Of a stretch of DNA of 64,000 bases, positions 1-64,000 are shown piece after piece (position 1 is the stretch's first letter; the number at the start of each line of letters is the position of its first letter). The translations under genes were made by a program, and so were the position numbers. This DNA is from Spirochaetales bacterium (lineage in GTDB: Bacteria > Spirochaetota > Spirochaetia > Treponematales > UBA12059): NCBI GenBank assembly GCA_016926955.1, contig JAFGNN010000065.1:62001-126000 (forward strand), given 5' to 3'. The notes under the pieces were generated by a model. It worked only from the letters and a program-made list of their open reading frames with translations. It was not told where the DNA came from and searched no databases.

Positions 1-784
1 GCGCCTCAAGGCTCATGATGAGCGAAGCGCGGGCCGGGTGCGCGCGCTTCTGTGCGACCATCTGGAGCGTATAGCCGACGCCGATCGACCCGAGGCCGCC
101 GTAGAGGATGGGAATGGCCGCGGCGCGTATCGCCGCGACGCCCGGCTCTTCGAGAAGGAAGGCAAGGACGAGCGTCGCGAGACCGACGAGCAGGAACTGT
201 CCGGCCGCGAGCTCGATGGGGTCGACGCGCGAAGCCCAGCGGTCCACGACCAGGATGTGCGCGGTCCAGAAGAAGGCGCCCGCGAGGACGATCAGGTCTC
301 CCTTTCCGATGGAGAAGTCCGCGCCCGCGGAGAGGAGCCAGAGGCCGGGAATGGCGAGCGCCGCCCCGAGCCAGATCCTCGCGCCGGTGCGCTTGCCTGA
401 GAAGAAGGCGGCGACGGGCACGAAGACGACGTAGAGCCCCGTTATGAAGCCCGCCTTGCCGGCGCTGGTCCACTGCATGCCGACCTGCTGGAGCGTCGCG
501 CCCGCGAAGAGGGCCAGCGCGGCCAGAGGGACGGCGGCGAGGAGGCGGCGGTCGAACGCGGGCGGGAGATTCTCGCCCGCGGCGAAAGCCTGGCGGCGGA
601 CGGCGGCGCGGCGGGCCGCGATGAGCGGCAGCAGGGCGATGAAGCCGAGCAGGAAGCGCACGCCGTTGTAGGTGAAGGGGCCGACATGGTCCATGCCGGC
701 GCGTTGCGCGACGAATGCGAAACCCCAGACCGCGGCGACCAGGACCAGGGCGAGTTCGGAGGCGAGATGGCGTCGTTCTTCCAT
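1..784 (-). CDS. EamA/DMT-family membrane transporter (partial at window edge)
   Basis: The minus-strand frame opens with ATG at 784 and stays open to the left edge, so the C-terminus is missing (261 codons visible). A good ribosome site (AGGAG, 8 bases upstream) supports the start. The protein begins MEERRHLASELALVLVAAVW and has successive hydrophobic segments typical of the two-repeat EamA fold: WGFAFVAQ in helix 1, PFTYNGVRFLLGFIALLP in helix 2, then ASLIMSLEA near the edge, which fits the start of the last helices of repeat 2. The family exports or imports small metabolites across the inner membrane; the substrate cannot be told from sequence. The neighbouring gene is divergent, so this one is probably transcribed alone or with genes to the left. 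Confidence 0.85.
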   Translation of the reverse strand, partial: MEERRHLASELALVLVAAVWGFAFVAQRAGMDHVGPFTYNGVRFLLGFIALLPLIAARRAAVRRQAFAAGENLPPAFDRRLLAAVPLAALALFAGATLQQVGMQWTSAGKAGFITGLYVVFVPVAAFFSGKRTGARIWLGAALAIPGLWLLSAGADFSIGKGDLIVLAGAFFWTAHILVVDRWASRVDPIELAAGQFLLVGLATLVLAFLLEEPGVAAIRAAAIPILYGGLGSIGVGYTLQMVAQKRAHPARASLIMSLEA

Positions 785-895
785 GGTATGGATGACTCCT
801 TGCGCGTCGGGGGCATCTTGGCCGGAAGGGGCGCTCCGGCGCAAGTGGCGGCAGAGGCAGATCCCGCACGCCCGCCAGGTCCCGGAAGGCGGTCC

Positions 896-988
896 GAGCT
901 CTGTCCCTGTTTCCAGGCGAGCTCTGTTCCCACTGCTGTGTCCTTTCAGCGTGAGCTCTGTCCCCGTTTCCAGGCGAGCTCTGTCCCC
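896..988. repeat. Four copies of GAGCTCTGTYCCC in two 36-bp units
   Basis: The intergenic region holds GAGCTCTG four times, starting at 896, 919, 953 and 976. They form two near-identical 36-bp units (896-931 and 953-988), each being GAGCTCTGTCCC, then a GTTTCCAGGC spacer, then a second GAGCTCTGTYCCC; 21 bp separate the units. This resembles REP-type intergenic repeats rather than a coding or CRISPR structure. The remaining intergenic sequence (785-1016) shows nothing else I can name. Confidence 0.7.
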
Positions 989-1016
989 GAATCCACGCGC
1001 GTGCTACCATCAGCGC

Positions 1017-2087
1017 ATGAGCCCGCATCGCATCGCACTCGCGCTCCTGGCCCCACTCGCGCTCGCGCTGCTTTCGTCCTGCTACGTCACCGTCCAGGGC
1101 GCCCGCTATCTCGGCCTGCAGGCGAAGGCGGTGAGCCTCGAGCGCCTGATGGCTGATCCGGCCACTGAACCTGCGATCCGCGACCTGCTCGTCCGGGCCG
1201 CCGAGGTCCGCGCCTTCGCCCGCGACGAACTGGGACTCGCGGAGTCCCGCAACTTCACCACCCTGGTGCGTCTCGAGCGCGACTACCTCGCGGACGTCGT
1301 TTCGGCCTGCGCGCCGCTCTCGTTCGAACGGAAGCTCTGGAAATACCCGGTGGTCGGCGCCCTGCCCTACAAGGGCTTTTTCAAGCGGGCGGAGGCCGAG
1401 GCGGAAGCCGCGAAGCTCCGCGCCAAGGGCTGGGACGTCCTCGTGCGCGAGGTGGACGCCTTCAGCACGCTCGGCTGGTTCAAGGACCCGCTCTGGTCCT
1501 TCATGGTTTCGTACGGCCCGGGCTCGCTCGCGGAAATCCTCGTGCACGAGCTGACCCACGCGACCGTCTTCGTCAAGGGCCGCGAGGGCTTCAACGAGGC
1601 CCTCGCCACCTTCGTCGGCGTCGAAGGGGCGAAGTCGTGGCTCCGCGAGAAGTACGGCGAGTCCTCGGCAGAACTCGCCGCCTACGAGGCGGCAAAGGCC
1701 GACGGCCGGCGCTTCGCGGCCTTCCTCGCGGAGACGGCGCGGAAGCTTGAGGCCCTCTACGGGTCGGGGATCGACGAAGAGGCGATGCGCGGATGCAAGG
1801 CGGCGCTCATCGCGGAACGCGCGGCCGAGTACGCGCGCGACGCTGCCGCGTACTCGCTCGAGGCCTATCGGAACTACCCGATGGACAAGGTCGACAACGC
1901 CCTCCTCGACCTCTATCGCCTCTACGAACCCGACTCGGGCTTCTGGGCGGCCTACCTCGAGCATGTCGCGGGCGGCTCGGTGCGGAGGCTCGTGGAGGAC
2001 GCGCGCGAGGCGGCGAAGGAAGCGGCGCGAACGAAGCGCGATCCGGAAGCCGTCCTGCGCGAACGGCTCGCGGCGGCTGGAGACTGA
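1017..2087 (+). CDS. Aminopeptidase-like lipoprotein (HExxH zinc-metallopeptidase motif variant)
   Basis: A 356-aa protein. The N-terminus is a lipoprotein signal (MSPHRIALALLAPLALALL then SSC at residue 22), so it should be membrane-anchored and face the periplasm. Around residue 180 lies ILVHELTHATVFVKG followed by FNEALATFVG, the HExxH-plus-downstream-E arrangement of a zinc peptidase. The architecture matches the family annotated as 'predicted aminopeptidase' (Pfam Aminopep), which as I recall has about this length. A longer open frame reaches upstream into the repeat region, but the signal peptide fixes the start at 1017. There is no Shine-Dalgarno; a -10-like TACCAT ends 6 bases before the ATG. 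It is convergent with the next gene. Substrate unknown. Confidence 0.8.
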   Translation: MSPHRIALALLAPLALALLSSCYVTVQGARYLGLQAKAVSLERLMADPATEPAIRDLLVRAAEVRAFARDELGLAESRNFTTLVRLERDYLADVVSACAPLSFERKLWKYPVVGALPYKGFFKRAEAEAEAAKLRAKGWDVLVREVDAFSTLGWFKDPLWSFMVSYGPGSLAEILVHELTHATVFVKGREGFNEALATFVGVEGAKSWLREKYGESSAELAAYEAAKADGRRFAAFLAETARKLEALYGSGIDEEAMRGCKAALIAERAAEYARDAAAYSLEAYRNYPMDKVDNALLDLYRLYEPDSGFWAAYLEHVAGGSVRRLVEDAREAAKEAARTKRDPEAVLRERLAAAGD

Positions 2088-2129
2088 GGCCGGACGGGAA
2101 CGGGAAGATCCGGTCCCCGCGCCGGAATA

Positions 2130-3182
2130 CTACTCCAGCACCTTGATGTAGCCCCCGAAGGCCCAGCCGATGAGGCCGTCCGCCTTCTTGATGCGGTACC
2201 AGGGCGCGGTGATTCCCCCGATGGTCGCAATCACGCCGGTCTTGAGGATGGTGATCGCCTCGCCCTTCCCGAGGCTCCCGAGGACGAAGGCGTCGGTGGA
2301 GGCCCGGAGGCGGATGCGGAGACCGGAGTCGGTGGTCACGGCCTTCCTCGGCGACTCGCGGTAGCCCCAGTCGCGGCCTGAGTAAAGGAGGACGAGGGAC
2401 TGCTTCTCGTCCTTCGTGAAGTCCATGGCCCAGAAATTGCCTTCGTTGTGTATGAAGGATTGCATGTAGTTGTCGTAGGAGTCGGTCGTGCTGTTGATAG
2501 TCCCCAGGTCTTTTGACCCTTGGTACACCGTTCTGCCCGAATAGAAATTGCCGTCATCATCGACTTGGCTGAAACTCAGGTTCCTCGTAAGCCCGTTGCC
2601 TTTATAGTAAATGATCCCGTCCTTGACCGTCACGCCGGGCACGTTTTCCGGAAGGCTGGCGAGCGCCTCATCGTGCTCCATGCGTCGCGCCGAGCCGTCG
2701 GGGGACACGAGATAAACCACGTAGCGGATGGCGGGTGAGTCGTCGCGAAAAATCAGCGCGTTCCCCAGGGAAACCAAATAGCTCAGGTCATCGCCCACTT
2801 CAACGCGGGAATTCATCAAGACGCCGTCGAAGGAGTTAATCGAAAAACCGACGGACCCCGCGGTTCCGACAAGCTTCCCGCCCGCTATTCGGGTCGCGGA
2901 GGAATAAAAGCCGGCAGGCGATAGCGGGTGCACGCCACTGAGCGCAAAAGTGCCGGACAAGACCGCGAGCGTAAAATCGGAGAGAGGGAAAAAGAATCGC
3001 CCTGAGGCATCAACCACGCCCGGAATCACCGATTCGCCAGAATCCGAAGATCTCCCGATCGACCGCAAGGTAATCGCTGGAACCTCGACTGCCTTTCGCG
3101 GAGTTGCGAGAATGCTGATCGGTTCAGCGGAAAGGCTTAGGGAAATCAACAGACAGACGAGCATCCAGCTTCGCTTCTTCAA
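2130..3182 (-). CDS. Exported protein with C-terminal bacterial SH3 domain
   Basis: A 350-aa protein. I place the start at a TTG (3182) because GGAGG lies 5 bases upstream and the result is a clean signal peptide: MKKRSWMLVCLLISLSLSA. The open frame continues 35 codons upstream without a better start. The body is rich in beta-strand-forming segments and repeated short hydrophobic/Gly turns, with no family I recognise. The last 65 residues (from about 285) look like an SH3_3 domain: RLRASTDAFVLGSLGKGE, then WYRIKKADGLIGWAFGGYI. Such domains often bind cell-wall peptides. Base composition is visibly lower in G+C than neighbours, and codon choice is mixed, which could mean recent acquisition or a fast-evolving surface protein. 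Function unknown. Confidence 0.7.
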   Translation of the reverse strand: MKKRSWMLVCLLISLSLSAEPISILATPRKAVEVPAITLRSIGRSSDSGESVIPGVVDASGRFFFPLSDFTLAVLSGTFALSGVHPLSPAGFYSSATRIAGGKLVGTAGSVGFSINSFDGVLMNSRVEVGDDLSYLVSLGNALIFRDDSPAIRYVVYLVSPDGSARRMEHDEALASLPENVPGVTVKDGIIYYKGNGLTRNLSFSQVDDDGNFYSGRTVYQGSKDLGTINSTTDSYDNYMQSFIHNEGNFWAMDFTKDEKQSLVLLYSGRDWGYRESPRKAVTTDSGLRIRLRASTDAFVLGSLGKGEAITILKTGVIATIGGITAPWYRIKKADGLIGWAFGGYIKVLE

Positions 3183-3242
3183 GGATTCCTCCCGGGCGCC
3201 AGGATCGAACGGCGCCATCAGAAATTCAAATCCGCCTCGGCG

Positions 3243-3262
3243 GCATCGCTTGACCAAGCGAT
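3243..3262. repeat. Small perfect inverted repeat in the intergenic gap
   Basis: CATCGCTT-GACC-AAGCGATG is an 8-bp perfect inverted repeat with a 4-base loop, lying between the DUF438 gene and the SH3 gene. It could be a terminator remnant or an operator; there is no T-run on either side. Confidence 0.35.
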
Positions 3263-3335
3263 GGGTGGTCATCGACACGACTGACAAGGAAGCGTGCGTG
3301 TCCTTCCTGTGTCCTTGGTTGCGGATCCGCTCCCG

Positions 3336-4592
3336 CTACTCCGCGAGCCTTTTCTCCCCCTCGAGCGCTCGTTCATCGGTCAAGTCCTGGCTTGCCTCGA
3401 GGCAACCGAGGTATTCGCCGGAGGCCCCCCGGATGGCGAGGTAGCGGATCAGGACGAAGCGGCCCTTCACGCGTATCCAGAAGTCCTCGCGGTCCTTGCG
3501 GCCGGAGCGGAACGCTTCGAGGATAGCGAGCACGCGTCCGACGCTCTCCGAGGGGTGGCAGTTCCGGACCTCGCGGCCGATGATGGCGGGGCTCCTGGGA
3601 AAAATCCGGTGCGGGCCGTTCGAGAACCATCGCACGCGGTCCTCAGCGTCCACGAAGGTGCAGTCGAGCGGGAGCGCCTTGAGGATCAGGTCCACTGTCG
3701 CCGCGGGCAGGGCGCCCGAGTCGAGCGGGATCAGGCCGGCGGAAGGATCAGCGACGGCATCGGGGGAAGCGTCGCCGGCGGTCTCCGCGGCGGTTTCCAC
3801 GCCGCTCCGCGCGCGCGCGAAGCTCGCCTCCCAGACAGCTTCGGGTACCAAGCCGCGGCCGAAATCCACGAGTTCCCCGAGCATTCCGTCGAGGAGTCCG
3901 GGAGGGGCCGCGCGTTCCAGCACGGGGTGGAGGACGCAGCGCTCGCGGAAGGCGTTGGCGTTCAGGGCGAAGTAGAGCCGTCCGAGGCAGGCGTTAAGCG
4001 CGGCGTCGGCCGCGTCGTCCGCCGCGAGCAGTTCCTTGAGCGAGGCCAGCTCGCGCCGGGCGTCGTCGTGGATGGACCACATGACCTGCACGCAGCGCCA
4101 GTCCGGGGCGAGGCTTTCGAAGATCGGGAAGACGACGTTCTCCTTGCGGCGGAAGTGGGCTTCGAAGGGTTCGAGCTCGCTCCGCATGCTCCCGAGTCCA
4201 TCCAGGGCGTCGCGGCGGCCCGATCCGCCGGAAGCGGCCTTGAGCGCGAGGGCGCTCGCCTTGCCGCGCGCGATCACGGCGAGCATGGCCTCGTTCTCGG
4301 CGTCGAGGAGCCGGACGAAGTCCGTCGTCGCGGCGCGACGGGCGGCGCCCGCCTCGAGCGGGTCGTGGAATAGGTTGATGATTTTGGCGACGAGGACCTT
4401 GAGCGCCTCCATCGGCCGTTCCCCGGCGACAAGGCGGTCAACGATGGCGGCGACGTCCTCGGGCTCGAGGGCGTCCAGGTCGGCGCGATGCGCCTCCACG
4501 AGAGCTTTGCCGGCCCTGCCTTCGTCCACGGCGCGCACCAGTGCCATGAGCCGTACCGCCCGCCCGTCCGCGCGCTTCATCGTCTCCGACAT
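3336..4592 (-). CDS. DUF438 / hemerythrin-like / PAS domain protein
   Basis: A 418-aa protein, start ATG at 4592 with AGGAGGA upstream. Three parts are visible: an N-terminal DUF438-like helical domain (about 1-85); a hemerythrin-like helical bundle (about 95-240) containing HFRRKENVVFP, VMWSIHDDARREL and FRERCVLHPVLE; and a C-terminal PAS domain (about 290-410) with LPLDCTFVDAEDRVRWFS, IFPRSPAIIGREVRNCHP and LEASQDLTDERALEGEKRL. This order is the standard one for DUF438 proteins, whose role is thought to be redox, oxygen or metal sensing. The first hemerythrin histidine expected near the AEN motif seems absent (TDFVRLLDAEN), so di-iron binding is doubtful. No output domain is present. It is divergent from the ABC-F gene. 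Confidence 0.85.
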   Translation of the reverse strand: MSETMKRADGRAVRLMALVRAVDEGRAGKALVEAHRADLDALEPEDVAAIVDRLVAGERPMEALKVLVAKIINLFHDPLEAGAARRAATTDFVRLLDAENEAMLAVIARGKASALALKAASGGSGRRDALDGLGSMRSELEPFEAHFRRKENVVFPIFESLAPDWRCVQVMWSIHDDARRELASLKELLAADDAADAALNACLGRLYFALNANAFRERCVLHPVLERAAPPGLLDGMLGELVDFGRGLVPEAVWEASFARARSGVETAAETAGDASPDAVADPSAGLIPLDSGALPAATVDLILKALPLDCTFVDAEDRVRWFSNGPHRIFPRSPAIIGREVRNCHPSESVGRVLAILEAFRSGRKDREDFWIRVKGRFVLIRYLAIRGASGEYLGCLEASQDLTDERALEGEKRLAE

Positions 4593-4778
4593 CCCGCTTC
4601 CTCCTTCGATCCAGCATCCTCGCGCGCGGGCCGCGCGCTTTGCAAGACGCGGCGCGCTAAAAGCGTCGGCCTCGGGCGGTCCTTGCTTCCCGCTCCGGCT
4701 TTCCGGCATACTGGAAGCATCCCTTTCATGAACCGGGGCGGCCCCGCGCGGCGCCCGCGACGCAAGGAAACCCACGGC

Positions 4779-6413
4779 ATGGTCACGGTCAGCGAACTGG
4801 CGCTCGGCTTCGGCGAGCGCACCCTTTTCAAGGACGTCAACCTCATCTTCAATCCCGGCAACTGCTACGGCATCATCGGCGCCAACGGCGCCGGCAAGTC
4901 GACCTTCCTCAAGGTGCTTTCCGGCGAGCTCCAGCCCGACAAGGGCCTCGTCAACTATCCGGCCAAGCACCGCATGGCGGTGCTCTCGCAGGACCACTTC
5001 GCCTTCGAGGAGCACCGCGTCGTCGACACCGTGGTCATGGGCTACCCGAAGCTCTGGTCGGTCGCCAAGGAGCGCGAGGCCCTCTACGCCAAGGAGGACT
5101 TCACCGAAGCGGACGGCATGCGCGTCTCGGAGCTCGAGGGCGAATTCGCCGAGCTCGGCGGCTGGGAGGCGGAGGCGCAGGCCAGCTCGCTGCTTTCCGG
5201 ACTCGGCGTGCCCGACCAGTGGCACGAGCGCCTCATGTCCGAGGTCGACGAGGGCATCAAGGTCCGCGTACTGCTCGCCCAGGCGCTGTTCGGCAACCCG
5301 GAGATACTCCTCCTCGACGAGCCTACCAACGGCCTCGATCTCGACTCGATCTCGTGGCTCGAGGAATTCCTCATCGAGTTCCCGAACGTGGTCATCGTGG
5401 TGTCGCACGACCGGCACTTCCTCAACGCGGTGTGCACCCACGTCTGCGACATCGACTTCGGCCACATCCGCATGTACCCGGGCAACTACGACTTCTGGTT
5501 CCGCATGAGCCGCATGCTCAACCAGCAGCAGAAGGACCAGAAGAAGCGGCGCGAGGAGAAGATGAAGGACTTGAAGGACTTCATCCAGCGCTTCTCGTCG
5601 AACGCCTCCAAGAGCCGCCAGGCCACCTCGCGCAAGAAGGTGCTCGAGAAGCTGCAGGTCGAGGACCTCCAGCCCTCGAGCCGCAAGGTGCCCTACGTCG
5701 CCTTCAAGAGCGAGCGGGCGGTCGGCAACAACGTGGTGCGCGTCGAGAAGCTCTCCCGGGCCATCGAGGGCGCAGCGAGCCTGGGCGATTACTCCATGAT
5801 CGTAAACCGCGAAGACAAGATCGCCTTCGTCGGCCACGAGCACCTCACCAAGAGCGAGTTCTTCGCCATCCTCGCGGGCGCGGCCGAGGCCGACTCGGGC
5901 GACGTCTACTGGGGACAGACCATCACAGTCGGTTACTTCCCGAAGGAGACCTCCGCCTGGTTCGACTCGGACCTGTCGATCACCGAGTGGCTCCGGCAGT
6001 TCAGCCCCCAGGACGATGACACCTACGTCCGCTCCTTCCTCGGCCGCATGCTCTTCTCCGGCGACGAGGCCCTGAAGCCCGTGCGCGTGCTCTCCGGCGG
6101 CGAGAAGGTGCGCTGCATCCTCTCCAAGCTCATGCTGCAGGGCGCCAACGTGCTCATCCTCGACGAGCCGACCAACCACCTGGACCTCGAGGCCATCACC
6201 GCCCTCAACGACGCCCTGATCGACTTCGACGGCGTCGTGCTTTTCACCAGCCACGACCACGAGTTCGTCAACTCCATCGCCAACCGCGTCGTCGAGTTCT
6301 GCCCGGGCGGCGTCATCGACCGCTGCATGCCCTTCGACGAGTACCTGGCCGACAAGCAGGTGCGCGAGCTCCGCGACCAGTACTACCACGGGCACGTGAT
6401 CACGGAGATCTGA
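4779..6413 (+). CDS. ABC-F family ATPase (YkpA/YbiT-like)
   Basis: A 544-aa soluble protein with two ABC domains and no membrane segments, as in ABC-F proteins, which act on the ribosome. NBD1: Walker A GANGAGKST, Walker B EILLLDEPTNGLD, H-loop VSHDRHF. The linker (about 235-300) is charged and helical. NBD2: signature VLSGGEKVRC, Walker B VLILDEPTNHLD, H-loop TSHDHEF. NBD2 Walker A is degenerate (GHEHLTKS, Thr for the last Gly) and NBD1 signature is degenerate (VDEGIKVRV), so only one composite ATP site is canonical. Start chosen at 4779 because MVTVSELALGFGERTLF matches the family N-terminus; an upstream ATG (4728) would add an unrelated basic leader. The best match in memory is the B. subtilis YkpA group. 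Confidence 0.9.
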   Translation: MVTVSELALGFGERTLFKDVNLIFNPGNCYGIIGANGAGKSTFLKVLSGELQPDKGLVNYPAKHRMAVLSQDHFAFEEHRVVDTVVMGYPKLWSVAKEREALYAKEDFTEADGMRVSELEGEFAELGGWEAEAQASSLLSGLGVPDQWHERLMSEVDEGIKVRVLLAQALFGNPEILLLDEPTNGLDLDSISWLEEFLIEFPNVVIVVSHDRHFLNAVCTHVCDIDFGHIRMYPGNYDFWFRMSRMLNQQQKDQKKRREEKMKDLKDFIQRFSSNASKSRQATSRKKVLEKLQVEDLQPSSRKVPYVAFKSERAVGNNVVRVEKLSRAIEGAASLGDYSMIVNREDKIAFVGHEHLTKSEFFAILAGAAEADSGDVYWGQTITVGYFPKETSAWFDSDLSITEWLRQFSPQDDDTYVRSFLGRMLFSGDEALKPVRVLSGGEKVRCILSKLMLQGANVLILDEPTNHLDLEAITALNDALIDFDGVVLFTSHDHEFVNSIANRVVEFCPGGVIDRCMPFDEYLADKQVRELRDQYYHGHVITEI

Positions 6414-6425
6414 TTTCCAGACAAT

Positions 6426-6485
6426 AAAACCACGGAGACACGAAGACACGGAGGAAAGAGGGAGAAGAGGGAAAGATAGGGAGAA
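6426..6485. repeat. Dispersed repeat, AAACCACGGAGACACG type (single arm)
   Basis: After the ABC-F stop comes AAAACCACGGAGACACGAAG followed by a purine-rich run of GGGAGAAGAGGG units. The same sequence recurs as the arms of the palindrome at 11152-11261, so this is a second, half-length copy of one element. The purine-only tail is unlike the surrounding high-GC coding sequence. Confidence 0.6.
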
Positions 6486-6580
6486 GATAAGGGAAACCGT
6501 GAGGCGGGTTTCCGCTTCGCGGGACGGGACGCTATATTGATTATATGAAAAGTAAGGTATGGAAGACGCGGGAGAACCGG

Positions 6581-7579
6581 ATGAGGTCGCTCGCAGGACT
6601 CGTGGTGGCGATTGGCTTGCTGGCGGTGTCGTGCGCGCCGGCGGGGGCTGAGGGCTCGGTGGGAGCTGGCCCTTCAGCCGGGACGGGACTCGCGGCGGAA
6701 ACGGGCGCTCAGGCGCCGCATCCCTACTCGCTGGAGGGGCTTGCCTTGCGCGCGTGGGGGACGGGGCCTGACCCGGTCGTCGTGGAGCGGCTCGGGCTTG
6801 TCCGCGGCGCGCGGACTTCGGTGATCGAGTACGAAAGCGACGGGAACAAGCTCCGCGCCCTTCTGCAGACGCCCGACCGCGAGCCGCCGCCCGGCGGCTT
6901 CCCTGTAGTGCTGATGGCCCACGGGCACGTGCCCCCAGACGTGTGGACCACGGCGGGTTCCTACATCATTCCGAGTTCCGCCTACGCGGTACGCGGCTTC
7001 TTGGTGCTCAAGCCCGACTATCGCGGACACGGGGAATCGGGCGGCGTCGCCGAGGGTACTTTCCGCACCATCGAATACACCGTCGACGTCCTGGAGCTGC
7101 TCGCCAAGATCCCGTCGATTCCCGGAGCCGATCCCTCGCGGGTCTTCCTCTACGGGCATTCGATGGGCGGCGAGGTGGCGCTCCGGGTTCTCGCGCTCTC
7201 CGACGCGGTGAAAGCCGCGAGCCTCTGGGCCGCGGTCACCGAACCCTTTCCCGAGAACACCCTGCACTATCTGCGGAAGCGGAATCCGGCCCTCGCCGAA
7301 CAAACGCTCGCGCGCATCCGCGGGGAGCTCGGCGGAATTCCCTTCGCCGCGTTCAGTCCGGTCGACAACCTGGCCCTGGTCGAGGAGCCGCTCATCGTGC
7401 ACCACGGCACGGCGGACGACTCCGTGCCCTTCGCCTGGGCTGCGCCCTTCCGCGCGCGCCTCGACGCTGCAGGCGTCGACTACGTCTTCCACGAGTATCC
7501 CGGCGAGGATCACAACATCTCGCGGAGCTTTTCCCGCGTCATCGAGCGCGACGTGGCCTTTTTCCGCTCGGTTCCTTAG
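6581..7579 (+). CDS. Alpha/beta hydrolase lipoprotein (S9/prolyl-oligopeptidase-like)
   Basis: A 332-aa protein. Start at ATG 6581, which has GGGAGAA 6 bases upstream and gives a short lipoprotein signal (MRSLAGLVVAIGLLAVSC); an ATG at 6545 in the same frame lacks a ribosome site. The catalytic serine sits in the nucleophile elbow YGHSMGGEVAL, the oxyanion strand is VVLMAHGHVPP, and DYRGHGESGG, HHGTADDSVPF (Asp) and PGEDHNISRSF (His) complete the triad order of the S9/dienelactone-hydrolase fold. The usual beta-propeller of prolyl oligopeptidases is absent, so an esterase or small peptidase is likely. It should sit in the cell envelope. Substrate unknown. Confidence 0.85.
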   Translation: MRSLAGLVVAIGLLAVSCAPAGAEGSVGAGPSAGTGLAAETGAQAPHPYSLEGLALRAWGTGPDPVVVERLGLVRGARTSVIEYESDGNKLRALLQTPDREPPPGGFPVVLMAHGHVPPDVWTTAGSYIIPSSAYAVRGFLVLKPDYRGHGESGGVAEGTFRTIEYTVDVLELLAKIPSIPGADPSRVFLYGHSMGGEVALRVLALSDAVKAASLWAAVTEPFPENTLHYLRKRNPALAEQTLARIRGELGGIPFAAFSPVDNLALVEEPLIVHHGTADDSVPFAWAAPFRARLDAAGVDYVFHEYPGEDHNISRSFSRVIERDVAFFRSVP

Positions 7580-7590
7580 GTCTTGGGCGC

Positions 7591-7619
7591 TTGCCGCCGC
7601 GGGCGGGCGGAATTAGTCT
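7591..7619 (+). promoter_or_regulatory. Sigma70-type promoter directly before the start codon
   Basis: TTGCCG, a 17-base spacer and TAGTCT, ending 6 bases before the ATG at 7626. There is no ribosome site in between, which points to a leaderless mRNA. Confidence 0.5.
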
Positions 7620-7625
7620 ATCCGC

Positions 7626-8984
7626 ATGCCATTTTCGCGCCCCGTGCCCACCCTCGCCGTCGTCGGCGCGGGCGATCGCGGCAACACCTACGCCCGCTTC
7701 GCCCTCGAGCATCCGGAGCGCCTCCGCATATCCGCGTTCGCCGAGCGCGATCCCGTGCGTCGAGCCCGTTTCGCCAACCTGCATGGCCTTCCTGCGGCAG
7801 CGGTGTTCGAGGACTGGCGCGAGCTTCTCGACCGGCCGCGCCTGGCCGACGCCCTGCTCGTCGCGACGCCTGACCGCGAACACCTCGCTCCCGCCTTGGC
7901 CGCCCTCGAGCGCGGCTATCGGGTACTGCTCGAAAAGCCCATGGCTCCCGACGCGGACTCGTGCCGCTCCATCGCCGAAGCGTCCGCGCGGACTGGCAAC
8001 GAGGTGGTCGTCTGCCACGTGCTCCGCTATTCCTCCTTCTTCCGCGCGATCCGACGCGCCCTCGACGAAGGCCTGATCGGCGAACTCGTGTCCATCGAGC
8101 ACGCCGAGAACGTCGCGTACTGGCATATGGCGCATTCGTACGTACGCGGCTCCTGGGGAAGCTCCGTCCGCTCGAGCCCGATGATCCTGGCCAAGTGCAG
8201 CCACGACTTCGACCTGCTCCGCTGGTTCGCGGGCGCGCCGCCCGAAACGGTCGCCAGCGTGGGCGGACTCCACGAATTCCGCCCCGAGCGGGCGCCCGCG
8301 GGAGCTCCGGAACGTTGCGCCGACGGCTGTCCCGAGGCGTCCCGCTGCCCCTACGAGGCGACACGTCTCTACCTGCGGGCGGAACCCCTCCTCCGCGACG
8401 CGGCGCAGGGCGGCGGGGCGACCGCCGTAGGCGCGCGCTTCGTGCTCAGGCACCCGCGCTTCGCGGCCCTCCTTCCCGGACTCAAGGCCTACGCCCCCTG
8501 GCGCGGCTGGCCCGTTTCCACGATCACCGACGACCTCTCCGACGCAGGTCTACTCGAAGCCCTCAGGAACGGCCCCTACGGCCGCTGCGTCTACCGCGCG
8601 GGCTCGGACCAGGTCGACCACCAGCACACCGTCGTCAAGTTCAGGAACGGCGTCACCGCGAGCCTGACCATGCAGGGCCATTCCCATCGGGAAGGACGGA
8701 CGATACGGCTCGACGGCACCCGCGGCACCCTGCGCGGCCTCTTCGCGGGGCGCGGGGCGCTCGAGGTGATCGACCACAGGACCGGCCGGAAGGCCCGCCT
8801 TCCGGTCTCGGGCGATCCGCTCGGCCACGGCGAGGCGGATCGCGCCTTGATGGACGCCTTCGCTCGCTTCCTCTCGGGCGGGCTGCCGCCGACCCTGGTC
8901 TCGGAGAGCCTCGACAGCCATCTCATGGCCTTCGCCGCGCAGGAAGCCCTAGTAAGCGGATTAACCATACGTTTTGATGCCTGA
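7626..8984 (+). CDS. Gfo/Idh/MocA-family oxidoreductase
   Basis: A 452-aa NAD(P)-dependent dehydrogenase. The Rossmann fold is clear: LAVVGAGDRGNTYARFA at the N-terminus, ALLVATPDREH at strand 4 and GYRVLLEKPMAP, the EKP motif whose Lys is catalytic in this family. The C-terminal substrate domain starts near residue 125 (VVCHVLRYSSFFRAIR) and contains AKCSHDFDLLRWF with the conserved His-Asp. An insertion around residues 228-245 carries four cysteines (CADGC then SRCPY), unusual for the family and possibly a metal site. Family members act on sugars, inositols or their derivatives; the substrate is not predictable. The gene stands alone between its own promoter and the next promoter. Confidence 0.9.
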   Translation: MPFSRPVPTLAVVGAGDRGNTYARFALEHPERLRISAFAERDPVRRARFANLHGLPAAAVFEDWRELLDRPRLADALLVATPDREHLAPALAALERGYRVLLEKPMAPDADSCRSIAEASARTGNEVVVCHVLRYSSFFRAIRRALDEGLIGELVSIEHAENVAYWHMAHSYVRGSWGSSVRSSPMILAKCSHDFDLLRWFAGAPPETVASVGGLHEFRPERAPAGAPERCADGCPEASRCPYEATRLYLRAEPLLRDAAQGGGATAVGARFVLRHPRFAALLPGLKAYAPWRGWPVSTITDDLSDAGLLEALRNGPYGRCVYRAGSDQVDHQHTVVKFRNGVTASLTMQGHSHREGRTIRLDGTRGTLRGLFAGRGALEVIDHRTGRKARLPVSGDPLGHGEADRALMDAFARFLSGGLPPTLVSESLDSHLMAFAAQEALVSGLTIRFDA

Positions 8985-9018
8985 CGTCGCAAAAGTTCCA
9001 TTATCTGCAATGAGACTA

Positions 9019-9047
9019 TTGACTATATATATACTTTTCCATATGTT
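9019..9047 (+). promoter_or_regulatory. Sigma70-type promoter for the disulfide reductase gene
   Basis: TTGACT, 17 bases, TATGTT, in a markedly A+T-rich stretch (ACTATATATATACTTTTCC). The start codon at 9075 follows about 20 bases after the expected transcription start and has GGGAGGA in between. Confidence 0.6.
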
Positions 9048-9074
9048 TACCAGCATCCATTCCGGGAGGAAGCC

Positions 9075-10748
9075 ATGTCCGAATCCAGTGCCAGGAAAAT
9101 CCTCGTGGTCGGCGGTGTCGCGGCCGGCGCGACGGCGGCGGCCCGAATCCGGCGCCTCGACGAGAGCGCGGAGATCACCATCGTCGAAAAGGGACGCTAC
9201 GTCTCTTTCGCCAACTGCGGCCTGCCCTACTTCGTCTCTCGCGACATCCAGAAGCGCAGCCAGCTCATACTCCAGACCCCCGAGGGCTTCTTCGCCCGCT
9301 ACCGCGTCGACGTGCTCCTCGAGACCGAGGCGGTCGGCATCGACCGGGCCGGCAAGCTGCTCAAGGTGCGCGACGCCTCGGGCGAGCGCGAGCTGCCCTA
9401 CGACGCGCTGATCCTGGCCCAGGGCGGCACGCCCTTCGTCCCCCCCGTGGAAGGCAAGGACGCCCCTCACGTCTTCCGGCTCTGGACCATCCCGGACATG
9501 GACGCGGTGCACAAGTACATCGACGCCGAGAAGCCCGAAAGCGCCGTCGTGGTCGGCGGCGGCTTCATCGGGCTCGAGGCCGCCGAGGCCTTCGTCAAGC
9601 GGGGCCTCAAGACCACCATCGTCGAGCTCACCCCGCGCGTCATGCCCCCCGCCGACCCCGAGTTCGGCAGCATGATAGCCGCTTCCTTCGAGGAAGCCGG
9701 CGCTACGGTCATCACCGGTCGCTCCGTCAATAAAGTCGACGCCGCCTCCAAAACCGTCATCCTCGACGACGGCACCGTGGTCGACGCGGGCATCGTGCTC
9801 ATGAGCGCAGGCGTGCGGCCCAACACCGAACTCGCCAAGGCCGCCGGCCTGGAGATCGGCGCCTCGGGCGGCGTCGCGGTCGACGAAACGCTCCGCACGG
9901 CCGACCCGGCCATCTGGGCCGCCGGTGACATGATCGAGGTGACCCAGCGCGTGGCCGGCAGGAAGGTGCGCGTGCCGCTCGCCGGTCCCGCCAACCGCCA
10001 GGGCCGCATCGCCGCCACCAACATGCTCGGCGGCAAGGCCGTCTATCGCGGCGCCCTCGGCACGAGCGTCTTCAAAGCCGTGGAGGACACCTTCGCCATG
10101 ACGGGCCTGACCGAGAAGGCCGCCCGCGACGCGGGCTTCCCGGTCGGCGTGGCCTCGGTGGTCAAGGGGAACCACGTTTCCTACTACCCGGGTTCCACCG
10201 ACGTCGTCCTCAAGCTGGTCTTCGACCGCGCCACCCGCAAGGTGCTCGGCGCCCAGGCCTTCGGCCGCGACGGCATCGAGAAGCGCGTCGACGTGGTCGC
10301 CACCGCCCTGCTCGGCGGCCTGACGGTCGACGACCTCTCCGAGCTGGACCTCTCCTACGCGCCGCCCTACGGCTCCGCGAACGACCCGCTCAACATGGCC
10401 GCCTTCGCCGCCATGAACGAGCTGTCGGGCTTCTCGCCCCTGGCCCTGCCCCGCGAGGCGCTCGAGGCCGTCGCCAAGGGCGAAGGCGCCATCGTCGACG
10501 TGCGCGGCTACGGCGAATGGGCCCGCGGACATGCCGCTGGATCCATCCACCTGCCCCTCGACGAGCTCCGCGACCGCCATGAGGAGCTCCCGAAAGACAG
10601 GACCCTGTACCTGGTTTCCAAGGGCGGCTACGAGAGCCACGTGGCGCTCCGCCAGCTTGTCCAGAACGGCTTCGACAAGGTCCGCAACGTCACGGGCGGA
10701 TGGACCTTCCTCTCGCGCGAGGACGGTCTCGTCCTCGGCGAGGACTGA
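9075..10748 (+). CDS. CoA-disulfide reductase-like flavoprotein with C-terminal rhodanese domain
   Basis: A 557-aa protein. FAD site ILVVGGVAAGATAAARIRR at the N-terminus, the single redox cysteine Cys48 in SFANCGLPYFVS, NAD(P)H site VVVGGGFIGLEAAEAF (about 155-170), and the second FAD motif IWAAGDMIEV. Residues up to about 445 cover the reductase and dimer domains; about 460-545 form a rhodanese domain (IVDVRGYGEWARGHAAGSI). This is the CoADR-RHD layout, which reduces CoA disulfide or persulfide. The rhodanese active-site loop reads YLVSKGGYES, with no cysteine, so that domain looks catalytically dead. A separate intact rhodanese gene follows 104 bp downstream. Start supported by GGAGGAAG. 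Likely role: thiol or sulfane-sulfur homeostasis in the cytoplasm. Confidence 0.9.
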   Translation: MSESSARKILVVGGVAAGATAAARIRRLDESAEITIVEKGRYVSFANCGLPYFVSRDIQKRSQLILQTPEGFFARYRVDVLLETEAVGIDRAGKLLKVRDASGERELPYDALILAQGGTPFVPPVEGKDAPHVFRLWTIPDMDAVHKYIDAEKPESAVVVGGGFIGLEAAEAFVKRGLKTTIVELTPRVMPPADPEFGSMIAASFEEAGATVITGRSVNKVDAASKTVILDDGTVVDAGIVLMSAGVRPNTELAKAAGLEIGASGGVAVDETLRTADPAIWAAGDMIEVTQRVAGRKVRVPLAGPANRQGRIAATNMLGGKAVYRGALGTSVFKAVEDTFAMTGLTEKAARDAGFPVGVASVVKGNHVSYYPGSTDVVLKLVFDRATRKVLGAQAFGRDGIEKRVDVVATALLGGLTVDDLSELDLSYAPPYGSANDPLNMAAFAAMNELSGFSPLALPREALEAVAKGEGAIVDVRGYGEWARGHAAGSIHLPLDELRDRHEELPKDRTLYLVSKGGYESHVALRQLVQNGFDKVRNVTGGWTFLSREDGLVLGED

Positions 10749-10776
10749 TTCCCCGATCGTTTGACCGACGAAGGGC

Positions 10777-10806
10777 ACGACGCCGCGACCCGATTCGAGG
10801 CGTCGT
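10777..10806. other. Intergenic hairpin between reductase and rhodanese genes
   Basis: ACGACGCC and GGCGTCGT form a perfect 8-bp stem with a 14-base loop. No T-run follows, so it is more likely an RNA-stability or attenuation hairpin than a simple intrinsic terminator. Confidence 0.4.
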
Positions 10807-10852
10807 GAACCGATTCATGAAGCGGCGCTGTTTGGCCGCGGAGGGAGAGACC

Positions 10853-11131
10853 ATGGCGATGAACATCATCGAAGAGAAAATCAAGGCCGGCGCGGTGATA
10901 GTCGACGTTCGGAGCCCCGAGGAGTTCGAGGACGAGCATTTCCCGAACGCCGTGAACATTCCCGTCAACGTCATCCAGGCGCAAGCCGACTCCATCGGGC
11001 CGAAGGACAAGCCGGTGCTGCTCTACTGCGCGTCCGGCGCCCGGAGCGCCCTCGCCGCCCGCTTCCTCAAGATGGCCGGCTTCACCGACGTCATGAACGC
11101 CGGCGGCCTCTGGGACATGCCCGGGTACTGA
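10853..11131 (+). CDS. Single-domain rhodanese (sulfurtransferase)
   Basis: A 92-aa protein comprising one rhodanese domain: VIVDVRSPEEFEDEHFPNAV at the front, then LLYCASGARSALAARFLK with the active-site cysteine and the CxxGxR-type loop, ending in NAGGLWDMPGY. It resembles PspE/GlpE-type enzymes, which move sulfane sulfur from thiosulfate or persulfides to acceptors. No signal peptide, so it is cytoplasmic. Start at ATG 10853 with GGAGGGAGA upstream; a second ATG six bases later is possible, and the longer frame upstream has no ribosome site. It follows a flavoprotein whose own rhodanese domain lacks the cysteine, so the two may work together, with this protein supplying the persulfide chemistry. 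Separate terminator not seen; a palindromic repeat follows. Confidence 0.9.
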   Translation: MAMNIIEEKIKAGAVIVDVRSPEEFEDEHFPNAVNIPVNVIQAQADSIGPKDKPVLLYCASGARSALAARFLKMAGFTDVMNAGGLWDMPGY

Positions 11132-11151
11132 AGTCCCGGCCTCCCCGGAAG

Positions 11152-11261
11152 AAACCACGGAGGCACGGAGGCACGGAGCCCGGAGGGAGGAATGCGGAAA
11201 ATGGTTAATCCATTTCCGATTCTTCTCCCTCTTCCCTCTGTTCTCTGTGTCTCCGTGGTTT
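11152..11261. repeat. Imperfect 110-bp palindrome of the AAACCACGGAG repeat family
   Basis: The left arm AAACCACGGAGGCACGGAG (11152-11170) pairs with CTCTGTGTCTCCGTGGTTT (11243-11261) at 17 of 19 positions. Inside, CGGAAAATGG and CCATTTCCG form a second nested stem with one bulge around TTAAT. The element shares its arm with the copy at 6426-6485. It looks like a non-coding mobile or REP/MITE-like palindrome. The rest of the gap up to 11335 shows nothing recognisable. Confidence 0.6.
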
Positions 11262-11335
11262 GCATCGGTTTTTGGACAGCGAATAGCGCGCATCGATTGA
11301 AGCGGCGGCACCGGGGCGGTTTTCGGCCTCGGGTC

Positions 11336-12481
11336 TCAGGCTAGCATTCCGGTTTTCCGCAGGAGCCGCGCGATCCTGCGTTCGAGGGCGGCGCGGGCCG
11401 CCTGGCGGCCTTCGAGCGCGAGCGCCGCTTCCGCGAAAGCGAGGGCGGAGGCCGGATCGCGGAGCGCGTGCTCGGCCCGCTTGGCGCGCTCGACCAGCGT
11501 GAAGGGCGTCGGTGCGAGCTCCCCGAGTATCGCGTCGCGGGACTTCTCGTCCCCCTCCCGCCTGCAGAGAGCGGCCAGGGCGAGACCGGAGCGCGCGTCT
11601 CCGCGGGCAAAACCCCGTTCGAGGACGGCGCGCGCCAGCGCAGCGTCGCGCCGCGAGAGCCAGGCGCCCAGCGATCCAAGGTCGATGTCCTCTCGCAGGA
11701 ACGGATACTCATGGGCCCTGACGGTTTCGAAGGCGAGCGAGGCGAGGCTCGCGACGTCGCGGGCGTTGTGCCTCGCCACCAGGTCCATGCGTTCGTCCCG
11801 TCCCGTTCGGGCAAAGGCGATAAACACCTCGGGTATTTCCGCGCCCGGAATGTCCGCCTCTCGCGCGCGGCCCAGCACAGCGCTTTCGAGGGCCTGGAGC
11901 GAGCAGGAACCGAGCGTCCTGCGCCAGAGCCTTCGGCATGCGTGGAGGATGTCCGCGTGCGGCCGTTCCGGGCACCGGGAGCGGTTCAGGACGAAACGGC
12001 CGCGGATCAGCGGGACGTCGAAGCTCCGTCCGTTGTAGCTGACGAGCACCGCTTCCGGGTCGAGCTCCCGGGCCAGCTCGGCGAGCAGGGCGACTTCCCC
12101 CGGCCAGTCCTCCAGCAACCACTGGCGGACCAGAAGCCCTCCCGCCACCGCGCGTCCGACGGCGGCGAGGAAGGCGATGGTGCCGGCCCCGCCCGAAAGC
12201 CCGGTGGTCTCCAGGTCGAAGAAGCGGAGGCGCCTTGCTTCGACCGCGCGCGGATTCCCGAGGGCGGAGAGGTCCGCGCCGCCGAGGAAGGGTTCAAGAT
12301 TCCAGGTTTCGGGAAGATCGAGCGGGAAGAAGGTCTCGCGCAGGAGGAGGCCCGGTCCGACGCCTTCGAAGCCCTCGGGCGACGCACGGTCGGCGGACTT
12401 GGGCGCTGGCGCGCGAGGGGCGTCCGCCCTGGCGCCGGCTATCTCGCGGGCGCGCCTCAGGCGGTCCTTGAGCGAGGCCAC
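11336..12481 (-). CDS. mrfB: DnaQ-like exonuclease, MrfB/YprB family
   Basis: A 381-aa protein with a ribonuclease-H-like exonuclease fold in its middle: RLRFFDLETTGLSGGAGTIA (first Asp and Glu), LVSYNGRSFDVPLIRGRF (second Asp), and ARHNARDVASL (last Asp), the DEDD order. The N-terminal ~90 residues lead into that domain, and the C-terminal ~120 residues are helical, resembling TPR-like repeats. The gene starts 6 bp after the stop of the helicase gene, so they are co-transcribed. In B. subtilis the same pair, MrfA helicase and MrfB exonuclease (YprA/YprB), repairs mitomycin C lesions independently of UvrABC. Pairing plus motifs make this assignment convincing, but activity is inferred. Confidence 0.85.
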   Translation of the reverse strand: MASLKDRLRRAREIAGARADAPRAPAPKSADRASPEGFEGVGPGLLLRETFFPLDLPETWNLEPFLGGADLSALGNPRAVEARRLRFFDLETTGLSGGAGTIAFLAAVGRAVAGGLLVRQWLLEDWPGEVALLAELARELDPEAVLVSYNGRSFDVPLIRGRFVLNRSRCPERPHADILHACRRLWRRTLGSCSLQALESAVLGRAREADIPGAEIPEVFIAFARTGRDERMDLVARHNARDVASLASLAFETVRAHEYPFLREDIDLGSLGAWLSRRDAALARAVLERGFARGDARSGLALAALCRREGDEKSRDAILGELAPTPFTLVERAKRAEHALRDPASALAFAEAALALEGRQAARAALERRIARLLRKTGMLA

Positions 12482-12487
12482 GAGGGA

Positions 12488-14830
12488 TCAGTCCCGCTCG
12501 CCTGAGCCGCTCGCGGCGCCCTTCCCGTCCGCGCACGCGGCGAGGAAGTCGCGGGTCGAAGCCTTGACCGCCCGGCCGGGGACCTGGGCGAAGGGAACCT
12601 GCCAATCGACCCCTATGCACGACGGGCAGCCCGATTCGCAGGCGCACGCGTTCTCCCGTTCGAGAGCGGCCGCGAAGATTTCCGGAAGGCGCTCAACGAG
12701 CGCCTCGGCGAGCCCCGTACCGCCGGGGTAGCGGTCGTAGAGGTGGATGCAGGGAACGTCGAAGTGCGGGTCGCGCGAACGCTCGGACACGCCGAGATCG
12801 CGCGGATCGCACATGAGGAAGACGGGAGCGATCTGCCTGACCAGATTGGCCGCCGAGGATATGGCGGCGGCGCGCCCCGCCTCCGAAAGCCGGGCCAGCA
12901 CGGCGCCGCCCGCACTTTCGGGCGGGAAGAGAAGGCTCGCCGCCCGTGTCTGCGTCTCCTCCGGCGCCTGGTGCACCTCGCCGTAGCCCACATTCTCGTG
13001 GGTGTGGAAGCGGATCTTCTTGAACTTCTCCGCCTGCGAGCGCACGAGCACGTCCCCGAGCGACCAGGCATAGCCCGGCTCTCCGCCTTCCGCGTCCGCG
13101 GACAGCACCTTGAGGTCGGTCTTGACCACCGCGTCGGTGTAGTAGTTGACCTCGCGTTCCTCGACCTTGCAGAGGCGGTTCTCGATGTCCAGCTTGAGCA
13201 CCACGTACTGCCTGCCTCGATGGATGTAGACCGCGTCGTCGAAGATGAGCTCCTTCGCGCTCGGCCGGTCCATCTCTCCTATGACTGCGTCGCGGCCGTC
13301 GGTCGCGTCGACGATGACGACGTTGTCGGCCGTGGCGGAACGGAGGCTGATCCCTTCGCTCGGGTAGCCCTGGCTCGACCAGTACCAGCGGCCTTCGGTC
13401 CTCCGCACGTGTCCATCCTCCTCGAGGAAGGAAAGAGCCCCTTCGAGGTCGGGACCGAAGGCCTCGCCCTCGGCGAAGGGCAGCTCGAAGGCCGCGCACT
13501 TGACGTGGTCGGCGTAGACGTAGGGGTTGTCCGGGTCGAGCCGGGCCGATTCCACGTCGCGGCCGAAAAAATAGTCCGGGTGGGCGACGATGTACTGGTC
13601 CAGCGGGCTCGACGAGGCGACGAAGACGGCGAGGCTCGCGCCCGAGCGCCGCCCCGCCCTGCCCGCCTGCTGCCAGAAGCTGGCGAAGCTGCCGGGGAAG
13701 CCCGCGATGACGGCGGCGTCGAGCCCTCCGATGTCGATGCCGAGCTCGAGGGCGTTGGTCGAGACGACGCCCTGTATCTCCCCGCCGCGCAGGCCCTTCT
13801 CGATGGCGCGCCGCTCGTTCGGCAGGAGGCCGGATCGGTAGGGCTCGACGCGGATACGCTCGTTCTCCGTCCACACGTTCGCGAGCGCGTCGTTCAGGTA
13901 GCTCGCGATGAGCTCGACCCGCACCCGCGAGCGGGCGAAGAGTATGGTCTTGACGCCCGAGCGGAGCAGGCGGAGCGCGAGCTCGACGCTCTCGGTGGCG
14001 GTGCTCCTGCGTATGCCCTGCACCGGGTCGACGAGCGGCGGATTGCAGAACGCGACCAGCTTCGGCGCCGAGGGAGAGCCGTTCTCGTCCACGAGCTCCA
14101 CGTCCTCCCCGATCAGGCGCCGCGCCAGCTCTGCCGGATTGCCGATGGTGGCCGAGCAGAGGATGAAGGTCGGTCGGGCTCCATAGAACGCCGCGACGCG
14201 CTTCAGGCGCCGCACCACGTTCGCCACGTGCGATCCGAAGACGCCGCGGTAGCCGTGCATCTCGTCTATCACGACATAGCGGAGGTCCGAGAAGAACTTG
14301 ATCCACTTCGGGTGGTTCGGCAGCACGCCCGAATGGAGCATGTCGGGATTGGTGATGACGATGCGGCCCGTGTCGCGGGCGGCCGCGCGCAGGGAAGAAG
14401 GCGTGTCGCCGTCGTAGGTGGCGACGCGTATGGGCAGTTCTCCGCCGAGCGCCAACTCGTTGAGCTCGGCCTGCTGGTCCTGCGAGAGCGCCTTGGTGGG
14501 AAAGAGGTAGAGGGCACGCGCGCTCGGCGACTCGAGCAGGGCTTGCGCCACGGGCAGGTTGTAGCAGAGCGTCTTCCCCGAGGCGGTCGGAGTGACGACG
14601 CAGACGTTCCGTCCCTTGCGCGCGGCTTCGAAGGACCGGGCCTGGTGGACGTAGAGCCGGTCGATGCCCCGTCCCCGGAGCGCGCGGGAAAGGCGCGGAT
14701 CGAGGTCCGCCGGGAACCCGGCGTAGGCTCCTTCCCGCGGCGGGATGGACTCGACGTGGACGAAACGGGGGTCCGAGCCCGGAGAACCGAACGTTTTGGC
14801 GAAAAAGCCGGTGGCGGAATCCGTATCCAT
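12488..14830 (-). CDS. mrfA: DEAD/DEAH-box helicase with DUF1998 domain, MrfA/YprA family
   Basis: A 780-aa SF2 helicase. Motif I VVTPTASGKTLCYNLP, motif II YVVIDEMHGYRGVFGSH, motif III LCSATIGNP, motif V STNALELGIDIGGLDA and motif VI WQQAGRAGRRSG are all present in the first ~450 residues. The C-terminal third is a DUF1998 domain with a cysteine cluster, CACESGCPSCIG, and an upstream MCDPRD cysteine, expected to bind zinc. This is the MrfA layout, and the partner nuclease gene follows immediately. The start at 14830 has no ribosome site; a promoter ends 9 bases upstream. The frame runs further upstream but over the promoter of this gene, so the longer version is unlikely. Divergent from glgC. 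Confidence 0.9.
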   Translation of the reverse strand: MDTDSATGFFAKTFGSPGSDPRFVHVESIPPREGAYAGFPADLDPRLSRALRGRGIDRLYVHQARSFEAARKGRNVCVVTPTASGKTLCYNLPVAQALLESPSARALYLFPTKALSQDQQAELNELALGGELPIRVATYDGDTPSSLRAAARDTGRIVITNPDMLHSGVLPNHPKWIKFFSDLRYVVIDEMHGYRGVFGSHVANVVRRLKRVAAFYGARPTFILCSATIGNPAELARRLIGEDVELVDENGSPSAPKLVAFCNPPLVDPVQGIRRSTATESVELALRLLRSGVKTILFARSRVRVELIASYLNDALANVWTENERIRVEPYRSGLLPNERRAIEKGLRGGEIQGVVSTNALELGIDIGGLDAAVIAGFPGSFASFWQQAGRAGRRSGASLAVFVASSSPLDQYIVAHPDYFFGRDVESARLDPDNPYVYADHVKCAAFELPFAEGEAFGPDLEGALSFLEEDGHVRRTEGRWYWSSQGYPSEGISLRSATADNVVIVDATDGRDAVIGEMDRPSAKELIFDDAVYIHRGRQYVVLKLDIENRLCKVEEREVNYYTDAVVKTDLKVLSADAEGGEPGYAWSLGDVLVRSQAEKFKKIRFHTHENVGYGEVHQAPEETQTRAASLLFPPESAGGAVLARLSEAGRAAAISSAANLVRQIAPVFLMCDPRDLGVSERSRDPHFDVPCIHLYDRYPGGTGLAEALVERLPEIFAAALERENACACESGCPSCIGVDWQVPFAQVPGRAVKASTRDFLAACADGKGAASGSGERD

Positions 14831-14839
14831 ATCTATACT

Positions 14840-14868
14840 AGTGTACGGTAGCGGAGCGCTTCCGTGAA
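14840..14868 (-). promoter_or_regulatory. Promoter directly before the mrfA start codon
   Basis: On the minus strand TTCACG, 17 bases, TACACT, ending 9 bases before the ATG at 14830. No Shine-Dalgarno between; candidate leaderless start. Confidence 0.4.
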
Positions 14869-14912
14869 GGGCGGATCGCGCGGCGCGCCTCGAGTCTGTG
14901 AAGGAGGATCCC

Positions 14913-16187
14913 GTGGCGAACGTATTGTCGATAGTCCTGGGCGGGGGCAAGGGCACGAGGCTCTTCCCCCTCACCAAGGATCGCGCGAAGCCGGCCGTAC
15001 CCTTCGGCGGCAAGTATCGCATCGTCGACATCCCGATATCCAACTGCATCAACGCAGGGTTCAAGCGAATCTATATCCTCACCCAATTCAACTCCGCCTC
15101 GCTGCATATCCACGTGGCTCGCACCTACGTCTTCGACGACTTCACCAACGGCTTCGTCGAGGTGCTCGCCGCCGAGCAGACCCTTACGCACTCGGGCTGG
15201 TACGAGGGCACCGCGGACGCGGTCCGGAAGAATCTGGTCCACTTCCGCCCCCAGAAGCCCACGCACTACCTCATAGTCTCGGGCGACCAGCTCTACAGCA
15301 TGGACCTTGCGGACATGTTCGAGAAGCACATCGCCTCGGGCTGCGGTCTGACCATAGCCTGCACTACGGTCCCGAAGGAGGCGACCGGCGCCCTCGGCAT
15401 CGCCCGTGTCGACCCGAAGAGCCGCATCGTCGAATTCACGGAAAAGCCCGGACCGGATCGGGACATCTCCGCTTTCCGCATCCCGCCCGAGCTGGCCGGC
15501 GACCGGCGCTCGGGAGGCAAGGACTACCTCGCGAGCATGGGCATCTACATTTTCGACGCCGCCCTCATGGAGGAGGCGCTGGCCAACGACCTCATGGATT
15601 TCGGCAAGGAAGTCATTCCGAAGGTTCTCGCCGAGAAAGCGGTCAACGCCTACATCTTCCGGGGATACTGGGAGGACATCGGCACCATACGGAACTACTA
15701 CGAGGCCAACCTGGACCTGACGCGCATCGCGCCGGAATTCAACTTCTACGAGGAACACAGCCCCATCTTCACACACCGGCGCAACCTGCCGGCGTCGAAG
15801 CTGAACCACTGCACGATCACGCAGTCGCTGAGCGCGGACGGCTGCATCATCACCAACGCCAGCATCGCCAATTCGATCGTCGGGATCCGCACCATCATCG
15901 AGTCGGGCGCCAGCCTCGACGGGGTGGTATGCGTCGGCGCGGACTACTACGAGAGCGAGGAAGAGAAGTCGTACAACGCCTCGAAGGGCGTTCCGAACAT
16001 CGGGATCGGCAAGGGCTGCATCCTGAAGGGCTGCATCATCGACAAGAACGCCCGCATCGGCGACAACTGCCGCATAGGCATCGACGACAAGGAACGGCTC
16101 GACGGCGATTTCGGCACCCACCACGTCGTGGACGGCATCATCGTCATACCGAAGAACGCGGTGTTGCCTTCGGGCACGTCCATCTGA
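14913..16187 (+). CDS. glgC: Glucose-1-phosphate adenylyltransferase (ADP-glucose pyrophosphorylase)
   Basis: A 424-aa enzyme making ADP-glucose, the donor for glycogen synthesis, from ATP and glucose-1-phosphate. The nucleotide-binding signature GGGKGTRLFPLTKDRAKPAV is followed by PFGGKYRIVDIPISNCINAG, and later SGDQLYSMD and VEFTEKPG, all standard for GlgC. The C-terminal third shows the left-handed beta-helix pattern of hexapeptide repeats (CIITNASIANSIVGIR, IGKGCILKGCIIDKNARIG). Start chosen at GTG 14913 because AAGGAGGATCCC precedes it; a GTG at 14898 would place the ribosome site inside the gene. Length is normal. A strong terminator follows, so it is probably monocistronic. No other glycogen gene lies nearby. 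Confidence 0.95.
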   Translation: MANVLSIVLGGGKGTRLFPLTKDRAKPAVPFGGKYRIVDIPISNCINAGFKRIYILTQFNSASLHIHVARTYVFDDFTNGFVEVLAAEQTLTHSGWYEGTADAVRKNLVHFRPQKPTHYLIVSGDQLYSMDLADMFEKHIASGCGLTIACTTVPKEATGALGIARVDPKSRIVEFTEKPGPDRDISAFRIPPELAGDRRSGGKDYLASMGIYIFDAALMEEALANDLMDFGKEVIPKVLAEKAVNAYIFRGYWEDIGTIRNYYEANLDLTRIAPEFNFYEEHSPIFTHRRNLPASKLNHCTITQSLSADGCIITNASIANSIVGIRTIIESGASLDGVVCVGADYYESEEEKSYNASKGVPNIGIGKGCILKGCIIDKNARIGDNCRIGIDDKERLDGDFGTHHVVDGIIVIPKNAVLPSGTSI

Positions 16188-16211
16188 GACGAGCGTCCGC
16201 CGGGGCGAGGA

Positions 16212-16253
16212 GCCGGCCGGGGCGGGTAAGCCTGCCCCGGCCGGCGCTTTTTT
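16212..16253 (+). terminator. Rho-independent terminator of glgC
   Basis: GCCGGCCGGGGC and GCCCCGGCCGGC form a perfect 12-bp stem with a 10-base loop, followed by GCTTTTTT. The T-run reaches the stop codon of the convergent gene at 16252. Confidence 0.95.
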
Positions 16254-17649
16254 ACCGGGCGGACAGGATCGCGGCGGACTCGGACCGCGTCGAGCCCAGC
16301 TCTCCGGAGACGACCCAGTAGGTTTCGCCCGCGCGGAGCGGCACGGGGGCCGTCTCCTGGTCGACATGCTCGCCCACGTTCGATACCAGTTCCTCGCCGA
16401 AAGCGCCGAAAACGGCCAGCAACACCTCGCGCCCGTCGCCGGCGGAGTGGGAGAAGCGCACCGGGGCGCTCTTCTCCGGTACGTACCGGTAGGCGAAGAA
16501 CCGGGGACCTGCAACGCTGCCGCCCGAGGCGGCGCCCTCGGCCCAGACGCGCCAGGAAATCGAGTCGCCTCCGCCCGGCTCCAGGTCGGGGCGGTATTTC
16601 GACAGGGCGTTTCCGATGGCGGCCCGCAGCTCCGGAACGGGGCCGAACAGATCATCGGGATCCGGCGCCTCGGCCTCGTTCCCCGTTCCGCTCCCGTCCT
16701 CTACCCCGGAGATTCCGGTCGAGAGTTCGACGCGCGCCCGCGTGCCGTCCGCAGCGATCACGCGCAGGTACTCCTCGTCGACGCCGAGCACGCGGCGCCA
16801 TGGTCCGGGCGACAGCGGATCGAGCCTCGTCCCTTCCCGGAAGGCGAAGCTCGCGACGGAGCCGGCCGAGTCCAGCGCGTACCAGGCGGCGCCGTCACAG
16901 GCGAGGCCGCCGCGCGGATCGAGCCCCGCGGCCGTCCATGCCTCGGTGCCGTCCGCGGCGACCGAGAACAAGGCGCCGTCCATGAGGAGGACGGCGAAGC
17001 GCCCCAGGGCCGAAGCGGGCGAGGAAGCCGGGGCCGCCGGGAGCGGAAGCCTGGTCGCCTGCGTAAGGTCTTCAAGCGCGAACAGGTTGAGCGCGTCGTC
17101 GTAAGCGAGGGCGAGCGTCCCGACAGTCGTCGCGGGGGCGAAGCGCGTCGCCGAACCGGGCTCCGCCGAGGCGAGCGTGCTACCGTCCACGCCGGACAGG
17201 AGCGCGAGCCTGCCAGAGCCGAGGGCGAGGATTCGCGAGCCGTCCAGCAATTCGATCCGATCGGCCGTGAAGGAAAGCTTCGCGGTCCAGAGGGCTTCCG
17301 GAAGGGGCTCGTCCGGCAGACCCAGGCGATAGGGATCGTCGCCCGATGAAGGATACGCGGAGACGTTGCCGTCCTCGAAGGCGGCGACGAGAAGGCCGCC
17401 GCGAACGTCGAGCGCGCTTGCGCGCCCGGAGAGCCACGGGTCCAGGTAGAGCAGCCCGCCCGTGGAGGAAGGCCGGAGCGCGGGCAGCCATCCCGAGCGC
17501 TCGCCATGAGCGGGACGCTCAGGTTCCGCGACGGCGGACGTCGGGGAATCCGGTTCCGCGGCGCCGGAGCTGGTGCCGTCCTTCTCGCCGCAGGAGGCGG
17601 CGAGAAGGACGCAGACCAGGGCTGGCAGGAGGAGTCGTGAGGCTTTCAT
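16252..17649 (-). CDS. Lipoprotein with beta-propeller-like repeats, unknown function
   Basis: A 465-aa protein with a clear lipoprotein signal (MKASRLLLPALVCVLLAASC, lipobox LAASC), so it is anchored in the envelope. After a Ser/Pro/Glu-rich linker, residues about 65-300 show repeated short strands with Leu-Ala-Ser/Asp turns (for example GGLLVAAFEDGNVSAYP, SRILALGSGRLALLSGVDG, RFAVLLMDGALFSVAADG), the pattern of a PQQ- or WD-type propeller. The C-terminal ~110 residues look like a second beta-rich domain ending in YWVVSGELGSTRSES. I recognise no family. Its ATG overlaps the stop of the upstream gene by 4 bp (ATGA), so the two are translationally coupled and probably act together. Confidence 0.75.
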   Translation of the reverse strand: MKASRLLLPALVCVLLAASCGEKDGTSSGAAEPDSPTSAVAEPERPAHGERSGWLPALRPSSTGGLLYLDPWLSGRASALDVRGGLLVAAFEDGNVSAYPSSGDDPYRLGLPDEPLPEALWTAKLSFTADRIELLDGSRILALGSGRLALLSGVDGSTLASAEPGSATRFAPATTVGTLALAYDDALNLFALEDLTQATRLPLPAAPASSPASALGRFAVLLMDGALFSVAADGTEAWTAAGLDPRGGLACDGAAWYALDSAGSVASFAFREGTRLDPLSPGPWRRVLGVDEEYLRVIAADGTRARVELSTGISGVEDGSGTGNEAEAPDPDDLFGPVPELRAAIGNALSKYRPDLEPGGGDSISWRVWAEGAASGGSVAGPRFFAYRYVPEKSAPVRFSHSAGDGREVLLAVFGAFGEELVSNVGEHVDQETAPVPLRAGETYWVVSGELGSTRSESAAILSAR

Positions 17650-19304
17650 CTGTCGAGCTCTCCGAGGGCGGCCAGGAGTTCCGCGGCGGCCGCGGCGGAA
17701 GCGGCCTTGACGCGGAGCCGAAGGCCCGCCGCCGGATCCGCCTCCCGCTCGCGCTTCAGGGCATCCGGATCGCCGGTGTATAGGTATTGAAGGGCCCCGT
17801 AGAGGGTCGAACCGAGCTTGACCGTTCCCTGGAAACCGATCGCGCGCATCGTGGCCGCGAAACGGTCCGCGGCGTCGAGATAGGCCGCCGCGAAGGCCGC
17901 GTCGCCCCAGTCGTCCAAGGGGCCCGCGCCGTCGACGATTCCCGCGGAGGCCAGACGTTCCCGGCCGGAGCTTCCGGCGCCGAGGAAGTCATCCAGCACG
18001 CGTGATGCGAGTGCCGCGCTCTTTGCGGGATCGAGCGGCTTGAAGCCCGAGTCCGTGGAAACGCCAAGTTCGACGCGCCAGGTGCCCGTCTCCGCGTCGA
18101 GCGGCAGGCAGCGGGCTGAAACCGGCAGGTCGGCCGACGCAACCCCTTCGGCCGGCTCGAGCCCGGCGCGGAGACCCGCGTCGGCGACCAGGGCTTCGAC
18201 GGCGCGGAATACGCGCTCGCGCGGGACGGCGAAGGCGGGCGCGAGGAAGACGACGCGCCGGGCCGCCGGATCGGCGAAGGCGGCGCGGAACGCTTCGAGG
18301 GGCTCGCGCCCGGCGAGGAACGCCGATTCGAAGGCCGTGAGCGCCGCCGCGCTCTCCGCGCGGGGCAGAAGCCTCGCTTCCGGCAGCGGCGGGCCACCGG
18401 CAAGGACCGGAAGGGCCGACGCGAAAACCCGGAGCGCGATCCGCACGTGGAAGGCGTCCAGCGAGAGCCTTGCGGCGGCCCGGGCTCTCCCCTCGTCATC
18501 GAGGGCGCGCAGGGCGATGGCCAGGGTCCAGGCCTCGTACGGAGCGAGGGAGGCGGCCAGTTCGAAGGCGCGCCACGGCTCGAGGGCATCCAGCGCGTCG
18601 AGGGCGGTGGCAAGGGCGGCGGAATCGAGCGCGAGCGAGCCGGCCCCCGAGGCGAGCGCCGCCGCCGCGCCCAGCCAGGCGTTCGCGGCCCGAAGTTCAA
18701 GAGTTGCACGTTCTTTCAGGGAAGCAGCGGTGGCTGCGCCGAGGGCGGCCTCGAGGGGCGCGCGCATCGCCCGGTCCGGCGCGGCCAGGAGTCCGAGGGC
18801 TTCCTCGGCATCGGCTGCGAGATGCATCCGGCAGATTGCAGCGCGGCCGGACGGTCCGAGCGCGTTCAGCGCCTCGAGCGTCTCGGCTGCGTACGGATAC
18901 CGCCCGTAGAGCCCGACGGGAGAACGCGCGGCCAGCGCTCCGCGCAGGGTCTCCCAAGGTGCGCCGGCGAGCCCGGCGAGCTGGGGCTCGAGAAGCTTGA
19001 GGAAGCCGGCCGCCGCCTTGGCCCTGGCTTTCACCGCCTCGGCGACCGGGAGCGCGCCGGACTCGGCTCGTTTCCCCTGGTCCCCGTTCCCCGCGTCGCG
19101 GAGGGCGGGATCACGGGCCATAGCGGCGGCGATCAACGCCGTCTCGAGTACCCGTATCGAGTCGTCGAGGTTCTTGGCGGCCGCCTGCAGCGGAGCGCGC
19201 TGTTTGGGCGCGGCGAAATCGAGCCAGGCGTAATCCTGGGCGCCCAGGTGAAGGGCCGCGAGCAGGAACAGGACTCCCGTCGCGACCGCCTTGCCGGGTT
19301 TCAT
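17646..19304 (-). CDS. Exported alanine-rich helical protein, unknown function
   Basis: A 552-aa protein. The start at 19304 gives a signal peptide (MKPGKAVATGVLFLLAALHLGAQ, cleavage after LGAQ likely); GAGG lies 9 bases upstream. The mature part is very rich in Ala, Leu, Arg and Glu and is almost all predicted helix, with stretches such as AAPKQRAPLQAAAKNLDDSI at the front and LGSTLYGALQYLYTGDPDAL near the end. I see no enzymatic motif. It could be a scaffold or a TPR-like solenoid. It overlaps the lipoprotein gene downstream (ATGA), and together with the phosphoribosyltransferase upstream may form a transcription unit, although a hairpin lies in the 80-bp gap. No family recognised. Confidence 0.65.
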   Translation of the reverse strand: MKPGKAVATGVLFLLAALHLGAQDYAWLDFAAPKQRAPLQAAAKNLDDSIRVLETALIAAAMARDPALRDAGNGDQGKRAESGALPVAEAVKARAKAAAGFLKLLEPQLAGLAGAPWETLRGALAARSPVGLYGRYPYAAETLEALNALGPSGRAAICRMHLAADAEEALGLLAAPDRAMRAPLEAALGAATAASLKERATLELRAANAWLGAAAALASGAGSLALDSAALATALDALDALEPWRAFELAASLAPYEAWTLAIALRALDDEGRARAAARLSLDAFHVRIALRVFASALPVLAGGPPLPEARLLPRAESAAALTAFESAFLAGREPLEAFRAAFADPAARRVVFLAPAFAVPRERVFRAVEALVADAGLRAGLEPAEGVASADLPVSARCLPLDAETGTWRVELGVSTDSGFKPLDPAKSAALASRVLDDFLGAGSSGRERLASAGIVDGAGPLDDWGDAAFAAAYLDAADRFAATMRAIGFQGTVKLGSTLYGALQYLYTGDPDALKREREADPAAGLRLRVKAASAAAAAELLAALGELDR

Positions 19305-19326
19305 GCGGTGCGTCCTCGTACGTGGA

Positions 19327-19355
19327 AGATCCGTCGCCGTGGCGACGACGGATCT
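19327..19355. other. Intergenic hairpin, 10-bp perfect stem
   Basis: AGATCCGTCG and CGACGGATCT pair perfectly across a 9-base loop, downstream of the phosphoribosyltransferase on the minus strand. No T-run follows. Terminator-like or RNA-stability element. Confidence 0.5.
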
Positions 19356-19384
19356 CGCGGCGGCCTTGAATCCCATCAGGGGCC

Positions 19385-19990
19385 CTAGCTCTTGAGCGTC
19401 TTGAGTATGCCCTGGAGCTCAGGATCGCGGGGATAGTAGAACTCGCGGAGCTCCTCTTCGGTCAAACCCACGAGCTCGTGGCTCATGTAATGGATCCAGA
19501 CCTCGTCCTCCGGCGTCGCGATCTCGTGCTTGCGGCACCAGTAGTCGGGGTGGATGGGCAGGGCCTCGTCGCGGTAGGCGATCACCTTGTAGTCGTGCAC
19601 GGCGACCTTGATGTCCTTCCGGGGTATGCCCTTCCGGAGGATTATGTTCACCAGGTGGTTGACCGTCCGCCCCGAATCGTAGATGTCGTCGACGAGCAGG
19701 ATCTTGTCGCCGGTCCTGAGGTGGTTCGGGCTGTAGGTCCAGCCATCGACCCTGACTTGCTCCCGCTTCCGGATGTCGGTGTAGGAGCGCGCGACGACGG
19801 CGGCGTAGAATGACGGACGGCCGTCCGTCCTCGCTATCTTGAAGTACTCCGAGATGACGTTGCCGAGGTAGGCGCCTCCGCGGAGCGACACGTAAATCAC
19901 GTCGGGCACGAAGCCGTCGGAGTGGATCCTGTGCGCGAGCTTGAGCGCGTTGTTGCGTACCTGGTCATAGGGAAGGAATTCCTTGCGCAT
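19385..19990 (-). CDS. Phosphoribosyltransferase (purine salvage type)
   Basis: A 201-aa protein. The PRPP-binding loop is unmistakable: KILLVDDIYDSGRTVNHLV, with the two acidic residues, and the N-terminal PP loop is YVSLRGGAYLGN. These place it in the type I PRTase fold used for hypoxanthine, guanine or xanthine salvage in the cytoplasm. The hood region (HPDYWCRKHEIATPEDEVWIH) contains the aromatic residue typical of base binding, but the specific base cannot be assigned; in many genomes such proteins are annotated as Xpt/Gpt-like or simply as PRTases. Start at 19990, preceded by AAGGAAAGGTGG; an ATG eight codons upstream in the same frame lacks a good ribosome site. It lies downstream of the HtrA gene. 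Confidence 0.9.
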   Translation of the reverse strand: MRKEFLPYDQVRNNALKLAHRIHSDGFVPDVIYVSLRGGAYLGNVISEYFKIARTDGRPSFYAAVVARSYTDIRKREQVRVDGWTYSPNHLRTGDKILLVDDIYDSGRTVNHLVNIILRKGIPRKDIKVAVHDYKVIAYRDEALPIHPDYWCRKHEIATPEDEVWIHYMSHELVGLTEEELREFYYPRDPELQGILKTLKS

Positions 19991-20015
19991 CGATCCACCT
20001 TTCCTTATATGCACG

Positions 20016-20048
20016 GGCGCCGGGAGGCTGCATCTGCCCCCCGGCGCC
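20016..20048. other. Intergenic hairpin downstream of htrA
   Basis: GGCGCCGGG and CCCGGCGCC pair perfectly around a 15-base loop that itself contains GGC/GCC. It follows the HtrA stop codon on the minus strand; no T-run. The rest of 19991-20091 holds only the ribosome site of the next gene. Confidence 0.45.
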
Positions 20049-20091
20049 GCGGCCGCGGCACCACGCCGCTACGCCTCAGCGCATTCTAGCC

Positions 20092-21603
<1,512 letters not shown>

Positions 21604-21667
21604 GGTCGGGAATCCTCCGGGAAATTGTCGATTGCCTGTACTTCGCGTCAACAAATCAACGTTACAA

Positions 21668-21696
21668 AAGATACAGGCGCGGGGCGGCGACGGCAA
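21668..21696 (-). promoter_or_regulatory. Sigma70-type promoter of htrA
   Basis: On the minus strand TTGCCG, 17 bases, TATCTT, giving a leader of about 58 bases. A second weaker pair (TTGACG with ACAATT) lies closer to the gene. No heat-shock-type consensus was seen. Confidence 0.5.
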
Positions 21697-21732
21697 ATGA
21701 GATCGGTCCGGGCGTTCCGCGCCCGCGCAGGC

Positions 21733-22479
21733 TCACCAGTCGGTGAGCACCCTGCAGCCGTCCTGCGTCACCACGACCGTATGCTCGAAGTGCGCCGAGG
21801 GTCTTCCGTCCAGGGTCACCACGGTCCAATCGTCCTCGAGCACGGTGACGTCCCCGGTACCCAGGTTGATCATCGGCTCGATGGCCAGGACCATGCCGGG
21901 AACCAGCCGGGGATTGGGTCCGGGACTGACGTAGTTGGGGACCTGCGGGTCCTCGTGCTGGGAAAATCCGACGCCGTGGCCGCAATACTGCCGGACTACC
22001 CCGAAACCGGCGGCGACAGCGTGGGCGTACACGGCCTTTCCGATGTGGTGGACGCGATTGCCCGGCTTGACCTGGGCGATGGCGAGCTCGAGGCACTCCT
22101 TCGTCACTTCCATGAGGCGGCGGACTTCCGGAGCGACCGTGCCGACGGCGACGCTGAAGGCGGCGTCGGAGAAGTAGCCGTCGAGTTCGATGCCGCAGTC
22201 TATTCCCGCCAGGTCACCCTCCGCGAGGCGCCGCTTGCCCGGAATGCCGTGAATGACCTCCTCGTTGACGGACACGCAGAGGGTTGCCGGATAATCCATG
22301 TACCCGAGGAAGGCGGGCTTGCCGCCGGCCTTGACGATGAACTCGCGGGCGAAATCATCCAGCTCGCCGGTACTGACGCCCGGAACGATCCGCGGCCTGA
22401 GCGCCGCGTAGAGTTCCGAGAGGAGCTGGCAGGAACGGGCTATGCCTTCGACCTGGCGGGCGTTCTTCAGTTTCAACAT
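21733..22479 (-). CDS. map: Methionine aminopeptidase, type I
   Basis: A 248-aa enzyme that removes the initiator methionine from nascent proteins. The five metal ligands are visible in order: Asp in GIDCGIELDGYFSDAAFSV (both aspartates), His in YCGHGVG, Glu in VLAIEPMINLG and Glu in AHFEHTVVVT. The conserved His of EEVIHGIPGKRRL is also present. Length matches type I enzymes without the N-terminal zinc extension. Start at ATG 22479 with GAAGGAAGG upstream. It follows the TPR lipoprotein gene by only 11 bp, so it is probably the last gene of the PPIase-nusB-TPR-map unit. An essential cytoplasmic function with no sign of anything odd. Confidence 0.96.
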   Translation of the reverse strand: MLKLKNARQVEGIARSCQLLSELYAALRPRIVPGVSTGELDDFAREFIVKAGGKPAFLGYMDYPATLCVSVNEEVIHGIPGKRRLAEGDLAGIDCGIELDGYFSDAAFSVAVGTVAPEVRRLMEVTKECLELAIAQVKPGNRVHHIGKAVYAHAVAAGFGVVRQYCGHGVGFSQHEDPQVPNYVSPGPNPRLVPGMVLAIEPMINLGTGDVTVLEDDWTVVTLDGRPSAHFEHTVVVTQDGCRVLTDW

Positions 22480-22490
22480 GGGTCCTTCCT

Positions 22491-24140
22491 TCAGGGGCGC
22501 GATGCGGCGGCCATGAGGCTCGCCGCTTCTATCGAACCGGGCGTGAGATCGAGCGCGACGGTGAGGACGGCCTTGGCGGCGGCGGAATCGCCCGATGCGA
22601 TGAGGTCGCGAGCTTCCTCGACCAGGAAGCGTGTTTTGTCCCCGGTATCGCTTGATTCCCTTGCCGCGAGCGACCATCTGTCGGCCGCCTCGCGTCGGCG
22701 GCCTGTCTCGCGCAACAGGAGCGCGAGACAGGCCGTCGACGCGTAGCCCCCATCCAGGACGCCTCGGGCTTCGATGATGTCGATCGCGGCATCGAGTCGG
22801 CCAGTCGCTACGGCCTCGAGCGCGCCGGCGAACCAGCCCGCTTCCCCGCCGGCAGACGCTGAAAGCGCGCGGCGCGCCGCCAGGACCGCGGCCCAAGGCT
22901 CTCCGGAGCGCACGAGCATCGACAGCGCGGCATCCAGCACTTCGGGGTCATCTGGATCGATTTCAAGAGCGGCAAGCGCGTCCAGCGCGGCGCGCGAGGG
23001 ATCCCCTCCGCGCAGGCGGGCGGCCGCCGAGATCAACAGGGCGTCGGGGCGCTTTCCGAGAGACGAGGCGAGGAGCATGGCCTCCACCGCCTCGCCCGTG
23101 CGCGAGAGGCGGGCGGCCCTGGCCAGAGCGACCTCGGGAAGCTCGCCGAACCCCGAGGCCAGCCGTGCGTCGCGGTAGGCGAGCTCCTCCGGGTCGACGG
23201 GACCGAGGAGCTTGGCCCGCTCGGGATGGCTCGCGTCCAGGTCGGGCCGCCAGCCTTCGGCGAGCAGGGCCAGGGTCTCCCATGATTTCCAGGATGAAGC
23301 CGGTGCCTCGTCCAAGAGGGCGAGGTGCAGCCTCCGGGACAGTTCGATGTCGCCGGACATCAGTGCGGCGTCGGCGCGGCGCGCCAGATCGATCGCCCGC
23401 GCGCTCCGCCCGGCCTCCGGGGTGCCCGGTTCGGGGTCTGCCGGAAGCGGCGCCGCGAGCACGAGATCGAAACGGCCGAGCTCCCAGGCGAGCTCCGGCG
23501 CCGAAGCGCCGAGCGAAGACGCCGCGTCGAGGTAACGCTCCGCGAGGAATACATCCGAACGGCCGAGCGCGAAGCATGCCGCTACCAGAAGGGGTTCGGG
23601 AGCCCGGAGCGCCTCCGCGACCAGGCCGAGGGAAGCCGGGCCCGGATCCGGCGGCATCCTGCCCTCCCTCAAGGCGATTCTCGCTTCGCTTATCCAGGCC
23701 AGCGCGTAGAGCTCCGGCTCGTCGCCGGGCGCGAGGGGATCGTCGAAGAGCGCAAGCGCTTCGCCGGGCGATCCGGCGTCCAAGCGGGCGGCGGCGCACG
23801 CGTAGGCCAGTGAAGGATGGTTGGGGAAGGCGGCGAGCGCACGTTCGGCGACCGCGCGGTACAGACCGGCGTCATTTTCATTGCGGGCCCTGGACACGAG
23901 CCTGAGCTGGTCGCGCGCCGATCCCGCCTTTCGCGACGCGGCCTCGTAGAGGCCCGCCCTGGCGGCCGGTGCGGCCGTGTCGATACGCGCGAGCGCTTCC
24001 TCGAAGCCGCCGGATGGAGCGCAGGATGGGGTGGCGAACGCCAGAACGCCCGCGAGGGCGGCTAGCACCCTCGCGCGCGCCCGTCCGCCGAGGCGGCGGC
24101 CGGTCTCAGTCGACCTTCCGCTCCGCCTTCCAGACCCCAT
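22491..24140 (-). CDS. Large TPR-like lipoprotein, unknown function
   Basis: A 549-aa protein with an Arg-rich N-region, a hydrophobic stretch (VLAALAGVLAFATPSC) and a cysteine at about residue 40 in a weak lipobox, so probably a lipoprotein. The remainder is a helical solenoid of TPR-like units, for example LYRAVAERALAAFPNHPSLA, ARRALSASAGGEAGWFAGAL and AAKAVLTVALDLTPGSIEAA. Such proteins serve as scaffolds for other envelope proteins. The start at 24140 overlaps the end of nusB by 35 bp in another frame; an internal start closer to the hydrophobic segment is possible, since the N-region before it is long. It lies between nusB and map in one transcription unit. No specific family recognised. 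Confidence 0.75.
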   Translation of the reverse strand: MGSGRRSGRSTETGRRLGGRARARVLAALAGVLAFATPSCAPSGGFEEALARIDTAAPAARAGLYEAASRKAGSARDQLRLVSRARNENDAGLYRAVAERALAAFPNHPSLAYACAAARLDAGSPGEALALFDDPLAPGDEPELYALAWISEARIALREGRMPPDPGPASLGLVAEALRAPEPLLVAACFALGRSDVFLAERYLDAASSLGASAPELAWELGRFDLVLAAPLPADPEPGTPEAGRSARAIDLARRADAALMSGDIELSRRLHLALLDEAPASSWKSWETLALLAEGWRPDLDASHPERAKLLGPVDPEELAYRDARLASGFGELPEVALARAARLSRTGEAVEAMLLASSLGKRPDALLISAAARLRGGDPSRAALDALAALEIDPDDPEVLDAALSMLVRSGEPWAAVLAARRALSASAGGEAGWFAGALEAVATGRLDAAIDIIEARGVLDGGYASTACLALLLRETGRRREAADRWSLAARESSDTGDKTRFLVEEARDLIASGDSAAAKAVLTVALDLTPGSIEAASLMAAASRP

Positions 24141-24531
24141 CCAAAACCCCGTTTATGAACTTGTAGGAATCCTCGGAACCGAATTCCTTCGCTATCTCGA
24201 TCGCTTCGTCGATGGTGATCTGCGCCGGAATGTCGGGCTGCTCGAGCAGGGACCAGACCGATATCCGCAGGATCGCGAGCTCGACGCGCTTCAGGCGTTC
24301 GAAGGTCCAGTGTTCGAGGCGTCGCCTTATGGACTCGTCGATACGCTCGATGTCCCCCACGGTTCCGGCGATCATGAGGCCCGCGAAGACGCGCACCTCC
24401 TGGTCGAGGGCGGCGCGCTTGTCCTCGTCGAGCCACGCGAAGTCGAGCAACTCGTCCAGGGGAGTCCCGGCCACGTCCCAGGCGTAGAGCGCCTGGAACG
24501 CGAGTATCCTGCCTTTCCGGCGCGAAGCCAT
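24106..24531 (-). CDS. nusB: Transcription antitermination factor NusB
   Basis: A 141-aa all-helical RNA-binding protein. It begins MASRRKGRILAFQALYAWD, the standard NusB opening whose arginine-rich segment binds boxA RNA, and ends with ERLKRVELAILRISVWSLL, ITIDEAIEIAKEFGSEDSYKFINGVLD, the conserved C-terminal helices that contact NusE (S10). Length is typical. It acts in rRNA transcription antitermination. The start codon lies 9 bp after the stop of the PPIase gene, and its 3' end overlaps the TPR lipoprotein gene by 35 bp, so all are likely on one mRNA. Confidence 0.96.
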   Translation of the reverse strand: MASRRKGRILAFQALYAWDVAGTPLDELLDFAWLDEDKRAALDQEVRVFAGLMIAGTVGDIERIDESIRRRLEHWTFERLKRVELAILRISVWSLLEQPDIPAQITIDEAIEIAKEFGSEDSYKFINGVLDGVWKAERKVD

Positions 24532-24540
24532 CCGCTCCCC

Positions 24541-25575
24541 CTACTTCAGGTTTTCTTCGTAGATCTTGACGGTCGCGGCCTTGCGCAGCTCCGCGATCAG
24601 GCTTTCCATGATGTCGGAAAGCAGCTTCTGCCGGGCCGACTGGAGAAGCTGGTAACGGATCACGTCCTGGACGGTCGCGCTCTGTCCCGGCTGGAAGGGA
24701 TCGGTCAGGCTCAGGATCTTGAGGGGCAGTATCTCGTTCACGCGGATGATCTGGTAGCCGGCTTCGTTTTCCACGAGCTCGCCGATCTGCCCGGCCTTGA
24801 GCCCGAAGGCCGAGTCCATGAACTCCTGTCCCCAGCTCTGCACGGCCTGCGGCGAACGGGGAACGTAGAGCGAACTCGTCCCGCGGAAACCGGAGCTCGG
24901 ATCGGAAGCCTTTACGAGGTACTCGTCGAACCGGACCGGGTTTTCGCGGATCCGCGCCGCGAGGTCGAGCATCATGGTCTTGGCCTTGGCGCGGCCCGCG
25001 GCGTCCATTCCCCTCGTGTCGACGTATATGACGCTCACGCGCACCGTGTCCGGGCGAAGGTAGCTGGACTTGTTCAGCTCGTAGGCCTCGATGACCTCGT
25101 CGGCGGTCGGTGCCTTGAGCTTTTCGACATCGGACTTGCGGAAGGTGTCGACATACTTCTGGAAGAGGATCTGCTGTTTGGCGGACTTGCGGAGCTCCGC
25201 GAAGTCGATGCCCTGAGCCTTGAGGGCGGCCTCGAACTGGGCGTCGGAAAGCCCGCCGGCCGTCTGTTCGCGCATCATCTTGATGTAGGCGTCGATCTCG
25301 GCCTCGGTCGCGAACAGCTTGTCGCGCTCGCACATCTGGAAGAAGAGCAGGTCGTTTACCTTGGTTTCGAGGTATTGCCGCTTCTCCTCGGCGGAGAGCT
25401 TGCGTCCGAGCGCCTTCTCCATCACCTGGACGTCCAGGGCGAACTGCCGCTGCCCGAGGACCTCGGACCGAAGGAGCTTCACGGTGGCCACCGGAGCGTC
25501 GATGAGCGTGGACTGGGCGCCGGCGAAACCGGCGAGGAGGAGGACTGCGGCGACGGCCGGGATGATGCGATTCAT
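24541..25575 (-). CDS. SurA/PrsA-like periplasmic folding factor (peptidylprolyl isomerase-type)
   Basis: A 344-aa exported protein with a signal peptide (MNRIIPAVAAVLLLAGFAGA, cleavage before QSTLID). The N-terminal helical domain (about 22-165) resembles SurA_N: VEKLRSEVL-type opening, then QYLETKVNDLLFFQMCERD and FAELRKSAKQQILFQKYVD. A parvulin-like segment follows (about 175-280) with VRVSVIYVDTRGM, FGLKAGQIGELVENEAGYQI and IIRVNEILP, which is the typical 'G-x-i-s-e-pv-e-s--Gyhii-v' signature. The isomerase may be degenerate. Role: chaperoning outer-membrane or lipoproteins in the periplasm. Start fixed by AGGAAGG. It is the first gene before nusB, with a candidate promoter at 25648-25676. 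Confidence 0.85.
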   Translation of the reverse strand: MNRIIPAVAAVLLLAGFAGAQSTLIDAPVATVKLLRSEVLGQRQFALDVQVMEKALGRKLSAEEKRQYLETKVNDLLFFQMCERDKLFATEAEIDAYIKMMREQTAGGLSDAQFEAALKAQGIDFAELRKSAKQQILFQKYVDTFRKSDVEKLKAPTADEVIEAYELNKSSYLRPDTVRVSVIYVDTRGMDAAGRAKAKTMMLDLAARIRENPVRFDEYLVKASDPSSGFRGTSSLYVPRSPQAVQSWGQEFMDSAFGLKAGQIGELVENEAGYQIIRVNEILPLKILSLTDPFQPGQSATVQDVIRYQLLQSARQKLLSDIMESLIAELRKAATVKIYEENLK

Positions 25576-25647
25576 GGCTGGACCTTCCTGGATGCGGTGA
25601 TGGACGGGCGTGCGCCCCGTCGTCATCAAACAAACGATTCGCGCAAA

Positions 25648-25676
25648 GGTATACGAAGCACGGGCTTTCTTCAAGC
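25648..25676 (-). promoter_or_regulatory. Possible promoter of the PPIase-nusB-TPR-map unit
   Basis: TATACC on the minus strand with GCTTGA 17 bases upstream (or TTGAAG at 15). A+T-rich for this genome. Weak -35, so tentative. Confidence 0.3.
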
Positions 25677-26486
25677 AGTTCTCGCGCCCGCGGCCTGGGA
25701 CGCCCGCCGCTCGAGCGTGGCGAGCCCGGCCAGGCGCGGATGGCGCCGGCGGGCTTCCGCGAGCGCGAGGAAGGCGCCGCGCGTGTCGCCCATGCGGAGC
25801 GACAGCTCGGCCTGTCGCCGGAGGAGCTGGGCTGAATCCCTGTCATCGGGGACGATCGAGGCGGCTTCCGCGAGTATCGAGAGGTAGGGTTCGTCCTCGA
25901 GCACCGAACGCAATCCTTCCAACACCAGGCGCCTGAAACGGAGGGCCACCACGTCGAGGAAATAGCCGAGCGCGGGCTTGTCCCGTTCCTTGCGGAAGAT
26001 CGAAAGGTAGACGCGGTAGGCGTCGACGAAGCGGCCGCGCTTCTCGTATTCCTCCGCGATGCAGAATTCCGCGTCCATGGCCTCGGAACGTTCGAAAAAT
26101 CGCTCGAGGCGGCCGTCATCGAGGCCCTGGAGGCTTTCGAACAGCTCGAGGGCTTCATCCTCCAGCCCGTGCAGAAGGTCGTAGACCAGGAGCTTGGCGC
26201 GGTATTCCGGCTGCTCGAGGCGTTCCTTGAGCCAGGCGCGATAGTCGAAGGAGGGCCTGCCCTGAGAGCCCGCGTGGCGTCTGCGGAGGGTGCGGTCGTA
26301 GGCCAGGCGGCGTTCGGGGTCCAGCAGGGTCCGGTAGGCGTCGAGCAGGAGCCGCATGGCCGGATCGTCGTCATTCCCGCGGACCAGATCCGGGTGCAGA
26401 CGCTTCGCCTTGACCCGGAAAGCGCTCTTTATCTCGCGGGTACCGGCGTCGCGCGCCACGCCGAGCAGTTCGTAATGGTCAGCCAC
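25671..26486 (-). CDS. J-domain (DnaJ-like) protein with helical C-terminus
   Basis: A 271-aa protein. The first 65 residues are a J domain: DHYELLGVARDAGTREIKSA, then KRLHPDLVRG containing the HPD tripeptide that stimulates DnaK ATPase, then LLLDAYRTLLDPERRLAYD. The rest (about 75-271) is helical with a TPR-like look (KRGRFVDAYRVYLSIFRKER, RRQAELSLRMGDTRGAFLAL) and lacks the Gly/Phe and zinc-finger regions of DnaJ, so it is a type III J protein that recruits DnaK to a particular client. Start at GTG 26486, with GGGGAGGG 6 bases upstream and the reading VADHYELLGV matching J-domain starts. It follows secG by 74 bp, with a strong hairpin in the gap. Confidence 0.85.
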   Translation of the reverse strand: MADHYELLGVARDAGTREIKSAFRVKAKRLHPDLVRGNDDDPAMRLLLDAYRTLLDPERRLAYDRTLRRRHAGSQGRPSFDYRAWLKERLEQPEYRAKLLVYDLLHGLEDEALELFESLQGLDDGRLERFFERSEAMDAEFCIAEEYEKRGRFVDAYRVYLSIFRKERDKPALGYFLDVVALRFRRLVLEGLRSVLEDEPYLSILAEAASIVPDDRDSAQLLRRQAELSLRMGDTRGAFLALAEARRRHPRLAGLATLERRASQAAGARTA

Positions 26487-26510
26487 GCGAAACCCTCCCC
26501 GGGCGACGAA

Positions 26511-26539
26511 TCGAGCCCGCGCTCTGCGCGCGGGCTCGA
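26511..26539. other. 12-bp perfect hairpin between secG and the J-domain gene
   Basis: TCGAGCCCGCGC and GCGCGGGCTCGA pair perfectly over a 5-base loop. On the minus strand it follows the secG stop; no T-run. Likely RNA-processing, stability or U-less termination. Confidence 0.55.
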
Positions 26540-26560
26540 CCTTGGGCAGGCGGTCTGGCC

Positions 26561-26953
26561 TTACTGGCCGGAACCGGAAGCGGGAGCCTCGAGGGGAGTC
26601 GTGTCCGCGGGGGCGGCTTCGAGGTTCATCTCGGGAAGGCCGTCTGCGGGAGCCTCGTTCCACCACTCCACCGCCTGGGTGCCGGCGGCCTCGAGGGCCT
26701 TGGCTTCCAGGTTCGCGGAACCCGAGCGGCTGACGACCGCCAGGGCGAACGCGAGGACGAAGAAGAGACCGCCCAGTATATAGGTGACACGGACCACCAC
26801 ATTGCTGGCGCGGGCGCCGAACGCGGTGTCGCCGGAGCCGGCGAAGATGCCGCCGAGGCTGTCGCCGCCCTCGTCCTGGATGACGACCATGAGGACGAGG
26901 AGGATGGCCACGATGACGAAGACGACGAGAAGGAGAATTCCCAGGAAACCCAT
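26561..26953 (-). CDS. secG: Preprotein translocase subunit SecG
   Basis: A 130-aa membrane protein. Two transmembrane segments (LGILLLVVFVIVAILLVLMV at residues 4-23 and VTYILGGLFFVLAFALAVV at about 56-74) flank the conserved cytoplasmic loop VIQDEGGDSLGGIFAGSGDT, with FGARASNVVVRVTYIL after it, the SecG hallmark. SecG helps SecYE and SecA move proteins across the inner membrane. The C-terminal ~55 residues are an acidic, Pro/Ala-rich extension (ending TTPLEAPASGSGQ) without a family signature, longer than in many SecG. It has its own promoter at 27040-27068 and lies between tpiA and the J-domain gene, the common tpiA-secG neighbourhood. Confidence 0.95.
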   Translation of the reverse strand: MGFLGILLLVVFVIVAILLVLMVVIQDEGGDSLGGIFAGSGDTAFGARASNVVVRVTYILGGLFFVLAFALAVVSRSGSANLEAKALEAAGTQAVEWWNEAPADGLPEMNLEAAPADTTPLEAPASGSGQ

Positions 26954-27039
26954 GCTTTAGACTCCGTGTTCGTTGCTGTGCTGCGCCCCGGCGGACCGTA
27001 CGGACCCGTCCCGGCGCGCGGGATGCGGAGGCGGCGGAG

Positions 27040-27068
27040 ATAGTACCCGTTTGCGGCCCGAAGTGCAA
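27040..27068 (-). promoter_or_regulatory. Sigma70-type promoter of secG
   Basis: On the minus strand TTGCAC, 17 bases, TACTAT; the start codon of secG is about 80 bases downstream. It lies just after a hairpin that follows tpiA. Confidence 0.6.
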
Positions 27069-27077
27069 GAGGCGAGA

Positions 27078-27103
27078 CGCCGCGGACGAAGTCGACCGCG
27101 GCG
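27078..27103. other. Hairpin after tpiA
   Basis: CGCCGCGG and CCGCGGCG form a perfect 8-bp stem with a 10-base loop about 12 bases after the tpiA stop, without a T-run. It probably marks the 3' end of the gap-pgk-tpiA transcript. Confidence 0.5.
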
Positions 27104-27115
27104 CCGCCCTCCTCC

Positions 27116-27865
27116 CTACCGGAACCTGACTATCGGAACGAAGCTCTCCGCCTTGAGCGAAGCCCCGCCGACGAGGGCGCCGTCGATGTTGGGCTTGGCC
27201 ATGAGCTCGGCGGCGTTGTCGGGCTTGACCGAACCGCCGTACTGGATGCAGACGCCCTTCGACGCGGCGTCGCCGTAGAGGCCCGCGAGCACCTTGCGGA
27301 TGAAGGCGTGCACGGCGTCGGCGTCGTCCGGCGTGGCGGTCTTGCCGGTGCCGATGGCCCAGACCGGCTCGTAGGCTATGGTCACCTTCCCGAGCTCGGC
27401 TGCGTCGACGCCCGCGAGGCCCTCACGGGTCTGGGTGCCCACCACGGCCTCGAGCCTGCCGGACTCCCGTTCCTCGAGGGTCTCGCCGACGCAGAGGATG
27501 GGCTCCAGCCCGTGCTTGAGTGCCAGGCGGACCTTCCGGTTGATCAGGGCATCGTCCTCCCCGTAGGAATGCCGGCGCTCCGAATGTCCGAGGATGACGT
27601 GGCTCACGCCCAGGTCCTTGAGCATGAGGACGGACACCTCGCCCGTGTGGGCTCCCTGCTCCTCCGGCCCCATGTTCTGGGCGCCGAGCAGCACGTTCGA
27701 GCCCTTCACGACCGCGGCGACGGCCTGAAGCGCGGTGAAGGCGGGCGCGACCATGACCTTCTCGCCCGCGCCGGACAGTTTCGCGACCAGCTCAGTCGCG
27801 AGCGCGACGGACTCGCCGACAGTCTTGTGCATCTTCCAGTTTCCGGCGATGAAATAGCTTCTCAC
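27116..27865 (-). CDS. tpiA: Triosephosphate isomerase
   Basis: A 249-aa enzyme interconverting dihydroxyacetone phosphate and glyceraldehyde-3-phosphate. The active-site Lys lies in [11 protein letters not shown], the catalytic His in [14 protein letters not shown], and the catalytic Glu in [19 protein letters not shown]; the phosphate loop is [11 protein letters not shown] and [14 protein letters not shown]. Everything expected is intact and the length is standard. Start at GTG 27865 (reading [14 protein letters not shown]) with GGGAG 7 bases upstream; the open frame extends upstream only over the pgk gene. The gap to pgk is 11 bp, so gap-pgk-tpiA form a lower-glycolysis operon. Confidence 0.97.
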
Positions 27866-27876
27866 GATACGCTCCC

Positions 27877-29142
27877 TTACTGCTTCGCGACGAGGATGGC
27901 GATGCCGGGCAGGACCTTGCCCTCGAGGTATTCGAGGCTGGCTCCTCCGCCCGTCGATACGTGGCTCATGCGGTCCGCGAGGCCGAACTTGTTTACGGCC
28001 GCTACGGAATCGCCGCCACCGACAACGGTTGTCGCGCCGCGGGCCGTGGCCTCTGCCACGAGGCGCGCCACGGCCTCGGTGCCCTTCGCGAAGGCGTCGA
28101 ACTCGAACACGCCGACGGGTCCGTTCCATACCACGCTGCGCGCGTCCGAGAGGGCCTCCCGATAGAGCTCCACCGTCTTCGGCCCCACATCCAGGCCCAT
28201 GAGGCCCTCCGGAAGGTCCGCCCCGTCGACGGGAACCGGCGCGGACGCGGTGTCGAAGGCGGCGGCGCCGACGTGGTCCACGGGCAGGACGATCTCGACG
28301 TCGCGACGCTCGGCCTTGGCCAGGATGTCCTTCGCCACGCCCAGCTGGTCGTCCTCCACCAGGCTCTTCCCGATGGGATGCCCCAGGGCCTTGAGGAAGG
28401 TATAGGCCATGCCGCCCCCGACCACGAGCACGTCGGCCGTGTCGAGCAGCTTGGAGAGCACGGCGATCTTCGAGCTGACCTTCGCTCCGCCGATGATGGC
28501 CACGAAGGGCTTGGCCGGGTCGGAGACGAGGGGTTCGAGGTACCTCACTTCCTTTTCCATGAGGAAGCCGGCGTAGGCCGGCAGGAAGCGCGCGACCGTC
28601 TCGGTCGAGGCGTGCGCCCGGTGCGCCGTGCCGAAGGCGTCGTTGACGAAGACGTCGCCGAGCTTCGCGAGCTCCCTCGCGAGCGACTCGCGCTTGATCG
28701 GGTCCTCGCTCGTCTCCCCTTCATGGAAGCGCGTGTTCTCGAGCATGAGGACGCCTCCCGCGGGCAGGCCCGCGGCGAGCTTCGCGACCTCGGCGCCGAT
28801 GCAGTCCGCCGCGACGGCGACCGGCTTCCCGAGCAGCTTCGAGAGGCGCTCGGCCACCGGCTTCATGCGGTGCTTGCCGTCGAGATAGGCTTCGAGGTCG
28901 AAGGGCTTGCCTTCCTTCTCCGCCTTTTCCCTCGCCTTCTTCGAGTCCTTCTTCGGATCGCCCAGATGGCTCATGAGTACGAGCGAGGCGGCTCCCGCGT
29001 CAAGCGCGGCTCTGATTGTGGGCAGGGCGGCCGCGATGCGGGTGTCGTCCTGGACGACGCCGGCCTTCATCGGCACGTTGAAGTCTACGCGCATGAGCAC
29101 GCGCTTTCCCTTCAGGTCGATATCCTTGATGGTCCTGAGCAT
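27877..29142 (-). CDS. pgk: Phosphoglycerate kinase
   Basis: A 421-aa enzyme transferring phosphate from 1,3-bisphosphoglycerate to ADP. Opens with [20 protein letters not shown], has the basic 3-phosphoglycerate site residues in [16 protein letters not shown], and the nucleotide-binding C-domain with [28 protein letters not shown], and [13 protein letters not shown] plus [14 protein letters not shown]. All are conserved. Residues 66-95 carry a small Lys-rich insertion (KARKEAEKEG-like) seen in some bacterial enzymes. Start at ATG 29142. It lies second in the gap-pgk-tpiA operon, with a 100-bp gap after gap that contains an 11-bp hairpin. Confidence 0.97.
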
Positions 29143-29200
29143 GCGGTCCTCCGTATGGTGGGGCGAGCGGCGCGAAGGCGGCGAGCGGCCCCGATGGAAT

Positions 29201-29226
29201 CAGGGCCCGCCTCTCGGCGGGCCCTG
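29201..29226. other. 11-bp hairpin between gap and pgk
   Basis: CAGGGCCCGCC-TCTC-GGCGGGCCCTG, a perfect stem with a 4-base loop. No T-run on either strand. Likely an mRNA-processing or 3'-stabilising hairpin that lets gap be expressed above pgk-tpiA. Confidence 0.6.
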
Positions 29227-29242
29227 GCGGCTGCACTCTTCG

Positions 29243-30352
<1,110 letters not shown>

Positions 30353-30363
30353 TTAGTACCGGT

Positions 30364-30393
30364 ATGATATCCGAAACGCCTTTCCTTCGTCAA
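30364..30393 (-). promoter_or_regulatory. Promoter of the gap-pgk-tpiA operon
   Basis: On the minus strand TTGACG, 18 bases, TATCAT. The leader is about 40 bases and includes the AGGAGG ribosome site. Confidence 0.65.
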
Positions 30394-30419
30394 TCGGACG
30401 GGGAAAAACGATTTCGCGG

Positions 30420-30459
30420 ATCATTCCGGCGTCAAGTGGCAAAATGCGCCGGGAATGAT
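30420..30459. promoter_or_regulatory. Inverted repeat upstream of the gap promoter (possible operator)
   Basis: ATCATTCCGGCG (30420-30431) and CGCCGGGAATGAT (30447-30459) pair over 12 bases with one bulged base and a 15-base loop. It sits 26 bp upstream of the gap -35 box and just before the small-RNA candidate on the other strand. It could be a regulator site shared by the divergent units, or a hairpin. Confidence 0.35.
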
Positions 30460-30475
30460 TAAATTCATATCGTCC

Positions 30476-30587
30476 CTAGCCGATATTCAAGCTGTCGGAG
30501 ACGAATCATAGCTCCCCTCCCAGTTCGCTATGGTCCCCTGCGACGCCCCTCGGGGCAAGGCCGGTCGAGAGACCGGCCTTTCTTTTG
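30476..30587 (+). ncRNA. Candidate small RNA with C-rich loops and an intrinsic terminator
   Basis: This 322-bp gap contains no credible ORF but ends in a textbook terminator with no upstream plus-strand gene to terminate, since gap is on the other strand. Before it lie two hairpins: CATAGC/GCTATG (30507-30532) with a 14-base loop TCCCCTCCCAGTTC, and GCCCC/GGGGC (30545-30556). Unpaired CCCC stretches in loops are common in regulatory RNAs that bind Shine-Dalgarno sequences. No good promoter was identified, though TTAAAT and CATATC lie just upstream, so the 5' end is a guess. It does not look like SRP RNA, tmRNA, 6S or RNase P RNA. Confidence 0.4.
30557..30586 (+). terminator. Rho-independent terminator
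   Basis: AAGGCCGGTC-GAGA-GACCGGCCTT, a 10-bp perfect stem, followed by TCTTTT. Confidence 0.85.
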
Positions 30588-30605
30588 GACGCCGCGCCAT
30601 GCCCG

Positions 30606-30633
30606 TTGACCCGGAACGGGTTTTCCGCATAGT
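30606..30633 (+). promoter_or_regulatory. Promoter directly before the penicillin-binding protein start
   Basis: TTGACC, 16 bases, CATAGT, ending 8 bases before the ATG at 30642 with no Shine-Dalgarno. Candidate leaderless mRNA. Confidence 0.45.
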
Positions 30634-30641
30634 GTGGCCGC

Positions 30642-33338
30642 ATGGTCTCCACGGAGCATGCCGGGAAGCGCCCCCGCGTTTTCCTCGTCGTCGTCTACGT
30701 ATCGCTCGGACTCCTCCTCCTAGCCGGAATCGGGGCCGGGGTCGCGATCGCCGCGACCGTAAACACTATCAACATCGAGAACTACTCGGAACTGGATCCG
30801 GCCCTTCCTTCCAGGATCCTCGACTCCAAGGGCCGCCTGATCACCGAGTTCTATTCAGAAGAGAAGCGAGAACTCGTGGCGCTCAAGGAATTGCCCAGGC
30901 ACCTGGTCGACGCCTTGATAACCCGCGAGGACGACTCGTTCTGGACGCATCGCGGCTTCACCGTAAAGAGCATCCTCCGGGCCGTGGTGGGACGGTTGAT
31001 CGGCCGCAATCTCGGCGGCGGCTCCACGATCACCCAGCAGCTCGCGGGCACCCTGTACGCGGACCGCTCCGACATCAGCCTCAAGCGCAAGCTCGTCGAG
31101 CTCTGGTGGGCATTCCAGCTCGAGCGGCGCTACTCCAAGGAAGAGATCCTCGAACTCTACCTGAACCGCATGGCCATGGGGCCGGGCGTATACGGCTTCG
31201 AGGCCGCCAGCAAATTCTACTTCGGCCATTCCGCGCGCGAGGCGACGCTGGCCGAATCGGCCATCCTCGTGGTGACCCTCTCGAGTCCCTACTCCTACAA
31301 TCCCATCGACTTCCCAAACCGGTCCAGGGACCGCTCGCGGGCGGTGCTCAGCGCGATGGTGGAGGCGGGATACGCCACCGAGGCCGAAGCGCAGGCCTCG
31401 TTCGACGACTACTGGGACAATTTCGACTACACCCGCGCCTCCACGAGCGCCTTCTTCTCCCGCGCAGACGAGGCGCCGTGGTTCAGCGAGTATGTCCACC
31501 GAAACCTCGGCGAACTGCTCTACGGCTCGATCGATCTCTACAAGGACGGCCTCACCGTCCACACGACCCTGGACCTCGATTTCCAGAAGGCGGCGGACCG
31601 CTACATGAAGCGCGGCATCGAGCTCGCGAACCGCGAATTCCTCGCCTCGAGCTCGCTCCGTCTCCGGGAAGCAGATTCCTTCTATGTACCGCTTGTAGAG
31701 CTCGTAGGCCTGAGCTTCGGATTTTCGGAATGGTTCGCGGGCGAGACCGAGATCCGCAGCCGCGCCCTGGATTACTACAACCACCGCGTCAACCCGGTCA
31801 TCGACGCGGCCGCCCTGCTGTTCGGCGTCAGCGAGCTCAAACGCGCCACCGACGCGAGCTACTCGGAACTCAACAAGGAAGTCGAAAAGGGCACCGTCGA
31901 AGGCGCCCTGGTTACCCTCGAGATCGACACGGGCCACATCAAGGCCCTCGTCGGCGGCTCGAAGTACACCCAGGCCAGCCAGTACATCAGGGCCACGCAG
32001 GCCAAGCTCATGCCGGGCTCCTCCTTCAAACCCTTCCTCTACTCGGCCGCGCTCGACTCGCGCAAGTCGACCATGGCCACCTTGATCTACGACGAGCCCG
32101 TCGTCTTCTACAACGCCGACGGCAGCGAATACATTCCGCGCAACTATTCTGGTACCTACTACGGTCCCATCCTGCTCTGGAGGGCGCTCGCCCTCTCGCT
32201 CAACATCCCCGCCGTGCGCACCCTCGACGCGGTCGGCTTCGACCCCGTCATCGACCGCGCGGGCGCCCTGCTCGGCATCACCGATCCCGCCGTCAAACGG
32301 CAGACCTTTCCCCGCTACTACCCGCTGGCGCTCGGCGTCATCGGCGTCACGCCGCTCCAGATGACCCGGGCGTACAGCATCTTCGGCAACCAGGGAAGGG
32401 CCGTGGACCCGATAGCCATCACCTACGTGGAAGATCGGGAAGGCAGGATCATCCTGGAACCCGAGAAGGACCTGCGCGCCGACCAGAAGCGCCGCGGCGA
32501 CGACATACAGGTGGTCAGTCCCCAGAACGCCGCCATCATGACCGACCTGCTCTCCATGGTCACCGCCTATGGCACCTTGAGGGGCGCCACCGACAAGGGC
32601 CAGTACCTGACCTACAAGAATCCCGAGGGCGGGGAATACACCATCCCCCTGGCGGGCAAGACCGGCACCACGCAGAACTGGGAAGACGCCTGGGTCATCG
32701 GCTACTCGCCATACCTGGCCACCGCCACGTGGTTCGGCTTCGACAGGCGGGGCAACTCCCTCGGCGTGGCGCAGACGGGCGAGACGATCGCTCGCTACGT
32801 ATGGGCCGATTACATGAAGGAGATCCACGAGGGGCTTCCTCCGCGTTCATTCGCGAAGCCCCAGACCGGCCTCGTCAGGGCCACGGTCTGCGCGAGCTCC
32901 GGCCTCCTGCCCACCGAGGCCTGCACCGACGGCCTCGTGACCTTGAGCTTCCTCGCCGGAACGCAGCCCGACCGATTCTGCGACGTCCATGGGGAAGGCG
33001 GCGGTTTCACGCCTTCCGGCATGAGCCCCACCTTGTTCCCGCCGACCATCGACTTCGATTCGGATATCGACCTCGGACTCGACCTCGAGGCCCTTCTCGG
33101 CGGCCTGGGTTCCGATACGCCTTCCCCCGGGACCTCGACCGATTCGGGGGAAGCGCCCGACTCCGGGACGCCGCTTCCCGCGCCGTCCGAAAGCCTCGAA
33201 GGCGCGCCGGTTCCGGAAGAAGCGCTTCCCCCCGAGGAAGAAGGCCCTCCGCCCGGGGACGAGACCGCTCCGCCCGAGGACGAGGTCGCTCCGCCCGAGG
33301 AGGCCGTTCCTCCGCCCGAGGACGAAACCGCCCCGTAA
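30642..33338 (+). CDS. Class A penicillin-binding protein (PBP1A-type)
   Basis: An 898-aa bifunctional peptidoglycan synthase. One membrane anchor (VFLVVVYVSLGLLLLAGIGA, about 13-32). Glycosyltransferase (GT51) motifs: ITREDDSFWTHRG with the catalytic Glu, GGGSTITQQLAGTLY, KLVELWWAFQLERRYSKEEI and LYLNRMAMGPGVYGFEAAS. Transpeptidase motifs: MPGSSFKPFLYSAALD (SxxK), LALSLNIPAVRT (SxN) and PLAGKTGTTQNW (KTG). The C-terminal ~75 residues are a Pro/Glu tail with repeated APPEDE-like units, unstructured and possibly a linker. It builds glycan strands and cross-links at the periplasmic face. The start has no ribosome site. Note that the transpeptidase begins after a ~110-residue insert (about 330-430) between the two catalytic domains. 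Confidence 0.95.
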   Translation: MVSTEHAGKRPRVFLVVVYVSLGLLLLAGIGAGVAIAATVNTINIENYSELDPALPSRILDSKGRLITEFYSEEKRELVALKELPRHLVDALITREDDSFWTHRGFTVKSILRAVVGRLIGRNLGGGSTITQQLAGTLYADRSDISLKRKLVELWWAFQLERRYSKEEILELYLNRMAMGPGVYGFEAASKFYFGHSAREATLAESAILVVTLSSPYSYNPIDFPNRSRDRSRAVLSAMVEAGYATEAEAQASFDDYWDNFDYTRASTSAFFSRADEAPWFSEYVHRNLGELLYGSIDLYKDGLTVHTTLDLDFQKAADRYMKRGIELANREFLASSSLRLREADSFYVPLVELVGLSFGFSEWFAGETEIRSRALDYYNHRVNPVIDAAALLFGVSELKRATDASYSELNKEVEKGTVEGALVTLEIDTGHIKALVGGSKYTQASQYIRATQAKLMPGSSFKPFLYSAALDSRKSTMATLIYDEPVVFYNADGSEYIPRNYSGTYYGPILLWRALALSLNIPAVRTLDAVGFDPVIDRAGALLGITDPAVKRQTFPRYYPLALGVIGVTPLQMTRAYSIFGNQGRAVDPIAITYVEDREGRIILEPEKDLRADQKRRGDDIQVVSPQNAAIMTDLLSMVTAYGTLRGATDKGQYLTYKNPEGGEYTIPLAGKTGTTQNWEDAWVIGYSPYLATATWFGFDRRGNSLGVAQTGETIARYVWADYMKEIHEGLPPRSFAKPQTGLVRATVCASSGLLPTEACTDGLVTLSFLAGTQPDRFCDVHGEGGGFTPSGMSPTLFPPTIDFDSDIDLGLDLEALLGGLGSDTPSPGTSTDSGEAPDSGTPLPAPSESLEGAPVPEEALPPEEEGPPPGDETAPPEDEVAPPEEAVPPPEDETAP

Positions 33339-33375
33339 GCGCCGGCTCGCGGCAGCATCGACGCGGCGGGCCTTC

Positions 33376-33404
33376 TTGCGGTCCCGGGCTTCCCGGCGTT
33401 ATCC
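33376..33404 (+). promoter_or_regulatory. Promoter of the ParB-like gene
   Basis: TTGCGG, 17 bases, TTATCC; leader about 42 bases with GGAGG. The same two hexamers occur in the promoter at 57196-57223. Confidence 0.5.
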
Positions 33405-33452
33405 TTGATGTCGCGGGATGATTCCCGAGTCATGTCTGGAGGCCGGTGACAG

Positions 33453-33842
33453 GTGAGGATAAGGATAGCCGAGATCAAGGTGGGCAGGCGCATCCGCAAG
33501 GAGCTCACGGGCATCGACGATCTCGCGGCCAGCCTCGAGCGCTACGGTCAGTTGCACCCCATCGTCATCAACAGGCGCAACATGCTCGTATCCGGCCGCA
33601 GGCGGCTGGCCGCCGCTCGGCGACTCGGCTGGACGACCATCGAAGCCCTCGTGGTCGATGCGGCGGACCGGGTGACTCGACTCGAGCTCGAGCTCGAGGA
33701 AAACGCCCAGCGGGTCGCGGTGCCTACGGAAGAGGTGGCGGACGCGTACGCCCGCCTCGAACGACTCAGGTCGCCCGGATTCCTGTTGCGCTTGTGGCGG
33801 GCCATTGCGGCCTTTTTCAGGCGGGTTTTCTCTCGAGCCTGA
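33453..33842 (+). CDS. Small ParB/Srx-domain protein with amphipathic C-terminal tail
   Basis: A 129-aa protein. Residues about 1-75 form a ParB-type N-terminal domain: IRIAEIKVGRRIRKELTGID, then LAASLERYGQLHPIVINRRN and MLVSGRRRLAAARRLGWTTI, where SGRRRLAA stands for the GERRxRA phosphate loop of ParB CTPases. It lacks the helix-turn-helix and dimer domains of chromosome-partition ParB, so it is an orphan. After a Glu-rich helix the protein ends FLLRLWRAIAAFFRRVFSRA, a strongly amphipathic Arg/Phe helix suited to the inner face of a membrane. Start at GTG 33453 (GGAGG upstream). The 3' end overlaps the convergent FtsB-like gene by 26 bp. A membrane-associated nucleotide-binding switch is possible but speculative. 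Confidence 0.75.
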   Translation: MRIRIAEIKVGRRIRKELTGIDDLAASLERYGQLHPIVINRRNMLVSGRRRLAAARRLGWTTIEALVVDAADRVTRLELELEENAQRVAVPTEEVADAYARLERLRSPGFLLRLWRAIAAFFRRVFSRA

Positions 33843-34296
33843 ATTCCGCGCCCGACAGTCCCGATTTCCGTCGACGACCGCCTCCATCGGGGACGAAGAG
33901 CGAGGCAAAGAAGACGGCCAAACCCGAGAGCAGGCCCGCCAGCTTGAGATCGGCGTCGGAAACGCCTTCGACGTGCTCCCAGGCGATGAACGAACCCGTG
34001 GATGCCGAATCCGAACGCTCAGCGGCGCGGGGCAGTCGGACGAGCAGCGCGTCCCGCTCCAGGTAGCCGAGCGATCGCGCTTCCAGACGCATCGCCTCTT
34101 CCTCGTTCGCCATCCACTCCAGCCGCGCCTTCAGGTCGCGATTTCGCGTCTCGAGCGTTTCCACGTTCTCGACCATGCGATCCACGAGGATGCGCGCTTC
34201 GCGCTCGGCCCTCACCCCGGACGAGCCCCACGCGACGGCGAAAATGCAGTACGCCACGAGCGAGGCGGACAAGGCTGAGACCATGCGCGATTTCAT
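33817..34296 (-). CDS. FtsB/DivIC-like septum-formation-initiator protein
   Basis: A 159-aa protein: short cytoplasmic start, a membrane segment (SALSASLVAYCIFAVAWG, about 8-25), a coiled coil (about 33-65: VDRMVENVETLETRNRDLKA) and the region EEAMRLEARSLGYLERDALL that matches the conserved 'E-x-x-AR-x-x-x-Y' box of FtsB/DivIC. Unlike FtsB it continues for ~70 residues and has a second hydrophobic segment (LAGLLSGLAVFFASLF, about 118-134) followed by a basic tail, so both ends may be cytoplasmic. FtsB-type proteins link early and late division proteins. ATG at 34296; a TTG one codon earlier is also possible, and no ribosome site is evident. Convergent overlap of 26 bp with the ParB-like gene. 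Confidence 0.75.
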   Translation of the reverse strand: MKSRMVSALSASLVAYCIFAVAWGSSGVRAEREARILVDRMVENVETLETRNRDLKARLEWMANEEEAMRLEARSLGYLERDALLVRLPRAAERSDSASTGSFIAWEHVEGVSDADLKLAGLLSGLAVFFASLFVPDGGGRRRKSGLSGAEFRLERKPA

Positions 34297-34347
34297 CAAT
34301 ACAAGACTTCGGCCGTCTCCGGCTTCGCCTTGAGCGGGCCTTCGACG

Positions 34348-34377
34348 TTGACAACCGGAAAAAGCGTGAAGTAGACT
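34348..34377 (+). promoter_or_regulatory. Promoter of the acidic protein-DUF115 operon
   Basis: TTGACA, 18 bases, TAGACT, in the divergent gap after the FtsB-like gene start. The leader to 34437 is about 52 bases and ends in GGAGTGGCC. Confidence 0.55.
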
Positions 34378-34436
34378 ACAATAAGGTTGTCGGGCATCCG
34401 ATACTCTGATGAGACGACCCTACGAACGGAGTGGCC

Positions 34437-36665
34437 ATGTCGAGCAAGGATCGAAAGGACTCCCGGCACCTCGGATCGGAAGCGGAGCTTCCTCCGGATC
34501 GCGAGCTCGAGCAGTACGGCGTTTGGGTGAAATCCGAACCCGAAGACGTCGAGGAGCTCGAGATCGAGCGCGATGCGGTGGACGAGATGTTGCCTGAAAT
34601 TGACGATACGGGCTCCCTGCCCGAGATAGGCGGGCTCGATCCGGACGGGAACAGGTTCCTGTCCGCCGACGAGGAGCGCCTGCTCGACAGCATGGATCTG
34701 CCCGGCCCCGTCTCGGCGTTCGACGATACCGCCGACTCGCGGGAATCCGAGCTCCCCGAGCTCGGGTCCGGAGTCATCGACATCGAGCTCGACGAGCTGG
34801 AGTCCGCTCCGCGTCCGTCGCCGCGCTTGCCGGATCAGGCGGCTCCGCGCGCGGACGCCGACCTCGAGATATTCTCTCCCGAGGATTTCGGCGTCGAGCT
34901 CGAGGCGGAAGGTCCATCCGAGACGTCCGGCACCTCCTTCGACCAGGAAGCAGGGAGTCCGGGCGAGAACGCCTTCGAACCGATCGACATCGATCTCCAG
35001 TTCGACGACACCATCCCCAGCCCTATGGTCTCGGAAGGGGACGAGGTATCGTTCGACCTGGACGAGATAATCCCCGCCCCCTCCGCCAGTCCCAAGGGTT
35101 TCGAGACGGTCACCGAATTTGACGATTTCCTCGGCGCGGAGGAAAGCCTCTCGCCCTCGGCGGGATCGGGCGCCGCTCCGGCCGCGGAGGCCGAATCGGT
35201 CGAGATCGATCTCGACAGCATCGGCGGAGCCCCTTCGGCTCCTGTCTCCGCGTCCGCTTCTCAGAAACGCGCAGCCTCGGCCGATTCCCTTCCCGACGAG
35301 CTCGGCGCCTCCGACGGGCTCCCCGAGCTCGTGCTCGACGAGACTCCTTCCCGTGACTCGACGTTCGACGATCTCGGCGCGCTGGAACGGGACCTCGCGT
35401 CCGTACCCGCCCGCGCCGCCGCGGCGGAATCATCCGACCTGCTGAAACGCATAGCCGAAGACCTTGCCGGAATCCGCGGCGAGCTCGTCACGCTCAAGCG
35501 CCAGCTCAATGAACTGAAGGGAAGCGGCGATACGCTCGCCCCCGCCGCTGGCGCGGATCGCCAGGAACGCGCGGGAGGCTTCTTCGACGAGGAGGAGGAC
35601 GAGACCATCGCCCTTACCGGGGACGAGCTGGACAACATCCTCAACACCGCCGCCTTCACCGAGGAGACGGCCGAAGGCGAGCCCGTCTCCGCAGGCGACT
35701 CGGCCTCCTACTCCGCGACCGAAACCGAGCTCCTGCCCGAGGATGGCGAGTACGCCAGCTCGCCGGCAATCGAGGAAATCCGCCTCGAACCCGGCCACGA
35801 CGGAGACGGCGAACCGGTACGCGACGACGCCCTCGATGGCATCCTGGAGGAAGGCATACACCCGCTGACCCCCGCGCTCGAGGACACCGCTTACCTGGAG
35901 GAATCACTCGAGGGCGAAGAGCCGCTGGAGCTTGACGCGGAGCCGCTCGAAGACACGCCCCTCGCCGAGCCGGACCTCGACGATTTCGATCTCGCCGACG
36001 AAGCCGACATCCTGGGTTCCGGCGAGGACCTGCCCGTGCTCGAAGACGCCGAGGACGCCTCGGGCATGAGCCTCGAGGACATTCCCTTCGACGTCCCCGC
36101 CGCGGAAGCGCCCTCCCCGCTCGGCCAGGATCTCGACGCGCTCGAAACGATCCCCGAAATCGAAACCGACTCCGGGGAGGACGTTCTCGAGCTCGCTGGC
36201 GAAGGATCCGAATTCGAGCTGCCGATCGATGACTTCGTCCTCGAGGACGAGGCCGCGGCTGAATCCGAGATCAACCTGCACGAGGAATCCTCGGTACCGG
36301 AGTCTTTCGACGCCGACGCCGCCTCCGGCCTGACGACGCCGGAATCCCCGTCGGGTTCCGCTTTCACGGGCCCGGCTTCAGAGACCCTCGAGGAAGAGAC
36401 CTTCAGCACGGACGCCGACGGGTTCGACGAGCTCGAGCCTGAATCGGAAGACGAAGTGATCCTCCCCGTCGATACCGACTTCGAGCCAGCCGCGGCTCCC
36501 GCGGGTCCGACCGACAAGGATCCCCTTCGCGACGAGGTCCGGAACGTCCTCTCCTACCTGGACAAACTGCTCGATTCGCTGCCTGACGACAAGATCGAGG
36601 AGTTCGCGCGCTCGGAACACTTCGAAACCTACAAACGCCTGTTCGAGGAACTGGGATTGGTGTGA
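34437..36665 (+). CDS. Very acidic 742-aa protein with conserved ends, unknown function
   Basis: No signal peptide or membrane segment, so cytoplasmic. The body is low-complexity and dominated by Glu/Asp with Ser, Pro and Leu, in repeating 'xLEDxPLAEPDLDD' style segments. Two parts look folded: a coiled coil at about 331-362 (SDLLKRIAEDLAGIRGELVT, LKRQLNELKG) and the C-terminal 45 residues (RNVLSYLDKLLDSLPDDKIE, FARSEHFETYKRLFEELGLV), which read like a conserved protein-binding module. The N-terminus LEQYGVWVKSEPEDVEELE also looks conserved. Start at ATG 34437 with GGAG 6 bases upstream; a GTG two codons earlier overlaps that site. The stop is followed after one base by the next ORF, so the operon is tightly coupled. 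I recognise no named family; a scaffold for the downstream proteins is a guess. Confidence 0.8.
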   Translation: MSSKDRKDSRHLGSEAELPPDRELEQYGVWVKSEPEDVEELEIERDAVDEMLPEIDDTGSLPEIGGLDPDGNRFLSADEERLLDSMDLPGPVSAFDDTADSRESELPELGSGVIDIELDELESAPRPSPRLPDQAAPRADADLEIFSPEDFGVELEAEGPSETSGTSFDQEAGSPGENAFEPIDIDLQFDDTIPSPMVSEGDEVSFDLDEIIPAPSASPKGFETVTEFDDFLGAEESLSPSAGSGAAPAAEAESVEIDLDSIGGAPSAPVSASASQKRAASADSLPDELGASDGLPELVLDETPSRDSTFDDLGALERDLASVPARAAAAESSDLLKRIAEDLAGIRGELVTLKRQLNELKGSGDTLAPAAGADRQERAGGFFDEEEDETIALTGDELDNILNTAAFTEETAEGEPVSAGDSASYSATETELLPEDGEYASSPAIEEIRLEPGHDGDGEPVRDDALDGILEEGIHPLTPALEDTAYLEESLEGEEPLELDAEPLEDTPLAEPDLDDFDLADEADILGSGEDLPVLEDAEDASGMSLEDIPFDVPAAEAPSPLGQDLDALETIPEIETDSGEDVLELAGEGSEFELPIDDFVLEDEAAAESEINLHEESSVPESFDADAASGLTTPESPSGSAFTGPASETLEEETFSTDADGFDELEPESEDEVILPVDTDFEPAAAPAGPTDKDPLRDEVRNVLSYLDKLLDSLPDDKIEEFARSEHFETYKRLFEELGLV

Positions 36666-36666
36666 G

Positions 36667-36777
36667 ATGAGCCTCCTTGAACGAGCCCTCTCGGGTAGCG
36701 TCCCCGGTCGTCCCGAACGGGATGGGTTGCTCAGGCGGGCCCTCGAAGCCGGCCACGAAAAAAAAAAGCCCCGGTAG
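36667..36777 (+). CDS. Short ORF, probable N-terminal part of the split gene
   Basis: ATG lies one base after the previous stop. It encodes 36 residues: MSLLERALSGSVPGRPERDG then LLRRALEAGHEKKKPR, ending at a TAG. The sequence has a clear helical repeat (LLERAL, LLRRAL) and ordinary codon use. It stops only because of the reading frame after a run of ten A; one base back (-1) the frame continues through a Pro-rich linker straight into the 297-aa ORF at 36894, with no stop. I therefore read it as the 5' part of one gene split by programmed slippage, an indel, or a homopolymer error. Confidence 0.5.
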   Translation: MSLLERALSGSVPGRPERDGLLRRALEAGHEKKKPR

Positions 36778-36798
36778 CTGATCCGCCGCGACCGGGGC
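36758..36798. promoter_or_regulatory. A10 slippery run plus stem-loop (possible -1 frameshift signal; also an antisense terminator shape)
   Basis: Ten A (36758-36767) followed by G contain A-AAA-AAG in the reading frame of the upstream ORF, the heptamer used for -1 frameshifting in E. coli dnaX. GCCCCGGT (36768-36775) and ACCGGGGC (36791-36798) then form an 8-bp perfect stem with a 15-base loop. Spacing is shorter than in typical frameshift sites. On the minus strand the same bases read as hairpin plus T10, an intrinsic terminator for antisense transcription. Confidence 0.5.
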
Positions 36799-36893
36799 CG
36801 CGCCCTCGCCCGGCCCCGGGTCACGCTCTTCCCTCGCCCCGACGTTCAGAAACCCCTCCCCCTCCGGCCCGCCGCGCTCCCGGCTCGGCGCGT

Positions 36894-37787
36894 GTGTTGC
36901 CATCGGCCACGCTCGAAGGCTTCGGCAAGCGTCTGGACGCCATCCAGGGATCCTCCGTATGGGTCGCGCTGAAGGCCGCCCGTGAGTTCGCCATCCACCT
37001 ATCGAGCCGGAGATGGGCGCTCTTCCTGCGGACAGGCGAGGACCCGGATTTCCGCTACGTTTCCGGCGCCGGCTTCGACCTTCGCGGGAACGGCGCCGCC
37101 GCCATCCCCGGGGCCACGATCGAACCCTGGCCCATCGCCCACCGCGTCGAGGCTCAGGAACTGGAAACGCTCGTGCGTGCCGCTCCTGCCCTGAGCGCCG
37201 CGGGGCTCGGGCTCATGGAGGCCTTGCGCCTCGGGAGCCGGGCCGTTTTCCTCGCCGAGCGCCCGATCGAACCTCGTCCGAGCGGTTCGCTCGAAACCGC
37301 TCTGGCCTCCTTCGGCTCGAGGCTTGACCCCACCCTCGCCCGGATAACCGGACCGGGAGGCCCTAAGCCCTGCGCCTCCGCCGAGGCCGCCTCCGGGCTC
37401 ATCCGCAGGATGAGGACAGCCAAGGCTTCGCATGCAGTCCTGGCCGCCTTCGACGCTACAGCAATCAGGTCGCTCATGGAGAAGGACCTCTCGGTCGAAC
37501 CCGCGACCTATCTGTCCGTAATGGGGCGCCTCGCCTCCGCCTTGCTCTCGGAGACGGGAGGGGCCTGCGTCTCGGAAGACTCCAGGTTGGTAATCCACGT
37601 CCTGACACGCACGCCGCCTGACCCGGAATTGCTCGCGTCCCAGTTCGCCACGAGCCTCTCCCGCGCCCTCGGCGGTTTCGGCAAGGCCGACCTGCCCATC
37701 CTCCGCTTCCTCGTGATCCACGCGGAAGAACGGGATATCGAGCGATCGGTCGAGGGATTCCTGGCTCCGTTCAAGATCGTGCCTTGA
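36894..37787 (+). CDS. Unknown protein (C-terminal part of the split gene), DUF115 operon
   Basis: A 297-aa reading from GTG 36894, but there is no ribosome site and the frame is open back to 36699 through a Pro/Arg-rich linker, so this is more likely the body of a longer protein begun at 36667. The domain (about 5-290) alternates helices and strands: LEGFGKRLDAIQGSSVWVAL, RWALFLRTGEDPDFRYVSGA, GFDLRGNGAA, SVMGRLASALLSETGGACVS, LPILRFLVIHAEERDIERSV. The front part could be a GAF-like sensor fold, but the match is weak. No enzyme motif or membrane segment. Its stop overlaps the TTG start of the first DUF115 gene, so both are coupled. No family recognised. Confidence 0.75.
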   Translation: MLPSATLEGFGKRLDAIQGSSVWVALKAAREFAIHLSSRRWALFLRTGEDPDFRYVSGAGFDLRGNGAAAIPGATIEPWPIAHRVEAQELETLVRAAPALSAAGLGLMEALRLGSRAVFLAERPIEPRPSGSLETALASFGSRLDPTLARITGPGGPKPCASAEAASGLIRRMRTAKASHAVLAAFDATAIRSLMEKDLSVEPATYLSVMGRLASALLSETGGACVSEDSRLVIHVLTRTPPDPELLASQFATSLSRALGGFGKADLPILRFLVIHAEERDIERSVEGFLAPFKIVP

Positions 37788-39313
37788 GCGCTTCCGTGAG
37801 CGACCGGATCGATCCATCTCGCTGCCATTCGGGTCGCGACCCGTTCGCCGAAGCTTGCCGTTTCCTCGAAGCCAAGTCCGCGGGCCGCAGGCCCTCGTCC
37901 CTGGTTTCGATCGCGCCGGCGCAAGACTGGCTCGCCCTCGCCGCCGAACGGCTGTGGCCCGGCATCACGATCGTCTCCCTGCAACCGGATCCCGGTTTCC
38001 GCGGAACGGAAGTACCATCCTCCGCTATCAGATGGTACCCCGATTCACCGCGCTGCATCAGGGACTTCCTGGCGGGTACGCTCGAAGGAAGCATGGATGG
38101 CGGCATACTCGTGGCCGAATGGCGCCCGGCCCTTGCGCGCTACCCCGGCTTCGCCACCGCGGCCGGCACCGAGCTCGCCGAGGCTCTCCGCTTCCTGTCC
38201 TCGGCGCGGAACAGCGAGCGGTACTGGGCTCGCCGCTGGCTGCTCAATTCCTGCAGGAACTTCCTCCGTCTCGATTCCGTCTCCGTAATTCGACGCGATG
38301 CGCGTCCCGTCCTGCTGGCCGGGGCGGGTCCCGGGTTGGAGAGCGCGCTGGACGAACTTTCGGAGCTCCGGGGACGCCTCAGGGTCTGGACTCTCGCCTC
38401 GGCGGCGGAAGCCTGCGTCGTGCGGGGATTCCATCCGGAGCTCTTGTTCGCGAGCGATGCCGGAGCCTGGAGCCTTCTGCATTTCAGGTTTCCCGAAGCG
38501 CTTCCCGTCGTCGCGCCGATACACGCAAAGCTGCCCGCGGGCATGGTGGAGCGGGGAAACCTCGTGCCCGCCGAACTCGGGATCTTCCATGACGCGCCCC
38601 TGCTCGCCGCGCTCGGCGCTGAGGCCGTTCCGCTCGCGCCGCACGGCACCGCGGCGGGAAGCGCTGCCTCGCTCGCCGCCTGGTCGGGCGCAACTGCCGT
38701 GGTCATGGCCGGCGTCGATTTCGCCGCCCTGGACCTCCGCGACCACGCCCGTCCTTACGCGTTCGATGCCCTCGACCGCTCGGGCGAAAGCCGTCTGAAG
38801 CCGTCGCATTCGGCCGTCTTCTCGCGCGTGACGACACACTACCCGAGCCGGACCGTTGGCCGGTGGCGGGTTTCACGCGCTTTCGAAGCCTACTCCGGAG
38901 CCGGCCTGCCCTGCGCCGCCGCTCTGACCCTGAGCGCCTCGCCCGCATCTCCGTTCTCGATTCCGCGCATCGACGCGGCCGAGGCACGGTCCCTTCTCGC
39001 TCCCGCCCCTGAATCGAACGCCTCGATCCACGGTCCGTTCCCGACTCGGCTCACGCGAAGCGAACGCGAAAACCTTCTCCCCGGCCTTCTCGGGCGCCTC
39101 GCCGAAAGCGTGGCCACGGCCCTCGAGCGCCTGGAACCCGGCGCCCGCTTGCCGGACCCGATCCGGCAGGGCCTCGAGGCCTTCTGCGGCGCCGCTTCCT
39201 CCGAATGGCTGGCCGAAAGGGCGCGCGGAGCGAATACCCCATCCCTGACAGCCGCCACGGCCGCTCTCGCGAGAGAGGCCCCCCGGGAGCTCCTCGAGGA
39301 ACTGCTGGGATGA
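37784..39313 (+). CDS. DUF115 / MptE-like protein, paralogue 1 (motility accessory factor type)
   Basis: A 509-aa protein. The central part carries the DUF115 Rossmann-like core: RPVLLAGAGPGLESALDELS, where GAGPGL is the nucleotide-binding turn, then RVWTLASAAEACVVRGFHPE, LLFASDAGAWSLLHFRF and VVMAGVDFAALDLRDHARPY with conserved acidic residues. Homologues are annotated as 6-hydroxymethylpterin diphosphokinase MptE-like or Maf; in Campylobacter and Helicobacter relatives Maf proteins put nonulosonic acid sugars on flagellin. The start is a TTG (37784) that overlaps the previous TGA (TTGA), or a GTG four codons later. This copy looks more diverged than the next one. It may glycosylate flagellins, but no flagellar gene lies in the window. 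Confidence 0.8.
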   Translation: MSASVSDRIDPSRCHSGRDPFAEACRFLEAKSAGRRPSSLVSIAPAQDWLALAAERLWPGITIVSLQPDPGFRGTEVPSSAIRWYPDSPRCIRDFLAGTLEGSMDGGILVAEWRPALARYPGFATAAGTELAEALRFLSSARNSERYWARRWLLNSCRNFLRLDSVSVIRRDARPVLLAGAGPGLESALDELSELRGRLRVWTLASAAEACVVRGFHPELLFASDAGAWSLLHFRFPEALPVVAPIHAKLPAGMVERGNLVPAELGIFHDAPLLAALGAEAVPLAPHGTAAGSAASLAAWSGATAVVMAGVDFAALDLRDHARPYAFDALDRSGESRLKPSHSAVFSRVTTHYPSRTVGRWRVSRAFEAYSGAGLPCAAALTLSASPASPFSIPRIDAAEARSLLAPAPESNASIHGPFPTRLTRSERENLLPGLLGRLAESVATALERLEPGARLPDPIRQGLEAFCGAASSEWLAERARGANTPSLTAATAALAREAPRELLEELLG

Positions 39314-40950
39314 ACGAGACGCTCGAACGGAACTTGCTGGCGCTCGCGGCCGGGCACGGTCGTATCGCCGGGCTCCTCTCCGGAACTGCGCCAGATCCGG
39401 CCGTCTCCTTCGTAAAGGCGAGGTCGGGCGCGCTCGTGCCGATCGTCGAGCGCGGTGGTCGAAGCATCCGGCTTCACGGGCTCTACGATCCGGCGGAGGA
39501 TGGCAGGCGGGCGGCCGGCCGCCCGGAACGAAGCGCCTTCGTCCTCGCCTACGGGCTCGGCGCCGCATGGCACATCCTTCCCTTCCTCGACGATCCGCGG
39601 ACGAGCGGCGTGCTCTGCGTCGAGCCCGACCTTCGGATGGCGCGATCGCTGGTGGAGGCCGTGGATTTCGCGCGCGTTTTCGCCGATCCCCGATTCACCC
39701 TGCTCGTAGACGCGGACCCGCAGGCGGCGGGAAGGGAGCTCCCGGGGACCTTCCTTCCGTCGATTCATGGCGGCTTGAACTCGTGCCCGCTCAGGCCGCG
39801 CGTGGAACTCGACCGCCCCTGGTTTGAGGCTTGCGCGCTGGGCATAGATCGGGCGCTATCCGCGATCCGCGACGATTTCAGCGTCCAGGCCCATTTCGGC
39901 CTTGCCTGGTTCAGGAACACGGTCCGGAACCTCCCGCTGGCGGAAGGCGCCTACCCTCCGCTGCCGCCGATAAAGAAGGCACTGGTGACCGCCGCCGGAC
40001 CATCGCTGGAGGACCAGCTCGAAGCGGTCCGCACAGCCAGGAACGGCGCGTTCCTCATAGCGACCGATACGAGCCTGCCCGCGCTCACGGCCGCCGGCCT
40101 CGAGCCCGACCTCGTGGTCTCCATCGACTGCCAGCACATCAGCTATTACCATTTCGTCGGAAACCAGCCGGACATCCCCCTGGTACTCGACCTCGCGTCG
40201 CCTCCCACGGTGGCGCGGCGCTTCCGGGACCTGCGCTTCGTCTCGTCGGGACATCCGTTCTGCCGCTACGTTTCGGCCGAATGGCGGAACTTTCCGGCCA
40301 TCGACACGAGCGGGGGGAACGTGGCCATGGCGGCGCTCTCGCTTGCCGAGTCGCTCGGCGCGGAGCGTGCGATCCTCTACGGGGCCGACTACTCGTATCC
40401 GGAAGGATCGAGCTACGCCCGCGGCACCTACATCCACCGGCTTTTCGACGACGGCGCCGGCCGGCTCCGGCCGCTCGAGTCCGCCTTCTCGGGCTTCCTG
40501 TATCGCAGCGATCCGCTCGCGCGCGAGGAGGACGACCGGGGCTTCCGCTACGTGTCGCGGCCGCTCGAAGCCTACCGTTCTCGTCTCGAAGCCTTCGCCG
40601 CGCGCTCGCGCATGCGCGTATCCGCCGCGGACGGCCGCGGCGTGGCGCTCCGGCTGCGGGGAAGCGTCTCGGGTCTGCGAGGGCGGCCGCGTTTTTTCGG
40701 GGCGGGTTCCGCCTCAATGAGCGCGTCGCGCTTCCTCGCCAAGTATCGCGACGAACTGGCCGCTCTCGGCAGCCCGGAAACGCCGGCTGCCGTCCATCTG
40801 GCGCGAGTCGATGCGGCGTCGCGGGACCTGTGGACCACCTTGCTGCCGCTGGCCGCCGCGCTCGGCGGAGGAAGCGAACATTCGCCGGAGGACGCGCTCG
40901 AAGCGGCGAGGCGTCGCGCCCTGGAGATACTCGGCGAGGCGCTCTCCTGA
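39310..40950 (+). CDS. DUF115 / MptE-like protein, paralogue 2 (motility accessory factor type)
   Basis: A 546-aa protein, start ATG 39310 overlapping the previous stop (ATGA). The DUF115 core is better kept than in paralogue 1: IKKALVTAAGPSLEDQLEAV, then GAFLIATDTSLPALTAAGLE, PDLVVSIDCQHISYYHFVGN and ERAILYGADYSYPEGSSYAR. The N-terminal ~200 residues (for example AFVLAYGLGAAWHILPFLDD, GVLCVEPDLRMARSLVEAV) form a second alpha/beta domain typical of Maf proteins. Proposed role: transfer of a sugar to flagellin or another envelope protein, or a pterin-related kinase; the sequence does not decide. The two paralogues are similar in length and order of motifs, so they probably arose by tandem duplication. 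Last gene of the operon; the next gene is convergent. Confidence 0.85.
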   Translation: MNETLERNLLALAAGHGRIAGLLSGTAPDPAVSFVKARSGALVPIVERGGRSIRLHGLYDPAEDGRRAAGRPERSAFVLAYGLGAAWHILPFLDDPRTSGVLCVEPDLRMARSLVEAVDFARVFADPRFTLLVDADPQAAGRELPGTFLPSIHGGLNSCPLRPRVELDRPWFEACALGIDRALSAIRDDFSVQAHFGLAWFRNTVRNLPLAEGAYPPLPPIKKALVTAAGPSLEDQLEAVRTARNGAFLIATDTSLPALTAAGLEPDLVVSIDCQHISYYHFVGNQPDIPLVLDLASPPTVARRFRDLRFVSSGHPFCRYVSAEWRNFPAIDTSGGNVAMAALSLAESLGAERAILYGADYSYPEGSSYARGTYIHRLFDDGAGRLRPLESAFSGFLYRSDPLAREEDDRGFRYVSRPLEAYRSRLEAFAARSRMRVSAADGRGVALRLRGSVSGLRGRPRFFGAGSASMSASRFLAKYRDELAALGSPETPAAVHLARVDAASRDLWTTLLPLAAALGGGSEHSPEDALEAARRRALEILGEALS

Positions 40951-40965
40951 ATGTCCGCGGCGAGG

Positions 40966-41736
40966 TCAGCCCAGGGCGAGGACGCTCCGGGCCAGGAGCT
41001 GCGCGATGCCGAACGCGCGCTCGGGGGTGATTCCGCCGTCGAAGCGGAGCAGGCTCGTCCATCTCGCCTCGAACTGGTCCGGCAAGCTCGGCAGCGCCCT
41101 GACCATGGCGTCGACCTGCCGGTTCGAGGGTTCGAACCGACGGTTCGCCATGAACATCGTGGCGGCGACATAGCGCAGAAAACCGGCCATCGAAACATGG
41201 AAGAAGAACGGATCTCCCGTCAGCGCGGCCGCGCCGAGATCAGACAGGTAGTGTTCCATCTTGAAACGGAAACCCTCGAGCAGCATCTCCCAGAATTCAC
41301 CGGGGAGCGACCGGAGGCTCGAGCGGATCCCGGCGAGCCACCCGGATCGGTCGAAAAGAATCGGTCCGTTCTCGAGGCGGTAGAGGGTGTACGTACCCGA
41401 GCCCTTGAGGACCGGTAGCGCGTCCTTGCCCTTTCCGAGCAGCTCCTCGACGCGCGCCACCCGCTTGTACTCGACCCGGACGGGCAGTCCGCCGACGAAG
41501 AATCGATCCTTGTCCTGGAAGCGGGAGCTTTCCAGGTCGCCGACCTCGCCGTAGGCCGTCGCGCGCCGCGTCGGTTCGGGAACTCCCTCGCGGCAATAGA
41601 CGTCGAGCACGAGCGCGAAGTACGGGTCGTTGGGATCCGCCGCGCTGGCCTCCCCCAGGACTATAGCCTCGATGTTCGCGTCGGCGCCGATCGCGGCCGC
41701 GAGGCGATCCGCGAGCTCTCCCACTTTCTGGCGCAT
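40966..41736 (-). CDS. Unknown protein, possibly nucleotidyltransferase-like
   Basis: A 256-aa soluble protein. Start at ATG 41736 because GGGAGGG lies 3-9 bases upstream; the open frame continues but without that site. The N-terminal half has IEAIVLGEASAADPNDPYFA followed by LVLDVYCREG and VRVEYKRVARVEELLGKG, which faintly resembles the GS-x-D-x-D strand pattern of polymerase-beta-type nucleotidyltransferases, though the GS and acidic pair are not exact. The C-terminal half is helical (FWEMLLEGFRFKMEHYLSDL, YVAATMFMANRRFEPSNRQV, FGIAQLLARSVLALG), the arrangement seen in DUF4037-like proteins. It is convergent with the second DUF115 gene (15 bp apart) and divergent from the next unknown gene. 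Confidence 0.65.
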   Translation of the reverse strand: MRQKVGELADRLAAAIGADANIEAIVLGEASAADPNDPYFALVLDVYCREGVPEPTRRATAYGEVGDLESSRFQDKDRFFVGGLPVRVEYKRVARVEELLGKGKDALPVLKGSGTYTLYRLENGPILFDRSGWLAGIRSSLRSLPGEFWEMLLEGFRFKMEHYLSDLGAAALTGDPFFFHVSMAGFLRYVAATMFMANRRFEPSNRQVDAMVRALPSLPDQFEARWTSLLRFDGGITPERAFGIAQLLARSVLALG

Positions 41737-41746
41737 GGGCCCTCCC

Positions 41747-41774
41747 TTTCCAAGTCGCTTACGGCGAGTATACC
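41747..41774 (+). promoter_or_regulatory. Promoter directly before the gene at 41783
   Basis: TTTCCA, 16 bases, TATACC, ending 8 bases before the ATG. No Shine-Dalgarno. Candidate leaderless start. It lies in a 46-bp divergent gap. Confidence 0.35.
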
Positions 41775-41782
41775 ATGACGGC

Positions 41783-42328
41783 ATGCATGCGGGACTCGAA
41801 TACGGCGAGTGGATGGCGCTCCTCGAAGCGCCGGCGAACCTGGTGGCGGAGCTGCGTACCGCCCTCGCCGTCCGTCGCGCGGCCCTGCTTCCTCCGCTGC
41901 TGCCCTTCGGCGCCGCGCTCATCGCCTCAGGGAGCGGAGAGCCATCCCTGCCTGCGTTCGAAGCTGCGCTCGTTCGCGCGCGCTCATATACGCTTGCTTT
42001 GCGCTTCGGTCCGCCGGCCTGGAAAGGGAGGACCCTGTTCCTGCCGCCGGACGCTCCGACCGCGGAGCTCCTTGAGCGCCTCGGCGCATGCTTTCCGGAC
42101 CGCGCCGGGTCCGGCGGATGCGACGGGATCGCGGCGGGAGAGGCCATCGGTGTCGCGGCGCCTGAGGGAACCGGTGGAACCCCGCGGGAGATCGCGCCGC
42201 TCTCCTTCAGAAGCTTCAGGCTTTCGCTGTGGCGCGCGGCCCGCGTCGATGCCCCGGCCGAAGGATTGCTTCTCGATCCGGAGGCGAGCGCCTGGATAAG
42301 GATACGAGACCGGCCATCCGGCGCGTAA
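41783..42328 (+). CDS. Hypothetical protein, no family recognised
   Basis: A 181-aa soluble protein starting MHAGLEYGEWMALLEAPANL. It has an N-terminal helical part, a strand-like middle (YTLALRFGPPAWKGRTLFLP) and a C-terminal part (EIAPLSFRSFRLSLWRAARV, LLLDPEASAWIRIRD). No signal peptide, membrane segment or catalytic motif is visible; a loose similarity to 2'-5' RNA ligase-type folds (short TLAL and RLSLW strands) was considered but the histidines are missing. The start at 41783 is the first ATG in frame after the gap, and the gene lacks a ribosome site. Codon usage is the same as in the neighbours, so it is probably a real gene. Confidence 0.6.
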   Translation: MHAGLEYGEWMALLEAPANLVAELRTALAVRRAALLPPLLPFGAALIASGSGEPSLPAFEAALVRARSYTLALRFGPPAWKGRTLFLPPDAPTAELLERLGACFPDRAGSGGCDGIAAGEAIGVAAPEGTGGTPREIAPLSFRSFRLSLWRAARVDAPAEGLLLDPEASAWIRIRDRPSGA

Positions 42329-42348
42329 CCATCGAAAGCCCGCGTCCT

Positions 42349-42376
42349 TTTCAACGGGCACGCTTCGTGCTATAGT
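42349..42376 (+). promoter_or_regulatory. Promoter of the outer-membrane protein gene
   Basis: TTTCAA, 16 bases, TATAGT. The leader is about 11 bases and contains GGAGG before the ATG at 42394. Confidence 0.6.
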
Positions 42377-42393
42377 CCCGACCCGGAGGCCCC

Positions 42394-43011
42394 ATGAACC
42401 GACCTTCCTTCCGCGCGATCGCCGTACTGGCCGTCGCGCTCGCCGCGAGCGCGGCCTTCGCACAGGAATCCGGCGATCCGACCGTGGATTCCGGCACGTT
42501 CCGGACCAATCCCTATGAAAGCGGCGACGCCCTGCTCTCCTTCAGGCTCGGCGCCGGCTTCGGGCTGCTCAACCTCGACCTCTCCGAGGGGAGCTTCGAC
42601 GAGCTCAATCTGGGTCCCGGCGCCGCCTTCTCTCTCTCCTACATGCATTTCGTCGCCCGGGGTTTCGCCTTAGGCGGCGAGCTCGGCGGGCTCGTGGCGG
42701 GCTCGATAGCCGGACGGACCTTCTTCGCGGCGCCGCTGGTGTTCCGCGCTTCCTGGCACTTCGTCCTTTCGCCTTTCGAGATCGTCCCCTCTGTCGCCGC
42801 CGGCGCCACCCTGCAGCGCCTCGGGGAGCTTTCGCACGTCGACCCCATAGTCCGCCTCGGCGCTGACTGGCTCTGGCGCCAGTCGGCGGACTGGGGCCTT
42901 GGCTTGCGCACCGAGCTCTGGCTGATTCCCCAGTTCTACCTCGACTATCCCGACAGCAACCGGCTCGGCGGTTTCCTCGAGACCACCCTGACCGCCACCT
43001 ACCATCTCTAA
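42394..43011 (+). CDS. Outer-membrane beta-barrel-type protein
   Basis: A 205-aa exported protein with a signal peptide (MNRPSFRAIAVLAVALAASAAFA, cleavage before QES). The mature part alternates hydrophobic strands with turns: LLSFRLGAGFGLLNLDLSEG, AAFSLSYMHFVARGFALGGE, FAAPLVFRASWHFVLSPFEI, WGLGLRTELWLIPQFYLDYP, and ends with FLETTLTATYHL, an aromatic/hydrophobic final strand typical of barrels recognised by BamA. Eight strands fit the length, as in OmpW- or OmpA-barrel-size proteins common in treponemes. Start fixed by GGAGGCCCC. It is followed after 13 bp by a lipoprotein gene, likely co-transcribed. Ligand or function unknown. Confidence 0.75.
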   Translation: MNRPSFRAIAVLAVALAASAAFAQESGDPTVDSGTFRTNPYESGDALLSFRLGAGFGLLNLDLSEGSFDELNLGPGAAFSLSYMHFVARGFALGGELGGLVAGSIAGRTFFAAPLVFRASWHFVLSPFEIVPSVAAGATLQRLGELSHVDPIVRLGADWLWRQSADWGLGLRTELWLIPQFYLDYPDSNRLGGFLETTLTATYHL

Positions 43012-43024
43012 GGAGGGCGCAACC

Positions 43025-44113
43025 ATGAAACACCTCGCGCGCGCCACGCTCGCCCTCGCGCTCCTGTCCGCGGTCATCCTCGGCGCCTGCACGGCCGGAC
43101 CGCTGGGCATCTTCGAGAGCCTCTCGCTCGAAACCCCCGTCGACAACGGCACCGAGGCGTTCTCCGGCCTGACGCCCAATTTCGTGGTTCGCCTCGGCGC
43201 CGACTACTACGCCGGCGTCGGCACCCTCTGGAAACGACCCGTCGGCGGCGGAGCCTGGAACCCTGTTCCCGGGACCCCGGACGGGATGCTCGCGACCAGC
43301 GCCGCCACGGACGGTTCCGCCCTGTTCGTGCTCTTCACGGACGGCGACTCCAGCGTGGTCAAGGAGTGGGACGGAAGCGCCTGGGCGCCCGACCTGGCCA
43401 CCACGGGCATCGGCACCATGAAGCCCGACGCGCTCCATTACGCCGACACGACGCTCTTCCTCTCTGTCGGCGCCACCGACACGGAAGCAGATCCCGACGT
43501 GACGAGCGCCAACATCCATTCCGGCTTAGGGTTCGCGACGGCAGCCTTCGCCACCGCGCCGACGGGAGGAATCGTCAAGGCGCTCGTCCATGACAGCCTC
43601 ACCTACTACTCGGCCCACGCTGATGACGTGTATTCCGGCGACGCGGACGCCGGCGGACTGACCACCATGGCCCTGCAGCCCGCCATCGGGACCGTCACGG
43701 CCCTGCTCGCGCGCGGCGCGGACGTCGTCGTCGCGGCCGGTGCCTCGGGCAGCGTCGCGGTCTGGGACGGTTCGGCCTGGACCCCCCATGTGATCGATTC
43801 CGCCGCCTACCTCTCCGACCTCGTCGAGGTTCCGGCGCACGGCGGCGGCACGGTCATCCTGGCCGCCGCCCGCGGTTTCGGCACGAAGGTGGCCCGCGGC
43901 TACTACGAGGTCTCCCCGCTCGACTGGTCGGTGAACGAGGACCACGACCTTGTCACGACGACGACCAACTACCAGACCACGCTCGAGGATCTCGGCATCG
44001 TGGAATGCTTCTGGGACGCGGCGGACGGAATCCTTTTCGCGTGCACGGTCGGCGACGGGCTCTGGTCCAACCACTGGAACGGCACGTCCTGGTCCGGCTG
44101 GAACCGGGAATAG
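43025..44113 (+). CDS. Lipoprotein with propeller-like repeats, unknown function
   Basis: A 362-aa protein with a lipoprotein signal (MKHLARATLALALLSAVILG then AC, lipobox ILGAC). The body contains repeated 'WDGSAW' turns: VVKEWDGSAWAPDL, VAVWDGSAWTPHVID and NHWNGTSWSGWNRE, plus strands such as ALFVLFTDGDS and TVILAAARGFG. These Asp-Gly-x-x-W repeats suggest a beta-propeller of the kind that binds partners or carbohydrates. Start supported by AAGGAGG upstream of ATG 43025. It lies 13 bp after the outer-membrane protein gene and before a hairpin terminator, so the two genes probably form one unit and may act together at the outer membrane. No known family. Confidence 0.75.
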   Translation: MKHLARATLALALLSAVILGACTAGPLGIFESLSLETPVDNGTEAFSGLTPNFVVRLGADYYAGVGTLWKRPVGGGAWNPVPGTPDGMLATSAATDGSALFVLFTDGDSSVVKEWDGSAWAPDLATTGIGTMKPDALHYADTTLFLSVGATDTEADPDVTSANIHSGLGFATAAFATAPTGGIVKALVHDSLTYYSAHADDVYSGDADAGGLTTMALQPAIGTVTALLARGADVVVAAGASGSVAVWDGSAWTPHVIDSAAYLSDLVEVPAHGGGTVILAAARGFGTKVARGYYEVSPLDWSVNEDHDLVTTTTNYQTTLEDLGIVECFWDAADGILFACTVGDGLWSNHWNGTSWSGWNRE

Positions 44114-44133
44114 CCCGGGCCTGAAGCTCGACG

Positions 44134-44171
44134 CGCCGGAACCGGGATCCTCGGGGTCGCCGGTTCCGGCG
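44134..44171. terminator. Terminator-like hairpin after the lipoprotein gene
   Basis: CGCCGGAACCGG and CCGGTTCCGGCG form a perfect 12-bp stem around a 14-base loop, followed by TTTCCATT. The T-run is short. Confidence 0.55.
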
Positions 44172-44208
44172 TTTCCATTCACGACGGGACTTTAGGACGG
44201 AGGAAGCG

Positions 44209-46458
44209 GTGGGCGCGGACGGCAATGACCTTTTCGGACTAGCGCCCGAGGACAAGGACCGCTCTGCGTCCGAGCCCCTGGCCGCGCGCATGCGGCCGCG
44301 CGTCCTCGACGACTTCGTCGGGCAGGAGCACATCGTCGGCCCCGGCCGCCTGCTCCGCCGCGCCATCCAGAAGGACCGCCTGTCCTCGCTCATCCTCTCA
44401 GGCCCTCCGGGCACCGGCAAGACGACGCTCGCGCGCGTCATCGCGAACGGCACCAGCGCCCGCTTCGTCGCCATCAACGCCGTGCTGGCGGGGGTCCAGG
44501 CCATACGCGACGCCATCGACGAGGCGAAGCGAGCCCGCGAGCTCTACGACCGCAGGACCATACTCTTCGTCGACGAAGTGCACCGCTGGAACAAGGCCCA
44601 GCAGGACGCCCTGCTGCCCTGGGTGGAGAACGGGACCATCGTGCTCGTCGGCGCGACCACTGAAAATCCCTTCTTCGAGGTGAACCGCGCCCTGGTATCG
44701 CGCTCGCGCGTGTTCCTGCTCAAGGCGCTCGATGCCGCCGACCTCCTCGAGGTGGCGCGCCGCGCGCTATCCGACCGCGAGCGCGGCTACGGCCGCTGGA
44801 AGGTCGAGTTCGCCGAGGGGGCCCTCGAGCACCTTGTGGACGTGGCCGACGGAGACGCGCGGAGCCTGCTCAACGCGCTCGAGCTCGCGGTGGAAACGAG
44901 CCACGAACCCTGGCCCCCGCCCGAGGGCGCGACGGTGAGCGTCACGATGGAGGCGGCCGAGGAAAGCATACAGCGCCGCGCGGTGCTCTACGACAAGGAC
45001 GGCGACTACCACTACGACTCGATCAGCGCCTTCATAAAAAGCCTCCGCGGGTCCGATCCCGACGCCGCGCTCTACTGGATGGCGCGCATGGTCTACGCGG
45101 GGGAAGACCCTGCCTTCATCTTCCGCCGCATGCTCATCTCCGCGGCCGAGGATGTCGGGCTCGCCGATCCGCGCGCAGTGGAAGTGGTCGATGCCTGCGC
45201 GCGCGCCTTCGAGCGCATAGGGTTTCCGGAAGGACAGTTCCACATGGCGGAAGCTGCTCTGTACCTCGCCACCGCGCCGAAGTCGAACAGCGCCCTCGCC
45301 TACTTCGACGCGCTCGCGGAGGTGGAGAAAAGCCGCGCCGAGGTGCCCCTCCACCTCAAGGACGGCAGCCGCGACGGTCCCGGCTTCGGCCACGGTGACG
45401 GCTACAGGTATCCGCACGCCTACCGCGACCACTGGACGGCGCAGCAGTACCTCCCCGAGCTCCTCCGCGGGCGCGTCTTCTACAAGCCCGGCGCGCTCGG
45501 CCACGAGGGTTCTGTCCGCGAAACGGTGCTCGCCCGGCGGGAGGAACAGCTCGTCGCCGCGCTCGACGAAGCCCAGTCGCGCGTCGACCGTCTGACCTAC
45601 TCGAAGGAGGCGGACCGTTCGCTCGAGTGGCTGGCGCGCGCTTCCGGCGGCTCGACCGCCCTCGCCCGGGCGGCCCGGGACGGGCTTCACGCCCGCGCCG
45701 CCATACAGCGGCACGAGCGGGTGCTGGTGGTCGGCGAACGCGACGGCCTCGCGCTCAGGGAAGCCATCCGCAAGGCGCCGGAGGGGGCCTGCGCCGCCCT
45801 GGTCCAGGACGCCCGCGCGGCGGAGGTCCTCGAGGCTTTTGCCGCGGGCCTCGAGGAGCTCATGCGTCCGACGGCGCTGGTCGGCGACCCGGCCGCTCCC
45901 GATCGGGAGACCATGGTAGCGGCCTTCGGCTTCGCGTCGTTCGACGTGGCGCTGTTCAGGGACGTCCTGGCCCGACGGGACGCGGATGAAGCCGGGACCC
46001 TCCTGGACCGCTGGCGCGAGGCCCTGCCGGAAGCGCGCATGGTGTTCGCCGAAACCCTGGCCGGCTCCGGGGGACGGCTTTCGCTCATCCCCGGAGTCGA
46101 GGCCGAACTCGGCGCGGAGCTGGCCACGCGCTTCGCCCGGTTCGAGGACGGATTCTACGGCTTCGAAAGCGGCGATGTCGATTCGGCCGCCGCCAAGCTC
46201 CGGAAGCTCGCGTCCTTACGACCCGGCGCCACGATCGAAACGTCCCGCGTCGAAACCGAGCGGGCCATTCCGGTCTCGCGCCTCGACGCGTGGCTCTCGC
46301 CCGAAGGTCCTTACGGCGCGGCCCTCTCGGCCGCCTTCGGCGCCTCGGAGCTCGACGCGATCGCGGCGGCCCTGAGAGCCTCGACTTCCCGAGGCCCGGT
46401 GCCCTGGCCCGGCGCTCTGGCCTTCCTCGCGCTCCCGTCCGCTCCGCCGCGAGGCTAG
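44209..46458 (+). CDS. rarA: RarA/MgsA-type AAA+ ATPase with long C-terminal extension
   Basis: A 749-aa protein. The first ~420 residues are RarA: PLAARMRPRVLDDFVGQEHI, Walker A LILSGPPGTGKTTLA, Walker B TILFVDEVHRWNKAQQDALL, sensor 1 VLVGATTENPFFEVN, DGDARSLLNALELA, and the C-terminal tetramer domain with YWMARMVYAGEDPAFIFRRM and HLKDGSRDG...YRYPHAY near its end. RarA acts on stalled replication forks. Residues about 500-749 form an extra domain (HERVLVVGERDGLALREAI, ACAALVQDARAAEVLEAFAA, ALPEARMVFAETLAGSGGRL) resembling a degenerate Rossmann/methyltransferase fold without a clear SAM-binding Gly motif. Start at GTG 44209 with GGAGGAAGC. Ordinary RarA is about 440 aa, so this is a fusion. 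Confidence 0.88.
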   Translation: MGADGNDLFGLAPEDKDRSASEPLAARMRPRVLDDFVGQEHIVGPGRLLRRAIQKDRLSSLILSGPPGTGKTTLARVIANGTSARFVAINAVLAGVQAIRDAIDEAKRARELYDRRTILFVDEVHRWNKAQQDALLPWVENGTIVLVGATTENPFFEVNRALVSRSRVFLLKALDAADLLEVARRALSDRERGYGRWKVEFAEGALEHLVDVADGDARSLLNALELAVETSHEPWPPPEGATVSVTMEAAEESIQRRAVLYDKDGDYHYDSISAFIKSLRGSDPDAALYWMARMVYAGEDPAFIFRRMLISAAEDVGLADPRAVEVVDACARAFERIGFPEGQFHMAEAALYLATAPKSNSALAYFDALAEVEKSRAEVPLHLKDGSRDGPGFGHGDGYRYPHAYRDHWTAQQYLPELLRGRVFYKPGALGHEGSVRETVLARREEQLVAALDEAQSRVDRLTYSKEADRSLEWLARASGGSTALARAARDGLHARAAIQRHERVLVVGERDGLALREAIRKAPEGACAALVQDARAAEVLEAFAAGLEELMRPTALVGDPAAPDRETMVAAFGFASFDVALFRDVLARRDADEAGTLLDRWREALPEARMVFAETLAGSGGRLSLIPGVEAELGAELATRFARFEDGFYGFESGDVDSAAAKLRKLASLRPGATIETSRVETERAIPVSRLDAWLSPEGPYGAALSAAFGASELDAIAAALRASTSRGPVPWPGALAFLALPSAPPRG

Positions 46459-46474
46459 CGCCTCCCGCCTCGTA

Positions 46475-46503
46475 TTGACAGGCTTCGGGGCGCTCCGGAT
46501 ACT
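46475..46503 (+). promoter_or_regulatory. Strong promoter directly before the folC start
   Basis: TTGACA (perfect), 17 bases, GATACT, ending 7 bases before the ATG at 46511, with no Shine-Dalgarno. The clearest candidate leaderless promoter in the window. Confidence 0.65.
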
Positions 46504-46510
46504 CGCACCC

Positions 46511-47842
46511 ATGCCGCACCGCCTCGAGACCGTGGAAGCCGTCTACGCCCGCCTGCTCGAATTCGTCAATTTCGAAAAAGGCCAGAGCGTCGATTTCAAA
46601 TTCGACCGCGTCAGGACCCTGCTCGCCGAACTCGGGAATCCGGAAGCCTCCCTGCCTTGCCTCCATGTCGCCGGCTCTAAAGGCAAGGGTTCGGTCTCGA
46701 CCATGCTCGCGCGCGTCCTCGAGGCCTCGGGACGGAAGACCGGACTCTACACGAGTCCCCACCTGATCGATTTTTCGGAGCGCATCAGCCGGGCGGGAGA
46801 CGGATTGGGAGACGGTTTCCTCCTCTCGGCCTGGGACCGCCTCGGGCCCCTCGTGGACGGGAAAAGGGCCGCGGACTGGCCGGGCGGCATGGAGCCCACC
46901 TTCTTCGAGCTGGCCACCGTGCTCGGCTTCCTGTCCTTCGTCGAAGCTGGCATGGACGCCGCCGTGTACGAGGTCGGCATGGGCGGCAGGCTCGACACGA
47001 CCAACGTGGTCTCGCCCGAGGCCGTCGCCATCACCGCCATCGAGCTCGAGCATACGGAATTCCTCGGGAACACCATCGCGGAGATCGCCTTCGAGAAGGC
47101 GGGCATCATCAAGCCGGGCGTCCCGGCCTTCACGGGCGCGACCCGGCCCGAGGCCCTGGAGGTCTTCCGTCGCGTCGCCGCGGAACGGGGCGCGAGCCTG
47201 CGCGTCCTCGACGAGGAATGCTCGGTCTCCGAGCTCCGCATCGACCGCCGCGGCACCGAGGCGTTGCTCACGTTCCGGGATCGCGCCATCTTCCCGGAAC
47301 CCCTGCGCGTGCGCACGCCGATCATCGGCGCGGTCCAGGCGAGGAACGCGGCGCTGGCCGCCCTGGTCGCGCGCGCCTCGACCTTCGCCTGCCCGCCCGA
47401 AGCCGTCGTCGAAGGGCTCGCCTCGGCGCGGATCCGGGCGCGCTTCGAGCTGCTGCCGGCCGAGCCCGCTATCGTGCTCGACGGCGCGCACACCCCGGAG
47501 AGCGTCGCCTTCGCCCTGGAGAGCTTCCGTTCCATCTTCCCCGAGGGAGGCGTGCTCGTGTTCGCGTGCGCGCACGACAAGCGCCACCCCGAGATGGCGC
47601 TCGCGCTGTCGCGCGGCTTCGACTCAGCGATCGTGACCAAGCCGGGTACCTTCAAGCAGAGCGATCCGGGCGCCGTCGAGGCGAGCTTCAGGGCCGCGGG
47701 CTTCAGGACCGAACTTGTCGCCGACACCGCCGAGGCGCTTCGGGAAGGACGCAGGCGCTCGGCAGCGAGCGGCAAGCCCCTGCTCGTGCTCGGCTCCTTC
47801 TACCTGGCCGCGGAAGCCGCGAAGCTGTTCGACGGAGCCTGA
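46511..47842 (+). CDS. folC: Folylpolyglutamate synthase / dihydrofolate synthase
   Basis: A 443-aa Mur-ligase-family enzyme that adds glutamate to folates (and in many bacteria to dihydropteroate). ATP loop LHVAGSKGKGSVSTMLARV, folate-site segment GLYTSPHLIDFSERIS, metal and substrate motif DAAVYEVGMGGRLDTTNVV, IELEHTEFLGNTIAEIAFEK, and the C-terminal domain with PAIVLDGAHTPESVAFALES and LVFACAHDKRHPEMALALS. All match FolC; the length is normal. The start at ATG 46511 is taken because the promoter ends 7 bases before it; an earlier TTG in the same frame falls inside the promoter. It is convergent with the DUF445 gene. Confidence 0.93.
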   Translation: MPHRLETVEAVYARLLEFVNFEKGQSVDFKFDRVRTLLAELGNPEASLPCLHVAGSKGKGSVSTMLARVLEASGRKTGLYTSPHLIDFSERISRAGDGLGDGFLLSAWDRLGPLVDGKRAADWPGGMEPTFFELATVLGFLSFVEAGMDAAVYEVGMGGRLDTTNVVSPEAVAITAIELEHTEFLGNTIAEIAFEKAGIIKPGVPAFTGATRPEALEVFRRVAAERGASLRVLDEECSVSELRIDRRGTEALLTFRDRAIFPEPLRVRTPIIGAVQARNAALAALVARASTFACPPEAVVEGLASARIRARFELLPAEPAIVLDGAHTPESVAFALESFRSIFPEGGVLVFACAHDKRHPEMALALSRGFDSAIVTKPGTFKQSDPGAVEASFRAAGFRTELVADTAEALREGRRRSAASGKPLLVLGSFYLAAEAAKLFDGA

Positions 47843-47879
47843 GCGGCTCGGGGCGCCTGTCGGGAGTCCGGAGCCGCGT

Positions 47880-49445
47880 TCAGATCCCGAAGAGTGACAG
47901 CAGGCTCTGGATCGCGCCGATGGCCGCCCCGAGTATGCCGCCCAAGGCCGTTATCCAGAACAGCTCCCGGTCCACCACGCGGAGCACCATCGTCTCGAGC
48001 TCCCGCATGTCGAGCGCCTCGATGCGCTCGCGCACGAGCCGGCTCACGTCGATGCCCTCAAGGGCCCTCGGGGTTTCCTTCACGGCCAGGGCTATGACCA
48101 TGCCCGCGAGGACGTCCGCGGCCTCGTCGCGCCATCGGGAGTCGAACGCGCCGAGCTCTCCCACGGTGGCGCCGCCGAGCGCGGCAGCCGCGCCGCCGGC
48201 GAAGGCCGCCGCCGCGCGGGAAGTGCCGGCGCCGGCCAAACCGGAGAGCGCGGCCAGCGCGGCGCGCGAAGCGAGCTTCGCCGCTCCGCGGGCGGTGTCC
48301 GGTCCGAGGGTCTCCAGCACGGCGCCTACCGTCGCGATTTCCGGCTTCGAAAGCAGGGCCGAGAGCCGGCCCTCGAGCTTCTCGTCGCGGGAGGCGGCCA
48401 GCAGCCGCTCTGCTACCGTATCGGCCAGCGAGGCGGCGAAGGTCGAGGCCGCCCCGTTCCCGAGCAGGGCGTGGCTCGCGAGCGGTTCCTTCCACAGGAG
48501 CTCAAGCCGCGCGCGGAGCCAGGCCGCGAGCTTGTTCCCTCCTTCGGGACCGAACGCGAACTTCCTGATCGCGTCCACCAGGTCGTCTATGGCCTTCGGC
48601 ATTGTCTCGATGATCGAACGCTCGTAGCCGCCAGCGTTGACGAGGAGCCGCTGCAGGGTGCCGAGGCGGTCGATCTCCTTCCGCACCATCGCGGCGCCGT
48701 AGCGCTCGAGGATGACCCGCACCGAAGGCTCGTCGAGGTAGCGCGATAGCGCCGCCTCGAGCGCGGGCATGAGGGCGCCCGTGGCCGCGTCGAAAACTCC
48801 GAGTGCCTTGCCGAGCGGCACGACGTCGTGGGGCCTGAGCCCTGCTTCAAGCGCGCGTTCGACCGCTCCCCCGGCGAGCGTGGCCGCGAGCTCACGCGCG
48901 CGCGTTGCGGCGGGACTGTCCGCGAAGCGGGCGGCCAGCTCGGCCAGGCGCCCGGGCGGCGCGATTTCGTCGAGCCTCCGGTCCGCCATCGACTCGAGCA
49001 GCTCGAAGGCCGCCGACTCTACGCCCGCCGCGAGGGCGCCGCTCGAAAGGAAACCCCGCCAGAGCGAGTCGAGGGCGCCGCGCGCCAGGGTGCCGCCGGG
49101 CGAGGCAAGGAGCCCGCCGTCCAGCAGGGTCGCGGCCTTGGCGTCGAGGAGCGAGTCCACGATGGAGCGGGCAGCCTGCGCGACCTTGGCCCGGAGGTCG
49201 GGCGCCTCCAGACGCTCGCGGAGCACCTCGGGCGTGATGAGGTCGCTTGCCACGGAGTCGCCGATGGACACCGCGAGCCGCGCCTTTTCGCGCGGCAATA
49301 TGCCCGGCGTGAAGGGAATCCGCAGGCCGAAGAGGCGGTGCTCGCGGTAGGGCCGGAACAGCATCTTGATGGCCAGCGCGTTGGTAAACCAGCCGATCAC
49401 GGCGCCGATGGCCGGCGGCAAGACCCAGGGAAGCAGCTCCTTCAT
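47880..49445 (-). CDS. DUF445 membrane protein
   Basis: A 521-aa protein of the DUF445/YheB type. The N-terminal membrane segment WVLPPAIGAVIGWFTNALAI leads into the family signature KMLFRPYREHRLFGLRIPFTPGILP, including the F-x-P-G-I-LP motif, followed by REKARLAVSIGDSVASDLI. The long middle is helical, and the C-terminus has another membrane segment (FWITALGGILGAAIGAIQSL) so both ends are anchored. The family is widespread but uncharacterised (some members affect competence or the cell surface). The ATG at 49445 overlaps the stop of the upstream SH3 lipoprotein gene by 4 bp, suggesting coupled expression. Convergent with folC; no clear terminator in the 37-bp gap. Confidence 0.88.
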   Translation of the reverse strand: MKELLPWVLPPAIGAVIGWFTNALAIKMLFRPYREHRLFGLRIPFTPGILPREKARLAVSIGDSVASDLITPEVLRERLEAPDLRAKVAQAARSIVDSLLDAKAATLLDGGLLASPGGTLARGALDSLWRGFLSSGALAAGVESAAFELLESMADRRLDEIAPPGRLAELAARFADSPAATRARELAATLAGGAVERALEAGLRPHDVVPLGKALGVFDAATGALMPALEAALSRYLDEPSVRVILERYGAAMVRKEIDRLGTLQRLLVNAGGYERSIIETMPKAIDDLVDAIRKFAFGPEGGNKLAAWLRARLELLWKEPLASHALLGNGAASTFAASLADTVAERLLAASRDEKLEGRLSALLSKPEIATVGAVLETLGPDTARGAAKLASRAALAALSGLAGAGTSRAAAAFAGGAAAALGGATVGELGAFDSRWRDEAADVLAGMVIALAVKETPRALEGIDVSRLVRERIEALDMRELETMVLRVVDRELFWITALGGILGAAIGAIQSLLSLFGI

Positions 49446-49825
49446 CGGAAAACCCCGGCGGCCCGCTCCGCCTGCTCCCGGTGAGGATACAGCGAGGCGA
49501 AGCTCCCGTGCACCCACCCTTCCACGCCGAGACTGCGCACGCGATACCAGACGCCGGCTTCCGGGCGCTCCGCCTCGCCCCGTTCCCGCCCGAAGACTTC
49601 TACGACATCGCCAGCCCTCAGGAAGGCGACATCCCCGGAATCGAAGCCCGGGGACGATTTCACCCGGACGTAGGCTTGCTCCACGACGAGCCAGCCCGGT
49701 CCGTCGCCCAGTACGGGCGTCGGTTCCAGCGCGGGCAAGGGAGTCTCCTCCTTCTTGCCGCAGGAGCCGAACACCGAAGCCAGAAGGGGCACGAGGATCA
49801 GGAATACGGCGAAGTTCCGGCGCAT
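49442..49825 (-). CDS. SH3-domain lipoprotein
   Basis: A 127-aa protein with a lipoprotein signal (MRRNFAVFLILVPLLASVFG then SC) and one SH3-like domain (about 44-115): LVVEQAYVRVKSSPGFDSGD, VAFLRAGDVVEVFGRE, VWYRVRSLGVEGWVHGSFAS. Such SH3_3 domains usually bind peptidoglycan peptides or mediate envelope contacts. It is the small partner of the DUF445 gene, with which it overlaps by 4 bp, and follows the Nudix gene by 44 bp. Start at 49825. The same domain type occurs in the protein at 2130-3182. Function beyond envelope binding unknown. Confidence 0.8.
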   Translation of the reverse strand: MRRNFAVFLILVPLLASVFGSCGKKEETPLPALEPTPVLGDGPGWLVVEQAYVRVKSSPGFDSGDVAFLRAGDVVEVFGRERGEAERPEAGVWYRVRSLGVEGWVHGSFASLYPHREQAERAAGVFR

Positions 49826-49869
49826 GCTGCGAATATCTCCCCGACGCCGTCCGCGGGCGCCGCTTGGTA

Positions 49870-50310
49870 TCAGCTTTCCGATTTTCCTGCCCTCCGAAGC
49901 CAGGCTTCGAGAGCGGGGGCGTCAAGAGGGGCCAAATCGTTCTCGTCGGGCAAGGACTCCGGCTCGAACCATCCGAACCCCGAATGGGCAGGCCCGGCGA
50001 CCGGATCGCGATCGAAGGCGGCCTCCAGCGCGAGGAAGCGGTAGCGCTTGCCCTCGATCGAGACGGCGCTCTCGGCCACAAGGGCGGATACCTCGGCCTC
50101 GACCGCGAGCTCCTCGCGGAGTTCGCGCGCGAGGGCGCGTTCCGGCGATTCGCCGCGTTCGACCTTGCCTCCGGGCAGCTCCCAGCGGCCGCCGTGACGT
50201 TCCCCGGCAGCCCGCCTGGCCAGGAAAAGCCGCCCGTCCCGTTCGACGACGGCGCCGACGACGAGGACCTCGCCGTCATCCGGGGACCCGTCGGAGCCGG
50301 TTCCCCTCAT
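49870..50310 (-). CDS. Nudix hydrolase (MutT-like)
   Basis: A 146-aa cytoplasmic hydrolase. The Nudix box reads GGKVERGESPERALARELRE followed by ELAV, giving the G-x5-E-x7-R-E-U-x-E-E pattern with all catalytic residues. The front (VVGAVVERDGRLFLARRAAG) and WELPGGK segment match MutT/NudG-type enzymes that remove oxidised or modified nucleoside triphosphates (8-oxo-dGTP, 5-methyl-dCTP). The C-terminal FGWFEPESLPDENDLAPLDA also fits that subgroup. Start at ATG 50310, which overlaps the stop of the PC4-like gene upstream by 4 bp (ATGA), so the two are translationally coupled. Confidence 0.92.
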   Translation of the reverse strand: MRGTGSDGSPDDGEVLVVGAVVERDGRLFLARRAAGERHGGRWELPGGKVERGESPERALARELREELAVEAEVSALVAESAVSIEGKRYRFLALEAAFDRDPVAGPAHSGFGWFEPESLPDENDLAPLDAPALEAWLRRAGKSES

Positions 50311-50540
50311 CGCGGGGCGAAGCGCGCCGCGAGCAGCTCCGAGAGCTTCCGGGCCTCTTCCTCGGAGAGGGTGACGCCCTTTCCCATGCGTTCGTGGGAA
50401 GGATCCCAGGGGCGTATGTCGAACTTGGGCGGACGCTCGTTCCACGACACGAGGTTGAGCTCCGTCGTCCATCCGCGGGATCCTTCTGCGAGGGCGCCGA
50501 GGCGCTCGACGATCTCGAACTTGATTTCGCGTTCTTCCAT
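50307..50540 (-). CDS. YdbC/PC4-like single-stranded DNA-binding protein
   Basis: A 77-aa protein comprising one PC4-type domain: EREIKFEIVERLGALAEGSR, then GWTTELNLVSWNERPPKFDI and RPWDPSHERMGKGVTLSEEE. These residues match YdbC of lactic-acid bacteria and related proteins, a bacterial version of the eukaryotic PC4 coactivator that binds single-stranded DNA. It is a dimeric small protein with a proposed role in DNA repair or transcription. It precedes the Nudix gene with a 4-bp overlap, in a group continuing with the SH3 lipoprotein and DUF445 genes. Length is normal. Confidence 0.9.
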   Translation of the reverse strand: MEEREIKFEIVERLGALAEGSRGWTTELNLVSWNERPPKFDIRPWDPSHERMGKGVTLSEEEARKLSELLAARFAPR

Positions 50541-50617
50541 GCTGCCTCCGTTCCGCCCGGCTCGGGCGGGCGACGGCTACCGCGCCCACCATCCGCGACG
50601 CTTGAGCCGCGTGACGC

Positions 50618-51115
50618 TCAGCCGATTTCGAAGTCGTTCCGGCCCTCGCGGTAGAACTCGGGAAAGCCGTAGACCACGACGCCGCTGGAACGCACCTTGA
50701 CCTCGGCGTAGCCCTTGCGGGCGAGCTCGTCAAGCACCTTGCGCGCCTCGTCGAGGGTGCAATCCGATTCGAGCGAGAGCTCGCCCGGCGTGACGTGTCC
50801 GCCAGAGGCGCGCGCCACCTTGAGCGCGGCCCGTTCGAGGGGTTCGCGGGGCGCGGTCCGGGGAACGGCGGGGCGGGCATAGCTCTCGGCGAGCCGCGAC
50901 TCGGCGATGAGCCGCGCGGCGTCCCGGATGTTGGCCTCGCGCACCTGCCGCGGCAGGGTGAAGAAGTCGTAGAAAGCGCCGAAGCCGCCGAGGCCTCCCG
51001 TGACGGTCCAAAGGACGCCGGTCCCGATCTTCCCGAGATAGTAGCGTTGGAGGCCGAGGACTCCGACGCCGCCGAACAACCACAGGAGATAGGCTATGGC
51101 GAGGTTGTAGCGCAC
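50618..51115 (-). CDS. TM2-domain membrane protein with winged-helix-like C-terminus
   Basis: A 165-aa protein. I start it at GTG 51115, giving VRYNLAIAYLLWLFGGVGVL, the usual TM2 opening, with GGAG 9 bases upstream and a promoter just above (51146-51175). A start at ATG 51190 would lie upstream of that promoter and lacks a ribosome site. The two short TM helices (about 3-18 and 28-45) flank GLQRYYLGKIGTGVLWTVTG. The C-terminal ~70 residues (AALKVARASGGHVTPGELSL, LDEARKVLDELARKGYAEVK) look like a small winged-helix unit such as those found in TM2-SHOCT-like proteins. Function unknown; perhaps a membrane-linked regulator. Confidence 0.75.
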   Translation of the reverse strand: MRYNLAIAYLLWLFGGVGVLGLQRYYLGKIGTGVLWTVTGGLGGFGAFYDFFTLPRQVREANIRDAARLIAESRLAESYARPAVPRTAPREPLERAALKVARASGGHVTPGELSLESDCTLDEARKVLDELARKGYAEVKVRSSGVVVYGFPEFYREGRNDFEIG

Positions 51116-51145
51116 TTCGTTTCGCTCCGGAATCGTGATGCTGTC

Positions 51146-51175
51146 ATGATACCACCCGGGTCGACGATAGGAAAA
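51146..51175 (-). promoter_or_regulatory. Extended -10 promoter of the TM2 gene
   Basis: On the minus strand TTTTCC, 18 bases, TATCAT with TGG just before it (extended -10). The 12-base word TCATGATACCAC that contains it (51144-51155) recurs at 51255-51266, possibly a second promoter. The rest of 51116-51351 shows only the asnS ribosome site. Confidence 0.45.
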
Positions 51176-51351
51176 GCTCGGGACGCGCATATTTTTTTCC
51201 CGCTCGCCCGCGCCTCCCGGATTTCCCGTCCACGGTTTGACCACCGGGCGCGCCTCATGATACCACTTTCCCTACCTCGGTTTCCTCCTTGGGACGGGAT
51301 CGGGGGGCCGGGCCGTTCCGGGACCGACCGACATACGCGAGGAGCCTAACA

Positions 51352-52740
<1,389 letters not shown>

Positions 52741-52752
52741 GAAGGCGCGGAC

Positions 52753-53991
52753 GTGACGAAACGCTTCCTGGCCGCGGCCCTCATGGCCGCGGCCGTTTCA
52801 TGCTTCGCCATGGAGGCGGCCCCGCCGGTCGCCGCCCGGTCGATGATACTTGTCGAGGCGGCCCGCGGCGCCGCCCTCGTCGAACGGAACGCCGACGAAC
52901 CGATTCCGCCCGCGAGCCTAGCCAAGCTCGCGACGCTCGCCGTGCTCGGGGAGGAGCTCGACTCGGGGAGGCTCTCGCTCTCGACGCCAGTAGAAGTGCT
53001 GCCCGGCGAGGCCTGGGACGAGCTGCCCTGGAACTCGAGCGCCATGTATCTGGAGCGCGGCATGCGCCTCACGGTCGGCGACCTGGCGCGCGGCCTCGCC
53101 GTGGCGAGCGCGAACGACGCGGCCTTCGTGCTCGCCCGCGTCGTCTCCGGTTCCGTGTCGGCATTCTCCGCGCGCATGAACGCGGTCGCGCGGCGCTACG
53201 GGCTCGCAGTCACGCGCTTCGAGGAACCGTCCGGGCTCTCGGACCGCAACGTCACAACCGCGCGCGAAATGGCCTCCTTCGCCCTCGCCTACCTCGCCGA
53301 GCGCCCCGACTTCGTCGAGAGCCTCCACGCCCTGCCCTCGTTCGGATTCCCCAAGCCCGCCAACTTCCCGCCCGGCCGGCGGGTGCCCGCCGGCTATGTC
53401 CCGCCCCTCCTCGAGAACCGCAACCCCCTGCTCGGGGCCTATCCCGGCTGCGACGGCCTCAAGACCGGCTACATCAGCGAGAGCGGCTTCAACTTCGTCG
53501 CGACGGCGGAACGCGAGGGCACGCGCTTCGTGCTGGTCCTGCTCGGTGCTTCCGCGACCGGCACCGCGGACGCCCAGGCGCGACGGGTGGAGGACGGCTC
53601 GGCCCTGCTCGATTGGGCTTTCCAAAACTGGGTCACGGTGCGTCCCGCCCTTCCGGATTTCGAGCCGGCGCGCGTCTGGAAAGGGAGCGAGCGAGTCCTC
53701 GCGGGCATTCCCGCGGGCAGCCTTGCCGTTACCGTCCCCCGCTCCGTATCAGGTGACGCGCGCGCCGTTGTCGAGGCCTACCCCGAACTCATGGCGCCGT
53801 TTCCCGCGTCCGCCCGTGTGGGCTTCGTTAAGGTGCTGGCCGGGGATCAAGTGTACGCGCGCGTCGAGCTCGTTGCCCCGAGGGACATCGGCGCGGGCTC
53901 CTGGCTGCGCAGGCTCATCGATACCCTCGTCCTCTTTTTCAGGCGCGCCTTCGGGGGAAACGGCGCGCCACTCATGCCCGCTGCCGCCTGA
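52753..53991 (+). CDS. dacA: D-alanyl-D-alanine carboxypeptidase (PBP5/DacA-type)
   Basis: A 412-aa low-molecular-weight penicillin-binding protein that trims peptidoglycan pentapeptides. Signal peptide MTKRFLAAALMAAAVSCFAM at the start. Active-site motifs: PPASLAKLATLA (SxxK), AVASANDAAFVLA (SxN) and CDGLKTGYISESG (KTG). The C-terminal beta-domain (about 300-385) is followed by SWLRRLIDTLVLFFRRAFGG, the amphipathic helix that holds PBP5-type enzymes to the outer face of the inner membrane. Start at GTG 52753 with GGAAGGCGCGGAC upstream. Everything needed for activity is intact. It follows asnS and is convergent with the MutY-like gene. Confidence 0.93.
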   Translation: MTKRFLAAALMAAAVSCFAMEAAPPVAARSMILVEAARGAALVERNADEPIPPASLAKLATLAVLGEELDSGRLSLSTPVEVLPGEAWDELPWNSSAMYLERGMRLTVGDLARGLAVASANDAAFVLARVVSGSVSAFSARMNAVARRYGLAVTRFEEPSGLSDRNVTTAREMASFALAYLAERPDFVESLHALPSFGFPKPANFPPGRRVPAGYVPPLLENRNPLLGAYPGCDGLKTGYISESGFNFVATAEREGTRFVLVLLGASATGTADAQARRVEDGSALLDWAFQNWVTVRPALPDFEPARVWKGSERVLAGIPAGSLAVTVPRSVSGDARAVVEAYPELMAPFPASARVGFVKVLAGDQVYARVELVAPRDIGAGSWLRRLIDTLVLFFRRAFGGNGAPLMPAAA

Positions 53992-54054
53992 GATCGGCCG
54001 GGCGTCCACCTCGAGGGCGCCGTCCGGAGAGCCTCGGGCGTTTCCCGTTCTCGC

Positions 54055-54837
54055 TCAGGTCTCCCTGACGCGGACAAGGCTGCCCGCGTATTCGACCGTG
54101 CCCTCCGCGACCAGGGCCGCGAGCGCGTTCGCGACGCGCTCGCGCTCCATGCCGCAGCGTTCGTGGATGCTTTCCGCCTCGTGCGGGCCTTCGGCGGAGA
54201 GGATCCGAACGATGGCCCCGCGGGCCTGCCTGAGCGACCCCTCGAAGCGGGACTGTACGGCATGGTGCGCCGAGCGGCGCGATGGATTGGGCGCGAGCTT
54301 CTTGAGCGCCGCTCCGTAGTCCATCAGCGCGTAATGCCAGGCGCGCGGATCAGCTCGGTCGAGGACCGCCGCGGCGACGGGAAGAAGCTCCCGGTCGCGG
54401 ACCCCTTCACGGTCCGGAAAGAACCAGTGCAGCAGGGCCGCGCGGATGTTCGTCTCCAGGAAGACGTCGGGAAGCCCGAAGGCGAAGGCCCGGACCGCGC
54501 CTGCCGTGTAGCCGCCGACGCCGGGCAGGGCGCGCAGGGCGGCCGCGTCCTCGGGGACCGTCCCTCCGTGCTCGGTCTCGATGATGGAAGCCGCCGCCTT
54601 GAGCGCGAGCGCGCGCCGGTTGTAGCCGAGGCCGCTCCACGCGGCCAGCACCTCGGCGACGGAGGCCGCCGCCATCGAGGACGGATCGGGCCAGCGGCGC
54701 AACCATTCCCCGTATTTCGGGAGGACACGCGCGACCTGGGTCTGCTGCAACATCAGCTCTGACACGAGGATGGCCCAGGGATCGCGCGTTTCCCGCCAAG
54801 GCAGCACGCGCCCGCGTTCTTGGTACTCGGCGTACAC
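54055..54837 (-). CDS. MutY-like adenine glycosylase without Fe-S cluster
   Basis: A 260-aa HhH-GPD glycosylase (from GTG 54837). Motifs: ILVSELMLQQTQVARVLPKY with the catalytic Glu, AWSGLGYNRRALALKAAA, and the helix-hairpin-helix LPGVGGYTAGAVRAFAFG followed by PDVFLETNIRAALLHWFFPD. The four cysteines of the MutY/Nth iron-sulfur cluster are absent; there is NPSRRSAHHAVQSRFEGSLR in that place, and the Asp normally seen in LDGNV is Glu-Thr (LETNI). This is a known cluster-free subfamily, probably still acting on A:G mispairs or related lesions. The N-terminal helix needed by the fold lies before GTG; a CTG at 54894 overlapping the previous stop (CTGA) would supply it and give 279 aa. Confidence 0.82.
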   Translation of the reverse strand: MYAEYQERGRVLPWRETRDPWAILVSELMLQQTQVARVLPKYGEWLRRWPDPSSMAAASVAEVLAAWSGLGYNRRALALKAAASIIETEHGGTVPEDAAALRALPGVGGYTAGAVRAFAFGLPDVFLETNIRAALLHWFFPDREGVRDRELLPVAAAVLDRADPRAWHYALMDYGAALKKLAPNPSRRSAHHAVQSRFEGSLRQARGAIVRILSAEGPHEAESIHERCGMERERVANALAALVAEGTVEYAGSLVRVRET

Positions 54838-54890
54838 CGCTTCGCGGAAGGCTTCGATATCCCGGCTCGAAGGCGGTAGCGGAGTGGCCT

Positions 54891-57143
54891 TCAGGAACGG
54901 TTCTCCTCGGGCTCGAGAGCCTCGAGCGCATCGTCGGTCTCCCGCCGCTTGCCCACTATGGCCTCGAGTTCCGCGGCTATGGCGCTGCTCCGCGTCGCGA
55001 GATCGCGCAGGCCGATGGCCTGAGCGGCGAGGGTGCCGACGCCCGTGACGATGCGGCTGCCCGCGGATTTGACCTTGGCCGCGCCTTCCTCCAAGGCTCC
55101 CATGGAGTCCCGCACGAGGCGCGAGTAGCCGGCCTGGGCGGCGGTCTGCTCGCGCATGCGCCGCGAGGAAGCGGAGAAGGTACCGAGGACCGAAGAGGCT
55201 CCGTCCGCCAGTTCGCGCTGCCTGAGCGCGGCGTCCGCGACGCCCTTGATGCGGCCGACAGCGTCGCCGGAATCCCCGGCGATCCGGCCGAGCCCGTTTT
55301 CCACCTTCGCGGCCGCCCCGGCACCCTCCGACACGAGGGCATCGATGGATGACGCCATCTCGCCGATGCGGGCCGCCCGGTCAGCGCTTGCCTGCGCTAG
55401 TTTCTTGATCTCGTGCGCGATGACCGAAAAGCCCCGGCCCGCAGCGCCCGCGTGCGCAGCCTCGATGGAGGCGTTCATGGCCAGCAGGTTGGTCCGCTCC
55501 GCGAAATCATTCACCGACTCGACCACCTCCGTGATCTCCTTCGAGGCCTCGCGTACCTTCGCGATGGAGGAACCGAGCGAAGCGACGTCCCGGACTCCCT
55601 CCTCGACGCGCCGGGCGAGTCCCTCGGAGAGTTCCGCGGCCACGGAGACGTCGCTCGAGACGCCGACCGTGCCGGAAATGATGTCCACGACCGCTCCGAG
55701 CGCCCCGTCAAGCCGTTCCGACTCGAGCGCGAGTTCCTCGTCAACCTGTTCGCTGGACTTGGCCATGTCGCTTACAGACCCGACGGCTTCGCCCACCGCC
55801 GCGCGCTGCCGGTCCGCTTCCGCCTCGATGGCCCTCGCCTCGTTCTGCGAGAGCTCCGCGGTCCTGGCGAGCTCTCCCGCGCGCTCCTCCAGGTCGCGGG
55901 CCATGGCCGTCACCGCGCCAACCACGCGTCCGGCCGCGTCCACCACCGCCCCGAGGCGATCCCGCCGCTCGGCCGTCTCTCGCGCGAACACCTCGACCTC
56001 GTTGGTGGCGCGGGCAGCCCGGGCGCTCATCGCCACGAAGACGCCCATGTCCAACGCGAAGAAGGTGAAGCCCTGAAGCCAGGCCATAGGCTCGGTGCCG
56101 CCGACCTGGTAGACTATGTCGTGCACCCCGAAGCCGACCCCGAGCACGAGCCCCGCGAGGATGGGAATCGCGTCGCGCCGCTTGAGCAGGGCCGCCCGTA
56201 TCAGTATGTAGACACCGCTCAGGATCTCGGCGAAAATCGGCAGGAGGCTCAGCGAGAAGACGTTCATCATCTCGGTCTCGTCGCCCGTGTTCGAGAAGAA
56301 GAGCACAGAGAACGCGAGTATCTGGACGCCCACCACGACCTTGAAGACCCGGCCCGACAGGATGTCGAAGAACTCGGTGAAGAACAGCATCAGGAAGCCG
56401 ATCGAGGCGGTCAGCGCGAGCTTGGCGAAGGCCTTGAAGGCCAGTCCGACGGGGATGAAGCGTTCCGCGCCGAGCTCGTAAAAATAGAAGGAGATCAGGA
56501 CGAGCGAGAGCGCGTACCAGAGGTTGAAGCGGTCCTTCGGCCTCGACTTGTACTGCCAGATGAAGTAGGCGCCGAGGAAGAGGCAGAGGACGGCCAGAAC
56601 GATGTAGACCTGGAGGTTGAGGAGCTGCGCGGTGTGGAGCTCGAATTCCGCCGCTTCCCGCCCGCCTACCTTGAAGCCGGGAAAGGCCGCGCTGGTGCCG
56701 CGTGCATAGGCGCGCACGGCCACCACGGCCCTTCCGTCGTCGACGAGGTTGGAGGGCACCAGCCACGCGTCGGTGACGCCGGGCCGGATCAGCGGCTTCG
56801 GCGGGAGTGAGCCGCGCTCGCCGACGAGCACGCCGTCGACGAAGACCTGGCAGGCCGCGCCGAGCTTCTGCGAGAGGAGCCAGAAGGGCCCCGTTCCCTC
56901 GAAGCGGAGGTCCGCCCGCACCCAGAACCATGAATCGGCTTCAGGCACCGGTATGAGGGTCGGAGCCGTCAGGCTCTCCCACGAGGAGTCGTCGTATGAC
57001 GGGTCTGCCCGGTCCGGGGAGTCGCCATGTGCGATCCGCCACGATTCCACGAGCTCGGAGTCGGGCATGCCGCAGGAGGCGAGCGCAAGCGCGAGCGCGG
57101 AAAGGACCAGCAGCGAGGGAAGGGTCGGAGCGGCGTATTTCAT
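54891..57143 (-). CDS. 7TM-DISM chemoreceptor-like signalling protein
   Basis: A 750-aa protein in three parts. After a lipoprotein-like or signal-anchor start (LVLSALALALASCGMPDSE) comes a periplasmic jelly-roll domain of the DISMED type (about 25-165; DDSSWESLTAPTLIPVPEAD, GPFWLLSQKLGAACQVFVDG). Then seven membrane segments (about 175-370, e.g. VYIVLAVLCLFLGAYFI, LWYALSLVLISFYFYEL), the 7TMR-DISM module, usually sensing carbohydrates. The C-terminal ~380 residues are a methyl-accepting-type signalling coil with MNASIEAAHAGAAGRGFSVI and AHEIKKLAQAS, the conserved hairpin tip. It should talk to CheA/CheW, though no che gene is nearby. The tip reads ERTNLLAMNASIEAAHAGA, fully conserved. Own promoter upstream. 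Confidence 0.92.
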   Translation of the reverse strand: MKYAAPTLPSLLVLSALALALASCGMPDSELVESWRIAHGDSPDRADPSYDDSSWESLTAPTLIPVPEADSWFWVRADLRFEGTGPFWLLSQKLGAACQVFVDGVLVGERGSLPPKPLIRPGVTDAWLVPSNLVDDGRAVVAVRAYARGTSAAFPGFKVGGREAAEFELHTAQLLNLQVYIVLAVLCLFLGAYFIWQYKSRPKDRFNLWYALSLVLISFYFYELGAERFIPVGLAFKAFAKLALTASIGFLMLFFTEFFDILSGRVFKVVVGVQILAFSVLFFSNTGDETEMMNVFSLSLLPIFAEILSGVYILIRAALLKRRDAIPILAGLVLGVGFGVHDIVYQVGGTEPMAWLQGFTFFALDMGVFVAMSARAARATNEVEVFARETAERRDRLGAVVDAAGRVVGAVTAMARDLEERAGELARTAELSQNEARAIEAEADRQRAAVGEAVGSVSDMAKSSEQVDEELALESERLDGALGAVVDIISGTVGVSSDVSVAAELSEGLARRVEEGVRDVASLGSSIAKVREASKEITEVVESVNDFAERTNLLAMNASIEAAHAGAAGRGFSVIAHEIKKLAQASADRAARIGEMASSIDALVSEGAGAAAKVENGLGRIAGDSGDAVGRIKGVADAALRQRELADGASSVLGTFSASSRRMREQTAAQAGYSRLVRDSMGALEEGAAKVKSAGSRIVTGVGTLAAQAIGLRDLATRSSAIAAELEAIVGKRRETDDALEALEPEENRS

Positions 57144-57195
57144 GCTTCAATGACTCCCGGCGCGGGGCCGGTTACGTGCCCCTCGGTACGCGTCA

Positions 57196-57223
57196 GGATA
57201 ATGGCCGCAGGCCCGGACCGCAA
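57196..57223 (-). promoter_or_regulatory. Promoter of the chemoreceptor-like gene
   Basis: On the minus strand TTGCGG, 16 bases, TTATCC, the same hexamers as the promoter at 33376-33404. The leader is about 45 bases and includes GGGAG. Confidence 0.5.
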
Positions 57224-57286
57224 GTGCGAAGCGGCTCGGGGGCTCGTTACCGCGCCACCGGAGGCGCGGCGATGCCCGGACTTCCC

Positions 57287-57892
57287 CTACTCCTCGCCGA
57301 AGATGTGAACGTACTCGTGCAGCAGGGCCTCTCCCTTCACCTTGCAGCCGCCGCAGACGGTGCCGATCTTGGTGCGCTCCTGCAGCTGCTCCCAGTTCCG
57401 CGCGCCCTCGCGCACGGCGGTCTCGATGTCGCGGTCGGTGATGTTGAGGCAGGTGCAGATGACGGTGGCGCCCTCGTTTCGGTAGAGCCCGGCGCGCCCC
57501 GTCTTCTCCAGCCACTCGTCGATGGCGGCGCGGAGCGCCTTGTCGCCGAGCACCGAGCAGTGGATCTTGTTGTCGGGCAGGCCGCCCAGGCGCGTGGCGA
57601 TGTCCTCGGGCTTGAGGTTGTACGCCTCGCGGATGTGCAGGCCCTTCGTCACCGCGGACAGCATCGAGGTGCTGGCGATGGCGCTCGCGCAGCCGTAGGT
57701 GCGCCAGCGCACGTCGCGGATGACGTCGTCCTCGCCTATCTTGAGCATGAACATCATCTGGTCGCCGCACTTGACGTTGCCGACCGTTCCCTCGGCATCG
57801 TACGCGAACTTCTCGTCCGGGTCGTAGACGTTGCGCGGGTTCTTGAAGTGATCGAGTACGATGTCCGAATACAGCCACTGCATGGCGTCCAT
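57287..57892 (-). CDS. nifU: IscU/NifU scaffold fused to a BFD-like [2Fe-2S] domain
   Basis: A 201-aa Fe-S assembly scaffold. Residues 1-130 are IscU: VLDHFKNPRNVYDPDEKFAY, TVGNVKCGDQMMFMLKIGED (Cys 1), DVRWRTYGCASAIASTSMLS (Cys 2) and PDNKIHCSVLGDKALRAAID (Cys 3), with the Asp two residues after Cys 1. Residues 140-200 are a bacterioferritin-associated-ferredoxin-type domain: VICTCLNITDRDIETAVREG and then IGTVCGGCKVKGEALLHEY, with CxC and CxxC cluster ligands. This corresponds to the first two domains of NifU without the C-terminal Nfu domain. It lies 18 bp after the cysteine desulfurase gene, its sulfur donor, in the operon of the Rrf2 regulator. Confidence 0.93.
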   Translation of the reverse strand: MDAMQWLYSDIVLDHFKNPRNVYDPDEKFAYDAEGTVGNVKCGDQMMFMLKIGEDDVIRDVRWRTYGCASAIASTSMLSAVTKGLHIREAYNLKPEDIATRLGGLPDNKIHCSVLGDKALRAAIDEWLEKTGRAGLYRNEGATVICTCLNITDRDIETAVREGARNWEQLQERTKIGTVCGGCKVKGEALLHEYVHIFGEE

Positions 57893-57910
57893 GGGATGCT
57901 CCTTGTCCTG

Positions 57911-59080
57911 CTAGGCCACGCTGACCGTGGACATGCGGCGAAGCCGCTTGATGATGGGGGGAAGGACCTCGAGGACGTAGTCGACGTCCTCGCCGGTCGT
58001 GAGAGATCCGAGGCTGAAGCGGATCGAACCGTGCGCGAGCTCGGGTCCCACGCCCGTGGCCAGCAGCACGTGGCTCGGCTCGAGGCTTCCGGAGGCGCAG
58101 GCCGAGCCCGTGGAGACCTGGACGCCTTCGAGGTCGAGGTAGAGCAGGATGGCCTCGCCTTCCGCGCCGGGGAAGGATACGTTGAGCGTGTTCGGCAGCA
58201 CCTCGGTGGCGTGTCCGTTCACGCGGACGTCGGGCACCCGCTCAACAATGCCGTCGCGGAGCCGGTTCCGCATCACGCGGATGCGGGCCGCCCTTCCCTC
58301 GAGGTCCTCGAGCGCGAGGCGGGCCGCGAGGCCGAAGCCGAGTATCCCGATGTTGTTGTAGGTGCCCGCCCGGTGGCCGTGCTCCTGGTGGCCCCCGCGG
58401 ATCAGGGGCTCGATGGGAGCGCCCTTGCGGACGTAGAGGGCGCCGACGCCCTTGGGGCCGTAGATCTTGTGGGCCGACAGGGTCAGGTAGTCGACGCCCC
58501 AAGCGGCCGCCTCGACGGGAACCTTGCCGGCGGACTGGGTGGCGTCGGTGTGGAAGAGGGCGCCTTTGGCCTTGGCCATGCGGCAGAGCGCCGGGACGTC
58601 CTCCATCGTGCCGATCTCGTTGTTGGCCGACATGACCGAGACGAGCAGGGTGTCGCCGTCGATCTCGCGCTCCGCGGCTTCCATGTCCACCCGACCGGAG
58701 GCGTCCACGGGCAGGAAGACCACGGGAAAGCCCTCGTCGCGGAGCCAGGAGGCCGCGTTGATGACGCAGGGATGCTCGATGGCGGTGGTGACTATCTTGC
58801 GGCGCCCGCCCTTGCGGCCGAGGTGGAACATGGTCGCGAAGACGGTGTTGTTCGATTCGGAACCGCCGGAGGTGAACACGATCTCGTCCGGGTTCGGCAC
58901 GCCTGCGAGCTTCGCGACCTCCGCGCGGGCGGCGTCGACCCTCGCCTTCGCGGCGCGTCCGGCCTCGTGCATGCTCGAAGCGTTTGCGAAGACGCCCAGG
59001 TCCGCCGCCATCGCGTCCCGTACGAGCGGGTGGAGGGGAGTCGTGGCGTTGTAGTCCATGTAGACGATGCGGCGTTCCAT
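57911..59080 (-). CDS. nifS: Cysteine desulfurase (IscS/NifS)
   Basis: A 389-aa pyridoxal-phosphate enzyme that takes sulfur from cysteine for Fe-S cluster assembly. Signature: IVYMDYNATTPLHPLVRDAM start, EIVFTSGGSESNNTVFATMF, TTAIEHPCVINAASWLRDEG with the PLP-stacking His, ALFHTDATQSAGKVPV, and DYLTLSAHKIYGPKGVGALY with the Schiff-base Lys. The mobile loop carries the active-site cysteine in VSTGSACASGSLEPSHVLLA. It is of the NifS/IscS type (class I, extended loop). Start at ATG 59080 with AAAGGAG upstream. It lies 12 bp after the Rrf2 regulator gene and 18 bp before nifU, so all three form one operon. Confidence 0.96.
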   Translation of the reverse strand: MERRIVYMDYNATTPLHPLVRDAMAADLGVFANASSMHEAGRAAKARVDAARAEVAKLAGVPNPDEIVFTSGGSESNNTVFATMFHLGRKGGRRKIVTTAIEHPCVINAASWLRDEGFPVVFLPVDASGRVDMEAAEREIDGDTLLVSVMSANNEIGTMEDVPALCRMAKAKGALFHTDATQSAGKVPVEAAAWGVDYLTLSAHKIYGPKGVGALYVRKGAPIEPLIRGGHQEHGHRAGTYNNIGILGFGLAARLALEDLEGRAARIRVMRNRLRDGIVERVPDVRVNGHATEVLPNTLNVSFPGAEGEAILLYLDLEGVQVSTGSACASGSLEPSHVLLATGVGPELAHGSIRFSLGSLTTGEDVDYVLEVLPPIIKRLRRMSTVSVA

Positions 59081-59092
59081 GGTCGGCTCCTT

Positions 59093-59497
59093 TCAGGAAG
59101 CGGGATCGATGACGTCGAGCAGGGTGCGGGAACTGAGGTATTCGTCAACCGCGGTCTTGAGCCCGAGCCAGAAACGGCGGGGCAGGCAGGCGAGGTCGTG
59201 GTCGCAGGCGCCGGGACCGGCGGCGCACTCGGTCGGGCGGATCTCGCCCTCGAGCGCCTCGACAATGCTGAGGACGGTAAGCTCGGCGGCGGGCAGCGAA
59301 AGCCGGTAACCGCCGTTCTTGCCCCTCTCGGAGCGGAGGAGGCCCGAGGCGGTCAGCTGTCCCAGTATGCCTTCCAGGTATTTTCCGGGTATCCCTTCGG
59401 CTCCGGCTATCTCGGCCGCGCTGGCCGGACCTTCCTTGCTGGCGAGGTAGGCGAGAGCCCTGAGGCCGTACTGTATCCGCGTCGAGACCTGGAACAA
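59093..59497 (-). CDS. Rrf2/IscR-family transcriptional regulator
   Basis: A 134-aa winged-helix regulator. Start TTG 59497 (MFQVSTRIQYGLRALAYLAS) with GGAG 7 bases upstream; a TTG two codons earlier is too close to that site. The HTH is ASAAEIAGAEGIPGKYLEGI, followed by the wing GLLRSERGKNGGYRLSLPAA. Three cysteines follow the dimer helix (CAAGPGACDHDLACLPRRFW), giving C-x6-C-x5-C, similar to IscR-type [2Fe-2S] ligation. It heads the operon with the cysteine desulfurase and scaffold genes, as IscR does. An inverted repeat overlapping the expected transcription start suggests autoregulation by Fe-S status. Confidence 0.92.
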   Translation of the reverse strand: MFQVSTRIQYGLRALAYLASKEGPASAAEIAGAEGIPGKYLEGILGQLTASGLLRSERGKNGGYRLSLPAAELTVLSIVEALEGEIRPTECAAGPGACDHDLACLPRRFWLGLKTAVDEYLSSRTLLDVIDPAS

Positions 59498-59508
59498 GGG
59501 CAATCTCC

Positions 59509-59528
59509 AGTATTCCTACCTGAATACT
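59509..59528. promoter_or_regulatory. Probable Rrf2 operator, perfect 7-6-7 inverted repeat
   Basis: AGTATTC-CTACCT-GAATACT overlaps the expected transcription start of the Rrf2 operon, just below the -10 box. A+T-rich against a G+C-rich genome. Binding here should block initiation. Confidence 0.7.
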
Positions 59529-59531
59529 AGG

Positions 59532-59560
59532 ATAATACAATCCACAGCGATTCAGGTCAA
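59532..59560 (-). promoter_or_regulatory. Promoter of the Rrf2-nifS-nifU operon
   Basis: On the minus strand TTGACC, 17 bases, TATTAT, a near-consensus sigma70 promoter. The operator lies immediately downstream. Confidence 0.75.
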
Positions 59561-59582
59561 TACGGGAATGACGGCCTTCCGC

Positions 59583-60491
59583 CTATGCGTCGCGCCCGGG
59601 GCCTTCGTCGCGCGGCCTGAGGCGAGGCAGCCTGGCCTTGCCCGCCAGCACGAGCAGGGCGGTCGCTACGTAGGGCAGCGCGAGCACGAGCTCGGGAGGA
59701 GCGTCGAAGGCCTGGAGGCCGTTCGAGGCGGCGAAGAGCGCCGCGAAGCCGAGCGAGGCCGCCACCGTCCCGCCGGGCTTGCGCCTTCCGAGGTAGACCG
59801 CGACAAGGGCGATCCAGCCCCGGCCCGAAGTGGCGCCAGGCACCCAGGCGCCCGTCTGGGCGCTCAAGGCGGCGCCCGCCACGGCCGCGGCCATTCCGGA
59901 AATCGCGAAGGCCATGAAGCGGACACGGGAGGGATTCACGCCCGCGAGCGCGAGGGCCTCTTCGCGCTGTCCCGCAGCGCGTAGCCGCAAGCCCAGGGGC
60001 GTGGCGGCGAGGAGCAACCAGAGCAAGGCGGCCAGGGCGTAGAGGAGCAGGTTCGAGGGGCGCTGGGCGATGAGGGTCCCGATGACAGGCAGCTCCGCGA
60101 GCGGTCCCGGGTCGAGCCGGTGTGAAAGCAGCTCCGGGAAGGCGACGACGCCCTTGGTGCCGAAGGCCCGCCACGAGAGCAGCGCCACCCCGCCCTGCAC
60201 GAGCAGGTTGGCGGCCAGGCCAGCCACGAAGATGTCCGCCCGCAGCTTGAACACGGCATGGATGATGGTCGCGGCGAGCAGGCAGGCCGCCCCGGCAGCG
60301 GCCAGGTTGCCCGCGAAGGCGCCCGCGCGCGGGGCGACCAGGGCGTAGGCGAAGGCTCCGAGCGACATGAAGCCTTCGAGCGCGGTGTTGAGCACGCCCG
60401 CGGCGTCGCTCGCGAGGCCGCCGAGCGCCGCGAGTACGATGGAACCGCCCTGCGCGACGGCGTCGCCGGGCAGGGAGAGCAGCCAGCTCAC
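59583..60491 (-). CDS. BMP-family ABC transporter permease, second subunit (NupQ-like)
   Basis: A 302-aa inner-membrane protein with about 8-9 hydrophobic segments, e.g. GSIVLAALGGLASDAAGVLN near the front, AFAYALVAPRAG, AGAACLLAATIIHAVF, LLLYALAALLWLLLAATPLG. The family segment ALNTALEGFMSLGAF-type (VLNTALEGFMSLGAFAYALV) and LRAAGQREEALALAGVNPSR, RFMAFAISGMAAAVAGAALS match the second permease of purine-nucleoside ABC importers (YufQ/NupQ). Start GTG 60491 overlaps the stop of the first permease (GTGA), so translation is coupled. Last gene of the transporter operon; it ends just before the Rrf2 promoter. Substrate probably nucleosides by analogy. Confidence 0.88.
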   Translation of the reverse strand: MSWLLSLPGDAVAQGGSIVLAALGGLASDAAGVLNTALEGFMSLGAFAYALVAPRAGAFAGNLAAAGAACLLAATIIHAVFKLRADIFVAGLAANLLVQGGVALLSWRAFGTKGVVAFPELLSHRLDPGPLAELPVIGTLIAQRPSNLLLYALAALLWLLLAATPLGLRLRAAGQREEALALAGVNPSRVRFMAFAISGMAAAVAGAALSAQTGAWVPGATSGRGWIALVAVYLGRRKPGGTVAASLGFAALFAASNGLQAFDAPPELVLALPYVATALLVLAGKARLPRLRPRDEGPGRDA

Positions 60492-61531
60492 GCCGGCCTC
60501 CCGCCGCGCGCGCGAGGCGGCAGGAGGCGCGCTGTCGCGAGGAGCAGCACGAAGGCCTTTACGAGCAGGGCGGCGTCGAAGGGTACCCCCGCGATCACGG
60601 CGGCCTGCCGGGCCCCCGAGTCGAGCCAGCCGAGCAGCAGGGCGGCAGGGAGTATGGCGAGCGGTCGGTTCCCCGCGAGCAGGCTTACCGCGATCGCGGT
60701 CCAGCCCATGCCGCCGGACATGCCGCGCACCGCCCTTCCCGCGGGGCCGAGCGCTATGAAGGCGCCCGCGAGCCCGTGCAGGGCGCCCGCGCCGACAAGC
60801 GGCCAGAGGGCGAGCTTTCCGACGGGGAGCCCGACGCTTTTGGCGAAGGTCGGGTTTCCGCCGTAGAGATCGACGGCCCGTCCTTCGCCGGTGCGCGCGA
60901 AAAAGAGGGCCAGCGCGGCGGCAAACAGCAGCGCGGCAAAGGGAGCGTAGCCCGCGGGAAAGGCCGCGCGGTCAGGCAAAATGGCGCGCGACACCATCTT
61001 CGTGGCGATGAGGTTGCTTTCCGCGTCGCGCAAGGGTGAGGCTATGAGCCAGTCGATCGCGAGGACGGCCGCCTGCGAGACGAGGAAGCTCGAAAGGAGC
61101 ACGTCAGCTCCGGCGAAACGCTTGCCAAGCGCGCTCGGCAAGGCAAGCGCGGCGCCGCCGAGGGCCCCGAAGCCGAGCGCCGCGGCGAGCGCGGCCGCCG
61201 GGGAAGCCGAGGACAGCGCCAGGGCCGCGAGCACCGCCACGAGCCCGCCCGAGTAGAGCTGGCCTTCCCCACCGAGGTTGAAGCTTCCCGAGCGGAAAGC
61301 CAGGGCCGCGCCGAGCGCGCAGAGCGCGAGCAGGGCGGACTGTTCGACGAAAGCCGAAGCGGCGCCCGCGCTGGAGACCGGCCCGAAGGCGAAGGATGCG
61401 ATGGCCGTTCCGGGATCTCCGGAAAACAGGGCCACGACGAGGGGCCCCGCGACGATCGCCGCGAGGGGCGGCGCCGCGGCGCGCAGGAGGCTGCCCGCGG
61501 AAACCCGGGCGCGGATGGAGGGGATATTCAA
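60488..61531 (-). CDS. BMP-family ABC transporter permease, first subunit (NupP-like)
   Basis: A 347-aa inner-membrane protein. It has the N-terminal GDPGTAIASFAFGPVSSAGA and then ALGAALAFRSGSFNLGGEGQ, the 'FNIGAEGQ' signature of nucleoside-type permeases, followed by KRFAGADVLLSSFLVSQAAV and, near the end, GMSGGMGWTAIAVSLLAGNR, all typical of YufP/NupP. About nine membrane segments. The start is a TTG at 61531 that overlaps the stop of the ATPase gene (TTGA); the reading LNIPSIRARVSAGSLL fits, and no ATG is nearby. Together with the other permease it forms the channel of the importer. Confidence 0.9.
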   Translation of the reverse strand: MNIPSIRARVSAGSLLRAAAPPLAAIVAGPLVVALFSGDPGTAIASFAFGPVSSAGAASAFVEQSALLALCALGAALAFRSGSFNLGGEGQLYSGGLVAVLAALALSSASPAAALAAALGFGALGGAALALPSALGKRFAGADVLLSSFLVSQAAVLAIDWLIASPLRDAESNLIATKMVSRAILPDRAAFPAGYAPFAALLFAAALALFFARTGEGRAVDLYGGNPTFAKSVGLPVGKLALWPLVGAGALHGLAGAFIALGPAGRAVRGMSGGMGWTAIAVSLLAGNRPLAILPAALLLGWLDSGARQAAVIAGVPFDAALLVKAFVLLLATARLLPPRARGGRPA

Positions 61532-63033
61532 GACGCGGCTCCCGACATGGCGGCCGCGACCGCGTGGACGCTCGTCGCGGAGGGATCCTCGGCGAGGGGC
61601 TTAAGCCGTCCGCGATAGAGCACGGCGGCCTTCGTCGAGACGGCCAGCAGTTCCTCCGCGCTGGAAGTGAGCAGGAGTACGGCGCTACCCGAGTGCGCCA
61701 GCTCGGAGAGCCTCGCCCAGAGGTCGGCCTGGGCGCTCGCGTCGAGGCCCTGGCTCGGGTTCGCCGCGATGACCAGCTCCGGGCTGCCCGAGAGCTCCCG
61801 GGCAGCCACGAGGCGCTGGCGGTTCCCGCCCGAGAGCGTCGACGCGGGGCGCGAAGGCTCCGCATGGAGGCCGAACCAGGCGTTCTGGCGGAGCGCCGCC
61901 GCAGACATCGCGCGCAAGCCCCGGAGCGCCTTCCGGCCGCTTCCGGCGAGTGTGCGCGCGAGCGCGTTGTCGACGAGGCTGGCGCGAGGGGACAGCGCCC
62001 TGCCCTCGCGGTCCGTCGGCAGGTAAGCCAGGCGCTCCCGGCGGAGCGAGGCGCGCTCGCGCGGCTTGACTCGCGTGCCGAGGACGAGAACTACGCCAGA
62101 GTCCGGTTCGCGCTCGGCCGCCGCCAGGTCCTCGAGCGCGTCCAGCCCGTTGCCCGCCAGCGCGGCGATGCCGAACACCTCTCCCGAGCGGACTTCGAAC
62201 GAGACCTCGCGCACCGTCGCGCTTCCGGCGCCGCCGAGCGAGGCGCCCCGGAATTCGAGCCGCGCTTCCCCCGGTTCCGCCCTCGGCTTGCGAACGCGCT
62301 CGCGCGGCACCGCGTTCGCGGCCAGGGCCGCCAGCGAACGCTCGTCGGTGTCGGCGGGCCGGAGCGAAGCCTCGACCCGCCCCTTGCGCAGCACGACGAT
62401 GCGGTCGGAAACCTCGAGGACCTCGCGGATCCGGTGGCTGATCAGGATCACTCCCTTCCCCGCCGCACGGAGGCGAGCGAGCAGGTCGAACAGCCTGTCG
62501 GCCTCGGCCTCGGTGAGTATGGAGGTCGGTTCGTCGAGCACGAGGAGGTCCGCCCCGCGGGCGAGTGCCCTGAGTATGTCGGCGGAACGCCGCGCGGCCG
62601 GCGGCAGCGATGATACGGCGGCGCCCGGATCGAGAAGGAAGCCGTAGCGCTCGGCGAGCATGGCCGCCTCGTATTCTGCCCGGCGGCGGTCGAGCAGGAA
62701 GCCGAATCGGATGGGTTCGCGCCCCAGGACCAGGTTCTCGGCTACCGTCAGCCCCGGCGCCAACGAGGAGACCTGGGGCACGAAGCCCACGCCGAGCCGT
62801 TCGGCCTCTCCCGGCCTTCCGCGGCGGAGCGCGGTCCCCTTGACCCTGATTTCTCCCGAATCGGGCTCCTCGAGGCCCGCGACGATGCGGGCGAAGGTCG
62901 ACTTGCCCGCCCCGTTCTCGCCGACGAGCGCGACGAGCTCGCCCGGGTCGACGCGGAAATCGATGCCGTCGTTGGCCCGCGTCGCGGTGGAGGGATAGTA
63001 TTTCGAAACGCCGGTCGCGGAGAGGAGTGCCAT
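61528..63033 (-). CDS. BMP-family ABC transporter ATPase with two NBDs (NupO-like)
   Basis: A 501-aa sugar/nucleoside-type ATPase with duplicated domains, as in YufO or RbsA. NBD1: Walker A LVGENGAGKSTFARIVAGL, Walker B GADLLVLDEPTSILTEAEAD, but its signature is SSLPPAARRSADILRAL instead of LSVGxQQRVEI. NBD2: Walker A is the usual degenerate form GIAALAGNGLDALEDLA, with a normal signature ASTLSGGNRQRLVAARELSG and IAANPSQGLD in place of Walker B. So only one composite site (NBD1 Walker A plus NBD2 signature) looks canonical. Start at ATG 63033 with GAGGCACC. It energises nucleoside uptake by the two downstream permeases. Confidence 0.92.
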   Translation of the reverse strand: MALLSATGVSKYYPSTATRANDGIDFRVDPGELVALVGENGAGKSTFARIVAGLEEPDSGEIRVKGTALRRGRPGEAERLGVGFVPQVSSLAPGLTVAENLVLGREPIRFGFLLDRRRAEYEAAMLAERYGFLLDPGAAVSSLPPAARRSADILRALARGADLLVLDEPTSILTEAEADRLFDLLARLRAAGKGVILISHRIREVLEVSDRIVVLRKGRVEASLRPADTDERSLAALAANAVPRERVRKPRAEPGEARLEFRGASLGGAGSATVREVSFEVRSGEVFGIAALAGNGLDALEDLAAAEREPDSGVVLVLGTRVKPRERASLRRERLAYLPTDREGRALSPRASLVDNALARTLAGSGRKALRGLRAMSAAALRQNAWFGLHAEPSRPASTLSGGNRQRLVAARELSGSPELVIAANPSQGLDASAQADLWARLSELAHSGSAVLLLTSSAEELLAVSTKAAVLYRGRLKPLAEDPSATSVHAVAAAMSGAAS

Positions 63034-63098
63034 GGTGCCTCGGCTGGAAACTGGACCGGGCGGAGCTACGAGGCTCCCGGCCCGGTCCCAATCTACAA

Positions 63099-64000
63099 TC
63101 AGAAGCCCGTGACGGGGAAGGCCGGCTCGCCCTCCGCGAGCGCTTTTTCCGCGGCCGTGAAGCGTTCGCGCGTCGCGGCGGGCAGGGCCAGGAACCAGGG
63201 AGCCTCGTCCGCGAAGCCGATGTAGCCCTCGGCGAAGCCGCGCAGCTCGGCCGTGCCGTACAGGCCTTCCACCCCGCCGAGCAGGGCCTTCACCTTTTCT
63301 TCCACCAGGCGATCCTGGGCGATCCAGGCAGAGCCCACCACAACTTCGGGATCGTATGCGACGCCCGTGCCGCTCTCGAGCAGCACCACGCGCCTGCCTG
63401 ATTCGGCCGCCACCGAAAGCACGCCCTGGTTGGCGCCTCCGGCGATCGGCAGGATGATGTCGACGCCCGCATCGAACAGGCCCTTGGCGAGCTCGCCGGC
63501 CTTGGCCGCGTCGAACCAGTTGCCGACGACGCGGGTCTCGAGCTCGATGGCCGGGTCCACGGCCTTGAGTCCCGCGCGGAAGCCCGGCTCGATGAGCTTG
63601 TCCAGGGTCGGGTAGGTCTGGGCGATGACGAGACCAACCTTCTTCTCCGGGTTCGAGCCGGGCGCGCCGCCCGTGGTCACGAGGCCGGCCAGGTAGCCGG
63701 CCAGGTAGCCCTGCTCGAGCTGGTTGTAGAGCACCGTATGGATGGCGTCGTTGCCTTCGAGCCAGGCGTCGGCCACGAGGAAGCGGGCGCGCGGATACTG
63801 CTCCGCGACCACCGCGCACAGTTCCGGGAGGGCCGGATTCGAGGTCACGATGAGACCGAACTTGCCCGAGCCCGCCATCGCGGAAAGTTTGTCGAGCCAC
63901 TCGGCCTGGTTGAAGCCTGCCTCGACTACGGTCAACGCGGCACCGGGAGTGGCCTCGACCGCGCGGCAGGCGCCTTCGACGAGCATCTCGTAGATCGGGC
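63099..64000 (-). CDS. BMP/PnrA-family substrate-binding lipoprotein (partial, N-terminus outside window)
   Basis: The C-terminal 300 residues of the periplasmic binding protein of the transporter; the frame is open to the right edge, where PIYEMLVEGACRAVE is the family segment that follows the N-terminal 'G-x-x-x-D-P-x' start, so the signal peptide and first strand are missing. Motifs: GFNQAEWLDKLSAMA, LIVTSNPALPELC, NQLEQGYLAGYLAGLVTTGG, KVGLVIAQTYPTLDKLIEPG and ILPIAGGANQGVLSVAAESG, all typical of Bmp lipoproteins. In T. pallidum the homologue PnrA (TmpC) binds purine nucleosides, so nucleoside uptake is the best guess. It is followed 65 bp later by the ATPase gene. Confidence 0.93.
   Translation of the reverse strand, partial: PIYEMLVEGACRAVEATPGAALTVVEAGFNQAEWLDKLSAMAGSGKFGLIVTSNPALPELCAVVAEQYPRARFLVADAWLEGNDAIHTVLYNQLEQGYLAGYLAGLVTTGGAPGSNPEKKVGLVIAQTYPTLDKLIEPGFRAGLKAVDPAIELETRVVGNWFDAAKAGELAKGLFDAGVDIILPIAGGANQGVLSVAAESGRRVVLLESGTGVAYDPEVVVGSAWIAQDRLVEEKVKALLGGVEGLYGTAELRGFAEGYIGFADEAPWFLALPAATRERFTAAEKALAEGEPAFPVTGF

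Follow-up and report, generated by a model that had tools for sequence, protein, structure and literature searches.

A short reading frame that ends beside a run of ten A's

The locus studied here raises a simple question: is a gene whose reading frame is broken at a run of ten A's a damaged gene, two genes, or one gene that yields two products? The window, by which we mean the whole 64,000-nucleotide stretch of DNA analysed, belongs to a 3.38-Mb draft genome in 94 contigs (G000). On its plus strand, a gene coding for an acidic protein of 744 aa (34431..36665), with the conserved C-terminus ..EEFARSEHFETYKRLFEELGLV, ends at a TGA (36663-36665), and the ATG of a 36-codon ORF (36667..36777) follows one base further on, at 36667. 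This ORF codes for MSLLERALSGSVPGRPERDGLLRRALEAGHEKKKPR, an N-terminal tail with two GLL-type motifs, and stops at a TAG (36775-36777). Shortly before that stop lies the slippery tract, exactly ten A's (A10, 36758..36767) in the phase xAA AAA AAA AAx with a G at 36768, such that the upstream frame reads GAA AAA AAA AAG and contains the heptamer A_AAA_AAG (36762..36768), whose last base is not conserved. The -1 frame remains open from 36768 to a TGA at 37785-37787, encodes 339 aa past the run (36768..37784, plus strand) and contains a 297-aa ORF. A preliminary description of this DNA had placed the short ORF one base past the preceding stop, had reported ten A's followed by G with A_AAA_AAG in the upstream frame, and had joined the -1 frame to the 297-aa ORF without a stop; the coordinates agree with all three statements. 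The long frame can be reached from an mRNA containing 11 or 8 A's, or by a -1 shift of the ribosome, and the predicted junction of the resulting protein is ..AGHEKKK(K)APVADPPRPGPR. An MptE-like/DUF115 gene (37784..39313) comes next, its TTG start overlapping the long-frame stop (TTGA), and a second MptE-like/DUF115 gene of the same operon lies at 39205..40950, both on the plus strand.

The gene-breaking run is conserved across ten genera

The upstream protein has a conserved C-terminus, which we used as a synteny anchor to locate the locus in relatives. Of 294 genomes in the order, 270 contained its C-terminal 49 aa, and across the order the gene downstream of the anchor frequently begins with MGLL. 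For the family itself, we compared 20 genomes from 10 genera with a readable locus in each. The run is A10 in 18 of the 20 and A9 in the other two (G017 and G020); it breaks the gene in 19 genomes (17 with A10, two with A9) and is an in-frame A10 in G008. All 19 broken members share the phase seen in the window and have an open long frame, the total length being 153-403 aa. The shift required to enter the long frame is -1 for the A10 members and +1 for the A9 members, whereas G008 requires none, and slippage there would truncate the protein, thereby reversing the polarity. The A9 evidence consists of two cases only, both from draft genomes. A_AAA_AAG is retained in most family members; the run is followed by G, C or T, with A10C in G010, G015 and G009 and A10T in G014.

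The alignment of homologues proposed in the preliminary description, to see whether the A run and the frame are kept, thus gave a clear answer, both being kept in 19 of 20 family genomes. The result that would have refuted its reading, homologues with one uninterrupted frame, was absent in close relatives: congeners share the interrupted frame, and single-frame homologues are confined to other families apart from the in-frame A10 of G008. The same comparison bears on another objection, a homopolymer indel introduced by sequencing or assembly. Homopolymers are error-prone and the window comes from a draft of 94 contigs, but an error would not account for an identical tract and break shared by 19 family genomes, and we reject this alternative, to which we attach practically no weight.

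We also considered a phase-variable contingency locus, in which replication changes the run length and cells differ between an on state (A11 or A8) and an off state. A long homopolymer within a coding region, a length that differs in two species (A9) and the averaging of populations in metagenome-assembled genomes are all compatible with such a locus. However, the run is in frame in 1 of 20 genomes, compared to about one third expected (P(≤1/20) ~0.003, the species not being independent), and ten A's are found in 18 of 20 as well as in both diverged copies of the locus in G006. The coexistence of in-frame and out-of-frame alleles through changes in length, the mark of a phase-variable gene, was not found in the family, since the sole in-frame allele is in another phase at a length of ten. 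We therefore regard phase variation as very unlikely.

Two members of the family deserve separate mention. G014 has lost most of the sensor part, leaving a long frame of 153 aa, and retains the A10 break in its usual phase. The two copies of the locus in the G006 assembly (L027 on contig C64 and L068 on contig C27) differ by 10 mismatches in 350 bases; these copies are probably strain variants within the assembly.

Readable loci from the remaining families of the order mostly hold one uninterrupted ORF that starts with MGLL, lacks the run, and joins an N-terminal tail of the same kind to the domain. Genus g74 of family f3 is an exception (L040, L048, L049 and L085): its genes carry in-frame runs of 10-12 A's in the N-terminal tail, where slippage would shorten the protein; this genus may have gained the same device independently, with its polarity reversed. 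A few A8-A9 runs constitute further exceptions elsewhere in the order, mainly in low-GC genomes. The start-motif rule failed to recognise the gene following the anchor at about 18 of 60 extra loci from other families, and absence of the run outside the family was scored only where the ORF was seen.

Since 19 of 20 family genomes, from 10 genera, keep a run that breaks the gene, we read the locus as a case of programmed slippage. This conservation lends strong support to the earlier inference that recoding yields a short and a long product, and we have little doubt that recoding of some kind operates at the A10 run; slippage itself remains unmeasured, no RNA or protein data being available.

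Tracts of ten A's are rare and recur in dnaX

Pattern searches for A runs in 23 genomes returned 52 exact A10 tracts, with 0-6 per genome and four in the window genome. Nineteen of these fall in the gene described here (18 genomes) and 10 in dnaX, a textbook slippage gene, so that the two genes together hold 29 of the 52. Within the window, the run at 36758-36767 is the sole A-run longer than six on the plus strand, and lysine codons in the neighbouring genes are AAG in 54 of 65 cases and AAA in 11. The A10 of dnaX has the same phase as that of our gene and is likewise followed by G, C or T, and in 9 of 10 cases a stop in the shifted frame lies at most 5 codons from the start of the run. The dnaX tract of the window genome (G000:C77:70400-70411, minus strand; L188/L002) lies about 165 bases past the conserved N-terminal domain, and its shifted frame stops immediately (GEKKKA-stop); judged from sequence alone, it is a predicted tau/gamma-type slippage site. 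Other genera of the family also have an A10 in dnaX, as do G028 and G041 (family f4) and G024 (family f3), several genomes being without it. The remaining two A10 tracts of the window genome (L001/L059, C11:64140, and L079, C25:27707) directly follow about nine C's (C9A10) and are apparently located at gene edges.

Coding selection on both sides of the run

We counted substitutions between close pairs over the first 150-180 bases after the run. At long-frame positions 1/2/3, they numbered 16/10/20 between G018 and G006 and 16/11/22 between G010 and G015, while before the run the G018/G006 pair differs mostly at third positions of the short frame. Directly after the run, changes thus fall mostly on third positions of the long frame, and in G018/G006 they do so ahead of any usable start. 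These counts are modest; as far as such comparisons can tell, coding selection acts on both sides of the run.

Another reading is that the locus comprises two separate genes, the second being translated by re-initiation at an ATGA or GTGA overlap or from an internal start. In G002 and G001, the stop of the short ORF overlaps a long-frame ATG or GTG. The window has GTAG at that site instead, and no start for about 42 codons: the earliest start-like codons of its long frame are a GTG/TTG pair about 42 codons downstream of the run, and no ATG occurs within the first 100 codons after it. Likewise, the long frame is devoid of a start codon for 61 codons after the run in G018 and for 68 in G006, within the conserved protein, and the single-ORF homologues of other families fuse a similar N-terminal tail to the domain. 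Given these startless stretches and the single-ORF homologues, we rejected independent genes, an arrangement that we hold to be extremely improbable.

The DUF115 gene starts at most about 30 nt from the long-frame stop in 20 of 20 genomes; in 14 of them the start comes before that stop or overlaps with it. Because DUF115 starts at the stop of the long frame, the fraction of slipped products may also set its translation, and slippage may thus set DUF115 output as well.

Probable slippage by the polymerase rather than the ribosome

The preliminary description had offered both -1 ribosomal frameshifting and slippage of RNA polymerase. The comparative data favour the polymerase, not the ribosome, and we consider it probable that this is one gene with two products made through programmed, mainly transcriptional, slippage at a conserved A10; slippage, its rate and the role of the polymerase are all inferred. 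An A or T homopolymer of about nine or more at the frame transition (A10 in 18 and A9 in 2 of 20) and conservation of the run and of the overlapping ORFs among homologues (19 of 20 family genomes) are both as expected of such a gene. The occurrence of both shift directions among orthologues is a mark of transcriptional realignment (Antonov 2013, PMC3711429), and our locus bears it, since the A9 members need the opposite shift and G008 needs none. A conserved run length is a mark of purposeful slippage (Baranov 2005, PMC1088944), and here the length stays at ten. The polymerase is further favoured by the base after the run, which may be G, C or T both in this gene and in dnaX, and by the lack of any single conserved stem.

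Programmed -1 ribosomal frameshifting at A_AAA_AAG, aided by a downstream stem as in dnaX, would give the same two products, and the heptamer is correctly framed in most members. However, the A9 members would require a +1 or -2 shift, the zero-frame heptamer is not conserved throughout the family (its last base being C in G010, G015 and G009 and T in G014), and the run is kept at ten although a heptamer with six A's suffices. The tRNA complement does not fit either. In E. coli, AAG is decoded only by tRNA-Lys(UUU), whereas ARAGORN detected a dedicated tRNA-Lys(CUU) in the window genome and 13 relatives, and its anticodon arm was found in 23 of 23 genomes; AAG is thus not left solely to tRNA-Lys(UUU). 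For Thermus dnaX, tRNA-Lys(CUU) has been tied to polymerase rather than ribosomal slippage (PMC5009743), and by the same argument its presence weakens the case for ribosomal slippage at A_AAA_AAG here.

RNA structure lends some weight to the ribosome. An 8-bp perfect stem had been described immediately after the run, and it does exist on the plus strand (GCCCCGGT/ACCGGGGC, 36768-36775/36791-36798). Its first base coincides with the final base of the heptamer, which leaves no spacer; it is absent from the minimum-energy fold, in which a stem forms at ~36790..36822 on the plus strand (z -1.28), and is not conserved as such. Over the 20 genomes, an average enrichment of predicted structure is seen immediately 3' of the run (mean z -1.3 to -1.5, falling to about 0 at 100 nt and beyond). 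A dnaX-type site would have a stem at a spacer of 5-9 nt; the structure observed past the run is heterogeneous. The strongest stems were found in G001, G002 and G005, structure is absent or weak in many genomes, and no single stem is conserved across the 20 relatives. Polymerase slippage does not need this enrichment, which therefore counts against a reading based on the polymerase only, and a ribosomal contribution is not excluded because of it. As the main explanation, ribosomal frameshifting nonetheless appears unlikely to us.

The stem had also suggested an antisense terminator, as the hairpin of the window precedes T10 on the minus strand. Upon folding of the minus strand of 20 relatives, no conserved hairpin was found before T10; in most of them the hairpin is no better than in shuffled sequence, yet the run persists. 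This possibility was thus dismissed, and its chance of being correct is negligible.

The long product resembles PelD in the order of its folds

An AlphaFold2 model of the 339 residues, built on the 19-member alignment, had a mean pLDDT of 81. Residues 44-192 (36897..37343, plus strand) match GAF domains (Z 10.9 to 3ci6) and residues 195-339 (37350..37784, plus strand) match GGDEF domains (Z 10.4 to 4zmm). No GGDEF or GGEEF motif occurs in the alignment of the long product, which has no Pfam match at E 0.1, one homologue giving one weak, unrelated match. The PelD structure 4etz was among the Foldseek matches of the long product. PelD is a c-di-GMP receptor in which a GAF domain is followed by a degenerate GGDEF domain, and the modelled protein has the same order of two folds with the GGDEF motif lost. 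Unlike PelD, it has no match to a sequence family and no membrane part that we could see, and it carries an N-terminal tail with GLL motifs. We thus describe the long product as sensor-like and, from its model, as resembling PelD in fold order, without any claim of membership and in the absence of data on c-di-GMP binding. From sequence alone, we infer that the N-terminal tail (MSLLERA..GLLRRA..) may act as a short interaction motif.

A proposed two-product gene and its known counterparts

According to the mechanism that we propose, RNA polymerase would copy the ten template T's into A runs of differing length. A transcript that has 10 A's would give the 36-aa N-terminal peptide alone, and one that has 11 (or 8) the full protein, comprising the N-terminal tail, the linker, the GAF domain and the degenerate GGDEF domain. 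The ratio of tail alone to full protein would be fixed by the polymerase, and through the stop-start overlap the slipped fraction might feed into translation of DUF115. More speculatively, slippage could be a fixed set-point in a spirochaete operon, between a free interaction peptide of 30-45 residues (MGLL..KKK) and the same peptide attached to a nucleotide-sensing GAF/degenerate-GGDEF part, and could also determine, by coupling of stop and start, the output of the glycosyltransferase-like DUF115 genes. In this tentative proposal, the two-product outcome rather than its polarity would be under selection, because G008 and genus g74 (in-frame A10-A12) use the opposite route. Natural orthologues of opposite polarity make the two-product hypothesis testable. 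Standard annotation will label the gene as broken, or as two genes, in all these genomes.

Few conserved, non-mobile chromosomal genes are known to depend on slippage; dnaX, mxiE, spa13 and tssM are the examples in the sections of the literature available to us. The relevant passages of two slippage surveys name no such spirochaete gene, and a search for Treponema and transcriptional slippage returned no paper among those available to us. The present locus adds a signalling-type gene that has kept this arrangement over ten genera. The gene is new; the mechanism proposed for it, programmed transcriptional realignment, is already known.

Escherichia coli dnaX relies on -1 ribosomal frameshifting at A_AAA_AAG. 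Our gene shares the in-frame heptamer in most of its members and departs from E. coli dnaX in its variable base after the run, both shift directions, the tRNA-Lys(CUU) and the lack of a conserved stem and spacer. Thermus thermophilus dnaX has an A-run of the same kind (A9, transcriptional slippage; PMC1088944, PMC5009743), but slippage there yields the short product, whereas here it would yield the long product. In Shigella flexneri, mxiE and spa13 are similar in that the longer product requires slippage and, for spa13, in that the slipped fraction also affects an overlapping downstream gene (PMC1088944, PMC5009743); these are secretion-system genes, in contrast to a GAF/degenerate-GGDEF protein encoded upstream of DUF115. 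The closest experimental precedent for the proposed mechanism is tssM, in which a poly-A run precedes an early stop and polymerase slippage produces short and long variants (PMC4256274). Its run is A11, it codes for a large membrane protein of the T6SS, and slippage was proven by mass analysis of cDNA; our gene, by comparison, has an A10 run and a short product of 36 aa, and its slippage is inferred without experiment. In Citrobacter rodentium tssM1 and Yersinia pseudotuberculosis tssM3, both variants and their ratio are required, and these orthologues have opposite polarities (PMC4256274), just as the window genome and G008 do here.
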